NCBI RefSeq assembly: GCF_030055635.1
Contig: NZ_JASFYM010000016.1
Location: 1 to 47,313, forward strand
Origin: Methanothrix sp.
Lineage (GTDB): Archaea; Halobacteriota; Methanosarcinia; Methanotrichales; Methanotrichaceae
Length of the DNA: 47,313 bases
Reading direction: 5' to 3'
The notes below the pieces were generated by a model, which was not told the origin of the DNA, ran no database searches, and worked only from the letters and a program-made list of their open reading frames with translations. Within the stretch, counting starts at the first letter, position 1. The number at the start of each line of letters is the position of its first letter. Position numbers and translations under genes: made by a program. Below are positions 1 through 47,313 of the stretch, piece after piece.

Positions 1-310
1 ATCGCGTGTCTGTCTCCATCTAAGCTGCTCCTCTCTCCAAACCTGTGAGCCGGCTAAAAATGTTTGCCGCAGGCCATGCAGAGAAAATTGTTCGGAAAAT
101 GAATGTTAATGCGAAATGCAGGATAAATCCAGAAGGACCGGTAAATCCACCCAACGATCGACCTCTCTGAGAGCATCAGGTATGCTGCGATCGTTCAAGG
201 TGCTGATATGGAGTGAACTCCTCTGCATTCAGTCCGGAGATGCGCCCTGATGCTCTCCATCATGAGGACAATTCTCATCCAGATTGAAGAAAGGCCTCAC
301 GCAGTCTACT
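1..310. other. Noncoding stretch before cofG
   Basis: I see no convincing gene here. Short open frames in this stretch mostly run antisense into cofG. Positions 105-124 carry GTTAATGCGAAATGCAGGAT, which recurs with one mismatch at 15555-15574, directly beside the tRNA-Gly gene. Confidence 0.5.
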
Positions 311-1291
311 TCAGCTCTTTCTCAGCCCGCTCTCATCTGCGAGCCGCCGGATGAGATATTCTGTCCTTTTGCCGTACCAGCCGAGCCTCACGTATCTCGG
401 GTACACCGGCAGTCTTTCCACGAGCACGATCCCTTTAAGCTCATCGATCTCGGGCCATCTCCTCTCCGGGTTTATCCAGTCAGGGGTCACGGGGCTGATT
501 CCACCGAGATCATCCGCTCCGGCTCTCAACAGCGGAACTGGATCCACGAGGTTCGGGGGAACCTGAATGGATATCTCCGGCTGCAGGACCCTGCGGGCGA
601 TCGATACCAGCTCCGCCATATCACCTATCGAAGGAGGCTGCATGCCCTCTGACTCAGTCCCGGGCTTCGGGTCCAGAGGCTGGATTATGACCTCCTGGAT
701 GTGGCCGTATCTCCTGTGCAGCTCCGCTATCGCCTCAAGAGATCTGATCCTGTCCTCAGGACCCTCGCCTATGCCAACGAGTATGCCAGTGGTGAACGGT
801 ATCCTGATCGCGCCTGCGTCGGATATTGTCCTTATTCGCACCTCCGGTCTCTTTCCCGGAGATCTCTCATGCACCTTAAGATGTGCTGTGCTCTCGAGCA
901 TCAGGCCCATCGAGGCGTTGTAGGGCGCCAGGAGCTCCAGCTCCTCGCGTGTGAGTATTCCCGCGTTGGTGTGAGGAAGAAGCCCCCTCTCCAGGGCGAG
1001 CTCGCAGAGCTCCACGATGTACTCCAGGAGTTCCATCCGGTCGCCGCGCACCTCCCACGGCCTATCCCCCATCGTGAAGAGCGCCTCTGAGCAGCCCGCC
1101 CTCTGCGCTCTGTCCATCAATCTCAGGGCATCACTTCTTGATATCACCCTGGCGCGATCCGGATCACGCCTGAACGAGCAGTAGCCACAGGCGTTTCTGC
1201 AGAGGTCTGTTACAGGTATGAAGACGTTTCTCGAGAAGGTCGCCCTCAGCGCCTCAGCTCCACGAGCTTCAGCGTGTACCCCTTCGCGCAC
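311..1291 (-). CDS. cofG: FO synthase subunit CofG (radical SAM)
   Basis: This is the 7,8-didemethyl-8-hydroxy-5-deazariboflavin synthase subunit. With CofH it makes the deazaflavin chromophore of coenzyme F420, the hydride carrier used by Mtd in this same window. The radical SAM motif CRNACGYC (CxxxCxxC) is near the N-terminus, just after [12 protein letters not shown], and the rest reads as CofG to the C-terminus. No cofH is in the window. The start is uncertain. The frame is open upstream to an ATG at 1381 (356 aa), deep inside the neighbouring UPF0179 gene. I chose the GTG at 1291 (326 aa). A CTG at 1249, next to the UPF0179 stop, would put the motif closest to the usual family start. All choices overlap or abut UPF0179, so the two genes are translationally linked. 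Confidence 0.9.
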
Positions 1292-1695
1292 TCCTCCGGC
1301 GCCTCTCCAACGACCTCCACTATCGTGCATCTGTCGCCCCTCTTGAGCCCGGCGGGATGGCATATATCGTACATCCTGCAATCACTCACATCGCAATCTA
1401 TCGGCTCGTAGATTATCTTTGAGCCTGCGAAAGACTTGCGCGCATCCATCGCCGCGATCGTGGGGCTCTCCGTGACCTCAACAGCGCGCACACCCTCCTC
1501 GTGCAGAGGGCAGTCATGGACCAGCTCCCCCTTTATCCCGAGTATCCTGTACCTCCTTCCGGGCTCCAGGTTCATGCATGTGTTTCTGAGCTTGCAGCTC
1601 TCGCACTCCGGCGTGGGTCCGTTGAATATGAACTCCATGCCGATCGTCGCGAGCTTCGTTCCTATCAGGGTGATCTGAGTTGTCGGCTCGGCCAT
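1246..1695 (-). CDS. UPF0179 family cysteine-rich protein
   Basis: A 149-residue protein that matches the archaeal UPF0179 family in length and cysteine layout. The function is unknown. Cysteines occur in pairs and clusters ([10 protein letters not shown], then HDCPLH, then [14 protein letters not shown]), which suggests a metal or iron-sulfur site. It has no signal peptide or membrane segment and is probably cytoplasmic. It sits between egsA (25 bp upstream) and cofG (overlapping downstream) on the minus strand, so it is likely cotranscribed with both. The ATG at 1695 follows an AGGAGGTT-type Shine-Dalgarno. The family assignment comes from memory of the pattern. Confidence 0.8.
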
Positions 1696-1720
1696 ATTTT
1701 AACCTCCTGAATAATAATCT

Positions 1721-2776
1721 TCATATCACCTTTGTCGCCTCTGCAGCCGCTCTTGCTGCATCTGGTGTCAACCCGCTTCCGAGTATCGTGTACCTCTCGG
1801 GCCTGATCGTGTGCGCCTGGGTCAGGGCCTCGACCACCACATCCTCCGGTATGTTCAGCTCGTGTGCGGATGTGGGTGCGCCGAGCACCTTGAGCGTCTC
1901 GCGGATCATCCTCCAGTCACCGCCGTGCAGGTACATCATTATGATCGTTCCTAGACCACAGAGCTCGCCATGGAGCCCGCATCCCGGGGCGATCCTGTTC
2001 AGGGCGTGCGCAAACATGTGCTCAGATCCGCTTGCGGGTCTGGACGATCCCGCTATGCTCATTGCAACGCCGCTGGATATCAGCGCCTGGACCACTATCT
2101 TCGCCGAGGGCTCATGGCCCGGCTTGATGCTCGGGGCCATCTCGACGACCATCCGGGCGGTCATGCTCGAGAGTGCGGCTGCATACTCGCTGTAATCCTC
2201 ACACCTGAGCCTCTTCGCGAGCTTCCAGTCGAGGATCGCGGTGTAGTTCGATATTATATCACCACATCCAGCTGACATCAGCCTGGGAGGGGCTCTGGAT
2301 ATTATCCCTGTGTCGGCTATGATCGCAAGAGGCGCGCGGGTTGGAATGGACTTCGTCTCGCCGTCCATGTTGAGCGATGCCATCGCTGAGGCGATCCCGT
2401 CATGAGATGCGGCTGTCGGAACACTGAGATACGGTATGTCGAGATGGAATGCGGCGAGCTTTGCTATGTCTATCGACCTCCCGCCGCCTGCTCCTATCAG
2501 GAAATCCGCCTTGAGGTCCAGAGCAAATGACCTCACGCGCTCAACCTCTGCAGGCCTGGAGTCCCTTGTGATCACGACCTCCGCCTCGAAGCCTCGCTCT
2601 CCGAGACGCGCCGCGAGGTTGTCTCCAGCCACGGATCGGGTCTGTGGACCTGTTATGACAACCGCCCTGCCGGAGAGGCGGAGATCAACGCAGACATCTC
2701 CTATATCCGCGAGAGCTCCAGCGCCTGCGACGACCCTTCTGGGCAGCTCCATCCAGCTCGCACTTCTGGTTCTCAT
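1721..2776 (-). CDS. egsA: Glycerol-1-phosphate dehydrogenase
   Basis: This 351-residue enzyme reduces dihydroxyacetone phosphate to sn-glycerol-1-phosphate with NAD(P)H, setting the archaeal stereochemistry of membrane lipids. Visible family features are the dinucleotide-binding stretch GAGGGRSIDIAK, the SVPTAASHDGIAS substrate segment, and the zinc-ligand histidines in GSEHMFAHAL and GLHGELCG. Length matches the EgsA/AraM family. It starts with ATG 14 bp after the ABC ATPase stop, so the two are in one transcript. The ATPase partner has no obvious link to lipid synthesis. Confidence 0.93.
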   Translation of the reverse strand: MRTRSASWMELPRRVVAGAGALADIGDVCVDLRLSGRAVVITGPQTRSVAGDNLAARLGERGFEAEVVITRDSRPAEVERVRSFALDLKADFLIGAGGGRSIDIAKLAAFHLDIPYLSVPTAASHDGIASAMASLNMDGETKSIPTRAPLAIIADTGIISRAPPRLMSAGCGDIISNYTAILDWKLAKRLRCEDYSEYAAALSSMTARMVVEMAPSIKPGHEPSAKIVVQALISSGVAMSIAGSSRPASGSEHMFAHALNRIAPGCGLHGELCGLGTIIMMYLHGGDWRMIRETLKVLGAPTSAHELNIPEDVVVEALTQAHTIRPERYTILGSGLTPDAARAAAEATKVI

Positions 2777-2790
2777 TCTCTCCGCTCAAA

Positions 2791-3546
2791 TCAGATCTTG
2801 ATCTCGGTTCTGAGATCCTGGAGTATCTTGTCCCTGATTGTATTGACCTCAAGGCTTGTCCTCTTCCTCGGTCTGGGCAGATCTATCTCGATGATCTCCT
2901 TCACCCTGCCCGGCCTCGCGGAGAAGACGATGATCCTGTCACCGAGGTATATCGCCTCGTCGACGCTGTGCGTGACGAATATTATCGTCTTTCTTTCCTG
3001 CTCCCATATCCGCAGGAGCTCTGACTGCATCACGTTTCTGGTCTGTGCATCCAGCGCTCCAAACGGCTCGTCCATGAGCAGTGCCTTCGGATTGTTGACG
3101 AGAGCTCTTGCGATCGCGACCCTCTGCTTCATGCCTCCGGAGAGCTCATGAGGGTACCTGCTCTCAAACCGCTCCAGCCCTACCATCTTCAGGTACTCCC
3201 TCGCAAGCCTGTACCGCTCCTCCTTCGGCACCCCCCGGATCTCCGGGCCGAACGCGACGTTGTCCAGAACTGTGCGCCATGGAAAGAGGGAGTACTCCTG
3301 GAAGACCATGCCCCTCTCAGGCCCGGGACCTCTTATGGGGGCGCCATCGAGCAGCACACTTCCAGAGGACGGGAACTCGAGACCTGCGATTATCCTGAGC
3401 AGCGTGGTCTTGCCGCATCCAGACGGCCCGATGAAGCATACGAACTCGCCCTCATCTACGGACATGCTTATGTCCCGGAGTACCTCCATGCTCTTTCCAT
3501 CGACATCGAAGACCTTTGATACCGATCTGACCTCCAGCAGGGACAT
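2791..3546 (-). CDS. ABC transporter ATPase, nitrate/sulfonate/taurine (SsuB/TauB) type
   Basis: A 251-residue cytoplasmic ATPase subunit of an ABC importer. Walker A is GPSGCGKT, the signature is LSGGMKQR, Walker B is ALLMDEP followed by FGALD, and the switch histidine lies in VTHSVDEA. The FGALDAQTR segment and VDEAIYLGDRI are typical of the SsuB/TauB/NrtD group. The usual permease and binding-protein genes are missing: the next minus-strand gene upstream (3825-5015) is a DUF4139-like secreted protein and downstream lies egsA. It therefore appears to be an orphan ATPase whose partners lie elsewhere. The substrate cannot be inferred. Confidence 0.88.
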   Translation of the reverse strand: MSLLEVRSVSKVFDVDGKSMEVLRDISMSVDEGEFVCFIGPSGCGKTTLLRIIAGLEFPSSGSVLLDGAPIRGPGPERGMVFQEYSLFPWRTVLDNVAFGPEIRGVPKEERYRLAREYLKMVGLERFESRYPHELSGGMKQRVAIARALVNNPKALLMDEPFGALDAQTRNVMQSELLRIWEQERKTIIFVTHSVDEAIYLGDRIIVFSARPGRVKEIIEIDLPRPRKRTSLEVNTIRDKILQDLRTEIKI

Positions 3547-3680
3547 TCGCTCAGGTTCTCCTCCAGCATACCGTATAGAGCTTTCCGTAGGGATGCGGCT
3601 GGCCGAGGTGCAGATCGAACTTGCTGTGTGGGATCTATTGCGATCTCACCTGCAGGTCATGTTGTCGAGCATGATATAAA

Positions 3681-3722
3681 GCAGGGTGCAAGCTCCTGTC
3701 TTCAGGCCGGCGAGTTGGTCAC
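3681..3722 (+). repeat. Hairpin repeat copy 1 (IS1341-type end, degenerate)
   Basis: Begins GCAGGGTGCAAGCTCC and ends GTTGGTCAC, matching the copies at 6879 and 24998-25052. The hairpin is partly decayed (CCTG-TCTT-CAGG remains). Downstream, at 3741-3750, AAGCCCGTAC also occurs right after the hairpin copy in front of tnpB at 47227. It resembles the terminal hairpin of IS200/IS605-group elements. No transposase gene is attached. Confidence 0.6.
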
Positions 3723-3824
3723 AGAGGTGCATGAGCACATAAGCCCGTACCAGATCCAGACCCCTAAACTACCACAAAAGAATAGATGTCATCCCCTGTG
3801 ACGCTCACAGAGGATGGTATGAGC

Positions 3825-5015
3825 TCATTCCCCCTTGATGGTCTCCACGGTCACAACCCTGTATGCGTATCTTATCTTCATCTCCTCTCTCGGTGCCACC
3901 TTCAGGTTCCACTTGAGGAGGGTCGCGGTCATCTCCGATGGCTCGGGGGAAACAGCGATCACCTTCGCCTCCATCGGTATGGTGTCTTTTACCTCGAGAT
4001 CGATCTCCTTGTCGGTATTGGATTTGATCTCCAGCTGATATGTCCAGTTCTCCGTGGTCACCTTTGCGGTGCCGTTTCCGAAGGAGACGATATTTTCAGA
4101 GATGTTGTAGTCCATGAGCTTCTTCGAGAGCTTGAGATCCGCGGATGGCCCCAGGCTCAGGGATGCGTTGGCTCCTTTCGCAGTGTAGGGCATGCTCAGG
4201 GTGGTCACGTACTCCCCGTCCCTGAATATCTGCGCGTTTCCATCGGGCCATGGATGATCAGCTGTGTTGTTCGCCCTGATCTCCTCCCTCGCAGGACCGT
4301 CCGGACTGTAATAGGCATCCCATGTGTAAACGCGCCAGGCAGGTGCGAGATCCTCGAAGAGAGGCAGACCTATCGATTTTCCTGCGACGAGGTCTGTCCT
4401 GTTCTCCAGAACGAACACGAAGAGCGTCTCAAGCTCGCCTGTCGGAGCGGCTGCGGCGATATCATACACAGAGAGCTCCACAGCTTTGGCTGCGGTCGGG
4501 GCTGGGGCTCTCATCAGAATCGGAATCTCCCTCTCCGGCATCGCCACGAGCCTGATCTGAACGTTCTTCAGGTCCTCCCTGAGATCGACGTTTATAAGGG
4601 CATTTGCGGTCAGGAGCATCGAATTGTTGAGGAGATGTATGTAGTAGTTCGGAGCCCATTGACCTCCATTCCTCACCAGATAGCTGAGCAGGAATCTCTG
4701 TCTTGCAGTTGATGAGACGTTCATGGTGTACACAGGCATCTTGTCGTAGACTATGCGCTCCAGCGAGGAGTTTGTTACAAGGAAGAGAACAGAACTAGTA
4801 TCTGCATTCTCCGGAAGGTCGACGACGAATTTGTGTATTCCCTCCGTCAGGTCCATGCTGCCCGTCCGCTTTACGAATACGAGGCCGTCCTGATAGATCG
4901 TCACAGAGTCGACAGGCAGGCTTATCGCGGTTGTGGCCACGACCTCCTTCGCGCTATCTCCTGCAGAGCATGAGACGGTGAGAAGGAGCATGGCAAGAAT
5001 TATCCATGATCTCAT
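3825..5015 (-). CDS. Secreted DUF4139-like protein
   Basis: A 396-residue protein with an N-terminal signal peptide (MRSWIILAMLLLTVSCSAG). The VSCS could be a lipobox-like site. The body is beta-rich. Its C-terminal part (ENWTYQLEIKSNTDKEIDL, then WNLKVAPREEMKIRYAYRV) resembles the DUF4139 family of surface proteins. Several N-x-S/T sites are present (for example NNTAD, NASLS, NISEN), compatible with archaeal N-glycosylation outside the cell. I chose the ATG at 5015 because GGGGGAT precedes it and it begins the signal peptide; an open frame extends to 5114 but has no signal-like start. It stands alone, divergent from argS. The function is unknown. Confidence 0.75.
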   Translation of the reverse strand: MRSWIILAMLLLTVSCSAGDSAKEVVATTAISLPVDSVTIYQDGLVFVKRTGSMDLTEGIHKFVVDLPENADTSSVLFLVTNSSLERIVYDKMPVYTMNVSSTARQRFLLSYLVRNGGQWAPNYYIHLLNNSMLLTANALINVDLREDLKNVQIRLVAMPEREIPILMRAPAPTAAKAVELSVYDIAAAAPTGELETLFVFVLENRTDLVAGKSIGLPLFEDLAPAWRVYTWDAYYSPDGPAREEIRANNTADHPWPDGNAQIFRDGEYVTTLSMPYTAKGANASLSLGPSADLKLSKKLMDYNISENIVSFGNGTAKVTTENWTYQLEIKSNTDKEIDLEVKDTIPMEAKVIAVSPEPSEMTATLLKWNLKVAPREEMKIRYAYRVVTVETIKGE

Positions 5016-5135
5016 ATCGAATCCCCCATTGTACTGAGAACTCCTTCCAGATATAGACTTCCCCCAAAAGCACCGGCACTCTGAAGAGGCGGAGGAGCGA
5101 TTGCAGTTCTGCATTCAGATGCGTGCGACGGAATG

Positions 5136-5143
5136 CTTATATC
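5136..5143 (+). promoter_or_regulatory. TATA box of argS
   Basis: CTTATATC lies about 25-30 bp upstream of a possible TTG start at 5168 and about 45 bp before the ATG at 5186. This implies a very short leader for argS. Confidence 0.5.
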
Positions 5144-5185
5144 CATTAGCGTTGCTCTCCAAGATTCTTGCTAGATGGTGTTCAT

Positions 5186-6862
5186 ATGTTTCTGGATTTC
5201 ATGAGCGAGGTCGAGGGGATACTGAAAGAGGGTCTCGATCGATGCGGCCTGAGCGTATCACTGGAGAACAGCCTGGATCTGAGCCCGCATGCGGATCTCT
5301 CCACAACCATTGCGTTCAGGCTCTCGCCTGTTCTGAGGAGGAGCCCGAAGGATATTGCAGCTGATATATACAATTCCATGGGCTCCCCGTCGCGCTGGGT
5401 CGACCGCGCGGAGATTGTCGGGCCGTACATAAACTTCTACATGAGCCGCAGCTTTCTGGATCATGTTGTTGTTGAGGCCCAGGGTGAGGATGCCTGGATG
5501 GGCAGGATGTCGGGCTCGGTCATAGTTGAGCACACATCCGCGAACCCCGATGGGCCGCTCCATGTCGGGCACATAAGAAACTCCGTGATCGGAGATACAA
5601 TCGTCAGGATACTCCGCCGTGCCGGATACAGCGTCGAGGCACAGTACTACGTGAACGATATGGGAAGGCAGACCGCAATGGTGGTCTGGGGATGCGATCA
5701 CCTCGATCTCGACGACTCCAAGCCGGACCATGCGATAGCGCGCGTCTACATCGCAGCTCACAGGATCATGAACGAGCGGCCCGAGCTCTCCGCAGAGGTG
5801 GACGAGCTCATGAGGCGCTACGAGTCCAGGGATCCGGAGACTGTGGAGAAGTTCCAGCGCGCAGCGAAGTACGCCATCTCGGGCATCGAGAGCACCCTGC
5901 ACAGGATGAACATCCATCACGACTCCTACAAGTGGGAGTCGGAGTTCGTATGGGACGGCTCTGTCGATGAGATTCTGGAGATGCTGGAGAGGACAGGAAG
6001 GACCGTCCTGAAGGATGGTGCTCTCCAGCTTGATCTGAGCAAGGAGGGCTTCGAGAAGAGCCTGGTGCTTAGAAGGGCAGATGGGACGACGCTCTACACA
6101 ACAAGGGATCTCGCGTATCACAAATGGAAGGCGGAGAACTACGGGCGCGTTGTGGAGGTGCTCGGAGCGGACCACAAGCTCGTATCAGCTCAGCTCCGCA
6201 CAGCGCTGCGGATTCTCGGGATAAAGGAGCCTGAGGTCGTCATATTCGAGTTTGTCTCTCTTCCTGATGGCTCGATGTCAACACGCCGCGGGAAGTTCAT
6301 CTCTGCCGATGAGCTGCTCGATGAGGTCGAGAAGCAGGCCTACCTCGAGGTCACGAAGAGACGGCCGGAGATGGATGATAATTTCAGGAGGGAAGTGGCA
6401 GGAAAGGTGGCTGTTGGCGCTGTGAGGTACGATATCGTGAGGGTATCCGCGGACAAGGCGACCATGTTCGACTGGAAGGCAGCTCTCGACTTCGAGAAGC
6501 TCTCCGCCCCGTTCATACAGTACTCGCATGCGAGGGCGTGCAGCATCCTCAAAAAGGCTGGAGATCTCGATGACTTCGATCCAGGGCTCCTGAGGGATGA
6601 TTACGAGATCGCCCTGATAAAGAAGATCGCAGAGTTCGATCTGGTCATAGACAGGGCTGCCAGGGAGCTAAAGCCGCATCAGCTCGCGACCTACGCGAGG
6701 GAGCTCGCGGAGAGGTTCAACCTCTTCTACCGGTACGATCCTGTGCTGGATGCCAAACCCGAAGAGCTCCGGAATGCGCGGCTCGGCCTGGTCAGGGCAT
6801 CCAGAAACGCCCTGAGCGCAACCCTGGAAACCCTCGGAATAGAGGCGCTTGAGAGCATGTGA
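5186..6862 (+). CDS. argS: Arginyl-tRNA synthetase
   Basis: A class I aminoacyl-tRNA synthetase of 558 residues that charges tRNA-Arg. Visible parts in order: an N-terminal Add1-like domain; the HIGH variant HVGHIRNS after SANPDGPLHVG; a KMSKS-loop equivalent in MSTRRGKFIS; and a C-terminal anticodon-binding domain with PFIQYSHARACSIL. Length and motifs are normal for archaeal ArgS. The ATG at 5186 has a weak GGTG before it. A TTG at 5168 would add six residues, and an internal ATG at 5201 is also possible. It is monocistronic: a hairpin repeat follows within 20 bp of the stop codon. Confidence 0.96.
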   Translation: MFLDFMSEVEGILKEGLDRCGLSVSLENSLDLSPHADLSTTIAFRLSPVLRRSPKDIAADIYNSMGSPSRWVDRAEIVGPYINFYMSRSFLDHVVVEAQGEDAWMGRMSGSVIVEHTSANPDGPLHVGHIRNSVIGDTIVRILRRAGYSVEAQYYVNDMGRQTAMVVWGCDHLDLDDSKPDHAIARVYIAAHRIMNERPELSAEVDELMRRYESRDPETVEKFQRAAKYAISGIESTLHRMNIHHDSYKWESEFVWDGSVDEILEMLERTGRTVLKDGALQLDLSKEGFEKSLVLRRADGTTLYTTRDLAYHKWKAENYGRVVEVLGADHKLVSAQLRTALRILGIKEPEVVIFEFVSLPDGSMSTRRGKFISADELLDEVEKQAYLEVTKRRPEMDDNFRREVAGKVAVGAVRYDIVRVSADKATMFDWKAALDFEKLSAPFIQYSHARACSILKKAGDLDDFDPGLLRDDYEIALIKKIAEFDLVIDRAARELKPHQLATYARELAERFNLFYRYDPVLDAKPEELRNARLGLVRASRNALSATLETLGIEALESM

Positions 6863-7314
6863 ATGCTGATAGAGAGTGACAGGGCGCAAGCTCCGGTCTT
6901 CAGCCGGAGAGGAAGTCACCAGGACACAACAGAGCTGAGAGATGGCGCAAACTGCCATCTTGGGGCTCTCATGTGCCGGTGTGGCATGCGGAATCTCCAA
7001 GTAACTTGCTCATCGCTTCTCAGCTCGGGATGCCATGCATTCTCCGTTGCGTGTCTGAGCTAGCAGTATCTGCACCGGAAGGCCCAGATCCATCGACGTC
7101 AAGGTCTGTCCGATTATCAGTCATCCGAGGGCACAACGATACCTGTGGTCCCGAAGTGCAAATGATTGAGTATCCGATCAGTAACGTCAACATATTCATA
7201 TTATTTTAAATATTATAATATATGTATACATTCTGACCCTCAGGATGCACAAAACATAATTTTAAAATACTTGGTGTGTTTATACTTTTTCAGGGCAATG
7301 AAGGGGATGAAGTG
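6863..7314. other. Noncoding stretch after argS
   Basis: Holds hairpin repeat copy 2 (6879-6923) and a very AT-rich block at about 7190-7270 containing TAAATATTATAATATATG and TTTTAAAATACTT. The latter may be the promoter of the following secreted-protein gene. No gene is recognised in it. Confidence 0.5.
6879..6923 (+). repeat. Hairpin repeat copy 2 (IS1341-type end)
   Basis: The clearest plus-strand copy. It has a perfect 6-bp stem, CTCCGG (6891-6896) with CCGGAG (6904-6909) around the loop TCTTCAG, followed by AGGAAGTCACCAGG. Positions 6869-6900 match 47189-47220 closely (both begin GATAGAGA and contain CAGGGCGCAA). There is no tnpB or tnpA in the flanks, so this is a solo end or a relic. 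Confidence 0.7.
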
Positions 7315-7806
7315 ATGATGTTCTCTGCATCAAAAACCCATTCTGGGGTCAGATGTGTGATGAGGGTTGGTATCCTGATCGTGCTGGTGGCATCTGTCCT
7401 GACAGCCTGTGCGCATGCGCATCCGCTCTACTTTCCCTTGAGCGAGCACACCATGACCACAAAGGTGAGCCCGAGCGGCGTGCCGCAGTCCCGGACCTAC
7501 ACATTCACTCAGGATGATGTGGAGGCGGTATGCTGGCTCAAGGTTTGGAGGGATCAGCGGGCGCATACTGTGGAGTGGAGATGGTACTCGCCGAACATGC
7601 GTGTGTACAAGAGAAGCTTCGGGGTGATACCCGCCATAGACGGGCCCGCAGGCATGTGGAGCTCCTGCATATGGAGCGGCCTGCGTATAAAGGGAGAGGA
7701 TGTGGCGAACCTTCCAGGCACATGGAAGGTGGACGTGATAGTGGACTTCAGGAAGGTCCTGACAGATTACTTCACGATCGGAGGGAACCAGTCTCCGTGC
7801 TGCTAG
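7315..7806 (+). CDS. Small secreted protein, function unknown
   Basis: A 163-residue protein with a hydrophobic signal segment (MRVGILIVLVASVLTACAHA, about residues 16-35). The mature part is rich in Trp and aromatic residues, ending GTWKVDVIVDFRKVLTDYFTI and then a double cysteine. The C-terminal pattern (GTWKVDV, DYFTI) looks like an extracellular beta-sandwich domain. I chose the ATG at 7315 because GGGGATGA lies just upstream; an ATG at 7360 would begin directly at the signal segment. No family is recognised with confidence. It stands alone, 43 bp before the next gene. Confidence 0.7.
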   Translation: MMFSASKTHSGVRCVMRVGILIVLVASVLTACAHAHPLYFPLSEHTMTTKVSPSGVPQSRTYTFTQDDVEAVCWLKVWRDQRAHTVEWRWYSPNMRVYKRSFGVIPAIDGPAGMWSSCIWSGLRIKGEDVANLPGTWKVDVIVDFRKVLTDYFTIGGNQSPCC

Positions 7807-7849
7807 CTGACGGCAAGATCTAATTACCATAGGAGATCTCCCTCAAAGC

Positions 7850-8158
7850 ATGGAGTACACGTTCAAGAGAGGTTACACTCCTGACATAGAGAGAATAGAG
7901 GGGATCCTGAGGGAGCTGTTCTCCTCAGGAATCACCAGGAACGGCGAGAGGATCACACTCAGCTACGGCGCCCTGAAGAGCTGCCAGATCTGGATAGAGA
8001 AGAAGAAGCTGAATGTGCTGACCGAGTCGCTCCCGGGCGCCCCTGACGATATAATCATGGATACAAACCGCAGGTTCAGGAAGTTCCTCGAGAAGGCAAC
8101 AGGATACACAACAAAGCAGCGCGTGCAGATGGCGAAGAGAGAGGTACAGGGGGAGTGA
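7850..8158 (+). CDS. Small conserved archaeal protein (DUF5611-like)
   Basis: A 102-residue soluble protein with no signal peptide. The pattern FKRGYTPDIERIE near the start and DTNRRFRKFLEKATGYTTKQR near the end matches, from memory, a small family conserved in Methanosarcinales (DUF5611). The function is unknown. It lies 43 bp downstream of the secreted-protein gene on the same strand. The charged, lysine/arginine-rich C-terminus would suit nucleic-acid or protein binding, but nothing shows this directly. Confidence 0.7.
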   Translation: MEYTFKRGYTPDIERIEGILRELFSSGITRNGERITLSYGALKSCQIWIEKKKLNVLTESLPGAPDDIIMDTNRRFRKFLEKATGYTTKQRVQMAKREVQGE

Positions 8159-8409
8159 AGATAGCTCCCGCCTGAGCTCATCTCCTTCAGGCAAGACGGG
8201 ACAAAATGTAACGGTTGATGTTGTTTTTCTCAGAAGAGAGCCGTGCCATTACACATTGATCATTGTGCTGCAGCTCAATATGCCTGAACCGTATATCTGC
8301 AGCACTCTTTGACGATAAGGAGCACAGTTTTTCCAAAAGGACAAGCTCTGCCCATACACAGCAAGCTATAAATACTGCCAGTATATCCTAGCCTCTGAGC
8401 GGGTAACCG

Positions 8410-9008
8410 TTCTGTTTTGTGATCCACACTGAACCCCCACTCTCCTACCCGCTCATACATCCCCTAATCCGGGCTGTTAAACATGACCTGCCCGGAGAGG
8501 CACTGACATGCCATGCGCTCTTGGCGAATGAATGGGTGTCTCCAGCAACTCCACTGCACGGACCCCAAGTTGTCAGACACGTAAGTGCGTACTTTTGACG
8601 TTACTATGCGATTGAACATTCAGTCCGCCACCTCTTTCAGCTGTCACCACTACTGGAAGCTTATCAGTGTCGTATGTGCCTCTGCCATTTGATTTTAAGC
8701 CACGCTTCCCCGGCACTCTGTTCAGCACTTTCTTGCTTTTGAACCAGCTTTGACATATGCATCATCCATCTCAACGAATCCACAGAGCTTATTGCTGGTG
8801 TTTTTGCCATAATTGTTCCGGTCATGTCATTGAACCACCTATCGCAACTCGTGCAGTGGTATCGCTGATTCGGCGTATCATGCCATCTGCCTTTCCTCGC
8901 AACATGCTCAGAACCACAATACACGCATCTGACGCCATCATGCCATCTCATCTCACGCAATATCTTGTAATACTCTCCAGCATGAATGGCTCGATCATCC
9001 GTGTCCAT
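8410..9008 (-). pseudogene. Decayed DDE transposase with zinc ribbon
   Basis: The N-terminal part is intact in one frame (8664-9008): a zinc ribbon with CVYCGS and CTSCDRWF, followed by MTGTIMAKT, as in IS1595-like transposases. The reading frame then breaks. The conserved EMDDAYVKAGSKARK continues in another frame at about 8728-8772. RGLKSNGRGTYDTDKLPVVV and TAERGG follow in yet another frame at about 8610-8710. YERVGEWGF (8430-8457) looks like a further piece. Several frameshifts and missing segments make this a dead element. The IS family is named from motif style only. Confidence 0.75.
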
Positions 9009-9157
9009 ACAAAAAGTACATCGTCAATCAAGAATAAACAAGTTGTATAAGGCCAGGAGTGCATTTATTTGCTGGGCAACTGGATCTCTGAAGCCTTCGA
9101 CGTAGTCGAGAGCATTCGAAGCACAGGGAGATCCTCCCCTTCATGGGGAAGGCAGGA

Positions 9158-9520
9158 TCAAGCTCTTGGTTGAGACTGTCCCTTGCTGGGCGGCATAATC
9201 TCACTACAAGAATCCACCTTTTCCAGGTAGAGTTTACCGGTGATGGTAGTTCTGTAGCTATCGCCCACCCGCTCAACAACCAACCCCTTTTCGAGCATCT
9301 CGAGATGGTACCTGGCCTGATCTGTGCTCAATCCAAACTCCTTTTCGATCTCATCTATGCTCCTGGCTTCCAGACCTATGAACCTCAGCATCTTCCGCCG
9401 GAGCGGTAACTGCAAAACCTCCAGGGCGAATTTGTGATCCTCAGCGGACTCCCACCACTTAGCTTCAGCGGATGAGACGTCGGTATGGTTCGGCTTGGAG
9501 CTCTTTGAATCTTCTCTCAT
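9158..9520 (-). CDS. Winged-helix (ArsR-like) transcriptional regulator
   Basis: A 120-residue protein with a winged-helix DNA-binding domain: LPLRRKMLRFI, a helix-turn-helix in RSIDEIEKEFGLSTDQARYHLEMLEKGLVV and a wing RVGDSYRTTITGK. ArsR-type layout is seen, but no metal-binding cysteine motif is clear, so the signal is unknown. The ATG at 9520 gives a plausible start, though no Shine-Dalgarno is visible. A TATA-like ACTATATACC lies at about 9543-9552 on this strand. The gene sits between a dead transposase and the heat-shock gene, inside scarred DNA, so it could be a remnant of a larger inserted unit. Confidence 0.65.
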   Translation of the reverse strand: MREDSKSSKPNHTDVSSAEAKWWESAEDHKFALEVLQLPLRRKMLRFIGLEARSIDEIEKEFGLSTDQARYHLEMLEKGLVVERVGDSYRTTITGKLYLEKVDSCSEIMPPSKGQSQPRA

Positions 9521-9592
9521 CAGATGTGCTGTTCTCCGCGTCCGGTATATAGTCGTGCACACCCATCGTCGTATCAGCGATGGCTCGCGTAC

Positions 9593-9680
9593 TCGTATCA
9601 TTGAGATCAATGGAATGCGACTTCGCAGGGTTTATGGACGTTGTGCCGCTAGATCCCGATTCCTGACAGGCCAGGCTGTG
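9593..9680 (-). repeat. Diverged repeat, copy A
   Basis: Positions 9593-9613 are identical over 21 bp to 31288-31308 and contain the palindrome CATTGAGATCAATG. About 65 bp to the right are still recognisably similar (both have CGCTAG, then a GATT-TCCTG-like and AGRCCA segment). On the minus strand both copies encode the peptide IDLNDT in one frame, preceded by PAKSHS here and PSKPNA in the other. That suggests the remnant of a coding sequence. Confidence 0.5.
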
Positions 9681-9870
9681 CTTCCCGCCCGCGACTTAAA
9701 TCTGGAGTGCGCCAGCGGGAACCGGCCACAGCTTTTCGTTAGATCGTTCGTCTAACCCTGTTCATATTCAGCACGCATCTTCGCGAATTCACTCTGCTAA
9801 TACATATGCTGCCCACCTGAAACAAAGCAAAATTATTTACCATGAACCAGCGTGTGCCCATTTTACAGAA

Positions 9871-9882
9871 AACTATTTATAG
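9871..9882 (+). promoter_or_regulatory. TATA box of hsp20
   Basis: AACTATTTATAG, preceded by a purine-rich CAGAAA as a possible BRE. It is about 40 bp before the chosen ATG, so the transcript would carry a short leader holding the GAGGTG ribosome-binding site. Confidence 0.65.
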
Positions 9883-9916
9883 TACTTCAAAACTAGTCTA
9901 TCTCGAGGTGAAAAGA

Positions 9917-10504
9917 ATGTGGAGGAGAAGGTATCCGTCGATCTTTGATATCTTCGAGAGCTTCATGAGAGGGTTCCCGTTCGAGCGAAAGGAGCGCTTT
10001 GAGGAGGACTGGTTCCTGTCCCCCTTCGAGGAGATGATCAAGAGGTTCGAGACCGAGATGCCGAAGGAGTTTCGCGAGCTTGTAAGAGAGGAGGAGACCC
10101 CTGAGGGCAAGGTCAGAAGGTACGGGCCGTTTGTGTACGGCTTCAGCTATGTGGTCGAGCCAGGGAAGGAGCCGATCTTCAGGGAGTTCGGCAACATCAG
10201 GCCATCCTATCGCGGCATCGAGGCCAGCATAGGTCGCGAGCCTCTTGTCGATATAATGGAGGAGAAGGACAGCTACAAGATCTTCGTGGAGCTGCCGGGT
10301 GTGGACAAGTCCAACATCAAGCTTGACGTCGCCGAGGACAGCGTCGAGATCAGGACGGATGACGAGAAGAGGTTCTACAAGATGATCCAGCTGGAGCGCC
10401 CGGTCGATCCGGACAGCGCAAAGGCCATCTACAACAACGGCGTGCTCACCCTGACGCTCGAGAAGAAGGAGAAGCGGAAGGGCAAGGAGGTAAAGATAGA
10501 GTAG
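9917..10504 (+). CDS. hsp20: Small heat-shock protein (Hsp20/alpha-crystallin)
   Basis: A 195-residue ATP-independent holdase chaperone. The N-terminal half is charged and aromatic-rich (PSIFDIFESFMRGFPFER). The alpha-crystallin domain starts around EPLVDIMEEKDSYKIFVELPGVDKSNIKLDV and ends with the family signature NNGVLTLTLEKKEK; the C-terminus is lysine-rich. I chose the ATG at 9917 because GAGGTG lies 7 bp before it, although the frame is open from 9842. A strong TATA box precedes it, in keeping with heat-inducible control. It is followed by a T-rich stretch (10519-10531) that could terminate transcription. Confidence 0.92.
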   Translation: MWRRRYPSIFDIFESFMRGFPFERKERFEEDWFLSPFEEMIKRFETEMPKEFRELVREEETPEGKVRRYGPFVYGFSYVVEPGKEPIFREFGNIRPSYRGIEASIGREPLVDIMEEKDSYKIFVELPGVDKSNIKLDVAEDSVEIRTDDEKRFYKMIQLERPVDPDSAKAIYNNGVLTLTLEKKEKRKGKEVKIE

Positions 10505-10636
10505 ACAGCAAAACTTACAATTTTTATTTAATTGTGATGTTTTCTGCCACTTTGTTACTTAGCTCCTTTTTGGATTGCATCATAGATGCCTTCGACTGCG
10601 AGCCGAAGCGCAGAAGCCTGCCCATTCGGGGAAAAG

Positions 10637-11125
10637 TCACATGTACTCGCTCTGTATCCTCACGACCTCGGCGCTATCCTTTGCTGCTGCGTACTCCTTG
10701 AGAGGCTCTCTGTTGAGCTCGAGGAATGTGTGCCCCCAGGAGAACTTCGAGAGCACAAGCTCTGCCTGCTCCCTCTCGCCCAGAATGAAAAGAGCAGCTG
10801 CAAGTGCCTCTGCTGTGGATAACTTAAAGGGCCTGCCGAAGTTCACAGGGTTTGCAGCCAGGAGAAACGGCAGGGCTCTCGTGTTCGCATGAATCCTCTC
10901 AAATACCCTTTCAGCCTCCGCCCAGCTGCAGTCAAGGGCTGCAAGCCCTCTTCCCGCGTATCTGTCTGCTGGAGATAGTGCTCTCTCAGAAAACGGGCTG
11001 AGAATCAGATAACCCCTGAGATCTGCCATCCTGTGGGTTAGTCTTGCAATTCCGAAGCGCGCCAGCTTTCTTCCCGTGCACTTCTTTGGATCGCACTGGT
11101 TCGCGTGGTATATCAGGAGATGCAT
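10637..11125 (-). CDS. tsr3: rRNA aminocarboxypropyltransferase Tsr3 (DUF367)
   Basis: A 162-residue protein of the Tsr3 family, which transfers the aminocarboxypropyl group from SAM to a hypermodified pseudouridine in small-subunit rRNA. It starts [20 protein letters not shown], the family's conserved N-terminus. [12 protein letters not shown] and [16 protein letters not shown] are the SAM-binding and conserved core segments. The upstream ATG-like extension to 11179 is not needed, as the ATG at 11125 begins the conserved part. It is divergent from valS with about 87 bp between the starts. Confidence 0.9.
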
Positions 11126-11212
11126 CTCACTGAAGATAACCGATAATCCTATTAACGTTGTGTTCAACCCTCCGTACATCCTGTAAGTACAGAATTATCA
11201 GGAGCTATCCCG

Positions 11213-13780
11213 ATGAGCGAGATCTCCAAGGAGTACAACTTCAAAGAGGTAGAGGAGAAGTGGATCAAGAGGTGGGATCCATCCGTATATTACTTCGACT
11301 GGGGATCGGAGAAGCCGCAGTACATAATCGATACGCCCCCGCCCTATCCCACCGGGAACTTCCATATTGGGAACGCCCTCAACTGGTGCTACATAGACTT
11401 CGTGGCCAGGTACAAGCGCATGCGCGGCTACAACGTCATGTTTCCCCAGGGATGGGACTGTCATGGTCTCCCGACAGAGGTGAAGGTTGAGGAGACGTAT
11501 CACATAACCAAGAACCAGGTCCCGAGGGAGGAGTTCCGCAGGCTCTGCGAGGAGATGACCGCTCAGGCGATAGAGAGGATGAGACGCACGATAACGCGTC
11601 TCGGCATCTCAACTGACTGGTCGAACGAGTACATCACGATGAAGCCTGAGTACTACGTGAAGACGCAGCGCTCCTTCGTGCAGATGTACGAGAAGGGGAT
11701 GATATACAGAGAGGACCACCCGGTCAACTGGTGCCCGAGATGCGCCACAGCCATAGCATTTGCAGAGGTTGAGTACGACACCAGAACGACCACGCTGAAC
11801 TACATGCGCTTCGAATCTGATCACGGCCACCTGGAGATCGCCACAACGAGACCCGAGCTTCTGCCCGCATGTGTCGCTGTCGCGATCAACCCGAATGACG
11901 AGCGGCATATCGGATTCGTTGGAAAGAGCGTCAGGGTTCCGCTATTCGATTACGAGGTCCCTGTCCTCTCAGATCCGGCCGTAGATCCCTCGTTCGGCAC
12001 GGGCGTTGTCATGATCTGCACCTTCGGCGACAAGCAGGATGTTCGCTGGTGGGTCGAGCACAACCTCCCGCTCAGGCAGGCGATAGACAGGGAGGGCAGA
12101 CTGACAGAGATCGCCGGGAAGTTCAGGGGCATGAGCATCAACGATGCCAGGAGGGCGATAGTGGACGAGATGCTCTCCAGGGGTATAATCTACAGGCAGG
12201 AGCCTCTGGAGCAGAACGTCGGCCTCTGCTGGAGATGCAAGACCCCGATAGAGATTCTCTCTGAAAGACAGTGGTTCGTGCGCATATATCCTGATGTGAT
12301 CATCAAAACCGCTGACGAGATCAAGTGGGTGCCGGAGCACATGAAGCTCAGGCTCAAGAACTGGACCGGAACCATGGAGTGGGACTGGTGCATCTCCAGG
12401 CAGAGGGTCTTCGCCACACCGATACCGGCATGGTACTGCAGAAAGTGCGGTGAGGTGCTGGTCGCGAAGGAGGAGTGGCTGCCGCTCGATCCCACGAAGA
12501 CACAGCCGCCGGTGAGCTGCAGCTGCGGATCTAGGGAGTTCGAGCCCGAGGAGGACGTTCTCGACACCTGGATGGACAGCTCGATCTCAGCGCTTCACGT
12601 CACAGGCTGGCTGAACCGAGAGGATCCGAGGTATCCGGCGCAGCTCCGGCCGCAGGGTCATGATATCATCAGGACATGGGCATTCTACACAATCCTCCGC
12701 TCCATGGCGCTCGTCGGCGTGAAGCCCTGGGATACGATACTGATCAACGGCATGGTCCTCGGCGAGGACGGCAGGAAGATGTCCAAGTCGCTGAACAACT
12801 TCGTCATTCCGGAGGAGGTCTTCGAGAAGAACGGGGCTGATGCTCTGAGGCAGTGGGCAGCCCTCGGCGGCTCGCCCGGCTCAGACGTGATGTTCCAGTG
12901 GAAGGAGATCGTTGCTGCGAGCAGGTTCCAGCAGAAGCTCTGGTCGATCTACAGGTTTGCGGCTCCGTTTGCTTCAGAGACAGACGCACCCCCCACACAG
13001 ATCGATCGCTGGCTGCTCGGTGAGCTCAGTGCGCTTGTCTCAAAGGTGACAGAGGCGATGGATGCCTTCCAGTTCGACGAGGCGTTCAGGGCGATACGCA
13101 CCTTCACCTGGGAGGTGCTGGCCGACGATTACATAGAGATCGTGAAGTCCAGGCTGTACGGTTCTGACTCTGAGGAGAGGAGGGCTGCGCAGGCGACTCT
13201 CTACAGGGTGCTGGATGTCCTCTGCAGGCTCATGGCGCCATTCATACCATTCATCAGCGAGGAGATCTACACCTCGCTCACAGGAAAGAGCGTCCACACC
13301 CAGAGCTGGCCGTCCCCTGATGGTTACAAATCTCCAGAGGGGGCTCTGATAAGAGAGATAACAGCTGCCATAAGGCGCTACAAGGCAGAGAGGGGGATGG
13401 CGCTGAATGCGCCGCTGCCGGGCATAGAGATCTACACAGAGCTGGATCTGGAGACGTTTGATCTGAGAGGGGTGGCGAACGCCCCGATACAGCTCAGGAA
13501 GGGTCAGCCTGAGATAGAGACCAGGGCGGTCGCTGTTAAGCCCGTGATGCGTCTGATAGGTCCGAGGTACAAGGGCCAGGCTGGGAATATCATAAAGAAG
13601 CTCACGTCCATGGATCCGGCTGAGCTTGAGAGGATGCTGGCATCAGGGCGCGTCGAGATTGATGGGGCAGAGATCACGCCTGAGATGGTGGAGATCGTTA
13701 GAGAGACGCTGTCGAAGGGAGAGGCTGTCGATGTCCTCAGGCTTGATAGAGCGACTTTGGTGATCAGGAGGGGCTCTTGA
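11213..13780 (+). CDS. valS: Valyl-tRNA synthetase
   Basis: A class I synthetase of 855 residues. The first signature is FHIGN (residues 50-54, HIGH variant) in PPPYPTGNFHIGNAL; the second is KMSKS at 522-526. Zinc-ribbon cysteine pairs are visible in CPRCATA, CWRCKTP and CRKCGEV with CSCGS. The editing (CP1) domain includes TTRPELLPACVAVA. The C-terminus carries the anticodon-binding domain. The length suits archaeal ValS. It starts ATG with GGAGCTATCCCG upstream and its stop codon overlaps the start of the CYTH gene, so the two are cotranscribed. Confidence 0.95.
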   Translation: MSEISKEYNFKEVEEKWIKRWDPSVYYFDWGSEKPQYIIDTPPPYPTGNFHIGNALNWCYIDFVARYKRMRGYNVMFPQGWDCHGLPTEVKVEETYHITKNQVPREEFRRLCEEMTAQAIERMRRTITRLGISTDWSNEYITMKPEYYVKTQRSFVQMYEKGMIYREDHPVNWCPRCATAIAFAEVEYDTRTTTLNYMRFESDHGHLEIATTRPELLPACVAVAINPNDERHIGFVGKSVRVPLFDYEVPVLSDPAVDPSFGTGVVMICTFGDKQDVRWWVEHNLPLRQAIDREGRLTEIAGKFRGMSINDARRAIVDEMLSRGIIYRQEPLEQNVGLCWRCKTPIEILSERQWFVRIYPDVIIKTADEIKWVPEHMKLRLKNWTGTMEWDWCISRQRVFATPIPAWYCRKCGEVLVAKEEWLPLDPTKTQPPVSCSCGSREFEPEEDVLDTWMDSSISALHVTGWLNREDPRYPAQLRPQGHDIIRTWAFYTILRSMALVGVKPWDTILINGMVLGEDGRKMSKSLNNFVIPEEVFEKNGADALRQWAALGGSPGSDVMFQWKEIVAASRFQQKLWSIYRFAAPFASETDAPPTQIDRWLLGELSALVSKVTEAMDAFQFDEAFRAIRTFTWEVLADDYIEIVKSRLYGSDSEERRAAQATLYRVLDVLCRLMAPFIPFISEEIYTSLTGKSVHTQSWPSPDGYKSPEGALIREITAAIRRYKAERGMALNAPLPGIEIYTELDLETFDLRGVANAPIQLRKGQPEIETRAVAVKPVMRLIGPRYKGQAGNIIKKLTSMDPAELERMLASGRVEIDGAEITPEMVEIVRETLSKGEAVDVLRLDRATLVIRRGS

Positions 13781-14343
13781 TAGAGGTCGAAGCCAAGGCG
13801 AGGGCGCCGGAGGACGCTGAGGAGAGGATCCTGCGGATGGGCGGCGTGCTGGAGGGGGTGGAGAACCATACGGACATCTATTTCCGCTCCCCTGTTCGCG
13901 ATTTCGCATCCAGCGACGAAGCGCTGCGAATAAGGATCAAGAAAGAGGGTGTGTATCTCACATACAAAGGCCCGAAGCTGGATCCGGAGACGAAGACGCG
14001 CCTGGAGCTGAGCCTCAGAATTGATGATGCGGCCACTGCCGAGAGGCTGCTCGAGTCCCTGGGATTCTCCAGGTTCGCTGTTGTCAGAAAAAGGCGCGCG
14101 AAGTACAGGCTTGGCGATGCGATCGTGGCGCTCGACGATGTCGATGGGCTCGGGAGATTCGTGGAGGCGGAGATAGCAGCGGATCGTGACAGCCCCACCG
14201 ACAGGGCGCGTGTGCTCGAGATAATCTCCAGCATTGGCACGGGCGAACCGATCAGACTGTCGTACCTGGAGCTTCTGATCTCGCGGTCGAGCGCTGCTCC
14301 TCCCAGAGCTGCTGAGAAGAGCGCTCGTGGGTCGGAACCCTGA
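13777..14343 (+). CDS. CYTH-domain protein (CyaB / class IV adenylate cyclase-like)
   Basis: A 188-residue CYTH (CyaB-thiamine triphosphatase) protein. The family's ExExK motif is at the very start (EVEAKA), followed by YFRSPVRDF, ALRIRIKKEG, LTYKGPK, TRLELSL and FVEAEI, the acidic/basic tunnel strands. It binds organic polyphosphates with metal ions; the true substrate (cAMP formation, ThTP or polyphosphate) cannot be told from sequence. The start is TTG, overlapping the valS stop (TTGA), so translation is probably coupled. The last 20 residues are low-complexity and may be an unstructured tail. Confidence 0.88.
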   Translation: MIEVEAKARAPEDAEERILRMGGVLEGVENHTDIYFRSPVRDFASSDEALRIRIKKEGVYLTYKGPKLDPETKTRLELSLRIDDAATAERLLESLGFSRFAVVRKRRAKYRLGDAIVALDDVDGLGRFVEAEIAADRDSPTDRARVLEIISSIGTGEPIRLSYLELLISRSSAAPPRAAEKSARGSEP

Positions 14344-14479
14344 TTCAGCGGTCTTGCAGCCGGATCGCTTACCGCATCGTTGATTTCAGGGTGCTCTGAC
14401 ACTGTGGGCGCATTATGCGAGGACCTGCCTATTCCTGAGGCTTCTACAGCGATTCCGCGGTTCTTTCCCGGGTGATCGC

Positions 14480-14490
14480 AAATTTAATAC
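14480..14490 (+). promoter_or_regulatory. TATA box of mtd
   Basis: AAATTTAATAC, centred about 30 bp before the mtd ATG. This predicts a nearly leaderless transcript. Confidence 0.55.
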
Positions 14491-14514
14491 TCCACCTCAT
14501 ACCTCGAGATCAGC

Positions 14515-15342
14515 ATGTTCAAGATCGGTTTTATCAAGCTCGGAAATATCGCATCGTCTCTTGTTGTTGATCTCGCGCTGGATGAGATCGCGGAGAGGAC
14601 CGAGATCGAGTCAAAGGTTGTATCGCATGGACCGAAGATGTCCAGGAGCGAGGGCGAGCGGCTGGCCGAGGAGATGCGCTCCTGGGGGCCGCAGATGGTC
14701 GTTGTTGTGAGCCCGAACGCTGCGACGCCCGGGCCGACTGCTGCGAGGAACCTGCTGAAGGGGATCCCTCTGGTTGTCATATCAGATGGCCCGACGAAGA
14801 AGGATGCCAGGGATGCGATGGAGGCGGAGGGCTTCGGCTACATCATCCTCCCGATGGATCCGCTCATAGGCGCGAAGCGCGAGTTCCTAGATCCGGCTGA
14901 GATGGCGATATTCAATGCGGATGCGCTCAAGGTCCTGAGCATATGCGGGGCTGTCAGGCTTGTGCAGGAGGAGATCGATAAGGCGATCGCGTCTGTGGCC
15001 GCCGGATCTGTACAGCTTCCGCACATACTCGCCACGCCCGAGCTCTGTGCAGAGCGCATGGATTTCGCGAATCCGTATGCCAGGGCGAAGGCTATCGCAG
15101 CGCTCTACATGGCCCAGACAGCTGCATCCATCGACGCGCAGGCCTGCTTCAAGCTCAAGGAGCTCGAGGCTATCGCTCTCGCAGCAGCCGCAGGACATGA
15201 GGTCATTCGGGCTGCTGCCAGGCTCGCGGACGAGGCGAGGGAGCTTGAGAAGTCAGGGGATGCGGTATCGAGAAAGCCACACGCACGGTCGGGCGATCTG
15301 CTGGTGAAGAGAAAGCTCCTGGAGAAGCCGGCGAAGATCTGA
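14515..15342 (+). CDS. mtd: F420-dependent methylene-tetrahydromethanopterin dehydrogenase
   Basis: A 275-residue cytoplasmic enzyme of the C1 pathway. It reversibly reduces methenyl-H4MPT to methylene-H4MPT with reduced F420. The N-terminus MFKIGFIKLGNIASSLVVDL and the segments VVSPNAATPGPTAARN and VISDGPTKKD are characteristic of Mtd, and the family's length is 270-280. It is monocistronic, with its own TATA box and a run of T (15365-15373) after the stop. With Fwd in this window and CofG for its cofactor, it shows that the organism has at least these CO2-branch steps. Confidence 0.96.
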   Translation: MFKIGFIKLGNIASSLVVDLALDEIAERTEIESKVVSHGPKMSRSEGERLAEEMRSWGPQMVVVVSPNAATPGPTAARNLLKGIPLVVISDGPTKKDARDAMEAEGFGYIILPMDPLIGAKREFLDPAEMAIFNADALKVLSICGAVRLVQEEIDKAIASVAAGSVQLPHILATPELCAERMDFANPYARAKAIAALYMAQTAASIDAQACFKLKELEAIALAAAAGHEVIRAAARLADEARELEKSGDAVSRKPHARSGDLLVKRKLLEKPAKI

Positions 15343-15580
15343 TGCGACCCGATCTGGCCCGCAGTCTTTTTTTAAAGCGGAAACAATAAAAATATACAAA
15401 CATCGAGTGACGCCTGTTATAAGCAGGTAAACAATGTCCGGTTACGCCTGATGCAACCACATCCCCAACCGTGCTAAGAGTATGCAGCCCCCTTAAGTCG
15501 GTTTTCCTGCCATCCCAACCGCAGCAAGCTGCAAGGTATGCAATTCTAATGAGCGTTAATGCGAAACGCAGGATGTGCAT
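15343..15580. other. Noncoding stretch between mtd and tRNA-Gly
   Basis: Starts with a T7 run and AT-rich DNA (likely mtd terminator). It then holds short inverted and direct repeats (GCCTGTTATAAGCAGG, a second CCGGTTACGCCTG) and GTTAATGCGAAACGCAGGAT at 15555-15574, shared with position 105. No gene is recognised. Confidence 0.45.
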
Positions 15581-15651
15581 GCGCCGATCGGGATTCGAAC
15601 CCGAGTTTAGGCGTTGGCAACGCCTAGTGATAACCGCTACACTATCGGCGC
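15581..15651 (-). tRNA. tRNA-Gly (anticodon GCC)
   Basis: On the minus strand the sequence folds as a full cloverleaf. The acceptor stem GCGCCGA pairs with TCGGCGC, the D-arm is GTGTAGCGGTTATCAC, the anticodon stem is AGGCG/CGCCT with loop TTGCCAA (anticodon GCC), and the T-arm is TCGGG-TTCGAAT-CCCGA. The 3' CCA is not encoded. There is no intron. Confidence 0.95.
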
Positions 15652-15960
15652 ATCAGCACTGACTGCTCATGCGCTTTTAGGTTTTAAACGTTACGGGCCA
15701 TGGGTGCTCGGATGAGCACATGCTGGAGTCGCTGGCGAACAAGGCCCGCTCGATGAAAGCGATAGCAATCGCCGCAACATTGACTTCAAGGCGATACCGA
15801 TGTAAAAATGGCACATGGCTACCGCTGAAGTCGTACGGCATTCATCACTTCCCCTAAAGGAGAGTCTTCTGCCTGCTTGGTACGAAAATGGTTATTGAAT
15901 GCATGCCATGAATGCATACCATTTTTCATCCAACGGGTACACTGCGTCATGTGCGTTTTC
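15652..15960. other. Noncoding stretch between tRNA-Gly and znuB
   Basis: Short open frames exist on both strands (about 45-55 codons) but none shows a recognisable family. A direct repeat GAATGCAT occurs near 15898-15916. I see no definite feature. Confidence 0.4.
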
Positions 15961-16779
15961 CTATACGAACGCATTTCTCCGTGAAGCTGCTGTGCTGGCG
16001 AAGAACGCAGCGGATGCTATGAGTATGGTCGTCGCCCCGGATGGAAGGTCAAAAGCATAGGATACCATAAGACCTGAAGTCACAAATATCATGCCCAGGA
16101 TGACCGAGAGAGCGATTATCTTCCGTAGATCGCAGAGGTGCTGCCTGCTTATGGCAGCCGGTATCGTGAGCATGGCTATCACCATTATTATCCCCACGAT
16201 CTTTATCAGCATCACAACAGTGAACGCCACCATGCAGAGGAGCAGCATCTTCAGCCTGCCCACCGGCAGGCCCAGAGCCTCGCCGTAGTGGGGATCAAAC
16301 GAGAGTATCAGGAACTCCTTGTAAAGCCCGAGCGCCAGAGCTGTTATGATCACCGTCAGGACGATCATTATCTTAACATCGATCCAGGAGACCGCGAGTA
16401 TGTTTCCGAAGAGATAGTCGAAGAGGTCTCTTGAGTACCCTGTGCTCATGCTCATGAGGAGCACACCAAGCGCCATTCCCATCGCGAGGAAGACTCCTAT
16501 TGCGGTGTCCTCCGAGACCTTCGATCTGCTAACAGCACCGATGCCCGCGGCGGAGAGGACCGCTGCTACGAGGGCGAGGATGAAGGGATCTATTCCGAGG
16601 AGGTATCCCAGGCCGATGCCGCCGAAGGCAGCATGTGCGACACCATCACCTATGAACACAATCCTATTCAGAACTATGTACACTCCAACGACGCCGCAGA
16701 GCACGGAGAGCATCAGCCCCGCAACAAGGGCGGTCTTCATGAACTCGTACTGCATCATCTCTCCTATCAGGGTGTTCAT
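15961..16779 (-). CDS. znuB: Zinc/manganese ABC transporter permease (ZnuB-like)
   Basis: A 272-residue integral membrane protein of the ABC-3 family with about eight hydrophobic helices. Family marks include FIGDGVAHAAFGGIGLGYLLG near the start, DYLFGNILAVS in the middle and MVIAMLTIPAAISR in the coupling region. It forms the membrane channel for metal delivered by ZnuA. It begins 6 bp after the znuC stop with TAGGTCGCC before the ATG, so it is the last gene of the znuA-C-B transcript. Zinc, manganese or iron cannot be separated from sequence alone. Confidence 0.9.
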   Translation of the reverse strand: MNTLIGEMMQYEFMKTALVAGLMLSVLCGVVGVYIVLNRIVFIGDGVAHAAFGGIGLGYLLGIDPFILALVAAVLSAAGIGAVSRSKVSEDTAIGVFLAMGMALGVLLMSMSTGYSRDLFDYLFGNILAVSWIDVKIMIVLTVIITALALGLYKEFLILSFDPHYGEALGLPVGRLKMLLLCMVAFTVVMLIKIVGIIMVIAMLTIPAAISRQHLCDLRKIIALSVILGMIFVTSGLMVSYAFDLPSGATTILIASAAFFASTAASRRNAFV

Positions 16780-16785
16780 GGCGAC

Positions 16786-17541
16786 CTACCTGTGCTCCCT
16801 CAAAACCCTGTGCGGGATCCCATGCGCGATTATATCGACTATGGGGCATCCATACGCCTGGGTGAGATCCTCCTCTGTGAGCTCCTTGGATCCATGGTAG
16901 TAAAGCCTCTGGTTCAAACACGCGACCTTCTCGACATGCGCTGAGATCGCGGAGAGATCGTGTGATACCATTATTATGGCCATTCTGCTGTTCAGATGCT
17001 TCAAGAGATCGTAGAACTCCCCCTGCTGCGCGACATCCACGCCAGCGGTCGGCTCATCAAGAAGAAGCAGCTTCGGATCGGATACGATCGCCCTGGCGAC
17101 GAAGACCCTCTGCTGCTCGCCTCCTGAGAGAGCTCCTATCTCACGATCCGCTAGCCCCAACATGCCGACAGCATCGAGCGCCCTCCTCGCGGCCTCTATA
17201 TCCTCCGCTCTGTACCGCCTGAGCATGCCCACGCGCGGGTACCTTCCCATGAGAACGACATCAAGGACCCTCACAGGAAACCTCTGATCGAAGATGCTGT
17301 GCTGCGGCAGATAGCCGACCAGAGGTCTTGCAGCTACAGGATCTCTGCCGAATACCGTGATCCTCCCGGAGGTGGGCTTCACAAGCCCCAGGATGGCCTT
17401 AAGAAGGGTCGATTTACCGCCGCCGTTCGGTCCTATCAGGCCCAGAAAATCCCTCTCCTCCACCTCCAGCCAGACATCCTCAAGCACGATCCTGCCATCA
17501 AGCCTGACTGTTAGACCCTCTATAGAGACAGCTGACATCAT
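16786..17541 (-). CDS. znuC: Zinc/manganese ABC transporter ATPase (ZnuC-like)
   Basis: A 251-residue ABC ATPase. Walker A is GPNGGGKST, the signature is LSGGEQQRV, Walker B is LLLLDEPTAG and the H-loop is MVSHDLSAI. PQHSIFDQRFPV and DVVLMGRYPRVG are typical of metal-type ZnuC/MntB ATPases. Its ATG overlaps the znuA stop by 4 bp (ATGA), and znuB follows immediately. It energises uptake through ZnuB. Confidence 0.92.
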   Translation of the reverse strand: MMSAVSIEGLTVRLDGRIVLEDVWLEVEERDFLGLIGPNGGGKSTLLKAILGLVKPTSGRITVFGRDPVAARPLVGYLPQHSIFDQRFPVRVLDVVLMGRYPRVGMLRRYRAEDIEAARRALDAVGMLGLADREIGALSGGEQQRVFVARAIVSDPKLLLLDEPTAGVDVAQQGEFYDLLKHLNSRMAIIMVSHDLSAISAHVEKVACLNQRLYYHGSKELTEEDLTQAYGCPIVDIIAHGIPHRVLREHR

Positions 17542-18395
17542 GCTCCAGTCGATTCTGCTATGAGATCTCCTACAGACCTCATGTTATTTATATAATCACC
17601 TGCAAGTGGATCGATCTCCACGACCTGACATCCAGCCTCTGATGCTATCACCTCTGCCATCTTCGGGTTGAACTCAGGCTCGACGAGTATCGCCTTTATG
17701 TTGTTATCCTTCACGGTTTTTATTATGTAGGCGATGCGCCTCGGCCCGGGCTCCCGCTCTCCCTCCTCTATTGCGATCTGGACCAGGTTGTAATCCCTGG
17801 CGAGGTAGCTCCATGCTGGATGATCCACGACGAAGATGCGGCCGGACGCTCTGGATAGCCTGCTCTTTAGATACTCATCGAGGCCTCTGAGCTCGCTTAT
17901 GTACGCATCTCTGTTCTTCTCGTAGTACTCCCTGCCCTCAGGGTCCACCTCGATCAGGGCCCGGCAGATGTTCTCAACCTGGATCGCGGCAGACCGGGGC
18001 GAGAGCCAGATGTGGGGATCAGGGATGCCGTTCAGGTAGATCAGCTCGACCCCCTCAGAGCTGTCAACGACCTTCATTCCATCTGAGGAGAATCTCTCCA
18101 GCCACAGCTCCAGACCGGCGCCGTTCTTCACATACAGATCTGCATCCTCAAGACGCTTCATCTGCGCCGGCGTGGGCTCGAATGTGTGCGGCTCAGCCCC
18201 TGGCGGGAGCAGCACCATCACATCGACCCGATCCCCGCCGACTGCCCTGACAAACTCACCAAGCGGCTGTATCGTGGCGACCACAATGAGCTTATCGCCT
18301 CTGATATCCCCGCGAGGCTGCTCGATGCAGCCAGATAGGATCAATGAGGCTGCAAGAACCAGCGCTACGGCAAATGTCTTACCAATCATAGGCAT
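17538..18395 (-). CDS. znuA: Zinc/manganese-binding lipoprotein (ZnuA/TroA-like)
   Basis: A 285-residue extracytoplasmic metal-binding protein. It starts with a signal peptide and a lipobox (LILSGC), so it is likely lipid-anchored outside the membrane. The metal ligands of cluster A-I proteins are visible: His in GAEPHTFEPTPAQ, His in DPHIWLSPR, His in VDHPAWSYLARDY and an acidic residue in EIDPLAGDY. The long His-rich loop of true ZnuA is absent, which leaves Mn or Fe as options. I chose the ATG at 18395 (GGTG upstream); a TTG at 18407 is also open. It is the first gene of the transporter operon. Confidence 0.88.
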   Translation of the reverse strand: MPMIGKTFAVALVLAASLILSGCIEQPRGDIRGDKLIVVATIQPLGEFVRAVGGDRVDVMVLLPPGAEPHTFEPTPAQMKRLEDADLYVKNGAGLELWLERFSSDGMKVVDSSEGVELIYLNGIPDPHIWLSPRSAAIQVENICRALIEVDPEGREYYEKNRDAYISELRGLDEYLKSRLSRASGRIFVVDHPAWSYLARDYNLVQIAIEEGEREPGPRRIAYIIKTVKDNNIKAILVEPEFNPKMAEVIASEAGCQVVEIDPLAGDYINNMRSVGDLIAESTGA

Positions 18396-18564
18396 GCAGC
18401 ACACCAAAATGAATCTGTTTACATTATGAGATGCTCAGATTTTATATTCATTCTGAGACTTCCTTACACTTGGAATCCAGGAAATCGATCAGAACCTGAG
18501 GGAAATTCCTTCCCTCCACTGTTCCAGGAATCACATGGATGTTCTCTATATCCTGATCGTCCGA

Positions 18565-19014
18565 TCAATCCCCGCGGCTGCGCGCCTCGCACCACTCCGC
18601 GTCGATCCCGCGTTCAGCCATTGCGCGCCTCAGCTCCTCCATGAATATCCCCATGCCACTGATCTCCTCGTGCTCCGACTCCCGCACCCTTCCCCCCGTG
18701 TAGCCCATTGTTGTGGTGAACACACCGCAGCTCGGGCTCCCTGCAACACCCACGACCGCTATTCTGTAATGCCTGGAGAGCATCTCCACAGCATCCAGCG
18801 ATGATCGCATCAGCTCCCTGCAGAACCTCCGGTACTCAGGAATATCGAGCTGGTTCCTCGTCACAGCCCACCTGTCCAGCCCCAGGTAGACCGCCTCCGG
18901 GCAGGGGAGCTGTATTAACGGGCCTTTGTGAGAGAGCTCGGGCTGCCCGAGCCCCCTGACCCTCACGAGAGGATTCAGGAGGCAGTGCGAGATGACGTAG
19001 ACGTATCCTTCCAT
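18565..19014 (-). CDS. TudS/DUF523-related iron-sulfur protein
   Basis: A 149-residue protein with three well-placed cysteines: C11 in SHCLLNP, C38 in LPCPE and C96 in GSPSCGV. This is the pattern of the TudS (thiouracil desulfurase)/DUF523 superfamily, where three Cys hold a [4Fe-4S] cluster with a free iron for sulfur removal. Its actual substrate is unknown. The ATG at 19014 lies 40 bp inside the upstream PH-domain gene, so the two overlap and are probably coupled. Family placement is by motif; the divergent CD3072-type branch is a likely home. Confidence 0.7.
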   Translation of the reverse strand: MEGYVYVISHCLLNPLVRVRGLGQPELSHKGPLIQLPCPEAVYLGLDRWAVTRNQLDIPEYRRFCRELMRSSLDAVEMLSRHYRIAVVGVAGSPSCGVFTTTMGYTGGRVRESEHEEISGMGIFMEELRRAMAERGIDAEWCEARSRGD

Positions 19015-19397
19015 CTCTTGAACTTCATGTGCTGATAGAAACGTATACCCTCGAGCTCATCGTAGAATACCAGGTTCTCTGACAGCTCCCCGACCCGGAT
19101 CTTGATGGTGTTGGTGTGAAACTCGTCAACATATTCAATATCAGTTATGCGCTCGAGTGGTATGCTCTGCACGCTGTCCCAGAGTATGCCGGCCCTCACA
19201 AAGTGCAGGTTCTTATCAGTGACGACCACCCAGCTCGATATCCTCACGTCGCCGCCGAGCCTCGCCAGCGCCAGCGTGTTCCTGTCGCAGTGCCGCTCCA
19301 GCAGCGCCGGGTAGACGAGCTGCACCTGCTCCCCCTCCTTTGCGAGCCTCTCCAGCGTGCGCCTGAGCTTCCGGGGGTGCTCTTCAGATCCGGGCAA
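18975..19397 (-). CDS. PH-like (YokE-type) domain protein
   Basis: A 140-residue soluble protein. After a helical lead (residues 1-35) comes a beta-barrel-like domain: SWVVVTDKNLHFVRAG, SVQSIPLERITDIEYV, TIKIRVGE, ENLVFYDELEG, then a closing helix RFYQHMKFKRW. This matches prokaryotic PH-like domains (DUF304/YokE class). Its partner is unknown. The start is TTG at 19397, with GGGGGT just before it. It overlaps the TudS-like gene by 40 bp. Confidence 0.65.
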   Translation of the reverse strand: MPGSEEHPRKLRRTLERLAKEGEQVQLVYPALLERHCDRNTLALARLGGDVRISSWVVVTDKNLHFVRAGILWDSVQSIPLERITDIEYVDEFHTNTIKIRVGELSENLVFYDELEGIRFYQHMKFKRWKDTSTSSRTAS

Positions 19398-19459
19398 GGT
19401 GACCCCCCCTGATTAGAATGGTTCCCTGGGCTTCGACGAAAGAGGTTCCATGTGTCAGA

Positions 19460-20599
19460 TCAGGTCACTATCTTCCTGAGCGCATCGCTCTCCATCGCAA
19501 GCCTCACCTCTCTGGCCAGCCTCCTCCCTGTGGACATGCTTGTCCGCCAGAGCGCGTTTCCGTACGGATGGCCCACTGCCATATGTACGTTTGTTCCTCC
19601 ACCTATGCGGGGCGCGACATCGTAGATGTAGAAGTTCAGATCCTTATCGACACACGTCTGCAGGCAGAACGGGCCGATTATCCCGGGAGGATAGTACTCC
19701 TTTGTCGCTGCAACATATTTCTCTGCGAGATCGAACGCCTTTTCCAGTAACGACTCTCTCAGAGTCGCGGAGTTGTGGCCGCAGACCGTGTACTCAGGGT
19801 TTATCTGCTTCTCGTTCAGCCTCAGCTGCTGCGGCGCCGGAAGCCTCACATGCCCGTCAAGGCTCGTCTCAAACCTCCAGTCGATCCCGAGAAGCTCGAT
19901 GCGATCCCTCAGAGGCGAGTAGAAGAAGTCCAGGTTGAACACAGGGCCTATTATGTACCTCTCTATCCTCGCGAGCTCGAGGCCATCGCTGTCTATCACT
20001 CCCTGACGGAGAAGAAGCTCTGACTTCTCATAGTACTCCTCTGTGGATGCTGCCGTGAAGAAACCCCTCTCAAGCGTTTTGACGGCATGTGGCAGCTTTA
20101 CTATGACAAGACAGTCGATCTCATCCGGCTCTATCTGCTCCGGGTATGGCAGACCTGCCTTCTCGAGGAGCCAGTAGTAGTCCATCTTGTCGCCCCGCTC
20201 CTCTGATCTGAGCAGGTTCCTGCTGCCCACGAGAGGTACCTCAAACTCATCCTCCACTGAGTCTATCCCGCAGTAAGATGTGAATGATCTGTTCGGAACA
20301 AAAAGGACGTTCTTTCTGATCAGCAGATCCTGCTGGTCGAGGATATCCTTGAACCTCTTTAAGACCACCACTTCATCAATCATTCCTGTGATTATCCTTC
20401 CATCCGGTGCCCGCTCCGCCCGGAAGTACTTCACATAGGTCCTCTCCCGCCCCTCCTGGCAGACCGCCAGGGTTCTGAACCCCTCCTCCACAGCGCCATC
20501 AGCGACATCGAGGGCGGAATGAGATGCGATCATGCCTATCCGCACATCATCCATCTCATATCCGTCCAGAATCTCATAGATCCTGCTGCGATCGATCAA
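19460..20599 (-). CDS. purP: FAICAR synthetase PurP (ATP-grasp)
   Basis: A 379-residue ATP-grasp enzyme that uses ATP and formate to turn AICAR into FAICAR, the archaeal replacement for the PurH transformylase step. Features are HSALDVADGAVEEGF and AVCQEGRERTY at the N-terminus, VPLVGSRNLLRSEER in the middle, and GPFCLQTCVDKDLNFYIYDVAPRIGGGTNVHM at the C-terminus. The start is TTG with GAGGTG 5 bp upstream. Methanosarcinales often carry more than one purP paralogue, and some paralogues may not have this activity. Confidence 0.85.
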   Translation of the reverse strand: MIDRSRIYEILDGYEMDDVRIGMIASHSALDVADGAVEEGFRTLAVCQEGRERTYVKYFRAERAPDGRIITGMIDEVVVLKRFKDILDQQDLLIRKNVLFVPNRSFTSYCGIDSVEDEFEVPLVGSRNLLRSEERGDKMDYYWLLEKAGLPYPEQIEPDEIDCLVIVKLPHAVKTLERGFFTAASTEEYYEKSELLLRQGVIDSDGLELARIERYIIGPVFNLDFFYSPLRDRIELLGIDWRFETSLDGHVRLPAPQQLRLNEKQINPEYTVCGHNSATLRESLLEKAFDLAEKYVAATKEYYPPGIIGPFCLQTCVDKDLNFYIYDVAPRIGGGTNVHMAVGHPYGNALWRTSMSTGRRLAREVRLAMESDALRKIVT

Positions 20600-20636
20600 C
20601 TCGACACCTCAAAGCTGTATATGCTGACATGATTTA

Positions 20637-21410
20637 TTATTTACCGATCTGGCCAGAGGCGATGTAGAGCTCACCTTTGCCATTTTCGACCAGATCTCCG
20701 ACATATTTTTTGTAAGTCGAACCACCCAGCTCCACAGTCCCCTCGTGTACGAAGCTGGGGAGCACGCGCGCGCTCCCTGCGGTTATGCTGCCCTTGACCA
20801 TCTCAGCCCCCGGGAGGTGAGCATGTCCGTGTATGCGGATGATTCCTCCCTGGTTCGCGCATCCCGGGAAGTCGCCGGCATCTCCCATGACCTCGATCGT
20901 CCCGCCACAGAGATGCTCGCCAAGGAATGCACCTGCGTTCCCCTTTATAATTATCTCGCCGCCGCGCATCCCGCACCGCTCACCGCGATATCCGGCGCCA
21001 ACGTAATTGCCAGCGTTCCCCTCGACCTCGATCCTGCCGCCGCGCATCTCCCTGCCGAGCCAGTCATCGGCGTTTCCTTTTATCCTCAGGATGCCGCCGC
21101 GCATGCTGTTTCCTGCGTGCATTCCAGCGTCTCCGATGATCTCCACAACCCCAGTGGACATCCCCTCACCGAGGCGCTTGACCTTTGAGAGATCCCCCTC
21201 GATAACGATTCTCGTGTTCTCCGGCGTATCCGGATCAGGATCGCCTGAGACCAAAAAGATATCCGAGAGATGCAGTCTCCTGTTGCCCTGCCATACCTCT
21301 ATCTCAGATATCTCCCTGATGCTGAGACCCGCAAGAACATCAGGAGATATCCTCTCCGCCTCCACCGGAACTCCGCGATGCTCTGGGAGCTTTATGGTGA
21401 TTGTGCGCAT
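20637..21410 (-). CDS. fwdC: Formylmethanofuran dehydrogenase subunit C
   Basis: A 257-residue subunit with repeated glycine-rich turns (for example GGRIEVEGNAGNYVG, GGEIIIKGNAGAFLG, GGTIEVMGDAGDF), the right-handed parallel beta-helix also found in the glutamate synthase GltS C-domain. It structures the complex that reduces CO2 to formylmethanofuran (or oxidises it in reverse). The ATG follows the fwdA stop by 1 bp. It is the last gene of fwdD-B-A-C. Confidence 0.93.
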   Translation of the reverse strand: MRTITIKLPEHRGVPVEAERISPDVLAGLSIREISEIEVWQGNRRLHLSDIFLVSGDPDPDTPENTRIVIEGDLSKVKRLGEGMSTGVVEIIGDAGMHAGNSMRGGILRIKGNADDWLGREMRGGRIEVEGNAGNYVGAGYRGERCGMRGGEIIIKGNAGAFLGEHLCGGTIEVMGDAGDFPGCANQGGIIRIHGHAHLPGAEMVKGSITAGSARVLPSFVHEGTVELGGSTYKKYVGDLVENGKGELYIASGQIGK

Positions 21411-21411
21411 C

Positions 21412-23112
21412 TCAGATCACCTCCTTCAGAGGCTGCACTCCTGCCCTCACCACAAACGGATTCGAGATATAAGCGTCCTGCACCATGTAGTTCGACATTC
21501 TTATGCTGTAGTACCTCTCGAACTTCTCTTTGAGAGAGGACAGCATGCGATCCATATCGCTCTCCGGAACAGCGGCATCTACCCAGTATGTCCTTCCCTG
21601 TGGCGCTGCAACTATCTCGCCGTCCCTCACCACAACGACGCCGCCCTTTATCGTGTACTTCGCTCTGGAGAGGCCGGCCTTCACCTTCGCATGATCCTTC
21701 GACGGGTCTATCTCTTCGGGTTTTATATCGTATATCGATACATCCGCATCAGCGCCGATGCCCAGATGCCCCTTGTCCTCGAGGCCCAGAATTCGCGCAG
21801 GTGCAGCTCTCGTCATTATCACGATCTCTGACCAGTCCATCTCTCTTTCAATCGAGGGCAGCGTGCTTCTCGATCTCACCATCTCATGCAATGTCTTCAT
21901 CTCCTCCTCGCGCTTCTCCCTGCTCATCAGGAGCGAAATTATCTCAGGGTAGTTGACGAATGGCCCGCCGTTCGGGTGGTCTGTTGTCATGACCACCTTC
22001 CACGGATCTCTGGTTAGAAGCGCGAGCTCCAGCCCTATGGCCCACTGTACAGCGTTCACGGGCATCTTTCTCATGTAAACCCACGGCACCACGCCGCTGG
22101 ACTCCTCGAGCTCTATATCGTGGTTTGACCACTTCTGGTGCCCGATCCTGGCATTTGCGTACTCCAGGGGCGCATCAGCTGTCATGGTTGTGGCAGGGCC
22201 GAATATTATCTGGCCGAGATCCATGGTCGCATGATTTGTCTGGTTGAAGTAATCCGCTATCGCAGATGCCTTTGACTCGAAGTCCTTCCAGGTGGTACCA
22301 CCATATGCTGAGAACTGCATGTGCGCGACGTGCACGACCTGCCGCATCCTGCTCGGCTTTATGTCCTTCAGCAGCTCCAGTGTCTCGATAGCTGTGGTGT
22401 AGTTCCCGGGTCTCCCCAGGTTGTTGAAGTGAAGGTGTATCGAGTGCGGAAGCCTGAGGCGCTCGTTGACCTCTGCAAGCGCCCTTATTATCTGAGCTGG
22501 TGTGACATCGAAGTGCGGCACCGGGTCATGCACGCTCTTCACGTTCGATCCGAAACCCCAGGCCTCGCCGCCGCCCGGATTAACGATCTTGACCCCGTAT
22601 CCGCGAGCTGCTCTCAATCCCCATGCAACGTATGCAGCAAGCCTTCCGAGATCGTTATCGCGCACGCACTCCATCACCGTCCAGTTGCTTCCGAAGAGCG
22701 TGAGGGCGCCCTTGTCAACTATCGGGATCTCCTCCAGCTCCTCGTGCGTGTGGCGTGCCTCTATGATCGGCGTCGCGGCCTCGAATGCCGTGGTGTATCC
22801 GAGCCTGGCGTACCTGTAGCCGATGGCGTAGCAGTTCGGCACCGTGTATCCAGTTGACGGCCTGCAGACCCGTGTCCTGGGCTCGGTTCCGATCCTGGAG
22901 TCGTCGGGGCGCATTATCCTGCCAGTGTTCAACTTCGGCCCTGCGATGTGCGAGTGCGCATCCACCCCGCCCGGCATGACGAGAAGACCGCTGGCATCTA
23001 TAACCTCCCCCCTGGCATCCTCAGCTATCCGGCCGCTCTCTATGCATATGTCCATCTCCTCGCCGAAGATCCCGTTGGCAGGATCGTAGACAATGCCACC
23101 CTTAATTATCAT
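21412..23112 (-). CDS. fwdA: Formylmethanofuran dehydrogenase subunit A
   Basis: A 566-residue amidohydrolase-fold subunit that condenses formate with methanofuran at a binuclear zinc centre. The zinc-ligand motif HSH is at residues 53-55 (VDAHSHIAG). Other family segments are CYAIGYRYARLGYTTAFEAA, HVAHMQFSAYGG and MTTDHPNGGPF. FwdA is the tunnel partner of the FwdBD CO2 reductase. Its start overlaps the end of fwdB by 11 bp, so translation is coupled. Confidence 0.95.
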   Translation of the reverse strand: MIIKGGIVYDPANGIFGEEMDICIESGRIAEDARGEVIDASGLLVMPGGVDAHSHIAGPKLNTGRIMRPDDSRIGTEPRTRVCRPSTGYTVPNCYAIGYRYARLGYTTAFEAATPIIEARHTHEELEEIPIVDKGALTLFGSNWTVMECVRDNDLGRLAAYVAWGLRAARGYGVKIVNPGGGEAWGFGSNVKSVHDPVPHFDVTPAQIIRALAEVNERLRLPHSIHLHFNNLGRPGNYTTAIETLELLKDIKPSRMRQVVHVAHMQFSAYGGTTWKDFESKASAIADYFNQTNHATMDLGQIIFGPATTMTADAPLEYANARIGHQKWSNHDIELEESSGVVPWVYMRKMPVNAVQWAIGLELALLTRDPWKVVMTTDHPNGGPFVNYPEIISLLMSREKREEEMKTLHEMVRSRSTLPSIEREMDWSEIVIMTRAAPARILGLEDKGHLGIGADADVSIYDIKPEEIDPSKDHAKVKAGLSRAKYTIKGGVVVVRDGEIVAAPQGRTYWVDAAVPESDMDRMLSSLKEKFERYYSIRMSNYMVQDAYISNPFVVRAGVQPLKEVI

Positions 23113-24400
23113 CTCTGAGCCTCCTCACATTATCGAGAATTGCCTGGAGTATTTCAACATCGCTTGGATGCTCGGTATCCACGAGCTTTCTCAGGCGGAG
23201 CGAAAGGCCATCCATTCTGTATGCAGTTCCCTCAGCCTCGATGCCTGCGATCGCGCTGGGTATCACGACATCCGCGAAGAGGGTCGTCGGATTCTCGAAG
23301 GGATCTATCTGTATCACCGGCATCTCCGCGAGAGCCTCGACGCAGCCCCTGGGCAGGTTCGATGCCGGATCTGATGCTATTATCAGGGCAGCATCGACGT
23401 CGCGCCTGCTCAGGAGATCGCAGCACGACGTCTCCCCGGGATTGTAGTACGGCGCACCTCGCGCGTAATCAACTGCCATCGGATAACCTGATGACCACGC
23501 CAGGACCTGGCCCACGCCCGTGACGTTGTAGTGCCCTCTCATCGCCATTATCACGAACTTCGTGTGGCTGTTCAGCTCTGACACAAGTGAGAGAGCGTTA
23601 TCGACGTTCTTGTACCTGCCCCTGCTGTGCGTCAATCCAAGACCGAAGAAGATCGCGCCGAACTTCGCGCTCTTCATCATCTCCGCGATCTCGATGAGCT
23701 CTTTTCTGGAAACGCCCGCTATGTTTTCAGGCAGAGACTCCGCCTTCCCTCCTATTATCATCCGCAGCGCAGATATGATCTCATAATCTGTACCTGGCTG
23801 GATTCTCAGAAATCTGTCGGCATTCCTGGCGGTTCTCGTCTCCCTGACGTCGATGACCAGCACCTTTCTGCCCTTTCTGCCGTCAGGGGTGAACCTGCCG
23901 CACGCGTTTGATGAGTACCTGAGCGTGTGTCTCGGATGCGCCTCTGATGGATTGCACCCCCAGAACACTATGAGATCTGCGCGGTTCTTTATCTGACCGA
24001 GTGTGGAGCCGACGAGCCCCTTCTCCTCTATTCCTATGATCGACGGGCCGTGGCATACAGTCGCAGTGGTATCGACCACGCCGCCGATCTCCTCCGCCAG
24101 GAGGATTCCCTTCTTCAGCGCCTCACATGTTGTGGAAGCCCACCCGTAGAGGAGCGGGTGCTTCGCGCTGACAAGGATCTCGGCCGCCTTTCTGTAAGCA
24201 TCCTCGTAGCTCGTCTCCTTCAGGGTTCCGTTCACGCGTATCATGGGTGATTTTATCCTGTTGTGACCCATGATCTTCGATGAGCCCAGCCTGCACGCTC
24301 CCCTGACCTTCTCGATCCTGCCTTCTTTCACCTCTACCCTGATATCGTCGCAGAGGCATCCACAGAAGGTGCAGAGCACATCTTCTATCTCCAATATCAT
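23102..24400 (-). CDS. fwdB: Formylmethanofuran dehydrogenase subunit B (W/Mo catalytic)
   Basis: A 432-residue catalytic subunit that reduces CO2 to formate at a tungsto- or molybdopterin centre. The [4Fe-4S] ligands are C10, C13, C17 and C36 (CTFCGCLC, then GAC). The metal ligand is a plain cysteine, C116 in TVCHGPS, so no selenocysteine is needed. The D-B-A-C gene order matches fwd operons of Methanosarcinales, which are usually the tungsten type, but W and Mo cannot be told apart here. The other Fwd subunits (E, F, G) are not in the window. Confidence 0.94.
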   Translation of the reverse strand: MILEIEDVLCTFCGCLCDDIRVEVKEGRIEKVRGACRLGSSKIMGHNRIKSPMIRVNGTLKETSYEDAYRKAAEILVSAKHPLLYGWASTTCEALKKGILLAEEIGGVVDTTATVCHGPSIIGIEEKGLVGSTLGQIKNRADLIVFWGCNPSEAHPRHTLRYSSNACGRFTPDGRKGRKVLVIDVRETRTARNADRFLRIQPGTDYEIISALRMIIGGKAESLPENIAGVSRKELIEIAEMMKSAKFGAIFFGLGLTHSRGRYKNVDNALSLVSELNSHTKFVIMAMRGHYNVTGVGQVLAWSSGYPMAVDYARGAPYYNPGETSCCDLLSRRDVDAALIIASDPASNLPRGCVEALAEMPVIQIDPFENPTTLFADVVIPSAIAGIEAEGTAYRMDGLSLRLRKLVDTEHPSDVEILQAILDNVRRLRDDN

Positions 24401-24768
24401 CGACCTCTTGAGATCAGTTCGCGGATATCCAGAACCTTCTCATCTGTGGGTGTGACCTCCACCTCCACACCCTTGAATCCGGGCATCCCGCAGCCCTTCG
24501 TATCTGTGCCTATCAGCATGTTCGCCCACGGCCCCATGGGTATGAAGACCATGCCCTGTGGCAGTCCCCTGTCCACACCAGCCCTCAGCACCGCACTTCC
24601 ATGTGGGCTGGTCAGAAGCAGATTCTTCCCATCGGAGAGGCCCAGCGCCCTGTAGTCCTCCTCGGATAGGTAGCAGCATGAGACCTCGTTGATGTACAGT
24701 GGAGACATCTTATCCTCGCATCCAGCACCCTGCGCGAGGGTCCTTCCGGAGATCATGACAGCCTTCAA
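24397..24768 (-). CDS. fwdD: Formylmethanofuran dehydrogenase subunit D
   Basis: A 123-residue molybdopterin-dinucleotide-binding subunit that completes the catalytic site of FwdB. LLLTSPHGSAVLRAG and GMVFIPMGPWANMLIG are typical of the domain. The start is probably TTG at 24768, with GGTGAT 6 bp before it; an ATG at 24756 is the alternative. It overlaps the fwdB start by 4 bp and leads the operon. Confidence 0.92.
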   Translation of the reverse strand: MKAVMISGRTLAQGAGCEDKMSPLYINEVSCCYLSEEDYRALGLSDGKNLLLTSPHGSAVLRAGVDRGLPQGMVFIPMGPWANMLIGTDTKGCGMPGFKGVEVEVTPTDEKVLDIRELISRGR

Positions 24769-24997
24769 ACCGGATCACCCGCATTGTTAACCGGTACGCA
24801 ATACTCATCTAAAAAGTGAGCGGTTTGGATCAAATGAGATTTGCAGTCGAGCATTCATCTGCATCAGATTGACCAGGAGCGGGAAAACAGGATTGACGTG
24901 ATTGAGCTTACCGGTCGTGTAGGATCATCGAATACGAAAACTCCTGCCTGCAGCATTCACTGAACCATCAGAGTCAGCGGGTCATCCAGTTCGGCTA

Positions 24998-25052
24998 CTG
25001 GTGACCTCCTCTCCGGCCTGAAGACCGGAGCTTGCGCCTGTTACGCTCTGTC
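24998..25052 (-). repeat. Hairpin repeat copy 3 (IS1341-type end)
   Basis: Read on the minus strand, it carries GACAGAGCGTAACAGGCGCA, then a stem CTCCGG/CCGGAG around TCTTCAGG, then AGGAGGTCACCAG. It is the most complete copy. It has the opposite orientation to the others and no transposase nearby. Confidence 0.7.
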
Positions 25053-25140
25053 ACAACCAGCGAGGCATGAGCTTCTCATCACACGTCCGGTCCACAGGAG
25101 ACATGGTGGGAACGCTCCTCAGCGAAAAACTAAAGGGGGT

Positions 25141-25206
25141 GGCAAAAGTCGGGAGGGTGTAGAAGGGAGTAGCAATGAGAAGAGGGTGTCGAGTTCGACT
25201 TTTGCC
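25141..25206. repeat. Inverted repeat with 44-bp purine-rich core
   Basis: GGCAAAAGTCG (25141-25151) and its exact complement CGACTTTTGCC (25196-25206) flank a core rich in G and A. It could be a stem of a noncoding RNA, a regulatory structure or the ends of a tiny mobile element. I found no second copy in the window. Confidence 0.5.
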
Positions 25207-25424
25207 GTTCAATACTTAGTCTAAAGTCGAATATAAAGTTTTCGGTATATCACTATTACGAATATTTGGGGAGATATAATCGGTTCCCGATCCGCATACC
25301 ATTCTGCTTCATGGGTTTGAATGAGGATACAGCGATAACTGGCAATCTTTGATAGATGCGCAACAGGCTGCAACCTGCAGGTTAAATAGGTACGAATTCA
25401 TAGCATCTGATCGGATGTGATCTC

Positions 25425-25991
25425 ATGAATTTAAAAAAAGATGTTCCGATCTATCAGCTCAAGATAACTCTGGATGAGATCAGGCCGCCGGTATGGCGCA
25501 GGGTGGTGGTCAGGGGAGACATCACGCTGCTGAAGCTGCATAAAGTCATCCAGGCTGTGATGCCTTGGGATGATTATCATCTCCACCAGTTCATCGTCGG
25601 GGATACCTGCTATTCGATTCCGTTGCCAGATGACCCTCTGCCCAGTGATGTTAAGAACGAAGCTCGCATCAGGCTCTCAAAGATTGCGCCCGCAGAGAAG
25701 ATCAAATTCGTTTACGAGTACGATTTTGGAGATAGCTGGTTCCACGAGATACTTGTGGAGAAGATCCTGCCTCCAGATCCATCGCTGAAGCATCCTGTCT
25801 GTCTGGCAGGGGCGCGCTCCAGCCCACCCGAGGACTGCGGTGGTGTCAGCAGTTACTTCGAGTTCCTGGAGGCCATCACCGATCCAAATCATCCGGAGCA
25901 CGAACGCATGCTGGACTGGGTGGGAAGGCCCTTCGATCCAGAGATGTTCGATCTGGAGGAGGCCAACCGCCTGCTGAGCAGGATAAAGTAG
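25425..25991 (+). CDS. Plasmid pRiA4b ORF-3-like protein
   Basis: A 188-residue protein of the pRiA4b ORF-3 family (also called IS1096 TnpR-like). The core is YQLKITLDEIRPPVWRRVVV followed by TLLKLHKVIQAVMPWDDYHLHQF, then YEYDFGDSWFHEI and the CAGARSSPPEDCGG-like segment (here CLAGARSSPPEDCGGV). These marks are distinctive, but the molecular function is unknown. The family is linked to mobile elements and plasmids. Here it stands alone with its own AT-rich promoter region. Confidence 0.85.
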   Translation: MNLKKDVPIYQLKITLDEIRPPVWRRVVVRGDITLLKLHKVIQAVMPWDDYHLHQFIVGDTCYSIPLPDDPLPSDVKNEARIRLSKIAPAEKIKFVYEYDFGDSWFHEILVEKILPPDPSLKHPVCLAGARSSPPEDCGGVSSYFEFLEAITDPNHPEHERMLDWVGRPFDPEMFDLEEANRLLSRIK

Positions 25992-26073
25992 CACTCAAAT
26001 GGCAGAGGCATACATTGCTCTGCACTTGAGGTATGTGATCGTACTGAATGTTTGAGCCGTGCTTCTGCTGGAA

Positions 26074-26754
26074 TCAGCTCTGCTCGCGCTGGCTCTGCTT
26101 GCGCTGCGCCTGCATGTATCTGCAGAGGCCTGCCAGCTCGCACCTCTCGCAGAGCGGATTCCTGGCCCTGCAGACGAGCCTGCCGTGGCGGATCAGGTTG
26201 ATGTGAAGGGACAGGTACTTCTCGCGCGGCGTGATCTCCTCCAGGATTCTTTGCACCTCCTCTATGCTCGCGTTCTCCGGCACAAGGCCTATCCTTCTTG
26301 AGACGCGGTAGACGTGTGTGTCAACCGGCATCGCAGGCATTTTGAAGCCGAAGAGCATGAGCACAGACGCTGTCTTCGGCCCGATTCCGGGGATCGATGT
26401 GAGGTAGCTCCTTGCCTCCTCCGGGCTCATCCTCTGCAGCGGCGAGAGTTCCACAGAGCCGAAGTCCTCTCTCAGCCTCTCGAGAGCCCCTTTGATCCTG
26501 GCAGCCTTTATATCTGCCAGGCCTCCCGGACGGATCGCATCCGCGATCTCATCCTCAGAGGCATTCAGGATCTCATCATAGCTCCTGAATCTGCTCTTCA
26601 GCTGCTCAAAAGCCCTGCCGGAGTTCATGTCAGAGGTGTTCTGCGAGAGTATCGTCATAACCAGGAGATCCACGGGATCCACGCTTCTGGCCTCAGGCAA
26701 ACCATATGCTCTCTCTAGGATCTCCATCACTTTAAGGAGAAGATCATCAGACAT
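26074..26754 (-). CDS. nth: Endonuclease III-like DNA glycosylase/AP lyase
   Basis: A 226-residue base-excision repair enzyme that removes oxidised pyrimidines. The helix-hairpin-helix is LTSIPGIGPKTASVLML with the catalytic lysine in GPK. The catalytic aspartate follows in VDTHVYRVSRRIGL. The [4Fe-4S] site is C-x6-C-x2-C-x5-C (CRARNPLCERCELAGLC). The C-terminal 12 residues are Gln/Arg/Ser-rich. I chose the ATG at 26754 (AGGTG upstream) rather than the one at 26793. Confidence 0.92.
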   Translation of the reverse strand: MSDDLLLKVMEILERAYGLPEARSVDPVDLLVMTILSQNTSDMNSGRAFEQLKSRFRSYDEILNASEDEIADAIRPGGLADIKAARIKGALERLREDFGSVELSPLQRMSPEEARSYLTSIPGIGPKTASVLMLFGFKMPAMPVDTHVYRVSRRIGLVPENASIEEVQRILEEITPREKYLSLHINLIRHGRLVCRARNPLCERCELAGLCRYMQAQRKQSQREQS

Positions 26755-26841
26755 GAGGCACCTGCCTGATACTCCGGAAGGCTCCAGCTCCATAACCAGG
26801 CGCCATATCCGCTCGAATAAAAAGGTACGGGCCTGTCAGTA

Positions 26842-27198
26842 TTACAGGCTCTGCCAGGTCCCGTCCCTGAAGACCCGCAGCGATGAGCTGCTCTTCGCTG
26901 TGAAGATCGTCTTCGTCCAGTTCACCTCAAATGGCTCCCAGATCATCGTGGCCAGAGATCTGTTTCTGAAGTCGGACTGGACTGCCGTGAGCGGATAGGA
27001 GAATCCGCCAGTGTACGGCCTGTAAAAACTCAGCGGCTGCGATACAGGTACCTTTGTATAGAATATCGGGTCTGTGAAGTACTGCCTTATCTCGCTGTAG
27101 TCGGGCGACCCCACATACCCTCCCTCAAGCCAGTCAGCTGCATCAGCGCAGATCAGAGATACGATCAGAGCCAGGAACAGGATGGAGATTCGCGTCAT
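26842..27198 (-). CDS. Small secreted protein, function unknown
   Basis: A 118-residue protein with a clear signal peptide (MTRISILFLALIVSLICADA). The mature part is rich in Tyr, Phe and Trp (GGYVGSPDYSEIRQYF, FYRPYTGGFSYPL) with N-glycosylation-type sites (NRS, NWT). No family is recognised. TTAAATACA at about 27225-27233 on the minus strand may be its TATA box. It stands downstream of a divergent gap. Confidence 0.65.
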   Translation of the reverse strand: MTRISILFLALIVSLICADAADWLEGGYVGSPDYSEIRQYFTDPIFYTKVPVSQPLSFYRPYTGGFSYPLTAVQSDFRNRSLATMIWEPFEVNWTKTIFTAKSSSSLRVFRDGTWQSL

Positions 27199-27471
27199 AC
27201 AGATCCGCTGCTGTATTCGTGGGGATTGTATTTAAGCATGGTGTTGTCTGGTCTATTCATCGATAACCAAACCTGAGATCGCTTCAACTGTGTCGATGGG
27301 CCTTGACAGAATCAAGGCACAGAACGCCCTGATATTCGGGAGAAGAAGTCACAAAAAGCGGACTAGAGAAAGAAAGTGACATGGATACAAATTTTATAAG
27401 CAAGGATTTGGAAAACCGCAACTGCGATGTGCTCTTTTATGGTGGGAGTTTTACAGGATGGTATCACAAAT

Positions 27472-27482
27472 CTATTTATATA
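27472..27482 (+). promoter_or_regulatory. TATA box of membrane protein gene
   Basis: CTATTTATATA, about 25 bp before ATGs at 27495 and 27504. The spacing points to a leaderless or nearly leaderless transcript. Confidence 0.6.
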
Positions 27483-27494
27483 GTATCGTTCAAT

Positions 27495-28388
27495 ATGTGC
27501 ACCATGTTACCACGTTACAACCAAAAGTTGAGCGTGTTCTCTTTGGTGCTGTCATTGCTTTTAATTCTGAATTTCACATTGAGAACAAGCGCACAGCAGG
27601 TATCAAACATCTCAAATGCCACACTCATGATAGAAAACGCCACGCTGGGGATTAAAAATTTCACATCTTCATTGCAACCATGGTCAGTCTACCTTGTCAT
27701 CATCCTTCTTTTTGCTTTTGCAAGCCTCCCCATATTGTGGAACATCAAGGGCTTCTACGATCACATGAGAGATGTCCGGAATCTGCTGGGGGAGAAGTTG
27801 TCGACCGGATGCAACCAGGCTGAGCTGATCAATCTGGTAAAGGATGCTCTGACCATTCAGTCCAGCGGGATGCAGGGCGTGGCCAGGGCCACGATGGCCC
27901 TGACGCTCTCTGTCATCCTCGGCGCCGCCATATTCCTGCTCATCTTAAACCCCTCTGCTCAGGAAAACTCGATGCTGAAGGACATACTCCTTGCGCTGAC
28001 CGGAGCTATCTCTTCAATAATCGGATTCTACTTCGGCGGGCGCGCCACGCAGAGCACTGAGCAACAAAAAGGAGGCGGTGGTTCTCCAGCGCCATCTCAA
28101 GCAGCCAAGCTAGAAATCACCAGCTTCGATCCAAAGGACTCTTCTACAACCAAACCAGGTAATGTGAAGCTCTCCTGCACCGTTAAAAATCCATCCGGAA
28201 GGCCCCTCCAGTACAAGTTCGAGGTCTGGGACGAGAATAATAACTGGGTGAATGGAACTAACTATCAGAAAGATAGCTACTGGACGTGGAATAATGCTGC
28301 AAAGGGCAAATACGTTATACGCGTTTCTGTGAAAGACGATATCGGAGGATACGCCGAGAAGGAGAATAAAATCGAGATAAAAGATTAA
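27495..28388 (+). CDS. Membrane protein with C-terminal Ig-like domain
   Basis: A 297-residue protein from the ATG at 27495; 27504 is equally possible and the frame is open to 27381. An N-terminal signal/anchor (LSVFSLVLSLLLILNFTL) is followed by an Asn-glycosylation-rich stretch, a second TM (VYLVIILLFAFASLPILW), a cytoplasmic helical part, TM3 (LTLSVILGAAIFLLIL) and TM4 (LLALTGAISSIIGFYFGG). A Gly/Pro/Ser linker leads to an Ig-like domain of about 85 residues (LEITSFDPKDSSTT to the end), like domains that contact ligands outside the cell. The family is unknown. Confidence 0.7.
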   Translation: MCTMLPRYNQKLSVFSLVLSLLLILNFTLRTSAQQVSNISNATLMIENATLGIKNFTSSLQPWSVYLVIILLFAFASLPILWNIKGFYDHMRDVRNLLGEKLSTGCNQAELINLVKDALTIQSSGMQGVARATMALTLSVILGAAIFLLILNPSAQENSMLKDILLALTGAISSIIGFYFGGRATQSTEQQKGGGGSPAPSQAAKLEITSFDPKDSSTTKPGNVKLSCTVKNPSGRPLQYKFEVWDENNNWVNGTNYQKDSYWTWNNAAKGKYVIRVSVKDDIGGYAEKENKIEIKD

Positions 28389-28394
28389 ATATTT

Positions 28395-29132
28395 TCATTC
28401 TTTTGCCAGCATATCGTAGAGGAACGCGGCCACCAGGGCACCGAGCACCGGACCTATGACGTATATCGGATAGTGGCTCCAGAGCACAGGGCCGCCCATG
28501 ATGTGGTCTATCAGGTAGGGGCCGAATGTCCTGGCGGGGTTCAGTGAGGAGCCGGCGATGTTACCTGTGGTCGTTATGATCCCACCGACTGTCAGGCCTA
28601 TCACAAGCCCGGCGAACCCCTGGGGCGCCCGCTCGTCAACAGCCACCCCCATGATCACGAGCATCAGCAGGAACGTCCCTATCGCCTCCGCGAGCACAGC
28701 CTGTCCGAACGATATGCCGGGGAACGGCGCTGTCGCTCCGAGCCCGCCGACAATCACAGCATCAGATCCGGCGCTTGCTGCGAAGAGCAGGGATCCTAAA
28801 GAGGCGCCTATCAGCTGCGCCGCTATGTAAGGAATCACCTCGCTGCTCGGAAACCTCCGGGTGGCCCAGAGCGCTATAGTCACAGCCGGGTTTATGTGCG
28901 CCCCTGAGACCCTCCCCAGAGCGTATATGACGCCTGCGATCGCTATGGCGAACGCCATGCCTATTGCGAACCAGTCTCCGAGGCCACCAAGAGCCCCGAT
29001 CCCGATGTTGAAGGGGTTCGGCGGGCTGGAGCCCCTCGAGATCATGAGCGTTATGGCAGCAGCTCCAGCGCCGAAGTAGACAAGAATCGCTGTCCCGATG
29101 AGCTCAGCAACACATCTCTTAGCCAGGGACAT
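28395..29132 (-). CDS. Aquaporin (MIP family, AqpM-like)
   Basis: A 245-residue channel with six hydrophobic segments and both NPA boxes: HINPAVT and SLNPARTFG. It conducts water and possibly small uncharged solutes or gases such as glycerol, CO2 or H2S, as proposed for AqpM. The second half has the Arg after NPA that forms the selectivity filter. It starts 3 bp after the DUF2180 stop, with GGGATGAG before its ATG, and is the last gene of the operon with DUF2193. Confidence 0.93.
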   Translation of the reverse strand: MSLAKRCVAELIGTAILVYFGAGAAAITLMISRGSSPPNPFNIGIGALGGLGDWFAIGMAFAIAIAGVIYALGRVSGAHINPAVTIALWATRRFPSSEVIPYIAAQLIGASLGSLLFAASAGSDAVIVGGLGATAPFPGISFGQAVLAEAIGTFLLMLVIMGVAVDERAPQGFAGLVIGLTVGGIITTTGNIAGSSLNPARTFGPYLIDHIMGGPVLWSHYPIYVIGPVLGALVAAFLYDMLAKE

Positions 29133-29135
29133 ATC

Positions 29136-29345
29136 TCATCCCTCATGGTATACAGCGTAGCATGGCTTGCAGAGGATCCTGGGAAGCTTTCTCTTCAGCT
29201 TCTTCGAGGGGAAGGGATACCCTCCCTCCCAGACCTCTATCTCATCCCTGACGAGATGATCCATGCAGACGCCCATCCCGCAGACTATGCATATCGCGAC
29301 CGCCTCGGTGGTTTTGCCCTCGATGGCGCAGAGATAGCATCTCAT
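29136..29345 (-). CDS. DUF2180 zinc-binding protein
   Basis: A 69-residue protein with two cysteine clusters (CYLCAIEG, CIVCGMGVCMDH) and a later CKPC, the treble-clef/zinc-ribbon layout of the archaeal DUF2180 family. The conserved core WEGGYPFPSKKLKRKLPRIL is present. The function is unknown; it probably binds Zn(II). It sits between DUF2193 (8 bp upstream) and the aquaporin gene (3 bp downstream), so all three share a transcript. Confidence 0.85.
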   Translation of the reverse strand: MRCYLCAIEGKTTEAVAICIVCGMGVCMDHLVRDEIEVWEGGYPFPSKKLKRKLPRILCKPCYAVYHEG

Positions 29346-29353
29346 TCAATCCC

Positions 29354-30853
29354 TCACACCGCTTCCTTCCACTGGCAGTACTGATGCCTGAAGTCTATCA
29401 GCGACGCAGCAGCGCAGTCCTTGCACACCCTTGCAGGCGATGCAGCCTTTTCCTTGTGCAGGGCTATTATGTTGGTCATCATCGTGGCAGTCACAGGCTC
29501 GCTTGTGAGCAGGCATGGATAATCAGCAAGCCTCATGAGCGCGGAGAATCTGACGGATATGGCGCATCCCGGATACGCATACCTCTGCGGGTTCATCAGG
29601 ACATCATTCCTGTGTATCGGATCGAGATCGACATCGAATCCCAGGACCTTCGGGACGACCTTCGTCTTCGCGCCGTTCCTCATGCGCATTGCCTTGTCGA
29701 GGTACTTCCAGCCTCTGAGTATCATATCCATGAAGTCGCAGTTGTGGAGCTCCGCAGCCGCGCTTCTCGTCGGGTAAAGCTGCACGTAGTTGTGGAATCT
29801 CTTGGTGAGAAGATCCACGATCATTATCGCGTTGAACCCATCGAGCTCCAGGATGTGCTCGACAGCGCATGCTGATGCGCCGGTGGCAAGGGCGAGCGGC
29901 TGGTACTCATTCTTGAACTTATCGACAGCATTGTTAAGCGTCGACTCCATGACCTCTGTTGTGGCCTCGATGGTCGCCATCACCACATCATCCTTGCACA
30001 TGTTGAATGTCGACTGGGCGATGTGATGCGCTATGTCCCCAACGCAGTATGCTGGCACCGTGACGATGTTGCCGTAGTGCACGCCATCATCCATTGCAGC
30101 TTTGACCGCGCCCTTCATCCTGCTCTTGTAGCTCTGCATGTACTTTCTCACATCGAACGACGTGTGTCCCGCAGCATCCATCAGCTTCGCCTGCGCCTCG
30201 ATGGGTGTTCTGTACACCATCTGGATCATCTCGATCTCCTTCCTGATCGCATCTGAGAGCGTGGCCCCCTTCTCGATCTCGTGCGCGAAGACCTCGCCTA
30301 TGCCATAGGATGTGTTCATGCCCCAGGATTTGGCTGCGAGTATCGCCTGCTTGTGGTGCTCCGGAATATCCACTGTCTTCAGTATCCTGTTCACGACGTT
30401 GCTCGTCGATCCGGGGATCAGCGCGAAATCAACGACGCATGTCGGACCGTAGAACCCGCCGTACCTCCTGACCACCTCCAGTCCGATCAGCGCCTCCGCC
30501 TTTCCCACTGCCTGTATGAACGCCTCGACGCTCTTCCTGAACTTCTCGTCCTCCTCGTATAGTATCTCCATTATGGCCGGCGTCTGGTAGTGCTCCACAA
30601 AGGGATCGTCCTCCGGACGTATCGTCTTCGTGAGGGAGCTCAGTATGTCGTAGTGCGCGTTCACAGAGTCGACGTGTAGCTTTATCACGGCCTTTGATTG
30701 GCCGTCCGCGACCTTCATCTTGTTGACAACATCGACATACGCCTTTGTATCCGATACGACGAAGTCCTGGCCTCTCTTTCTCTTCACGGTCTCAACATCT
30801 GCACGCTGGGCCATCATGGCCTCGTCAACCATTTTTTTGTATAGATCTGACAT
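29354..30853 (-). CDS. DUF2193 family protein (methanogen-specific)
   Basis: A 499-residue cytoplasmic protein that I recall as DUF2193, a family largely limited to methanogens. The function is unknown. Visible blocks are YGGFYGPTCVVDFALIPGST, KSWGMNTSYGIGEVFAHEIE, VHYGNIVTVPAYCVGDIAHH, PGCAISVRFSALMRLADYPC and a C-terminal CKDCAAASL. The repeated cysteine and histidine positions suggest a metal or iron-sulfur cofactor. I chose the ATG at 30853 because GGTGG precedes it, over a GTG at 30862. It opens the operon DUF2193-DUF2180-aquaporin. Confidence 0.78.
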   Translation of the reverse strand: MSDLYKKMVDEAMMAQRADVETVKRKRGQDFVVSDTKAYVDVVNKMKVADGQSKAVIKLHVDSVNAHYDILSSLTKTIRPEDDPFVEHYQTPAIMEILYEEDEKFRKSVEAFIQAVGKAEALIGLEVVRRYGGFYGPTCVVDFALIPGSTSNVVNRILKTVDIPEHHKQAILAAKSWGMNTSYGIGEVFAHEIEKGATLSDAIRKEIEMIQMVYRTPIEAQAKLMDAAGHTSFDVRKYMQSYKSRMKGAVKAAMDDGVHYGNIVTVPAYCVGDIAHHIAQSTFNMCKDDVVMATIEATTEVMESTLNNAVDKFKNEYQPLALATGASACAVEHILELDGFNAIMIVDLLTKRFHNYVQLYPTRSAAAELHNCDFMDMILRGWKYLDKAMRMRNGAKTKVVPKVLGFDVDLDPIHRNDVLMNPQRYAYPGCAISVRFSALMRLADYPCLLTSEPVTATMMTNIIALHKEKAASPARVCKDCAAASLIDFRHQYCQWKEAV

Positions 30854-31091
30854 GCCCACCACTCCATCTAATGAGGGATTTGGGTATCATGCGCATCACT
30901 GCCCTAAAATACGTATAACTGCCCTCAAACCCCAATAGCACTAAGGTTAATCACGGATATAAGAATTTCGTTTTGTTGTTTGCTAGCACAGTTCAATCAA
31001 AAAAGTCGTCTCAACTGAATCAGCAATGTGGCAGGTGAAGAATCTTTGAATTCGTGGAGCGACTATCGATAGGCATGCTCAAATACTGAGG

Positions 31092-31235
31092 TTAGCAGCC
31101 CCATGGGCTGCTGATAAATGGTCTCTTTCTCCTGGGCATCCTGGGCTCAGGATTCGGCTCCGGCTTCTCCCAGTCGTAAACGCCAAACCAGCTCATTTGA
31201 GCCACACCATACATGCACGCATCTCTCTCGAACAT
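31092..31235 (-). CDS. Possible small protein (47 aa), or pseudogene piece
   Basis: The frame reads MFERDACMYGVAQMSWFGVY, then a Pro/Glu/Arg-rich tail ending SSPWGC. Codon choice (GAG, AAG, AGG, CCG) matches real genes of this genome. A TATA-like CTTATATTC sits about 25-30 bp before the ATG. The open frame also continues upstream of the ATG without a stop for about 17 codons. With one frameshift near 31250 it would join the IDLNDT-containing frame of the repeat segment, so it may instead be the rest of a decayed gene. No family is recognised. Confidence 0.35.
   Translation of the reverse strand: MFERDACMYGVAQMSWFGVYDWEKPEPNPEPRMPRRKRPFISSPWGC
31094..31112. terminator. Perfect 8-bp hairpin
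   Basis: AGCAGCCC (31094-31101), loop CAT, GGGCTGCT (31105-31112). It overlaps the stop codon of the possible small ORF on the minus strand. It has no strong T-run, so a termination role is only a guess. Confidence 0.35.
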
Positions 31236-31287
31236 ACCGGTCAGAATCTCTTCGACATTTGACGAATATAAGCTTTTGGGTCTGGAA

Positions 31288-31375
31288 TCGTATCATTGAG
31301 ATCAATGGCATTTGGCTTTGAAGGATGTGTGAAATGCTGCGTCGCTAGCTGTTGATTTCCTGCCAGACCATTCGA
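31288..31375 (-). repeat. Diverged repeat, copy B
   Basis: Positions 31288-31308 are identical to 9593-9613, with the palindrome CATTGAGATCAATG inside. Similarity continues to about 31375 with many substitutions and one indel. On the minus strand the frame reads HPSKPNAIDLNDT, matching NPAKSHSIDLNDT in copy A. Confidence 0.5.
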
Positions 31376-31462
31376 TGATTCGAGTCCGGGATCCGATGCC
31401 CTCCGCGGAATCCTCTGTGCCTGGCGGGTGCTGCGGTTTCTCTGCCTCCTTTCTGGAGCAGT

Positions 31463-31473
31463 AATTATATACC
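31463..31473 (+). promoter_or_regulatory. TATA box of the asd-ahb operon
   Basis: AATTATATACC, about 45 bp before the asd ATG at 31516. It is the only clear promoter for the five-gene chain that follows. Confidence 0.6.
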
Positions 31474-31515
31474 ACACCACCCTCTATGCCATCTCAGTTC
31501 AGAGGGTGATCGTTG

Positions 31516-32544
31516 ATGGCAAAGATCAAGGCAGGCGTCCTGGGAGCGACGGGCGCTGTGGGACAGCGTTTTATCGAAGGACTTAGGGATCATCCGTGGT
31601 TCGAGCTCACGAGCCTGGCAGCATCTGACAGAAGCGCAGGGAAGAAGTACCGGGAGGCTGCGAAATGGAGGCTTGAGAGCGAGCTGCCGGATGAGTTTGC
31701 GGATATGACCGTTGTCAGGGTCGATCCGAAGGAGGTAGACGCGGATATAGTATTCTCAGCACTTCCATCCGATGAGGCGAAGAAGGTTGAGGCTGAGTTC
31801 GCGGAGGCCGGGTTCGTCGTCGCCTCGAACACCGCGACAAACAGGATGGTTCCGGATGTCCCTCTGCTCATACCCGAATGCAACCCTGATCACATAGATC
31901 TCATAAAGGTCCAGAAGGAGCGGCGGGGCTGGGAGGGCTACATCACCACGAATCCAAACTGCACCACCATCATGTTCGCGCTAACGCTCAAGCCGCTGAT
32001 GCAGTTCGGCATAGAGAGCGTTCATGTAGCTTCGATGCAGGCTGTCAGCGGCGCCGGATATGAGGGAGTGCCATCCATGGCGATCCTGGACAACATCATC
32101 CCCTACATCGCAGGCGAGGAGGAGAAGGTCGAGACCGAGGCCCAGAAGATCCTGGGAAGGTTTGATGGGGAGAAGATAGTGCCTGCGGATTTCACAGTCA
32201 GCGCGAGCTGTCATCGTGTCCCGGTTATGGATGGCCATACAGAGGCTGTCTGGGTCAGGATGAGGGAAGATCCCACACCGGCTGAGGTCAGGCAGGCATT
32301 CCTGGACTTCAACCCAGGGCTGGATGATCTCCCGACATCCCCAAAGAGGGCTATCATAGTGAGGGATGAGCCGGACAGGCCGCAGCCCAGGCTGGACAGG
32401 AACGCAGGTAGGGGCATGTCAGTCTCTGTGGGAAGGATCAGGCCTGGTATCAGGTACATCTGCATGGGCCACAACACAATACGCGGTGCGGCAGGAGCGA
32501 GCATACTGAACGCCGAGCTTCTCCACAAAAAGGGTCTGCTCTGA
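31516..32544 (+). CDS. asd: Aspartate-semialdehyde dehydrogenase (archaeal type)
   Basis: A 342-residue enzyme that reduces aspartyl phosphate with NADPH for lysine/threonine/methionine synthesis. The nucleotide-binding GATGAVGQ is at the start, the catalytic cysteine C149 is in NPNCTTIM, and [16 protein letters not shown] follows. The short, fungal/archaeal-type Asd form fits the length. A GGGTGATC ribosome site precedes the ATG; a TTG one codon earlier is also open. The ahbD-like gene begins 0 bp after its stop (TGA then ATG). Confidence 0.95.
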
Positions 32545-33522
32545 ATGCTGCTCGTAGCCTGGGAGTCGACAGGAGCCTGCAACCTGAGCTGCAGCTACTG
32601 CAGGGCGTCTGCCGAGCCGGCGCCATCTGCAAACGAGCTAAGCACAGATGAGATCAAGCGCCTGATCAGAGAGATCGCCCCCCTAGGGGCGATGCTGATA
32701 ATCTCCGGAGGCGAGCCCCTGCTCCGGTCAGATCTCTTCGAGGTTGCGAAGTACGCAGTGAACTCCGGAGTCAGGGTCTCCCTCGCCACAAACGGCACGC
32801 TCATAACACCTGAGATCGTGGACCGGATTCTTCTCTCAGGGATATCCAGGGTGAGCATAAGTCTTGATGGAGCTAGCGCCGAGACGAACGACGCGACGAG
32901 AGGAGAGGGCTCTTTTGATCTGGCCCTCCGCGGCATGCGGGCGCTGAGTGGGAGGGTTGAGTTCCAGATCAACATGACGGTCACACCAAGAAACGCCGAT
33001 GACCTGGATCCACTTCTGGATCTCGCAGAGAGGGAGGGCGCGGCAGCTGTGCACGTATTCTTCATGGTACCCACAGGCAGGGGCAGAGCTGTGGATGGCA
33101 TCTCGCCGGAGATGCAGAGATCCCTTCTTGATAGAATCGCATCGGAAGAGCGATCGATCGAGATCCGTCCCACGTGCGCGCCGCAGTACGGAAGGGTGCT
33201 CGTGGAGAAGGGCCGATCACAGGGGCACAGCGCTGGAGGATGCATAGCGGGAATAAGGTTTGTTTTCATCTCGAGAACTGGAGAGGTCTTTCCGTGCGGC
33301 TACTTCCCTGTATCAGCGGGCAGCATACGCGAGAGCTCTTTCTCGGAGATATGGAGCGGCTCACAGCTCCTGAAAGATCTCAGGGAGCGAAAGCTGAAGG
33401 GCAGATGCGGGAGCTGCGGTCATGTAAGAACGTGCGGCGGCTGCAGAGCGAGGGCATATGCGCTCACCGGCGATTATCTGGCGGAGGATCCGGCATGCGC
33501 CTGGAGGGGATCCATTGGATGA
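32545..33522 (+). CDS. ahbD: Radical SAM haem b synthase (AhbD-like)
   Basis: A 325-residue radical SAM/SPASM protein. The SAM-cluster cysteines are C12, C16 and C19 (CNLSCSYC). The C-terminal SPASM cluster cysteines include CGYF, CGSCGHVRTCGGC and the last Cys in DPAC. In the siroheme-based haem pathway AhbD converts Fe-coproporphyrin III to haem b. The start (LLVAWESTGACN) resembles AhbD more than AhbC; AhbC cannot be excluded. The next gene encodes a siroheme decarboxylase, which supports the assignment. It directly follows asd and its stop overlaps the next start. Confidence 0.78.
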   Translation: MLLVAWESTGACNLSCSYCRASAEPAPSANELSTDEIKRLIREIAPLGAMLIISGGEPLLRSDLFEVAKYAVNSGVRVSLATNGTLITPEIVDRILLSGISRVSISLDGASAETNDATRGEGSFDLALRGMRALSGRVEFQINMTVTPRNADDLDPLLDLAEREGAAAVHVFFMVPTGRGRAVDGISPEMQRSLLDRIASEERSIEIRPTCAPQYGRVLVEKGRSQGHSAGGCIAGIRFVFISRTGEVFPCGYFPVSAGSIRESSFSEIWSGSQLLKDLRERKLKGRCGSCGHVRTCGGCRARAYALTGDYLAEDPACAWRGSIG

Positions 33523-33964
33523 GATCGATCTGAGGATCCTCGCAGCGCTCCAGGAATCGTTTCCTCTTGTCGAGAGACCCTTTCTGGAGCTCGCGGAGAG
33601 CCTGGGCATCGAGGAGGATGAGCTCATAAGAAGAGTCTCCAGGCTGAAGGAGCTCGGGCTCATCCGCAGGATCGGGCCGATTCTGGATCTGAGACGCCTC
33701 GGCATGAGCGGAGTTCTCGTCGCGATGAAGGTATCTCCTGAAGATGCAGATAGCGTGAGCTCTGTTGTGAACGGGTACGATGAGGTATCGCACAACTATC
33801 TCAGGCCGAACGATAGCGGCTACAATCTTTGGTTCACCATATCAGCACCTGCGGAGCGTGCTGATGAGATAATATCGGAGATAAAGAGGAGGACCGGGCG
33901 GGAGATGCTCGTGCTCCCGACCATCAGGATTTTCAAGATAGGAGTCAAGTTTGACATCATTTGA
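33515..33964 (+). CDS. Siroheme decarboxylase subunit (AhbA/AhbB)
   Basis: A 149-residue Lrp/AsnC-like protein. Its N-terminal HTH (DEIDLRILAALQ to RIGPILDL) and C-terminal RAM-like part are the fold of siroheme decarboxylase, not a regulator. SHNYLRPNDSGYNLWFTI holds the active-site His/Tyr-type residues. AhbA and AhbB normally act as a pair; only one is here. The start is TTG at 33515 with an excellent GGAGGGG upstream, overlapping the end of ahbD. An open frame to 33458 is not needed. Confidence 0.82.
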   Translation: MDEIDLRILAALQESFPLVERPFLELAESLGIEEDELIRRVSRLKELGLIRRIGPILDLRRLGMSGVLVAMKVSPEDADSVSSVVNGYDEVSHNYLRPNDSGYNLWFTISAPAERADEIISEIKRRTGREMLVLPTIRIFKIGVKFDII

Positions 33965-33977
33965 GGAGGTTGAAGAT

Positions 33978-34247
33978 TTGGACAAACCTGTGCTGATAGA
34001 TTTCTTCGCGACCTGGTGCGGCCCCTGCAGGATGCAGACGCCTATAATGGAGGAGCTGGAGAAGAAGTACGGCGGGAGGATAGAGATCAAAAAGGTAGAT
34101 GTCGACAGCAACGTGGAGCTCGCGAACAGGTACAATATCATGGTGGTGCCGACGATAGTTCTTGAGAAGGACGGCAAGGAGGTGCGCCGCTGGCTTGGCG
34201 TCACGTCCAAAGAGGAGCTGAGCAGGGCGATCGATGAGATACTCTAG
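33978..34247 (+). CDS. trx: Thioredoxin
   Basis: A compact 89-residue thioredoxin with active site WCGPC (in FFATWCGPCRMQ) and the cis-proline segment MVVPTIVL. It is a cytoplasmic disulfide reductase. I placed the start at TTG 33978 because a perfect GGAGGT lies 7 bp before it; a TTG at 33951 inside the siroheme decarboxylase gene would add nine residues. Its stop (TAG) overlaps the Shine-Dalgarno of the next gene. Thioredoxin in a haem operon may keep the radical-SAM or iron-sulfur proteins reduced, but this is only inferred. Confidence 0.88.
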   Translation: MDKPVLIDFFATWCGPCRMQTPIMEELEKKYGGRIEIKKVDVDSNVELANRYNIMVVPTIVLEKDGKEVRRWLGVTSKEELSRAIDEIL

Positions 34248-34258
34248 GAGGCGGTCGC

Positions 34259-35251
34259 ATAGGTGCGCGTCGGATCCATGATCTGTTCAGCGAGTTAGGG
34301 GTCTGGCCCATCAGGAGGCTGAACGGAAACGGTAACCCTGCTCCGCATCTCTCGCTGCTCTTCGATGATCACAGGTTCTCTGTGGACACCAGCAGGGCTC
34401 CTGGCTGTGAACAGCCTGATGCATATCTAATAACACATGCGCACAGCGATCATCATGGAAGCTCCGCGATGAGATCGCCGAGAGCGATAGCGTCCCGGGA
34501 GACTGCGCTCGCGCTTGAGATCAGGCATGAGAGGAGCTATGCTGGCAGGAGCTTCGAGATCGGAGACAGGGTGGAGGTTAATGGCGTCGAGCTGAGGACA
34601 TACCCCACCAGGCACACAATCGGGTCATCGGCGTTTTACTGGGAGAACAGTCTGGGCGTGAGGATCCTCGTGACAGGGGATGTGAAGGACTACAGATCGC
34701 TCCCAAAATGCGATCTTCTGGTGGCAGAGGCGAACTACGGCGATCCCTGGGACTCCTCCTGCATATTCGATGATGATCTGAACGGGTTCTGGGAGGCGCT
34801 CAGTGCCGGATCGTCCTTCGGCGCATACGCGTTCGGCAAGGCGCAGCGCGCCGTATCGCTGATACGAGCGATGGGGTTCAGAGATCCGATCGGCATGGAC
34901 GAGGAGGGGAGGAGGCTCACAGAGGCTCTGATGCCAGATGCCGGCGATATCATCGATTTCAGGGATTGCGAGGGCGTCTCCGTCGTGACCCCCAAGAACC
35001 TTCCAAATGTGCATTCGCCTGAGAGGTACATGCTCACCGGAAGGGCGGATGCGTCATGGAAGCGGATACGACTGAGCGACCACCTTGATTTCCGCGGGCT
35101 CATGAGAATGCTCGATCATGTATCCCCTGAGGCTGTGATATTCTACCATCCTGCAGGCATCAGGTCAAGGCTTCTGGCGCACTACCTCAGAACCACCGGC
35201 TGCGCCGCGATAGCGCTCGACGAGATCGATCTCTTCGAGAAGAGAATGTGA
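34259..35251 (+). CDS. Metallo-beta-lactamase fold hydrolase, apparent AUA start
   Basis: A 330-residue MBL-fold protein. The metal motif is THAHSDHHG, with the later HTIGSS and TGDVKDY, like exonuclease-type members (COG1236-like). Its natural substrate is unknown. The coding frame clearly runs upstream of the first ordinary start codon (GTG 34382): HLSLLFDDHRFSVDTSR reads through into the MBL motif region. Upstream there is no ATG, GTG or TTG in frame before the previous gene. The only candidate with a perfect AGGAGG seven bases ahead is ATA at 34259. The GTG at 34382 would give 289 residues and lose the first strands of the fold. Confidence 0.72.
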   Translation: MGARRIHDLFSELGVWPIRRLNGNGNPAPHLSLLFDDHRFSVDTSRAPGCEQPDAYLITHAHSDHHGSSAMRSPRAIASRETALALEIRHERSYAGRSFEIGDRVEVNGVELRTYPTRHTIGSSAFYWENSLGVRILVTGDVKDYRSLPKCDLLVAEANYGDPWDSSCIFDDDLNGFWEALSAGSSFGAYAFGKAQRAVSLIRAMGFRDPIGMDEEGRRLTEALMPDAGDIIDFRDCEGVSVVTPKNLPNVHSPERYMLTGRADASWKRIRLSDHLDFRGLMRMLDHVSPEAVIFYHPAGIRSRLLAHYLRTTGCAAIALDEIDLFEKRM

Positions 35252-35345
35252 GGAGATGCCTCATCCGCCCCGTATGCATAACTCGAAGTGCGCTGAAGAG
35301 CCATGCCTGCCCCAGTGCGGGAGAGCTGTATCGATCAGCGATATA

Positions 35346-35852
35346 CTAATGCTCCGCTCCATTCTTAAGCTCAAACTCGATCTCGCAGATCTCATCTCCT
35401 CTGCAGATCCTTCTGCCCCTTCTCGGAACGATCCCCTCGCCGAACTCTGATGCCCAGACCTCCAGCTCGCTCCAGCATATCCTGGATCCGACGCGCTCGT
35501 TAAGCTCAGCTCTCCCAGCTCTGACCATGATCTCATGCCATGGGCATCTTCTCACCTGGAAACTGACACATCTCCCGTCCGATGAGCTTTTGAACTCGAA
35601 GTCCTCAAAGGAGAGCTTTGCTGCGAAGCATCTCGTAAGAGACTCCAGACCCTCTGACTCATTCATCATCGACTTCAGGGCTCGCGCCTGTATCTTCGGC
35701 ATCACCCTCCAGACATCATCATCTATCTCAAGAGCGGTATCGAAGCCGTAGCGCTCCTCGACCTTCATAAACCACAGTCCGTCGACGGCTCTGTAGCTGC
35801 GCTTGAAGTACTCTACAACATCCCTATCATCGAGCCCGGGATCTGCATTCAT
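35346..35852 (-). CDS. Conserved protein (DUF6125/thiazoline-hydrolase-like)
   Basis: A 168-residue soluble protein. The pattern YRAVDGLWFMKVEERYGFDTAL near the start, VWRVMPKIQARAL and a late CPWHEIM resemble a family of small archaeal/bacterial proteins annotated as DUF6125 or L-2-amino-thiazoline-4-carboxylic acid hydrolase-like. No catalytic role can be read from the sequence. I chose the ATG at 35852 (GGTGGT just before); the frame is open to 35960. It faces the end of the MBL gene. Confidence 0.6.
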   Translation of the reverse strand: MNADPGLDDRDVVEYFKRSYRAVDGLWFMKVEERYGFDTALEIDDDVWRVMPKIQARALKSMMNESEGLESLTRCFAAKLSFEDFEFKSSSDGRCVSFQVRRCPWHEIMVRAGRAELNERVGSRICWSELEVWASEFGEGIVPRRGRRICRGDEICEIEFELKNGAEH

Positions 35853-36212
35853 GGAACCACCAGCCAGGTTCATGTCGCAGATCAAAAAGAAGTTAACGCC
35901 AAGGTGCGATACTTCCGGGAGCACATGCGCTCGGATTTGAGCTCGGGTGATCTCCTCCATTCCCTGAAGGGGAAGAGCTTACCGCTTCTTCGATCCGGTA
36001 TGCTTCCACTAGCGCAGAAGCAGCGGCTGCCTTCAGTAGCCACTAGGCGTTGTGGGCGGGTTCATGCCAGGGATGAACGACTGGCAGGATTTGCTCATAG
36101 ATCTTCGTGACCTTTACACTGCAGAGCTTCAGCCTAGGATCGCAGGATGGAGGGGCCTGCGGGTTGAGTGCTCGTGAGACGACTGCTCAAACGCCTCTGA
36201 TCAGCTATTTGT
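35853..36212. other. Noncoding stretch before acylphosphatase fusion
   Basis: A 360-bp gap with no recognisable gene. CTATTTGTATG at about 36206 lies just before the next start and could be promoter-like. Confidence 0.4.
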
Positions 36213-36887
36213 ATGAAGAGCGATAAGATGCGTGGTGATATGCATCGGGTTGAGATCATCGCGAAGGGGGACGTCCAGAGGGTCGGATACCGGGATGCCG
36301 TTCAGAGCATAGCCAGGAGGCTCGGTATTTCCGGCACCGTCCAGAACGTGGAACCTTATGATGTCAGGATCATCGCCGAGGGAGAGGAGGCTGCGCTGAA
36401 GGAGTTCGTTCAGGCGATAAACATCCAGGAAAGGATGATCAGGGTTGAGGAGCTTGAGGTGAAATGGGGTGCAGCTACAGGCGAGTTCCAGTACTTCAGG
36501 ATCCTGAGAGGGGACTGGCAGGAGGAGCTCGGCGAGAGGTTCGATGTCGCGATAAGGCTTCTCCACAGGAGCGTCGAGCTGGGCGAGCAGAATCTGGCGG
36601 TGAGCAAGGAGGCTCTGGAAGTCGGCAAGGAGAACCTGTCAATAGGAAGGATGATGCTCGAGAAGCAAGACGCAATGCTCGAGAAGCAGGACCGCATGCT
36701 TGAGAAACAGGATCTGATGCTGGAGAAACAGGATCGCATGCTCGAGAAGCAGGACGAGACGATCGAGGAGCTCCGGGGAGTGAGATCCGATCTCAAGGAG
36801 CACATGGAGAGGAGGTTCGCCCGGATCGAGGAGGAGATCGCTGAGATCAAGAGGGCGATAAGGGAGCTCGGAGGCAGCTGCGTCTAG
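36213..36887 (+). CDS. Acylphosphatase domain fused to coiled coil
   Basis: A 224-residue protein. Residues about 10-100 form an acylphosphatase domain: GDVQRVGYRDAVQSIARRLG holds the phosphate loop and arginine, and SGTVQNVEPYDVRII the asparagine segment. Next comes a long helical part. Residues about 149-183 are five heptads of LEKQDxM type encoded by a 21-bp repeat, a coiled coil probably used for oligomerisation. Free acylphosphatases are about 90 residues, so the tail is extra. The start is ATG 36213 or 36240 (GGTGAT before the second). Its partner is unknown. Confidence 0.8.
   Translation: MKSDKMRGDMHRVEIIAKGDVQRVGYRDAVQSIARRLGISGTVQNVEPYDVRIIAEGEEAALKEFVQAINIQERMIRVEELEVKWGAATGEFQYFRILRGDWQEELGERFDVAIRLLHRSVELGEQNLAVSKEALEVGKENLSIGRMMLEKQDAMLEKQDRMLEKQDLMLEKQDRMLEKQDETIEELRGVRSDLKEHMERRFARIEEEIAEIKRAIRELGGSCV
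36657..36761 (+). repeat. Five tandem 21-bp repeats inside the coiled coil
   Basis: Each unit encodes LEKQDxM (the last is LEKQDET). Silent differences (CTCGAG, CTTGAG, CTGGAG; CAAGAC, CAGGAC, CAGGAT) show that the repeat is not brand new. Copy number may vary between strains. Confidence 0.85.
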
Positions 36888-37205
36888 ACCGCCTGGGGAT
36901 AGGGAGGTCTCGGCAGGCATCGAAGGCACAGTGGCATCGAGATGGTGTGGTCCAGGATGGGGGCTTGGAATGGGCCGGAGGCAGGCTGTGTGGGATGTAA
37001 AGGCTGGCGCGGCAGGAGGGCACATCTGAGCTGAATTGAGCAGGCGCGCAATCTGGCTGCTGGAGGTGAGGAAGCATTATCCCTGAATGCTGTAACTCTG
37101 CCGAGGGTTTGGATGGTAAGAAGACGTGCGCCTGCACCCTTCAGCCGGCAATCGTCAGAGCGATCAAGTCGATCGAAGGGCATCGAGGGCTTGGGAGGTA
37201 ACTAC
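36888..37205. other. Noncoding stretch at the left edge of the polysaccharide island
   Basis: A 318-bp gap with no recognisable gene. GGGAGGT at 37193-37199 is the ribosome-binding site of the truncated dehydrogenase that follows. Confidence 0.4.
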
Positions 37206-37397
37206 ATGAACATCATGCGCATCGCCATCATCGGTGCCGGATGCGCTGGGCTCACAACAGGCGCTGCGCTCGCACATATCGGGCACTGTGTGACATGTAT
37301 GGAAAGCGACGGCATCAAGCTTGCTGCCCTCGAAGGCGGCAGGTACACGATCCGGGAGCAGGGGGTAGAGGAGTGCCTGATCGATCCAAGCGCGTGA
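37206..37397 (+). pseudogene. Truncated UDP-sugar 6-dehydrogenase N-terminus
   Basis: Only 63 residues remain. MRIAIIGAGCAGLTTGAALA is the Rossmann NAD site of the UDP-glucose/GDP-mannose dehydrogenase family, and GHCVTCMESDGIKLAALEGG follows in register, as does EQGVEECL (family EPGLEEL). Full enzymes are 400 residues or more. It still has a good GGGAGGT before the ATG but stops at TGA 37397. It probably once made a UDP-uronic acid for the glycan whose other genes follow. Confidence 0.75.
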
Positions 37398-37408
37398 TAT
37401 AGGTCTGG

Positions 37409-38752
37409 ATGATAGGAATGCTGGAATGGAATACGACGGTGAGATGGTTCAGGGAAACTGCAAGATCGATGCTGCCCAAAGGGCGGTTCGCCCGTGGTGT
37501 GACTGTGCTTGCCGGAGGCGCAGCACTCGGACAGGCTATCAATGTTATGGTATTTCCTGTTCTCACCCGGCTTTACTCTCCAGAGGATTTTGGAATTTTT
37601 GGCGTTTTTTCATCGATACTTGCGATAGCAATTGTAGTTGCCTCTCTGCGATATGAGTATGCCATTATACTTCCAGAAGACGATAGGAAAGCTGCAAACG
37701 TCATGACTCTTTGTTTTTTTATATTGATCGGCACAACCCTATGCTCTTGGTCTCTCCTGCAAATGTTGAGAGATCAAATTGTCACATGGACAAATACCCC
37801 AGGACTCGGGCAATACTTGTGGCTGATTCCCGTGGGGATGCTAGGAGCTGGGGCATACCAGATCCTGAACTACTGGACCGTTCGGAAGAGAGACTTTGTG
37901 CGCATCGGTAGAACTCGACTAACTCGTGGAGTGGGGCGTGCACTCTTCCAGGTTGGCCTGGGTTTTTCAGCCTCTGGCCCGCTGGGTCTCTTAGTGGGCC
38001 AGGTGGCAGGTGAGTGCGTTGGAAGCGCATCTCTCGCCTCTGCTGCCCTGAACAGAGATCGCGTAGTTCTTGGAGCCGTCAGCTTGGATGGGATACGCGA
38101 GGCCATAGCAAGATACCGGCGATTTCCAATCTTCTCAGGCACAGCTGATCTCATAGATACCCTTGGTCTCAATGCGCCTCAGATTCTCTTTGCGGCATTT
38201 TATGGGGCCGATGTAGCTGGCTGGTTCGCTTTGGGGCAGCGTGTGATCGCAGCTCCCTTAAATATCGTGGTGGACTCGGTGTCTCAGGTTTACTTCGGAG
38301 AGGCTGCACGGCTCCCACGGGATGATCACAGATCTATGAGGCGGCTATTCCTCAAGCTGACCGGCCGGCTGGCGTTGATGGGAGCGATTCCTGTGGCCTT
38401 GATCTGCGCATTGGCGCCCTGGTTTTTTGCTGTCGTCTTCGGGCAGAGCTGGGAGACAGCAGGAAGGTATGTGCAGATACTGGGGGTGATGTTTGCAGTC
38501 CGTTTTGCTGTAGTTCCACTGCAGCACACACTTAATATACTCGAACGGCAGGATCTCTATTTTGCTTGGGATAGTGCGAGGCTAGTTATGGTAGTAGGTG
38601 CAATGCTCACAGCAAATGCTATGGGATTCTCGCATATCGGGGCGGTTGCAGCGTACAGCGTGGCGATGTCGGCCGCGTATGTTCTTTTCTGGCTTATCGG
38701 CTGGAATGCATTGACTGCGAAGAGGGGGATTCAAGAATCAAAAGAGATATAA
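37409..38752 (+). CDS. Polysaccharide flippase (Wzx/MATE-like)
   Basis: A 447-residue membrane protein with about 12 hydrophobic segments. GVTVLAGGAALGQAINVMVF and LTRLYSPEDFGIFGVFSSIL are typical of oligosaccharide flippases, as is YRRFPIFSGTADLIDTLG in the middle. It would move lipid-linked glycan units to the outer face of the membrane. It starts ATG 12 bp after the truncated dehydrogenase. The next gene is the polymerase. Base composition becomes lower in GC inside this gene. Confidence 0.88.
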   Translation: MIGMLEWNTTVRWFRETARSMLPKGRFARGVTVLAGGAALGQAINVMVFPVLTRLYSPEDFGIFGVFSSILAIAIVVASLRYEYAIILPEDDRKAANVMTLCFFILIGTTLCSWSLLQMLRDQIVTWTNTPGLGQYLWLIPVGMLGAGAYQILNYWTVRKRDFVRIGRTRLTRGVGRALFQVGLGFSASGPLGLLVGQVAGECVGSASLASAALNRDRVVLGAVSLDGIREAIARYRRFPIFSGTADLIDTLGLNAPQILFAAFYGADVAGWFALGQRVIAAPLNIVVDSVSQVYFGEAARLPRDDHRSMRRLFLKLTGRLALMGAIPVALICALAPWFFAVVFGQSWETAGRYVQILGVMFAVRFAVVPLQHTLNILERQDLYFAWDSARLVMVVGAMLTANAMGFSHIGAVAAYSVAMSAAYVLFWLIGWNALTAKRGIQESKEI

Positions 38753-38808
38753 TTGAGGGAGTTTTTTATAGCCAGCAGAGCCTAAGCGCTCGGGTTATAT
38801 TAGCCTGC

Positions 38809-40119
38809 ATGATGGCATTTTTTTTCCGCGTTATGCTGGATCTATTGTATTATAGTTACGTGACACAAACATATGAAAGCGAGTTTCCACTTTATGCAAA
38901 CAGCATGCTTCGGTTAGCCGAATCATATGCTATTGCATTTTTATTGGCACTTATGGTCGCTGTATCGCTATATCATAATTGGAGACCGAGTGGCATCGTC
39001 GTAGTTTTGTACTTAGTCGTAGTTATGCTACCACTAACCTCTTTGTATGGGCTGGCAGATGCGCCTGCAACTTTTGTATATGAAGCATCTGTAAGCTTTG
39101 TCATGCTTTTAGTTACTATTGAACTACTGCCCAAGGTGAGACTGCCACGTCCCGGGCGTGATCTTCTCTTTTTGGGTTTGACTGCAATAATTGGATTATC
39201 CGCTTATGTATATGGCTGGCTGGCGCTAACTGGGGGCGCTGAAAGGCTGAGCTTCGATTTTAGTTCAGTATACGAAGTTCGTGCTGAGTATGTCCAAACA
39301 CGAGGGCCGCTGATGGGATATTTTGTTCCATGGCAGGCAAATATCGTCAACGTAATGCTACTCTGCTATGCATTGTATAAGAAAAATTATTGGCTGCTCA
39401 GTTTGGCTTTGGTATTGCAATCGATGTTATTCGGTATGACAGGCCATAAGTCATTCTTCCTTGCTCCGTTACTCGCAAGTGGAGTCTATTTCATCTGGAA
39501 AAGGAAAAATGCGATCTCGTATATTTTTTTGGGAGCCTCTTTAACGATGTTGGCCTCGTATGCGTATTTTGGGTTGAGTGGGAATGAGCTTATACCATCG
39601 ATTTTTATTCGTCGTTTATTCTTTGTTCCAGCATCGCTTCATATAGTCTACTATGACTTTTTCTCGCAACCTAGCCACCCTTTTTACATGCTGTCCGATT
39701 CGGTCCTGAGATACTTCATCAAAAATCCTTATGGCGTTCATATGCCACAGGTGATTGCTTTCACATATTGGCATAGAGAGTTCTGGCCCGACGTGGGGTA
39801 TCTTGGGGATGCCTATGGAAATTTTGGATTCTTAGGAATGGTTTTTTTTTCGGTAATACTCGGAGTCATTCTTCGTTTTATAGATAGTGTTGGGTCACGT
39901 TTACAATCTAACTTCGTAGCTGCAACAATTTCGATGCCGGCATACGCACTCACAGAATCTGCATTATTTACATCAATGCTCACGCATGGTTTTATCCTTT
40001 CAATGCTGATGTTATGGTTACTTCGCTCGATAGTTAAGCCAAGTGAGAATGAGGGAAATACTTGCACCAGTTCACTTTGCTGCAAATTTCGAGTAGACGA
40101 TCAACTTTTAATGAGATGA
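38809..40119 (+). CDS. Membrane polysaccharide polymerase (Wzy-like)
   Basis: A 436-residue protein with 10-12 hydrophobic helices, such as YAIAFLLALMVAVSLYHNW and NFGFLGMVFFSVILGVILRF. Polymerases of this kind are defined by topology rather than motif, so the call rests on the membrane layout and on its place beside a flippase. The large loop with SQPSHPFYMLSDSVLRYFIK may be the external active-site loop. Codon use is strongly AT-biased (TTT, TAT, ATA) compared with genes outside the island, suggesting recent transfer. Start ATG 38809 has no visible Shine-Dalgarno. It ends 1 bp before the next gene. Confidence 0.7.
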   Translation: MMAFFFRVMLDLLYYSYVTQTYESEFPLYANSMLRLAESYAIAFLLALMVAVSLYHNWRPSGIVVVLYLVVVMLPLTSLYGLADAPATFVYEASVSFVMLLVTIELLPKVRLPRPGRDLLFLGLTAIIGLSAYVYGWLALTGGAERLSFDFSSVYEVRAEYVQTRGPLMGYFVPWQANIVNVMLLCYALYKKNYWLLSLALVLQSMLFGMTGHKSFFLAPLLASGVYFIWKRKNAISYIFLGASLTMLASYAYFGLSGNELIPSIFIRRLFFVPASLHIVYYDFFSQPSHPFYMLSDSVLRYFIKNPYGVHMPQVIAFTYWHREFWPDVGYLGDAYGNFGFLGMVFFSVILGVILRFIDSVGSRLQSNFVAATISMPAYALTESALFTSMLTHGFILSMLMLWLLRSIVKPSENEGNTCTSSLCCKFRVDDQLLMR

Positions 40120-40120
40120 A

Positions 40121-41200
40121 ATGGATATGATTCAGCATCCACGTCTTTTAATCATCGCGGTGGTCCTGGGTCTGATGTTGTGTGCTGCTGCTTTATGGTT
40201 TCTGGGATTTACTAATGTCAGCACTCCATTTGATCAACTTGAGAACCGCCACATGGGGGATTATTTGAAGGAAGCAAAGCAGGTATACGATGAGCTCCTC
40301 AACTCCACAAAATCTGGGAACGCATTACTTTACAACAACAACCTGAATGGGCGAATCGTCTGGAACGAGGCATATTTCATGGAGTCGCTTCTCAATATGT
40401 ACGAGGCGACCTCCGATCCAAGGTATCTTGATATTTTTATTAAGCACGCAGATCACATTCTCAGCATCAGAGATGATCGGGCAGGACGACCAGATTATGC
40501 TGGAAGGCTTAGACCTGGCTGGCAGACAGGTTCCTATTACACGCTTGGCGTTCCGGTGATTATCCCCGATGAGGAGGGCAAACCTTCCCTGGAGGTCCAG
40601 GCGGTTCGCAGCGTCGGCAATGACCATACGGTGGTGGAGATACTCCCAGAGAAGGGCCAACAGTTCACACTTATAGTGCGAAACGACTTCCGCCGTATTG
40701 AGCCTATGGTGGTGATCTTCGAGAATCTCACTCTGGAAACTGCAGAGAAGGTGATTAATGCAAACCTAACACCATCTAGCTTGATACGTGTTCGTATCAT
40801 TGGAGATGCTCCACCTGTTCAGGGAGTCTGGCAGCTTAATGAAACTTACAGGATGGTCCTTCACGAGCTGCACACTCCAATTATCGGTACGCCCTTCCTG
40901 AGGTTTTCTGACCTTGTATTCAGGGAGAAGAACCTCTCATCATACAGGCAGAAAGCCGAGGAATATGTTCACGCATTTGAAGAGCCCCCAAGAGATTATG
41001 AGAGTTCCTGGCGGCAAGACCCTGGAGGTGGTTTCTTTATCTTCGAGCCTAGCGGCAAGTACTGGGCCAGCGGACTTGAGATACCCTACAATGCGCTTTC
41101 AGCAAATGGCCGCTTTTTCCTCTTGCTATACAGGACTTATACAGGACTACAGGAGATATGCAGTATCTCGAAAGAGCTAATGCTCTGGCCAGAAAGGTAA
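40121..41200 (+). pseudogene. N-terminal part of split C5-epimerase-like protein
   Basis: A 359-residue frame. One TM segment (LLIIAVVLGLMLCAAALWFL) leads to an alpha-helical repeat-type extracytoplasmic part with AYFMESLLNMYEATSDPRYLDIFIKHAD. It ends with a foreign tail after YRTYTG. Deleting one copy of the 11-bp tandem duplication (41127-41148) joins it in frame to the next ORF, giving LYRTTGDMQYLERANALARK and a protein of about 1,059 residues. It is therefore best read as the front of one broken gene. As it stands, this half would be anchored without the catalytic part. Confidence 0.7.
41127..41148 (+). repeat. 11-bp tandem duplication causing a frameshift
   Basis: TATACAGGACT occurs twice in direct succession (41127-41137 and 41138-41148). 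Eleven is not a multiple of three, and removing one copy restores one long reading frame across both epimerase halves. This looks like a slippage or short-duplication mutation, possibly reversible. Confidence 0.95.
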
Positions 41201-43311
41201 GATCCGGGATGATGTTTAATCCTGACGGAACCATGACAATGCCTTACTGGGTTAGAGATAGTTTACCATATACGGGTTGGAAAAACCGGGCGAGCAACCC
41301 TGTAAATGGGCTGTATCCAGAATGTTCTCCAGATCCGGCCACAGAGGACGTCTCGCATTTCACGCTGACCCTGCGATTCATGGTTGAGGCCTGGCAGATG
41401 GGTATTGTATTCGAGGATAAGGATCTCGAGGCGGTCGCCCGAACATTTGCGGAGCGTTTATGGAGGCCATCCTCGGTCATGGCAGACGAGCTGTGCGATC
41501 CGGACTGGCGTAAGGGATTTTATCTTGCCCACAATCTTGATGGTGAATCCCAAGCCTACGACTATGCAGCTGCAACCTTTGCACTGCTTTCGCGTTGGGA
41601 TGCGACGATATTGAGCCATGCATTGGAGGTGTACAGGTCTCGATATAGCGATATAAATTGTGTTGACAAAGACTATCTCTATGGCGAGGTGATGCTGGGG
41701 TGGAGCGTTCTGGCTGGAGGCGGTGAGCTTTGGATGGGCAAGCTACAGGAAAAGCCGCTTTATCCATTCACATTGCGCTTCAGTGCGGATCAGTATGTTA
41801 AGAGTTCACGCTTGATCTCTCTTGATGATAGCGGAGTTCCTGTGACCGATTATGGTTCTTTGCATGGTGGAGCAGGGAAGCGATATAATCCTACTTTTAT
41901 TTCGAACTATGCGCTCGCACTGTACCGAGATTTCCTGAGTACCAAGGATCCTTCATTGCTCGAGGCATTTAATAAGCAGGTGCATTGGCTACTTGAGCAC
42001 AAAACACAAAGGCAAAACAGAGGCATTGAGTTCTGGGTATGGGAGTTTGATTTTAATAATCCAACATTTGAAGCTAAAGCTCCATGGGTCTCAGCTCTTT
42101 CACAGGGAAGGGTGTTATCTGTGTTTCTGGCTGCATATGATCTTACAAATGATCCACATTACCTCCGTGCAGCAGAGTACACATTTCGTTCTTTCCTTGT
42201 TCCAGCATCTGAGGGAGGCGTCTCGACTTTCGAGAATAATGTGGCTTGGTACGAGGAGGTGGCAGATTATGATGCGCCATCTGCAAAAATCCTGAACGGG
42301 CATATCGCTGCAGTGCAAGGGTTATGGACATTTTGGAAATGGACTGGTCGAGAGGATGTAAAGCGATATCTTGACATTGGGATCGCAGCGGTGAAAAGAG
42401 ATATAGCCACCTACGACGCTGGGTTTCTTTCTTACTATAGCCAATATCCAACCAACCCACGAATATATGCCCCATCTGGAGACTATAACACGCTTCATGT
42501 CCACCAGCTTCTCTGGCTTTATGATGCTACCGAGGAATCCATATTCCTCAATTATGCTCTGCAGTTTGCCAGCTATGATTCACCAATGTGGAACATCACA
42601 ACCGCAGGTTCTACGGACCCGATCGGTCATGGTCCAGATAAGCTGTTTTTCCAGATGGGCAGCCAGTTCTGGTCACATAACGAGTTTCCAACCTGGGTGG
42701 TTTTAGACTTACACGAACTGAGGGAGATAGATGGAATAGCAGTATTTGGTTACACAAACAAATCTACGCCACGCAACCTTGAGGTTCTAGTCTCAAAGAA
42801 TGGAAAGGATTGGATTAAGATATTGGAGAGAGTCAATAACACAGAGATACAAATAATTGAAAGTTTCGAGCCTGTTTTAGCCCGTTTTGTTAAGCTTGTA
42901 ATCTTCAACGATAATGGCAATAATAATGTGGCACTAACTGGCTTTGCAGTTCTAGGAAATGCGAGAGGGTCCATAGCGGTCTCTGATTGGAAATCTTTTA
43001 GCTCGGGGAACTTGCCAGCTCATGTATTTGGCAAAGGATGGAATATTCCGGAGATTGGGTGGATTGTTGTATATTTGGGAGATCCGATTCCAAAAGATAT
43101 TTTCATCAAGCTCGAAGGTTGTTACCGCCAGTGTTGCTTTACACTTCTCGAGACCAGAGACCTTAAGGAATACAGGACAATCTCCCCTGATGTTTCCGCG
43201 ACAAAGGATGGGCTGAACATAGCGCTTCATAATTTGAATTCGAGCTATCTTAAGATCGTGTTTCATGGAGGCTGCAAGGGAGGAAAACTTACTGTGAGGG
43301 ATTTTGCATGA
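41158..43311 (+). CDS. D-glucuronyl C5-epimerase-like protein with discoidin domain (C-terminal part)
   Basis: A 717-residue frame. An (alpha/alpha)-barrel-type region runs to about residue 460. Its second half (SQGRVLSVFLAAYDLTNDPHY, EGGVSTFENN, ILNGHIAAVQGLWTFWKWTG, YDAGFLSYYSQYPTNPRIYA) matches the C-terminal domain of heparosan-type glucuronyl C5-epimerases. Residues about 485-600 look like an F5/8 type C (discoidin) sugar-binding domain, and a further beta-domain ends the protein. It would flip uronic acid units at C5 in an exported glycan. It overlaps the upstream half by 43 bp; the internal ATG at 41158 has no Shine-Dalgarno. It ends ATGA with the next start. Confidence 0.75.
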   Translation: MQYLERANALARKVRSGMMFNPDGTMTMPYWVRDSLPYTGWKNRASNPVNGLYPECSPDPATEDVSHFTLTLRFMVEAWQMGIVFEDKDLEAVARTFAERLWRPSSVMADELCDPDWRKGFYLAHNLDGESQAYDYAAATFALLSRWDATILSHALEVYRSRYSDINCVDKDYLYGEVMLGWSVLAGGGELWMGKLQEKPLYPFTLRFSADQYVKSSRLISLDDSGVPVTDYGSLHGGAGKRYNPTFISNYALALYRDFLSTKDPSLLEAFNKQVHWLLEHKTQRQNRGIEFWVWEFDFNNPTFEAKAPWVSALSQGRVLSVFLAAYDLTNDPHYLRAAEYTFRSFLVPASEGGVSTFENNVAWYEEVADYDAPSAKILNGHIAAVQGLWTFWKWTGREDVKRYLDIGIAAVKRDIATYDAGFLSYYSQYPTNPRIYAPSGDYNTLHVHQLLWLYDATEESIFLNYALQFASYDSPMWNITTAGSTDPIGHGPDKLFFQMGSQFWSHNEFPTWVVLDLHELREIDGIAVFGYTNKSTPRNLEVLVSKNGKDWIKILERVNNTEIQIIESFEPVLARFVKLVIFNDNGNNNVALTGFAVLGNARGSIAVSDWKSFSSGNLPAHVFGKGWNIPEIGWIVVYLGDPIPKDIFIKLEGCYRQCCFTLLETRDLKEYRTISPDVSATKDGLNIALHNLNSSYLKIVFHGGCKGGKLTVRDFA

Positions 43312-44447
43312 TTGCATATCAAATGTGTACGCGTTGTGTGATGGACACGACTGCGGAAGAGATCTCCTTTGATTCAAGCGGTATTTGCAGTTTCTGTCAT
43401 AGCTTCGACGAAAACGTGAAACCCGTTCTGGATCGCGCCGGTTCTACAGAAGGTAGGAGATTACTTAATCGGATTGTTGCCTCTATAAAGAACTCTGCCC
43501 ACGGAAAACCTTACGACTCCATCTTGGGCATAAGCGGTGGGACTGATAGCTCTTACCTAGCATATCTGGCCTCAGAGCTTGGATTGCGACCACTGCTAGT
43601 AAATGTCGATACTGGCTGGGACACGCCGGAGTCGAAGAGCAACGTTGAGAACCTTGTGAGCAAGCTTGGGTTCGATTTGGAGATCATCACTGTCGATTGG
43701 GATGAGATGCGCGATCTGCAGCTGGCCTTTTATAGGTCGTCTGTGAAGAACTGCGAGATCCCTCAAGACCATGCTTTTCTGGCAGCTCTCTATAAAAAGG
43801 CAGCCCAAGAAGACGTCCGTTATATACTAACTGGAGGAAATCTTGCAACCGAGTCAGTTCTTCCCCGATCTTGGGGCTACAATGCGGGTGATCTGCGCCA
43901 TCTTCTTGCAATTCACAGTCGCTTCGGCACCAGGCCTCTGAGGAAGTTTCCGACTCTGAGCTTCTGGCGGCGTTATTTGTACTATCCCTTTGTGCGCAGT
44001 ATCCGAGAGGTGAGGCTCCTCAACTATGTGCCATACAACAAAAATAAGGCAAAACGAATATTAGCTGAGAAGTTTGGTTGGCAGGACTACGGAGCCAAGC
44101 ATTACGAATCTGTCTTAACAAGATTTTTCCAGGGATACTATCTCCCAACCAAGTTTGGTATCGACAAACGAAAAGCGCATCTATCAAGTCTTATACTTTC
44201 AGGGCAAATAACACGGGAGCAGGCACTGGAGGAGTTAAAGAAACCACCGTATCCTAATGAGGAGCTGCTCCAGAAGGATAAGACGTATATCGCGGAACGT
44301 CTTGGCCTATCCCTCTCAGAATGGGAGGAGATTCTAGCTCTCCCCCCAAGACAGCACGAGGATTTTCCTTCATCCAAATTGCTGTTTGCATTTAAAGATG
44401 GACTGGTGAAAGCAACCGGTATCAGACGGAGGCGTTACAGGTTATAA
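43308..44447 (+). CDS. N-acetyl sugar amidotransferase (WbpG/PseA-like)
   Basis: A 379-residue PP-loop ATPase. CTRCVMDTT with CSFC forms the N-terminal zinc site, and SGGTDSSYLAYLA is the PP-loop. LTGGNLATESVLPRSWGYN is the conserved middle. Such enzymes add ammonia to a UDP-N-acetylsugar (making the acetamidino or amidine group, as in LPS O-antigens or in legionaminic/pseudaminic acid). The usual HisH/HisF-like glutaminase partners are not in the window. The start ATG overlaps the epimerase stop by 4 bp. Confidence 0.85.
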   Translation: MIAYQMCTRCVMDTTAEEISFDSSGICSFCHSFDENVKPVLDRAGSTEGRRLLNRIVASIKNSAHGKPYDSILGISGGTDSSYLAYLASELGLRPLLVNVDTGWDTPESKSNVENLVSKLGFDLEIITVDWDEMRDLQLAFYRSSVKNCEIPQDHAFLAALYKKAAQEDVRYILTGGNLATESVLPRSWGYNAGDLRHLLAIHSRFGTRPLRKFPTLSFWRRYLYYPFVRSIREVRLLNYVPYNKNKAKRILAEKFGWQDYGAKHYESVLTRFFQGYYLPTKFGIDKRKAHLSSLILSGQITREQALEELKKPPYPNEELLQKDKTYIAERLGLSLSEWEEILALPPRQHEDFPSSKLLFAFKDGLVKATGIRRRRYRL

Positions 44448-44467
44448 TGCTGCATGGACGTGACCCC

Positions 44468-45583
44468 ATGAAGAAGGTTGTCCATCTCACCACCGTCCAC
44501 CCCTCCTTCGACACCCGCATCTTCCACAAGGAGTGCAGGACTCTGGCCAGCGCAGGCTATGACGTCTCCCTGATAGTGCAGCATGATCGTAACGAGGTCC
44601 TTGATGGAATAAGGATAATAGCCCTGCCAAGGCCCAGGAACCGCCTCCACCGCATCCTGGGGCTCACCTGGCAGGCATTCAGACTTGCGATTCGCCAGCA
44701 AGCAGACCTCTATCACTTCCACGACCCGGAGCTACTTCCGGTGGGTGTCATGCTCAAGCTGTTTACACACGCGAAGGTCATCTACGACGTCCACGAGGAC
44801 GTGCCCCAGCAGATACTCACCAAGCACTGGATCGCCGCGCCCCTCAGGCGCCCGCTCTCAATGGCTTTCAACATCGCTGAGAAGCTCATGGCTAGAGCGC
44901 TAGATACAGTGGTCGTAGCCACTGAGGGGATAGCCGAGAAGTTCGAGCGGCTGGATCCAGTTGTGATACACAATTACCCGGATCTGAGGATGCTGCCAAT
45001 CACCCCGAGAATATCAAAAGAAGAGAAAGATAATGTTTTGGTCTATGTGGGGGGAATTAGCCGACTTCGAGGAGTAATTGATTTGATTCGAGCTCTAGAG
45101 ATCTTGGATTCATCATGGAACGTGCGCTTGGACCTTATCGGGCGGTTTGAGCCCCCCACCCTTGAGAGGGAGCTTCAGATGATGCCTGGATATAGGCGTG
45201 TGAGCTTCCTTGGATGGCTTCAACCGAAAAGGGTTTACGAGCATTTGCACAAATCACATATAGGTCTTGTATGTCTCCATCCTGAACCCAGATACGTTTT
45301 AAGCCTCCCTGTCAAGCTCTTCGAGTACATGGCCGCTGGACTTCCAGTGATCGCCTCGAACTTTCCTCTATGGAGGCAGATCATCGAGGGGGCCCGCTGT
45401 GGAATCACTGTCGATCCGCTGAAACCCGGAGAGATAGCAGAGGCGATTGAGTACCTGATAACACACCCTGAGGAGGCGCGAGTGATGGGCGAGAACGGCC
45501 AGCGCGCTGTGGTGGAAAGATATAACTGGGAAAATGAGGGGAAGAAGCTTATCAGACTGTATGAGGAGCTTTTGAGACAATGA
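44468..45583 (+). CDS. Glycosyltransferase family 4 (GT4)
   Basis: A 371-residue GT-B enzyme. MKKVVHLTTVHPSFDTRIFH starts the N-terminal Rossmann half (substrate side). YVGGISRLRGVIDLIRALEI and LPVKLFEYMAAGLPVIASNF form the C-terminal nucleotide-sugar half, with the E-x7-E type segment around KLFEYMAAG. It adds a sugar to the growing lipid-linked unit. I chose the ATG at 44468; one at 44447 overlaps the previous stop by one base. Its GC content returns to the genome's usual level. Confidence 0.88.
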   Translation: MKKVVHLTTVHPSFDTRIFHKECRTLASAGYDVSLIVQHDRNEVLDGIRIIALPRPRNRLHRILGLTWQAFRLAIRQQADLYHFHDPELLPVGVMLKLFTHAKVIYDVHEDVPQQILTKHWIAAPLRRPLSMAFNIAEKLMARALDTVVVATEGIAEKFERLDPVVIHNYPDLRMLPITPRISKEEKDNVLVYVGGISRLRGVIDLIRALEILDSSWNVRLDLIGRFEPPTLERELQMMPGYRRVSFLGWLQPKRVYEHLHKSHIGLVCLHPEPRYVLSLPVKLFEYMAAGLPVIASNFPLWRQIIEGARCGITVDPLKPGEIAEAIEYLITHPEEARVMGENGQRAVVERYNWENEGKKLIRLYEELLRQ

Positions 45584-46818
45584 ACATCTGGATCTTCAAC
45601 GAGAACGCCTACTCACCTGACCTTCCCGGAGGCACCAGGCACTACGATCTGAGCAGAGAGCTGGTCAGGCGCGGGCACAGTGTGAGCATTTTCGCAACAA
45701 GCTTCCACCATCATATGCATAAGGAGGTCCGTCTGCAGCCGGGTGAGGACTGGAGGATCGAGGAGTTCGAGGGCGTGCGTTTCGTCTGGATCCGCACACC
45801 TCCATACCAGCGGAACGACTGGCGCAGGGTGAGAAACATGGTTGCGTTCATGCTCCGATCCTGGCGGCTGGGGGAGAGGATCTCCAGGATCGCGCCGGAG
45901 GTGGGAACGCCTGATGTGATCATAGGCTCCTCTCCACATCTTCTGAACCCCCTTGCAGCATGGATGGTTGCGAGGCGCTTCCGAGTGCCCTTTGTGATGG
46001 AGGTTCGAGACCTGTGGCCGCAGACGATCATCGATATGGGCGTCATGGGCCCCAGCCATCCGATTATAAAAGCTCTCCAGGTACTGGAGCGGTTTCTGTA
46101 CCATAGGGCCACCCGCATAATCACCCTGCTGCCAATGTCTCACGAATACATCACAGCCTGCGGGATCTCGCGCGACAAAATTATATGGATCCCGAATGGA
46201 GTGGATCTATCCCGCTTCAGCAGAGCTTCAACGAAACCAGCGAACCACGATGGATTCCAGGTGATGTACCTCGGTGCGCACGGCCAGGCCAATGCTCTCG
46301 ATGTGCTGCTCGATGCGGCAAGGATTATCCAGGAGAGAGGCCTCAGTGAGATACGCTTTGTCCTCATGGGGGATGGCCCGGAGAAGCCCAGGCTGATCAA
46401 GATGGCAGAAGAGCTTGGGCTTGAGAATGTGGAGTTCAGGAATCCTGTGCCGAAAAGCAAGGTACCAGATGTTCTTAGTGAAGCTGATGCCTTTTTGTTT
46501 AACTTGGAAGACGTTGCAGTTTTCAGATACGGCATCAGCCCCAACAAGCTCTTTGACTTCATGGCGGTTGGCAATCCTGTGATCTCCTCCGTGCAGGCGC
46601 CGGCAAACCCCGTGGATGCAGCACACTGCGGGTTCACCATACAGCCGAGGGATCCGGAAGCAATGGCTGAGGCGATCATAAGGCTCTATAGCATGCCTCA
46701 GGATGCACGAGAGGAGATGGGCCGCGCGGGGCGGGACTACGTGGAAAAGCATCATGACATCGCCAGGCTCGCAGAACGACTTGAAGACACGCTGGCTCAA
46801 ATCCTGAGCGGGCCTTGA
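45580..46818 (+). CDS. Glycosyltransferase family 4, WbuB-like
   Basis: A 412-residue GT-B enzyme similar in layout to WbuB (fucosaminyl/acetaminosugar transferase). The start MNIWIFNENAYSPDLPGGTR, the middle VMEVRDLWPQTIIDMGVM and YLGAHGQANALDVLLDAA, and SPNKLFDFMAVGNPVISSVQ in the C-half are family marks. It begins 4 bp before the previous gene ends (ATGA), so translation is coupled. It likely acts on an amino sugar, in line with the amidotransferase. Confidence 0.9.
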   Translation: MNIWIFNENAYSPDLPGGTRHYDLSRELVRRGHSVSIFATSFHHHMHKEVRLQPGEDWRIEEFEGVRFVWIRTPPYQRNDWRRVRNMVAFMLRSWRLGERISRIAPEVGTPDVIIGSSPHLLNPLAAWMVARRFRVPFVMEVRDLWPQTIIDMGVMGPSHPIIKALQVLERFLYHRATRIITLLPMSHEYITACGISRDKIIWIPNGVDLSRFSRASTKPANHDGFQVMYLGAHGQANALDVLLDAARIIQERGLSEIRFVLMGDGPEKPRLIKMAEELGLENVEFRNPVPKSKVPDVLSEADAFLFNLEDVAVFRYGISPNKLFDFMAVGNPVISSVQAPANPVDAAHCGFTIQPRDPEAMAEAIIRLYSMPQDAREEMGRAGRDYVEKHHDIARLAERLEDTLAQILSGP

Positions 46819-47189
46819 GATTTGCAGAAAGGGGGCCACACGCCTATCACCTCCCCGACGTCCGCCCCTGGCTCGCTCAGACGAGCGTCTTCGTGCTGCC
46901 GTCCTTTTACAGAGAGGGCGTGCCCCGCAGCACCCAGGAGGCGATGGCGATGGCCCGGCCCGTTATCACGACAGACGCCCCGGGATGCCGCGAGACCGTG
47001 ATCGATGGCGTTAACGGCTTCCTGGTGCCGCCCCGCGATGCCAGCGCCCTGGCGGATGCGATGGAGCGGTTCGTGCTGGAGCCGGAGCTGATAGAGCGGA
47101 TGGGCGCAGCCAGCCGCAGGATCGCCGAGGAGCGGTTCGATGTGCGGAGGATCAACAGAAGAATTATGGAGGCGATGGGTCTCGGATGA
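46815..47189 (+). pseudogene. Truncated GT4 glycosyltransferase (C-terminal part)
   Basis: Only the C-terminal 124 residues of a GT4 enzyme remain: DVRPWLAQTSVFVLPSFYRE, GVPRSTQEAMAMARPVITTD and GCRETVIDGVNGFLVPPRD. The N-terminal 230-250 residues are missing; the frame opens at a TTG that overlaps the end of the previous gene. A deletion has probably joined the two. It could be expressed as a fragment but cannot be active alone. Confidence 0.8.
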
Positions 47190-47250
47190 TAGAGAATAGC
47201 AGGGCGCAAACTCCAATCTTTGGAGTAAGCCCGTACGCAATATAGAAGGA
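47189..47250 (+). repeat. Hairpin repeat copy 4 (before tnpB)
   Basis: GATAGAGAATAGCAGGGCGC at 47189 onward, then a 6-bp hairpin ACTCCA-ATCTT-TGGAGT (47210-47226), then AAGCCCGTAC (47227-47236). It is about 80% identical to copy 2 over the first 32 bp. It lies directly before a tnpB-like start, which ties the whole repeat group to IS200/IS605-type elements. Confidence 0.65.
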
Positions 47251-47262
47251 GCAACGATCGAG

Positions 47263-47313
47263 ATGAGATCTGCTTACAGGTTCCGGTTGTATCCGACTGA
47301 GGCTCAGATCAAA
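47263..47313 (+). CDS. tnpB: TnpB-like (IS200/IS605, IS1341-type) protein, partial
   Basis: Only the first 17 codons are inside the window: MRSAYRFRLYPTEAQIK. This is the typical TnpB/OrfB N-terminus (YRFRLYPT). TnpB is an RNA-guided nuclease carried by such elements and may have no partner transposase. AGAAGGAG lies about 11 bp before the ATG. Whether it is intact cannot be seen. Confidence 0.75.
   Translation, partial: MRSAYRFRLYPTEAQIK

Follow-up and report, generated by a model that had tools for sequence, protein, structure and literature searches.

Probable inactivation of a single glycan-epimerase-like gene by an 11-bp tandem duplication in a Methanothrix glycan cluster

Two overlapping open reading frames in a glycan cluster of Methanothrix sp. 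raise a question: are they two genes, or a single gene broken by a short duplication, and if the latter, is the break an accident, an artefact or a switch? The DNA analysed here (the window) is the entire contig C16, 47,313 bp long, of a 1.76-Mb draft genome in 33 contigs that is rated 99.75% complete. A gene for methyl-coenzyme M reductase alpha marks the genome as that of a methanogenic archaeon. At 41127-41148 of the window lies the exact tandem array TATACAGGACTTATACAGGACT, which is matched once in the window and in none of 100 shuffles. It is made of two exact, abutting copies of TATACAGGACT on the forward strand, at 41127-41137 and 41138-41148, and the whole 1.76-Mb genome holds no occurrence of this 11-mer elsewhere, confirming the original prediction of an exact 11-bp tandem copy. 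The match between the copies covers exactly 11 bases and extends no further at either end. The duplication shifts the reading frame by -1, the extra 11 bases setting the upstream and the downstream ORF in different frames.

The upstream ORF (40121-41200, forward strand, 359 aa) has a hydrophobic segment near its N-terminus (residues 9-30, approximately) and the opening part of an N-terminal domain; past 41137 it is out of frame and it reaches a stop at 41200. The downstream ORF (41158-43311, forward strand, 717 aa as called) carries the rest of this domain, a C5-epimerase domain, an F5/8 type C domain and a further C-terminal part. Its frame is open from about 41080, and the two frames, which differ by -1, overlap over about 120 nt (41080-41200). 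Read with one copy of the 11-mer, the region becomes a single open frame of 1,059 residues that contains LYRTTGDMQYLERANALARK, just as had been proposed, and no other stop or frame break occurs across these 1,059 codons. Codon-usage log-odds, scored in 120-nt windows with values derived from genes nearby, point to the first frame wherever a window starts at or before 41060 and mostly to the second frame from 41120 onwards.

When the 1,059-residue protein is compared with 393 genomes of the phylum, one joint-spanning homologue is found, a continuous ORF of 589 aa in a genome (G210) that appears to be that of a haloarchaeon. The two proteins share 31% identity over query residues 75-503, a stretch that spans the joint at residue 339, and the local alignment is gap-free for about 40 residues ahead of the joint and for more than 50 residues past it. 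Likewise, with the letters of the window left unedited, residues 76-324 of the upstream ORF align to residues 123-384 of the homologue (E 3e-33) and residues 3-159 of the downstream ORF to residues 405-561 (E 3e-05), so that the two ORFs cover successive, non-overlapping stretches of a single protein. Because they lie in order on one protein that is ungapped at the joint, the reading of the two ORFs as one ancestral gene is well supported; because both match successive parts of that protein, the joint falls inside a domain and not at a natural boundary. The original prediction that one gene had been split by the duplication is supported by this continuous ORF, a single homologue across the joint being what it had named as support. 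The called ATG of the downstream ORF (41158) was probably no start in the ancestral gene but a codon in its interior. At this position the homologue has S, in TGDSSY, and not Met; an AGGAG stands just 2 nt upstream of the ATG, and the downstream frame offers no alternative start codon between 41080 and 41158.

What would the joined gene encode? Inspection of the sequence reveals, at the N-terminus of the upstream ORF, a hydrophobic stretch that resembles a membrane anchor. No family can be assigned with confidence to the N-terminal domain (about residues 75-503); its profile matches in PDB are weak and include GH76 and N-acylglucosamine/cellobiose 2-epimerases, which at most hints at an alpha/alpha-toroid fold. 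The D-glucuronyl C5-epimerase C-terminal domain, PF06662, lies at 42034-42570 (forward strand, E 4.6e-38) and scores 131.1 bits against a Pfam cut-off of 23.3. It is followed at 42625-42936 (forward strand; downstream ORF residues 490-593) by an F5/8 type C, galactose-binding-like, domain (E 3.8e-12), a region that also matches CBM32 in PDB. The earlier description of the gene as epimerase-like thus holds for the second ORF, whereas the break itself sits in the separate N-terminal domain. An AlphaFold model of the downstream ORF, made without an alignment, has a mean pLDDT of 38. We infer a membrane-anchored modular enzyme with a catalytic domain of the D-glucuronyl C5-epimerase superfamily, which is probably extracytoplasmic and whose substrate is likely the surface polysaccharide from the surrounding Wzx/Wzy-type cluster.

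Among known enzymes, the downstream ORF matches zebrafish and human Glce in PDB (4pw2, 6hzz; phmmer E 2.7e-14), the likeness lying in the C-terminal catalytic domain. For human Glce, PMC13308652 names E499, Y500, N510, Y560 and Y578 as catalytic. With these residue numbers placed by hand on the HMMER alignment, four of the five (E499, N510, Y560 and Y578) align with the same residue in the PF06662 domain, and Val stands at the position of Y500; several single-domain archaeal homologues have the same E, N and Tyr positions. Beyond this Val, the protein differs from Glce in having a different N-terminal domain and an added F5/8 type C domain. Halobacterium salinarum Agl32 is an archaeal D-glucuronyl C5-epimerase of N-glycosylation that is reported to lack the catalytic residues of Glce (PMC13308652). 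Like Agl32, the protein of the window is archaeal and is predicted to convert GlcA to IdoA. Since it shares most of the Glce residues on this alignment, and Agl32 by its published description lacks them, it appears to stand nearer to Glce than to Agl32. QBI80846.1 of the Pseudomonas aeruginosa phage vB_Pae_BR161a shares 39% identity with residues 203-550 of the downstream ORF, which comprise the epimerase domain and part of the F5/8 type C domain; it has no N-terminal domain. Such a 39%-identical protein, annotated as hypothetical, is carried by 15 P. aeruginosa phage records (vB_Pae_BR161a, L016:3893-5596). It would be surprising for a phage to carry a glycan epimerase.

The broken gene is embedded in a row of glycan genes, all on the forward strand. 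Upstream of it are a Wzx-type flippase (Polysacc_synt_3, 37409-38752) and a Wzy-like repeat-unit polymerase (38809-40119) that scores below curated cut-offs. Downstream follow a WbuX N-acetyl sugar amidotransferase (43308-44447; TIGR03573, 271 bits, above the cut-off), whose start codon shares bases with the stop codon of the broken gene, then a group 1 glycosyltransferase (44447-45583) and a GT4-like glycosyltransferase (45580-46818). No WbuY or WbuZ partners obviously adjoin the WbuX-type amidotransferase on the contig. Directly after the intact glycosyltransferase at 45580-46818 comes a C-terminal fragment of a group 1 glycosyltransferase (46815-47189), which has no N-terminal half of its own and whose match begins at profile position 67 of 142; this is a second degraded gene of the same cluster. 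The contig ends, at 47195-47313, in IS-like sequence that has nine near-full-length copies in the genome, itself included, at 88-100% identity. Several of the nine sit at contig ends, and the last codons of this one (MRSAYRFRLYPTEAQIK) resemble the start of an IS605-type TnpB.

Is this cluster shared with related methanogens? GC content is 43-52% at 38-45 kb as against 55-58% at 33-37 kb. None of the 49 other family genomes searched holds the epimerase gene, and WbuX is missing from the five other genomes of the genus, in one of which the flippase has just a distant relative (31%). Genome contigs searched with each ORF hold no close homologue of either; viral contigs, also searched with an alignment, hold none of the downstream ORF, and phages and plasmids none of the upstream ORF. 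The cluster is probably a species-specific glycan island that was acquired.

How, then, was the gene broken? We consider it fairly probable that one ancestral glycan-epimerase gene was recently inactivated by the 11-bp duplication, and that the duplication arose by an ordinary replication error. An exact tandem duplication within the N-terminal domain would recently have shifted the frame, and the frameshift would have abolished the gene's function in the strain or population that was sequenced. An ordinary replication error is the most likely origin of the extra copy; reversal, through loss of one copy, would in principle be possible yet infrequent. The ends of the repeat show no microhomology, and such an arrangement is not what slippage most typically leaves. 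That the break is recent, as had been suggested, is supported indirectly by the 1,059 codons free of any further stop or frame break, as a frame so clean implies that little time has elapsed or that selection is still acting.

Tandem repeats of this kind are scarce in the genome. A first-order Markov simulation of the window predicts, for units of 11-40 bp, 0.01 exact tandem pairs per 47-kb window. Real DNA exceeds this expectation: 600 kb of the same genome, about one third of it, scanned for exact tandem units of 9-80 bp, contain four pairs with a unit of at least 11 bp. Two have a 12-bp unit, of which one sits in-frame within a long ORF and the other at a site without a long open frame; those with units of 14 and 20 bp are both intergenic. 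No other exact tandem repeat that breaks the frame of a long ORF was found in these 600 kb, which leaves 41127-41148 as the sole one in about 650 kb, sample and window together. Elsewhere in the window, an imperfect 21-bp tandem repeat of about five copies, ATGCTCGAGAAGCAGGACGC, occupies 36654-36756 within an acylphosphatase/coiled-coil ORF (36213-36887).

The main rival to a replication error is an artefact of assembly or sequencing, in which the organism would have one copy and two contig ends sharing 11 bases would have been joined unmerged. An exact repeat without extension is what such a simple overlap would leave, and the gene is without any other lesion. Moreover, the genome is a 33-contig draft with runs of 97-100 N in the sampled stretches, probably scaffold gaps and some possibly masking, and its contigs end in IS-like repeats, a pattern expected from short reads; it is because of these gaps and repeat-bound contig ends that we regard an artefact as unlikely rather than negligible. 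Yet no N or other mark of a join stands at 41127-41148, the sequence is unique in the genome and gives an assembler no obvious cause to break there, and the 600-kb sample has no other frame-breaking tandem repeat within a gene.

Could the duplication instead act as a switch? If one and two copies alternated in the population, the enzyme would be turned on and off and the surface glycan changed. The 11-bp unit is not a multiple of 3, is present in two copies and is the sole lesion in an otherwise open frame of 1,059 codons; a surface-glycan gene with an exact tandem repeat and a reading frame otherwise intact would suit a switch. There is also a precedent, which is the nearest known case: as far as the accounts in PMC4022640 and PMC4243769 extend, tandem duplications in the pneumococcal capsule genes cap3A, cap8E (wchA) and tts are described as a cause of reversible capsule loss (Waite 2001, 2003). 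On those accounts, pneumococcus and the methanogen have in common that a tandem duplication breaks an ORF of polysaccharide biosynthesis and that reversal is possible in principle. The pneumococcal switching is, however, described as reversible in growing cultures, whereas the present case is a single sequence from a single archaeon, and its broken gene is a glycan-modifying, epimerase-like one, set against the capsule genes described in those accounts. The repeat has two copies only and is located mid-gene, away from the gene start, and comparable intragenic repeats, of which a genome with phase-variable genes usually, though not necessarily, has several, are absent from the 600-kb sample of the genome. 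A hairpin with a 6-bp stem, directly 3' of the repeat (41153-41169), could stall replication, but its region is no more stable than shuffles (z -0.86), and we weighed and dropped a replication-stalling hairpin on this ground. A phase-variable switch is thus improbable, and with two copies and no similar frame-breaking repeat within genes of the sample, the phase variation suggested in the original prediction goes unsupported. The fuller proposal of a reversible tandem-duplication switch of a methanogen surface-glycan epimerase, with cells in two glycan states, is a little harder still to credit.

Less can be said for decoding the gene as it stands. A ribosomal frameshift of -1 inside the overlap (41080-41200) would, duplication or not, yield the full protein lengthened by four residues, and the frame overlap of about 120 nt with its offset of -1 would allow it; but no slippery heptamer of the form X XXY YYZ lies between 41078 and 41198, and the homologue is a single ORF, which leaves this very improbable. 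To the same small degree might the two ORFs be separate functional genes: some epimerase-domain proteins lack the N-terminal domain, and in G210 the N-terminal domain is found without an epimerase domain, but the break lies inside the N-terminal domain and not between domains, and the second ORF has neither a conserved start nor a well-spaced ribosome site. A target-site duplication left by a departed transposon is scarcely credible, for although the genome has IS-like repeats, one of them about 6 kb off at the contig end, nothing of an element remains between the copies, a departing element seldom leaves both copies cleanly behind, and the nearby element looks, from its first residues, IS605/TnpB-like, a family that is not known to duplicate its target.

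If, as we favour, a replication error has broken one ancestral epimerase gene, what would change at the cell surface? The genes for the flippase, the polymerase-like protein and the two glycosyltransferases are open and look intact, and therefore an unmodified polymer is expected, for example with GlcA where IdoA would be, rather than a missing one. Thus the break, if real, would alter modification of the glycan and not its production. The proposal that the glycan itself is switched on and off becomes doubtful, because loss of an epimerase that acts at the polymer level would alter and not abolish it. Translation from the overlapping wbuX start may be lowered, and the separate C-terminal part could still yield a partial protein.

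For practical use, the annotation is to be corrected to one gene instead of two. Were both copy states to coexist, capsule switching in pneumococcus would have a counterpart in an archaeon, and the locus would offer a route to a varied cell surface, for instance against viruses. As it stands, it is one clear case of a methanogen glycan-island gene broken by a short tandem duplication.
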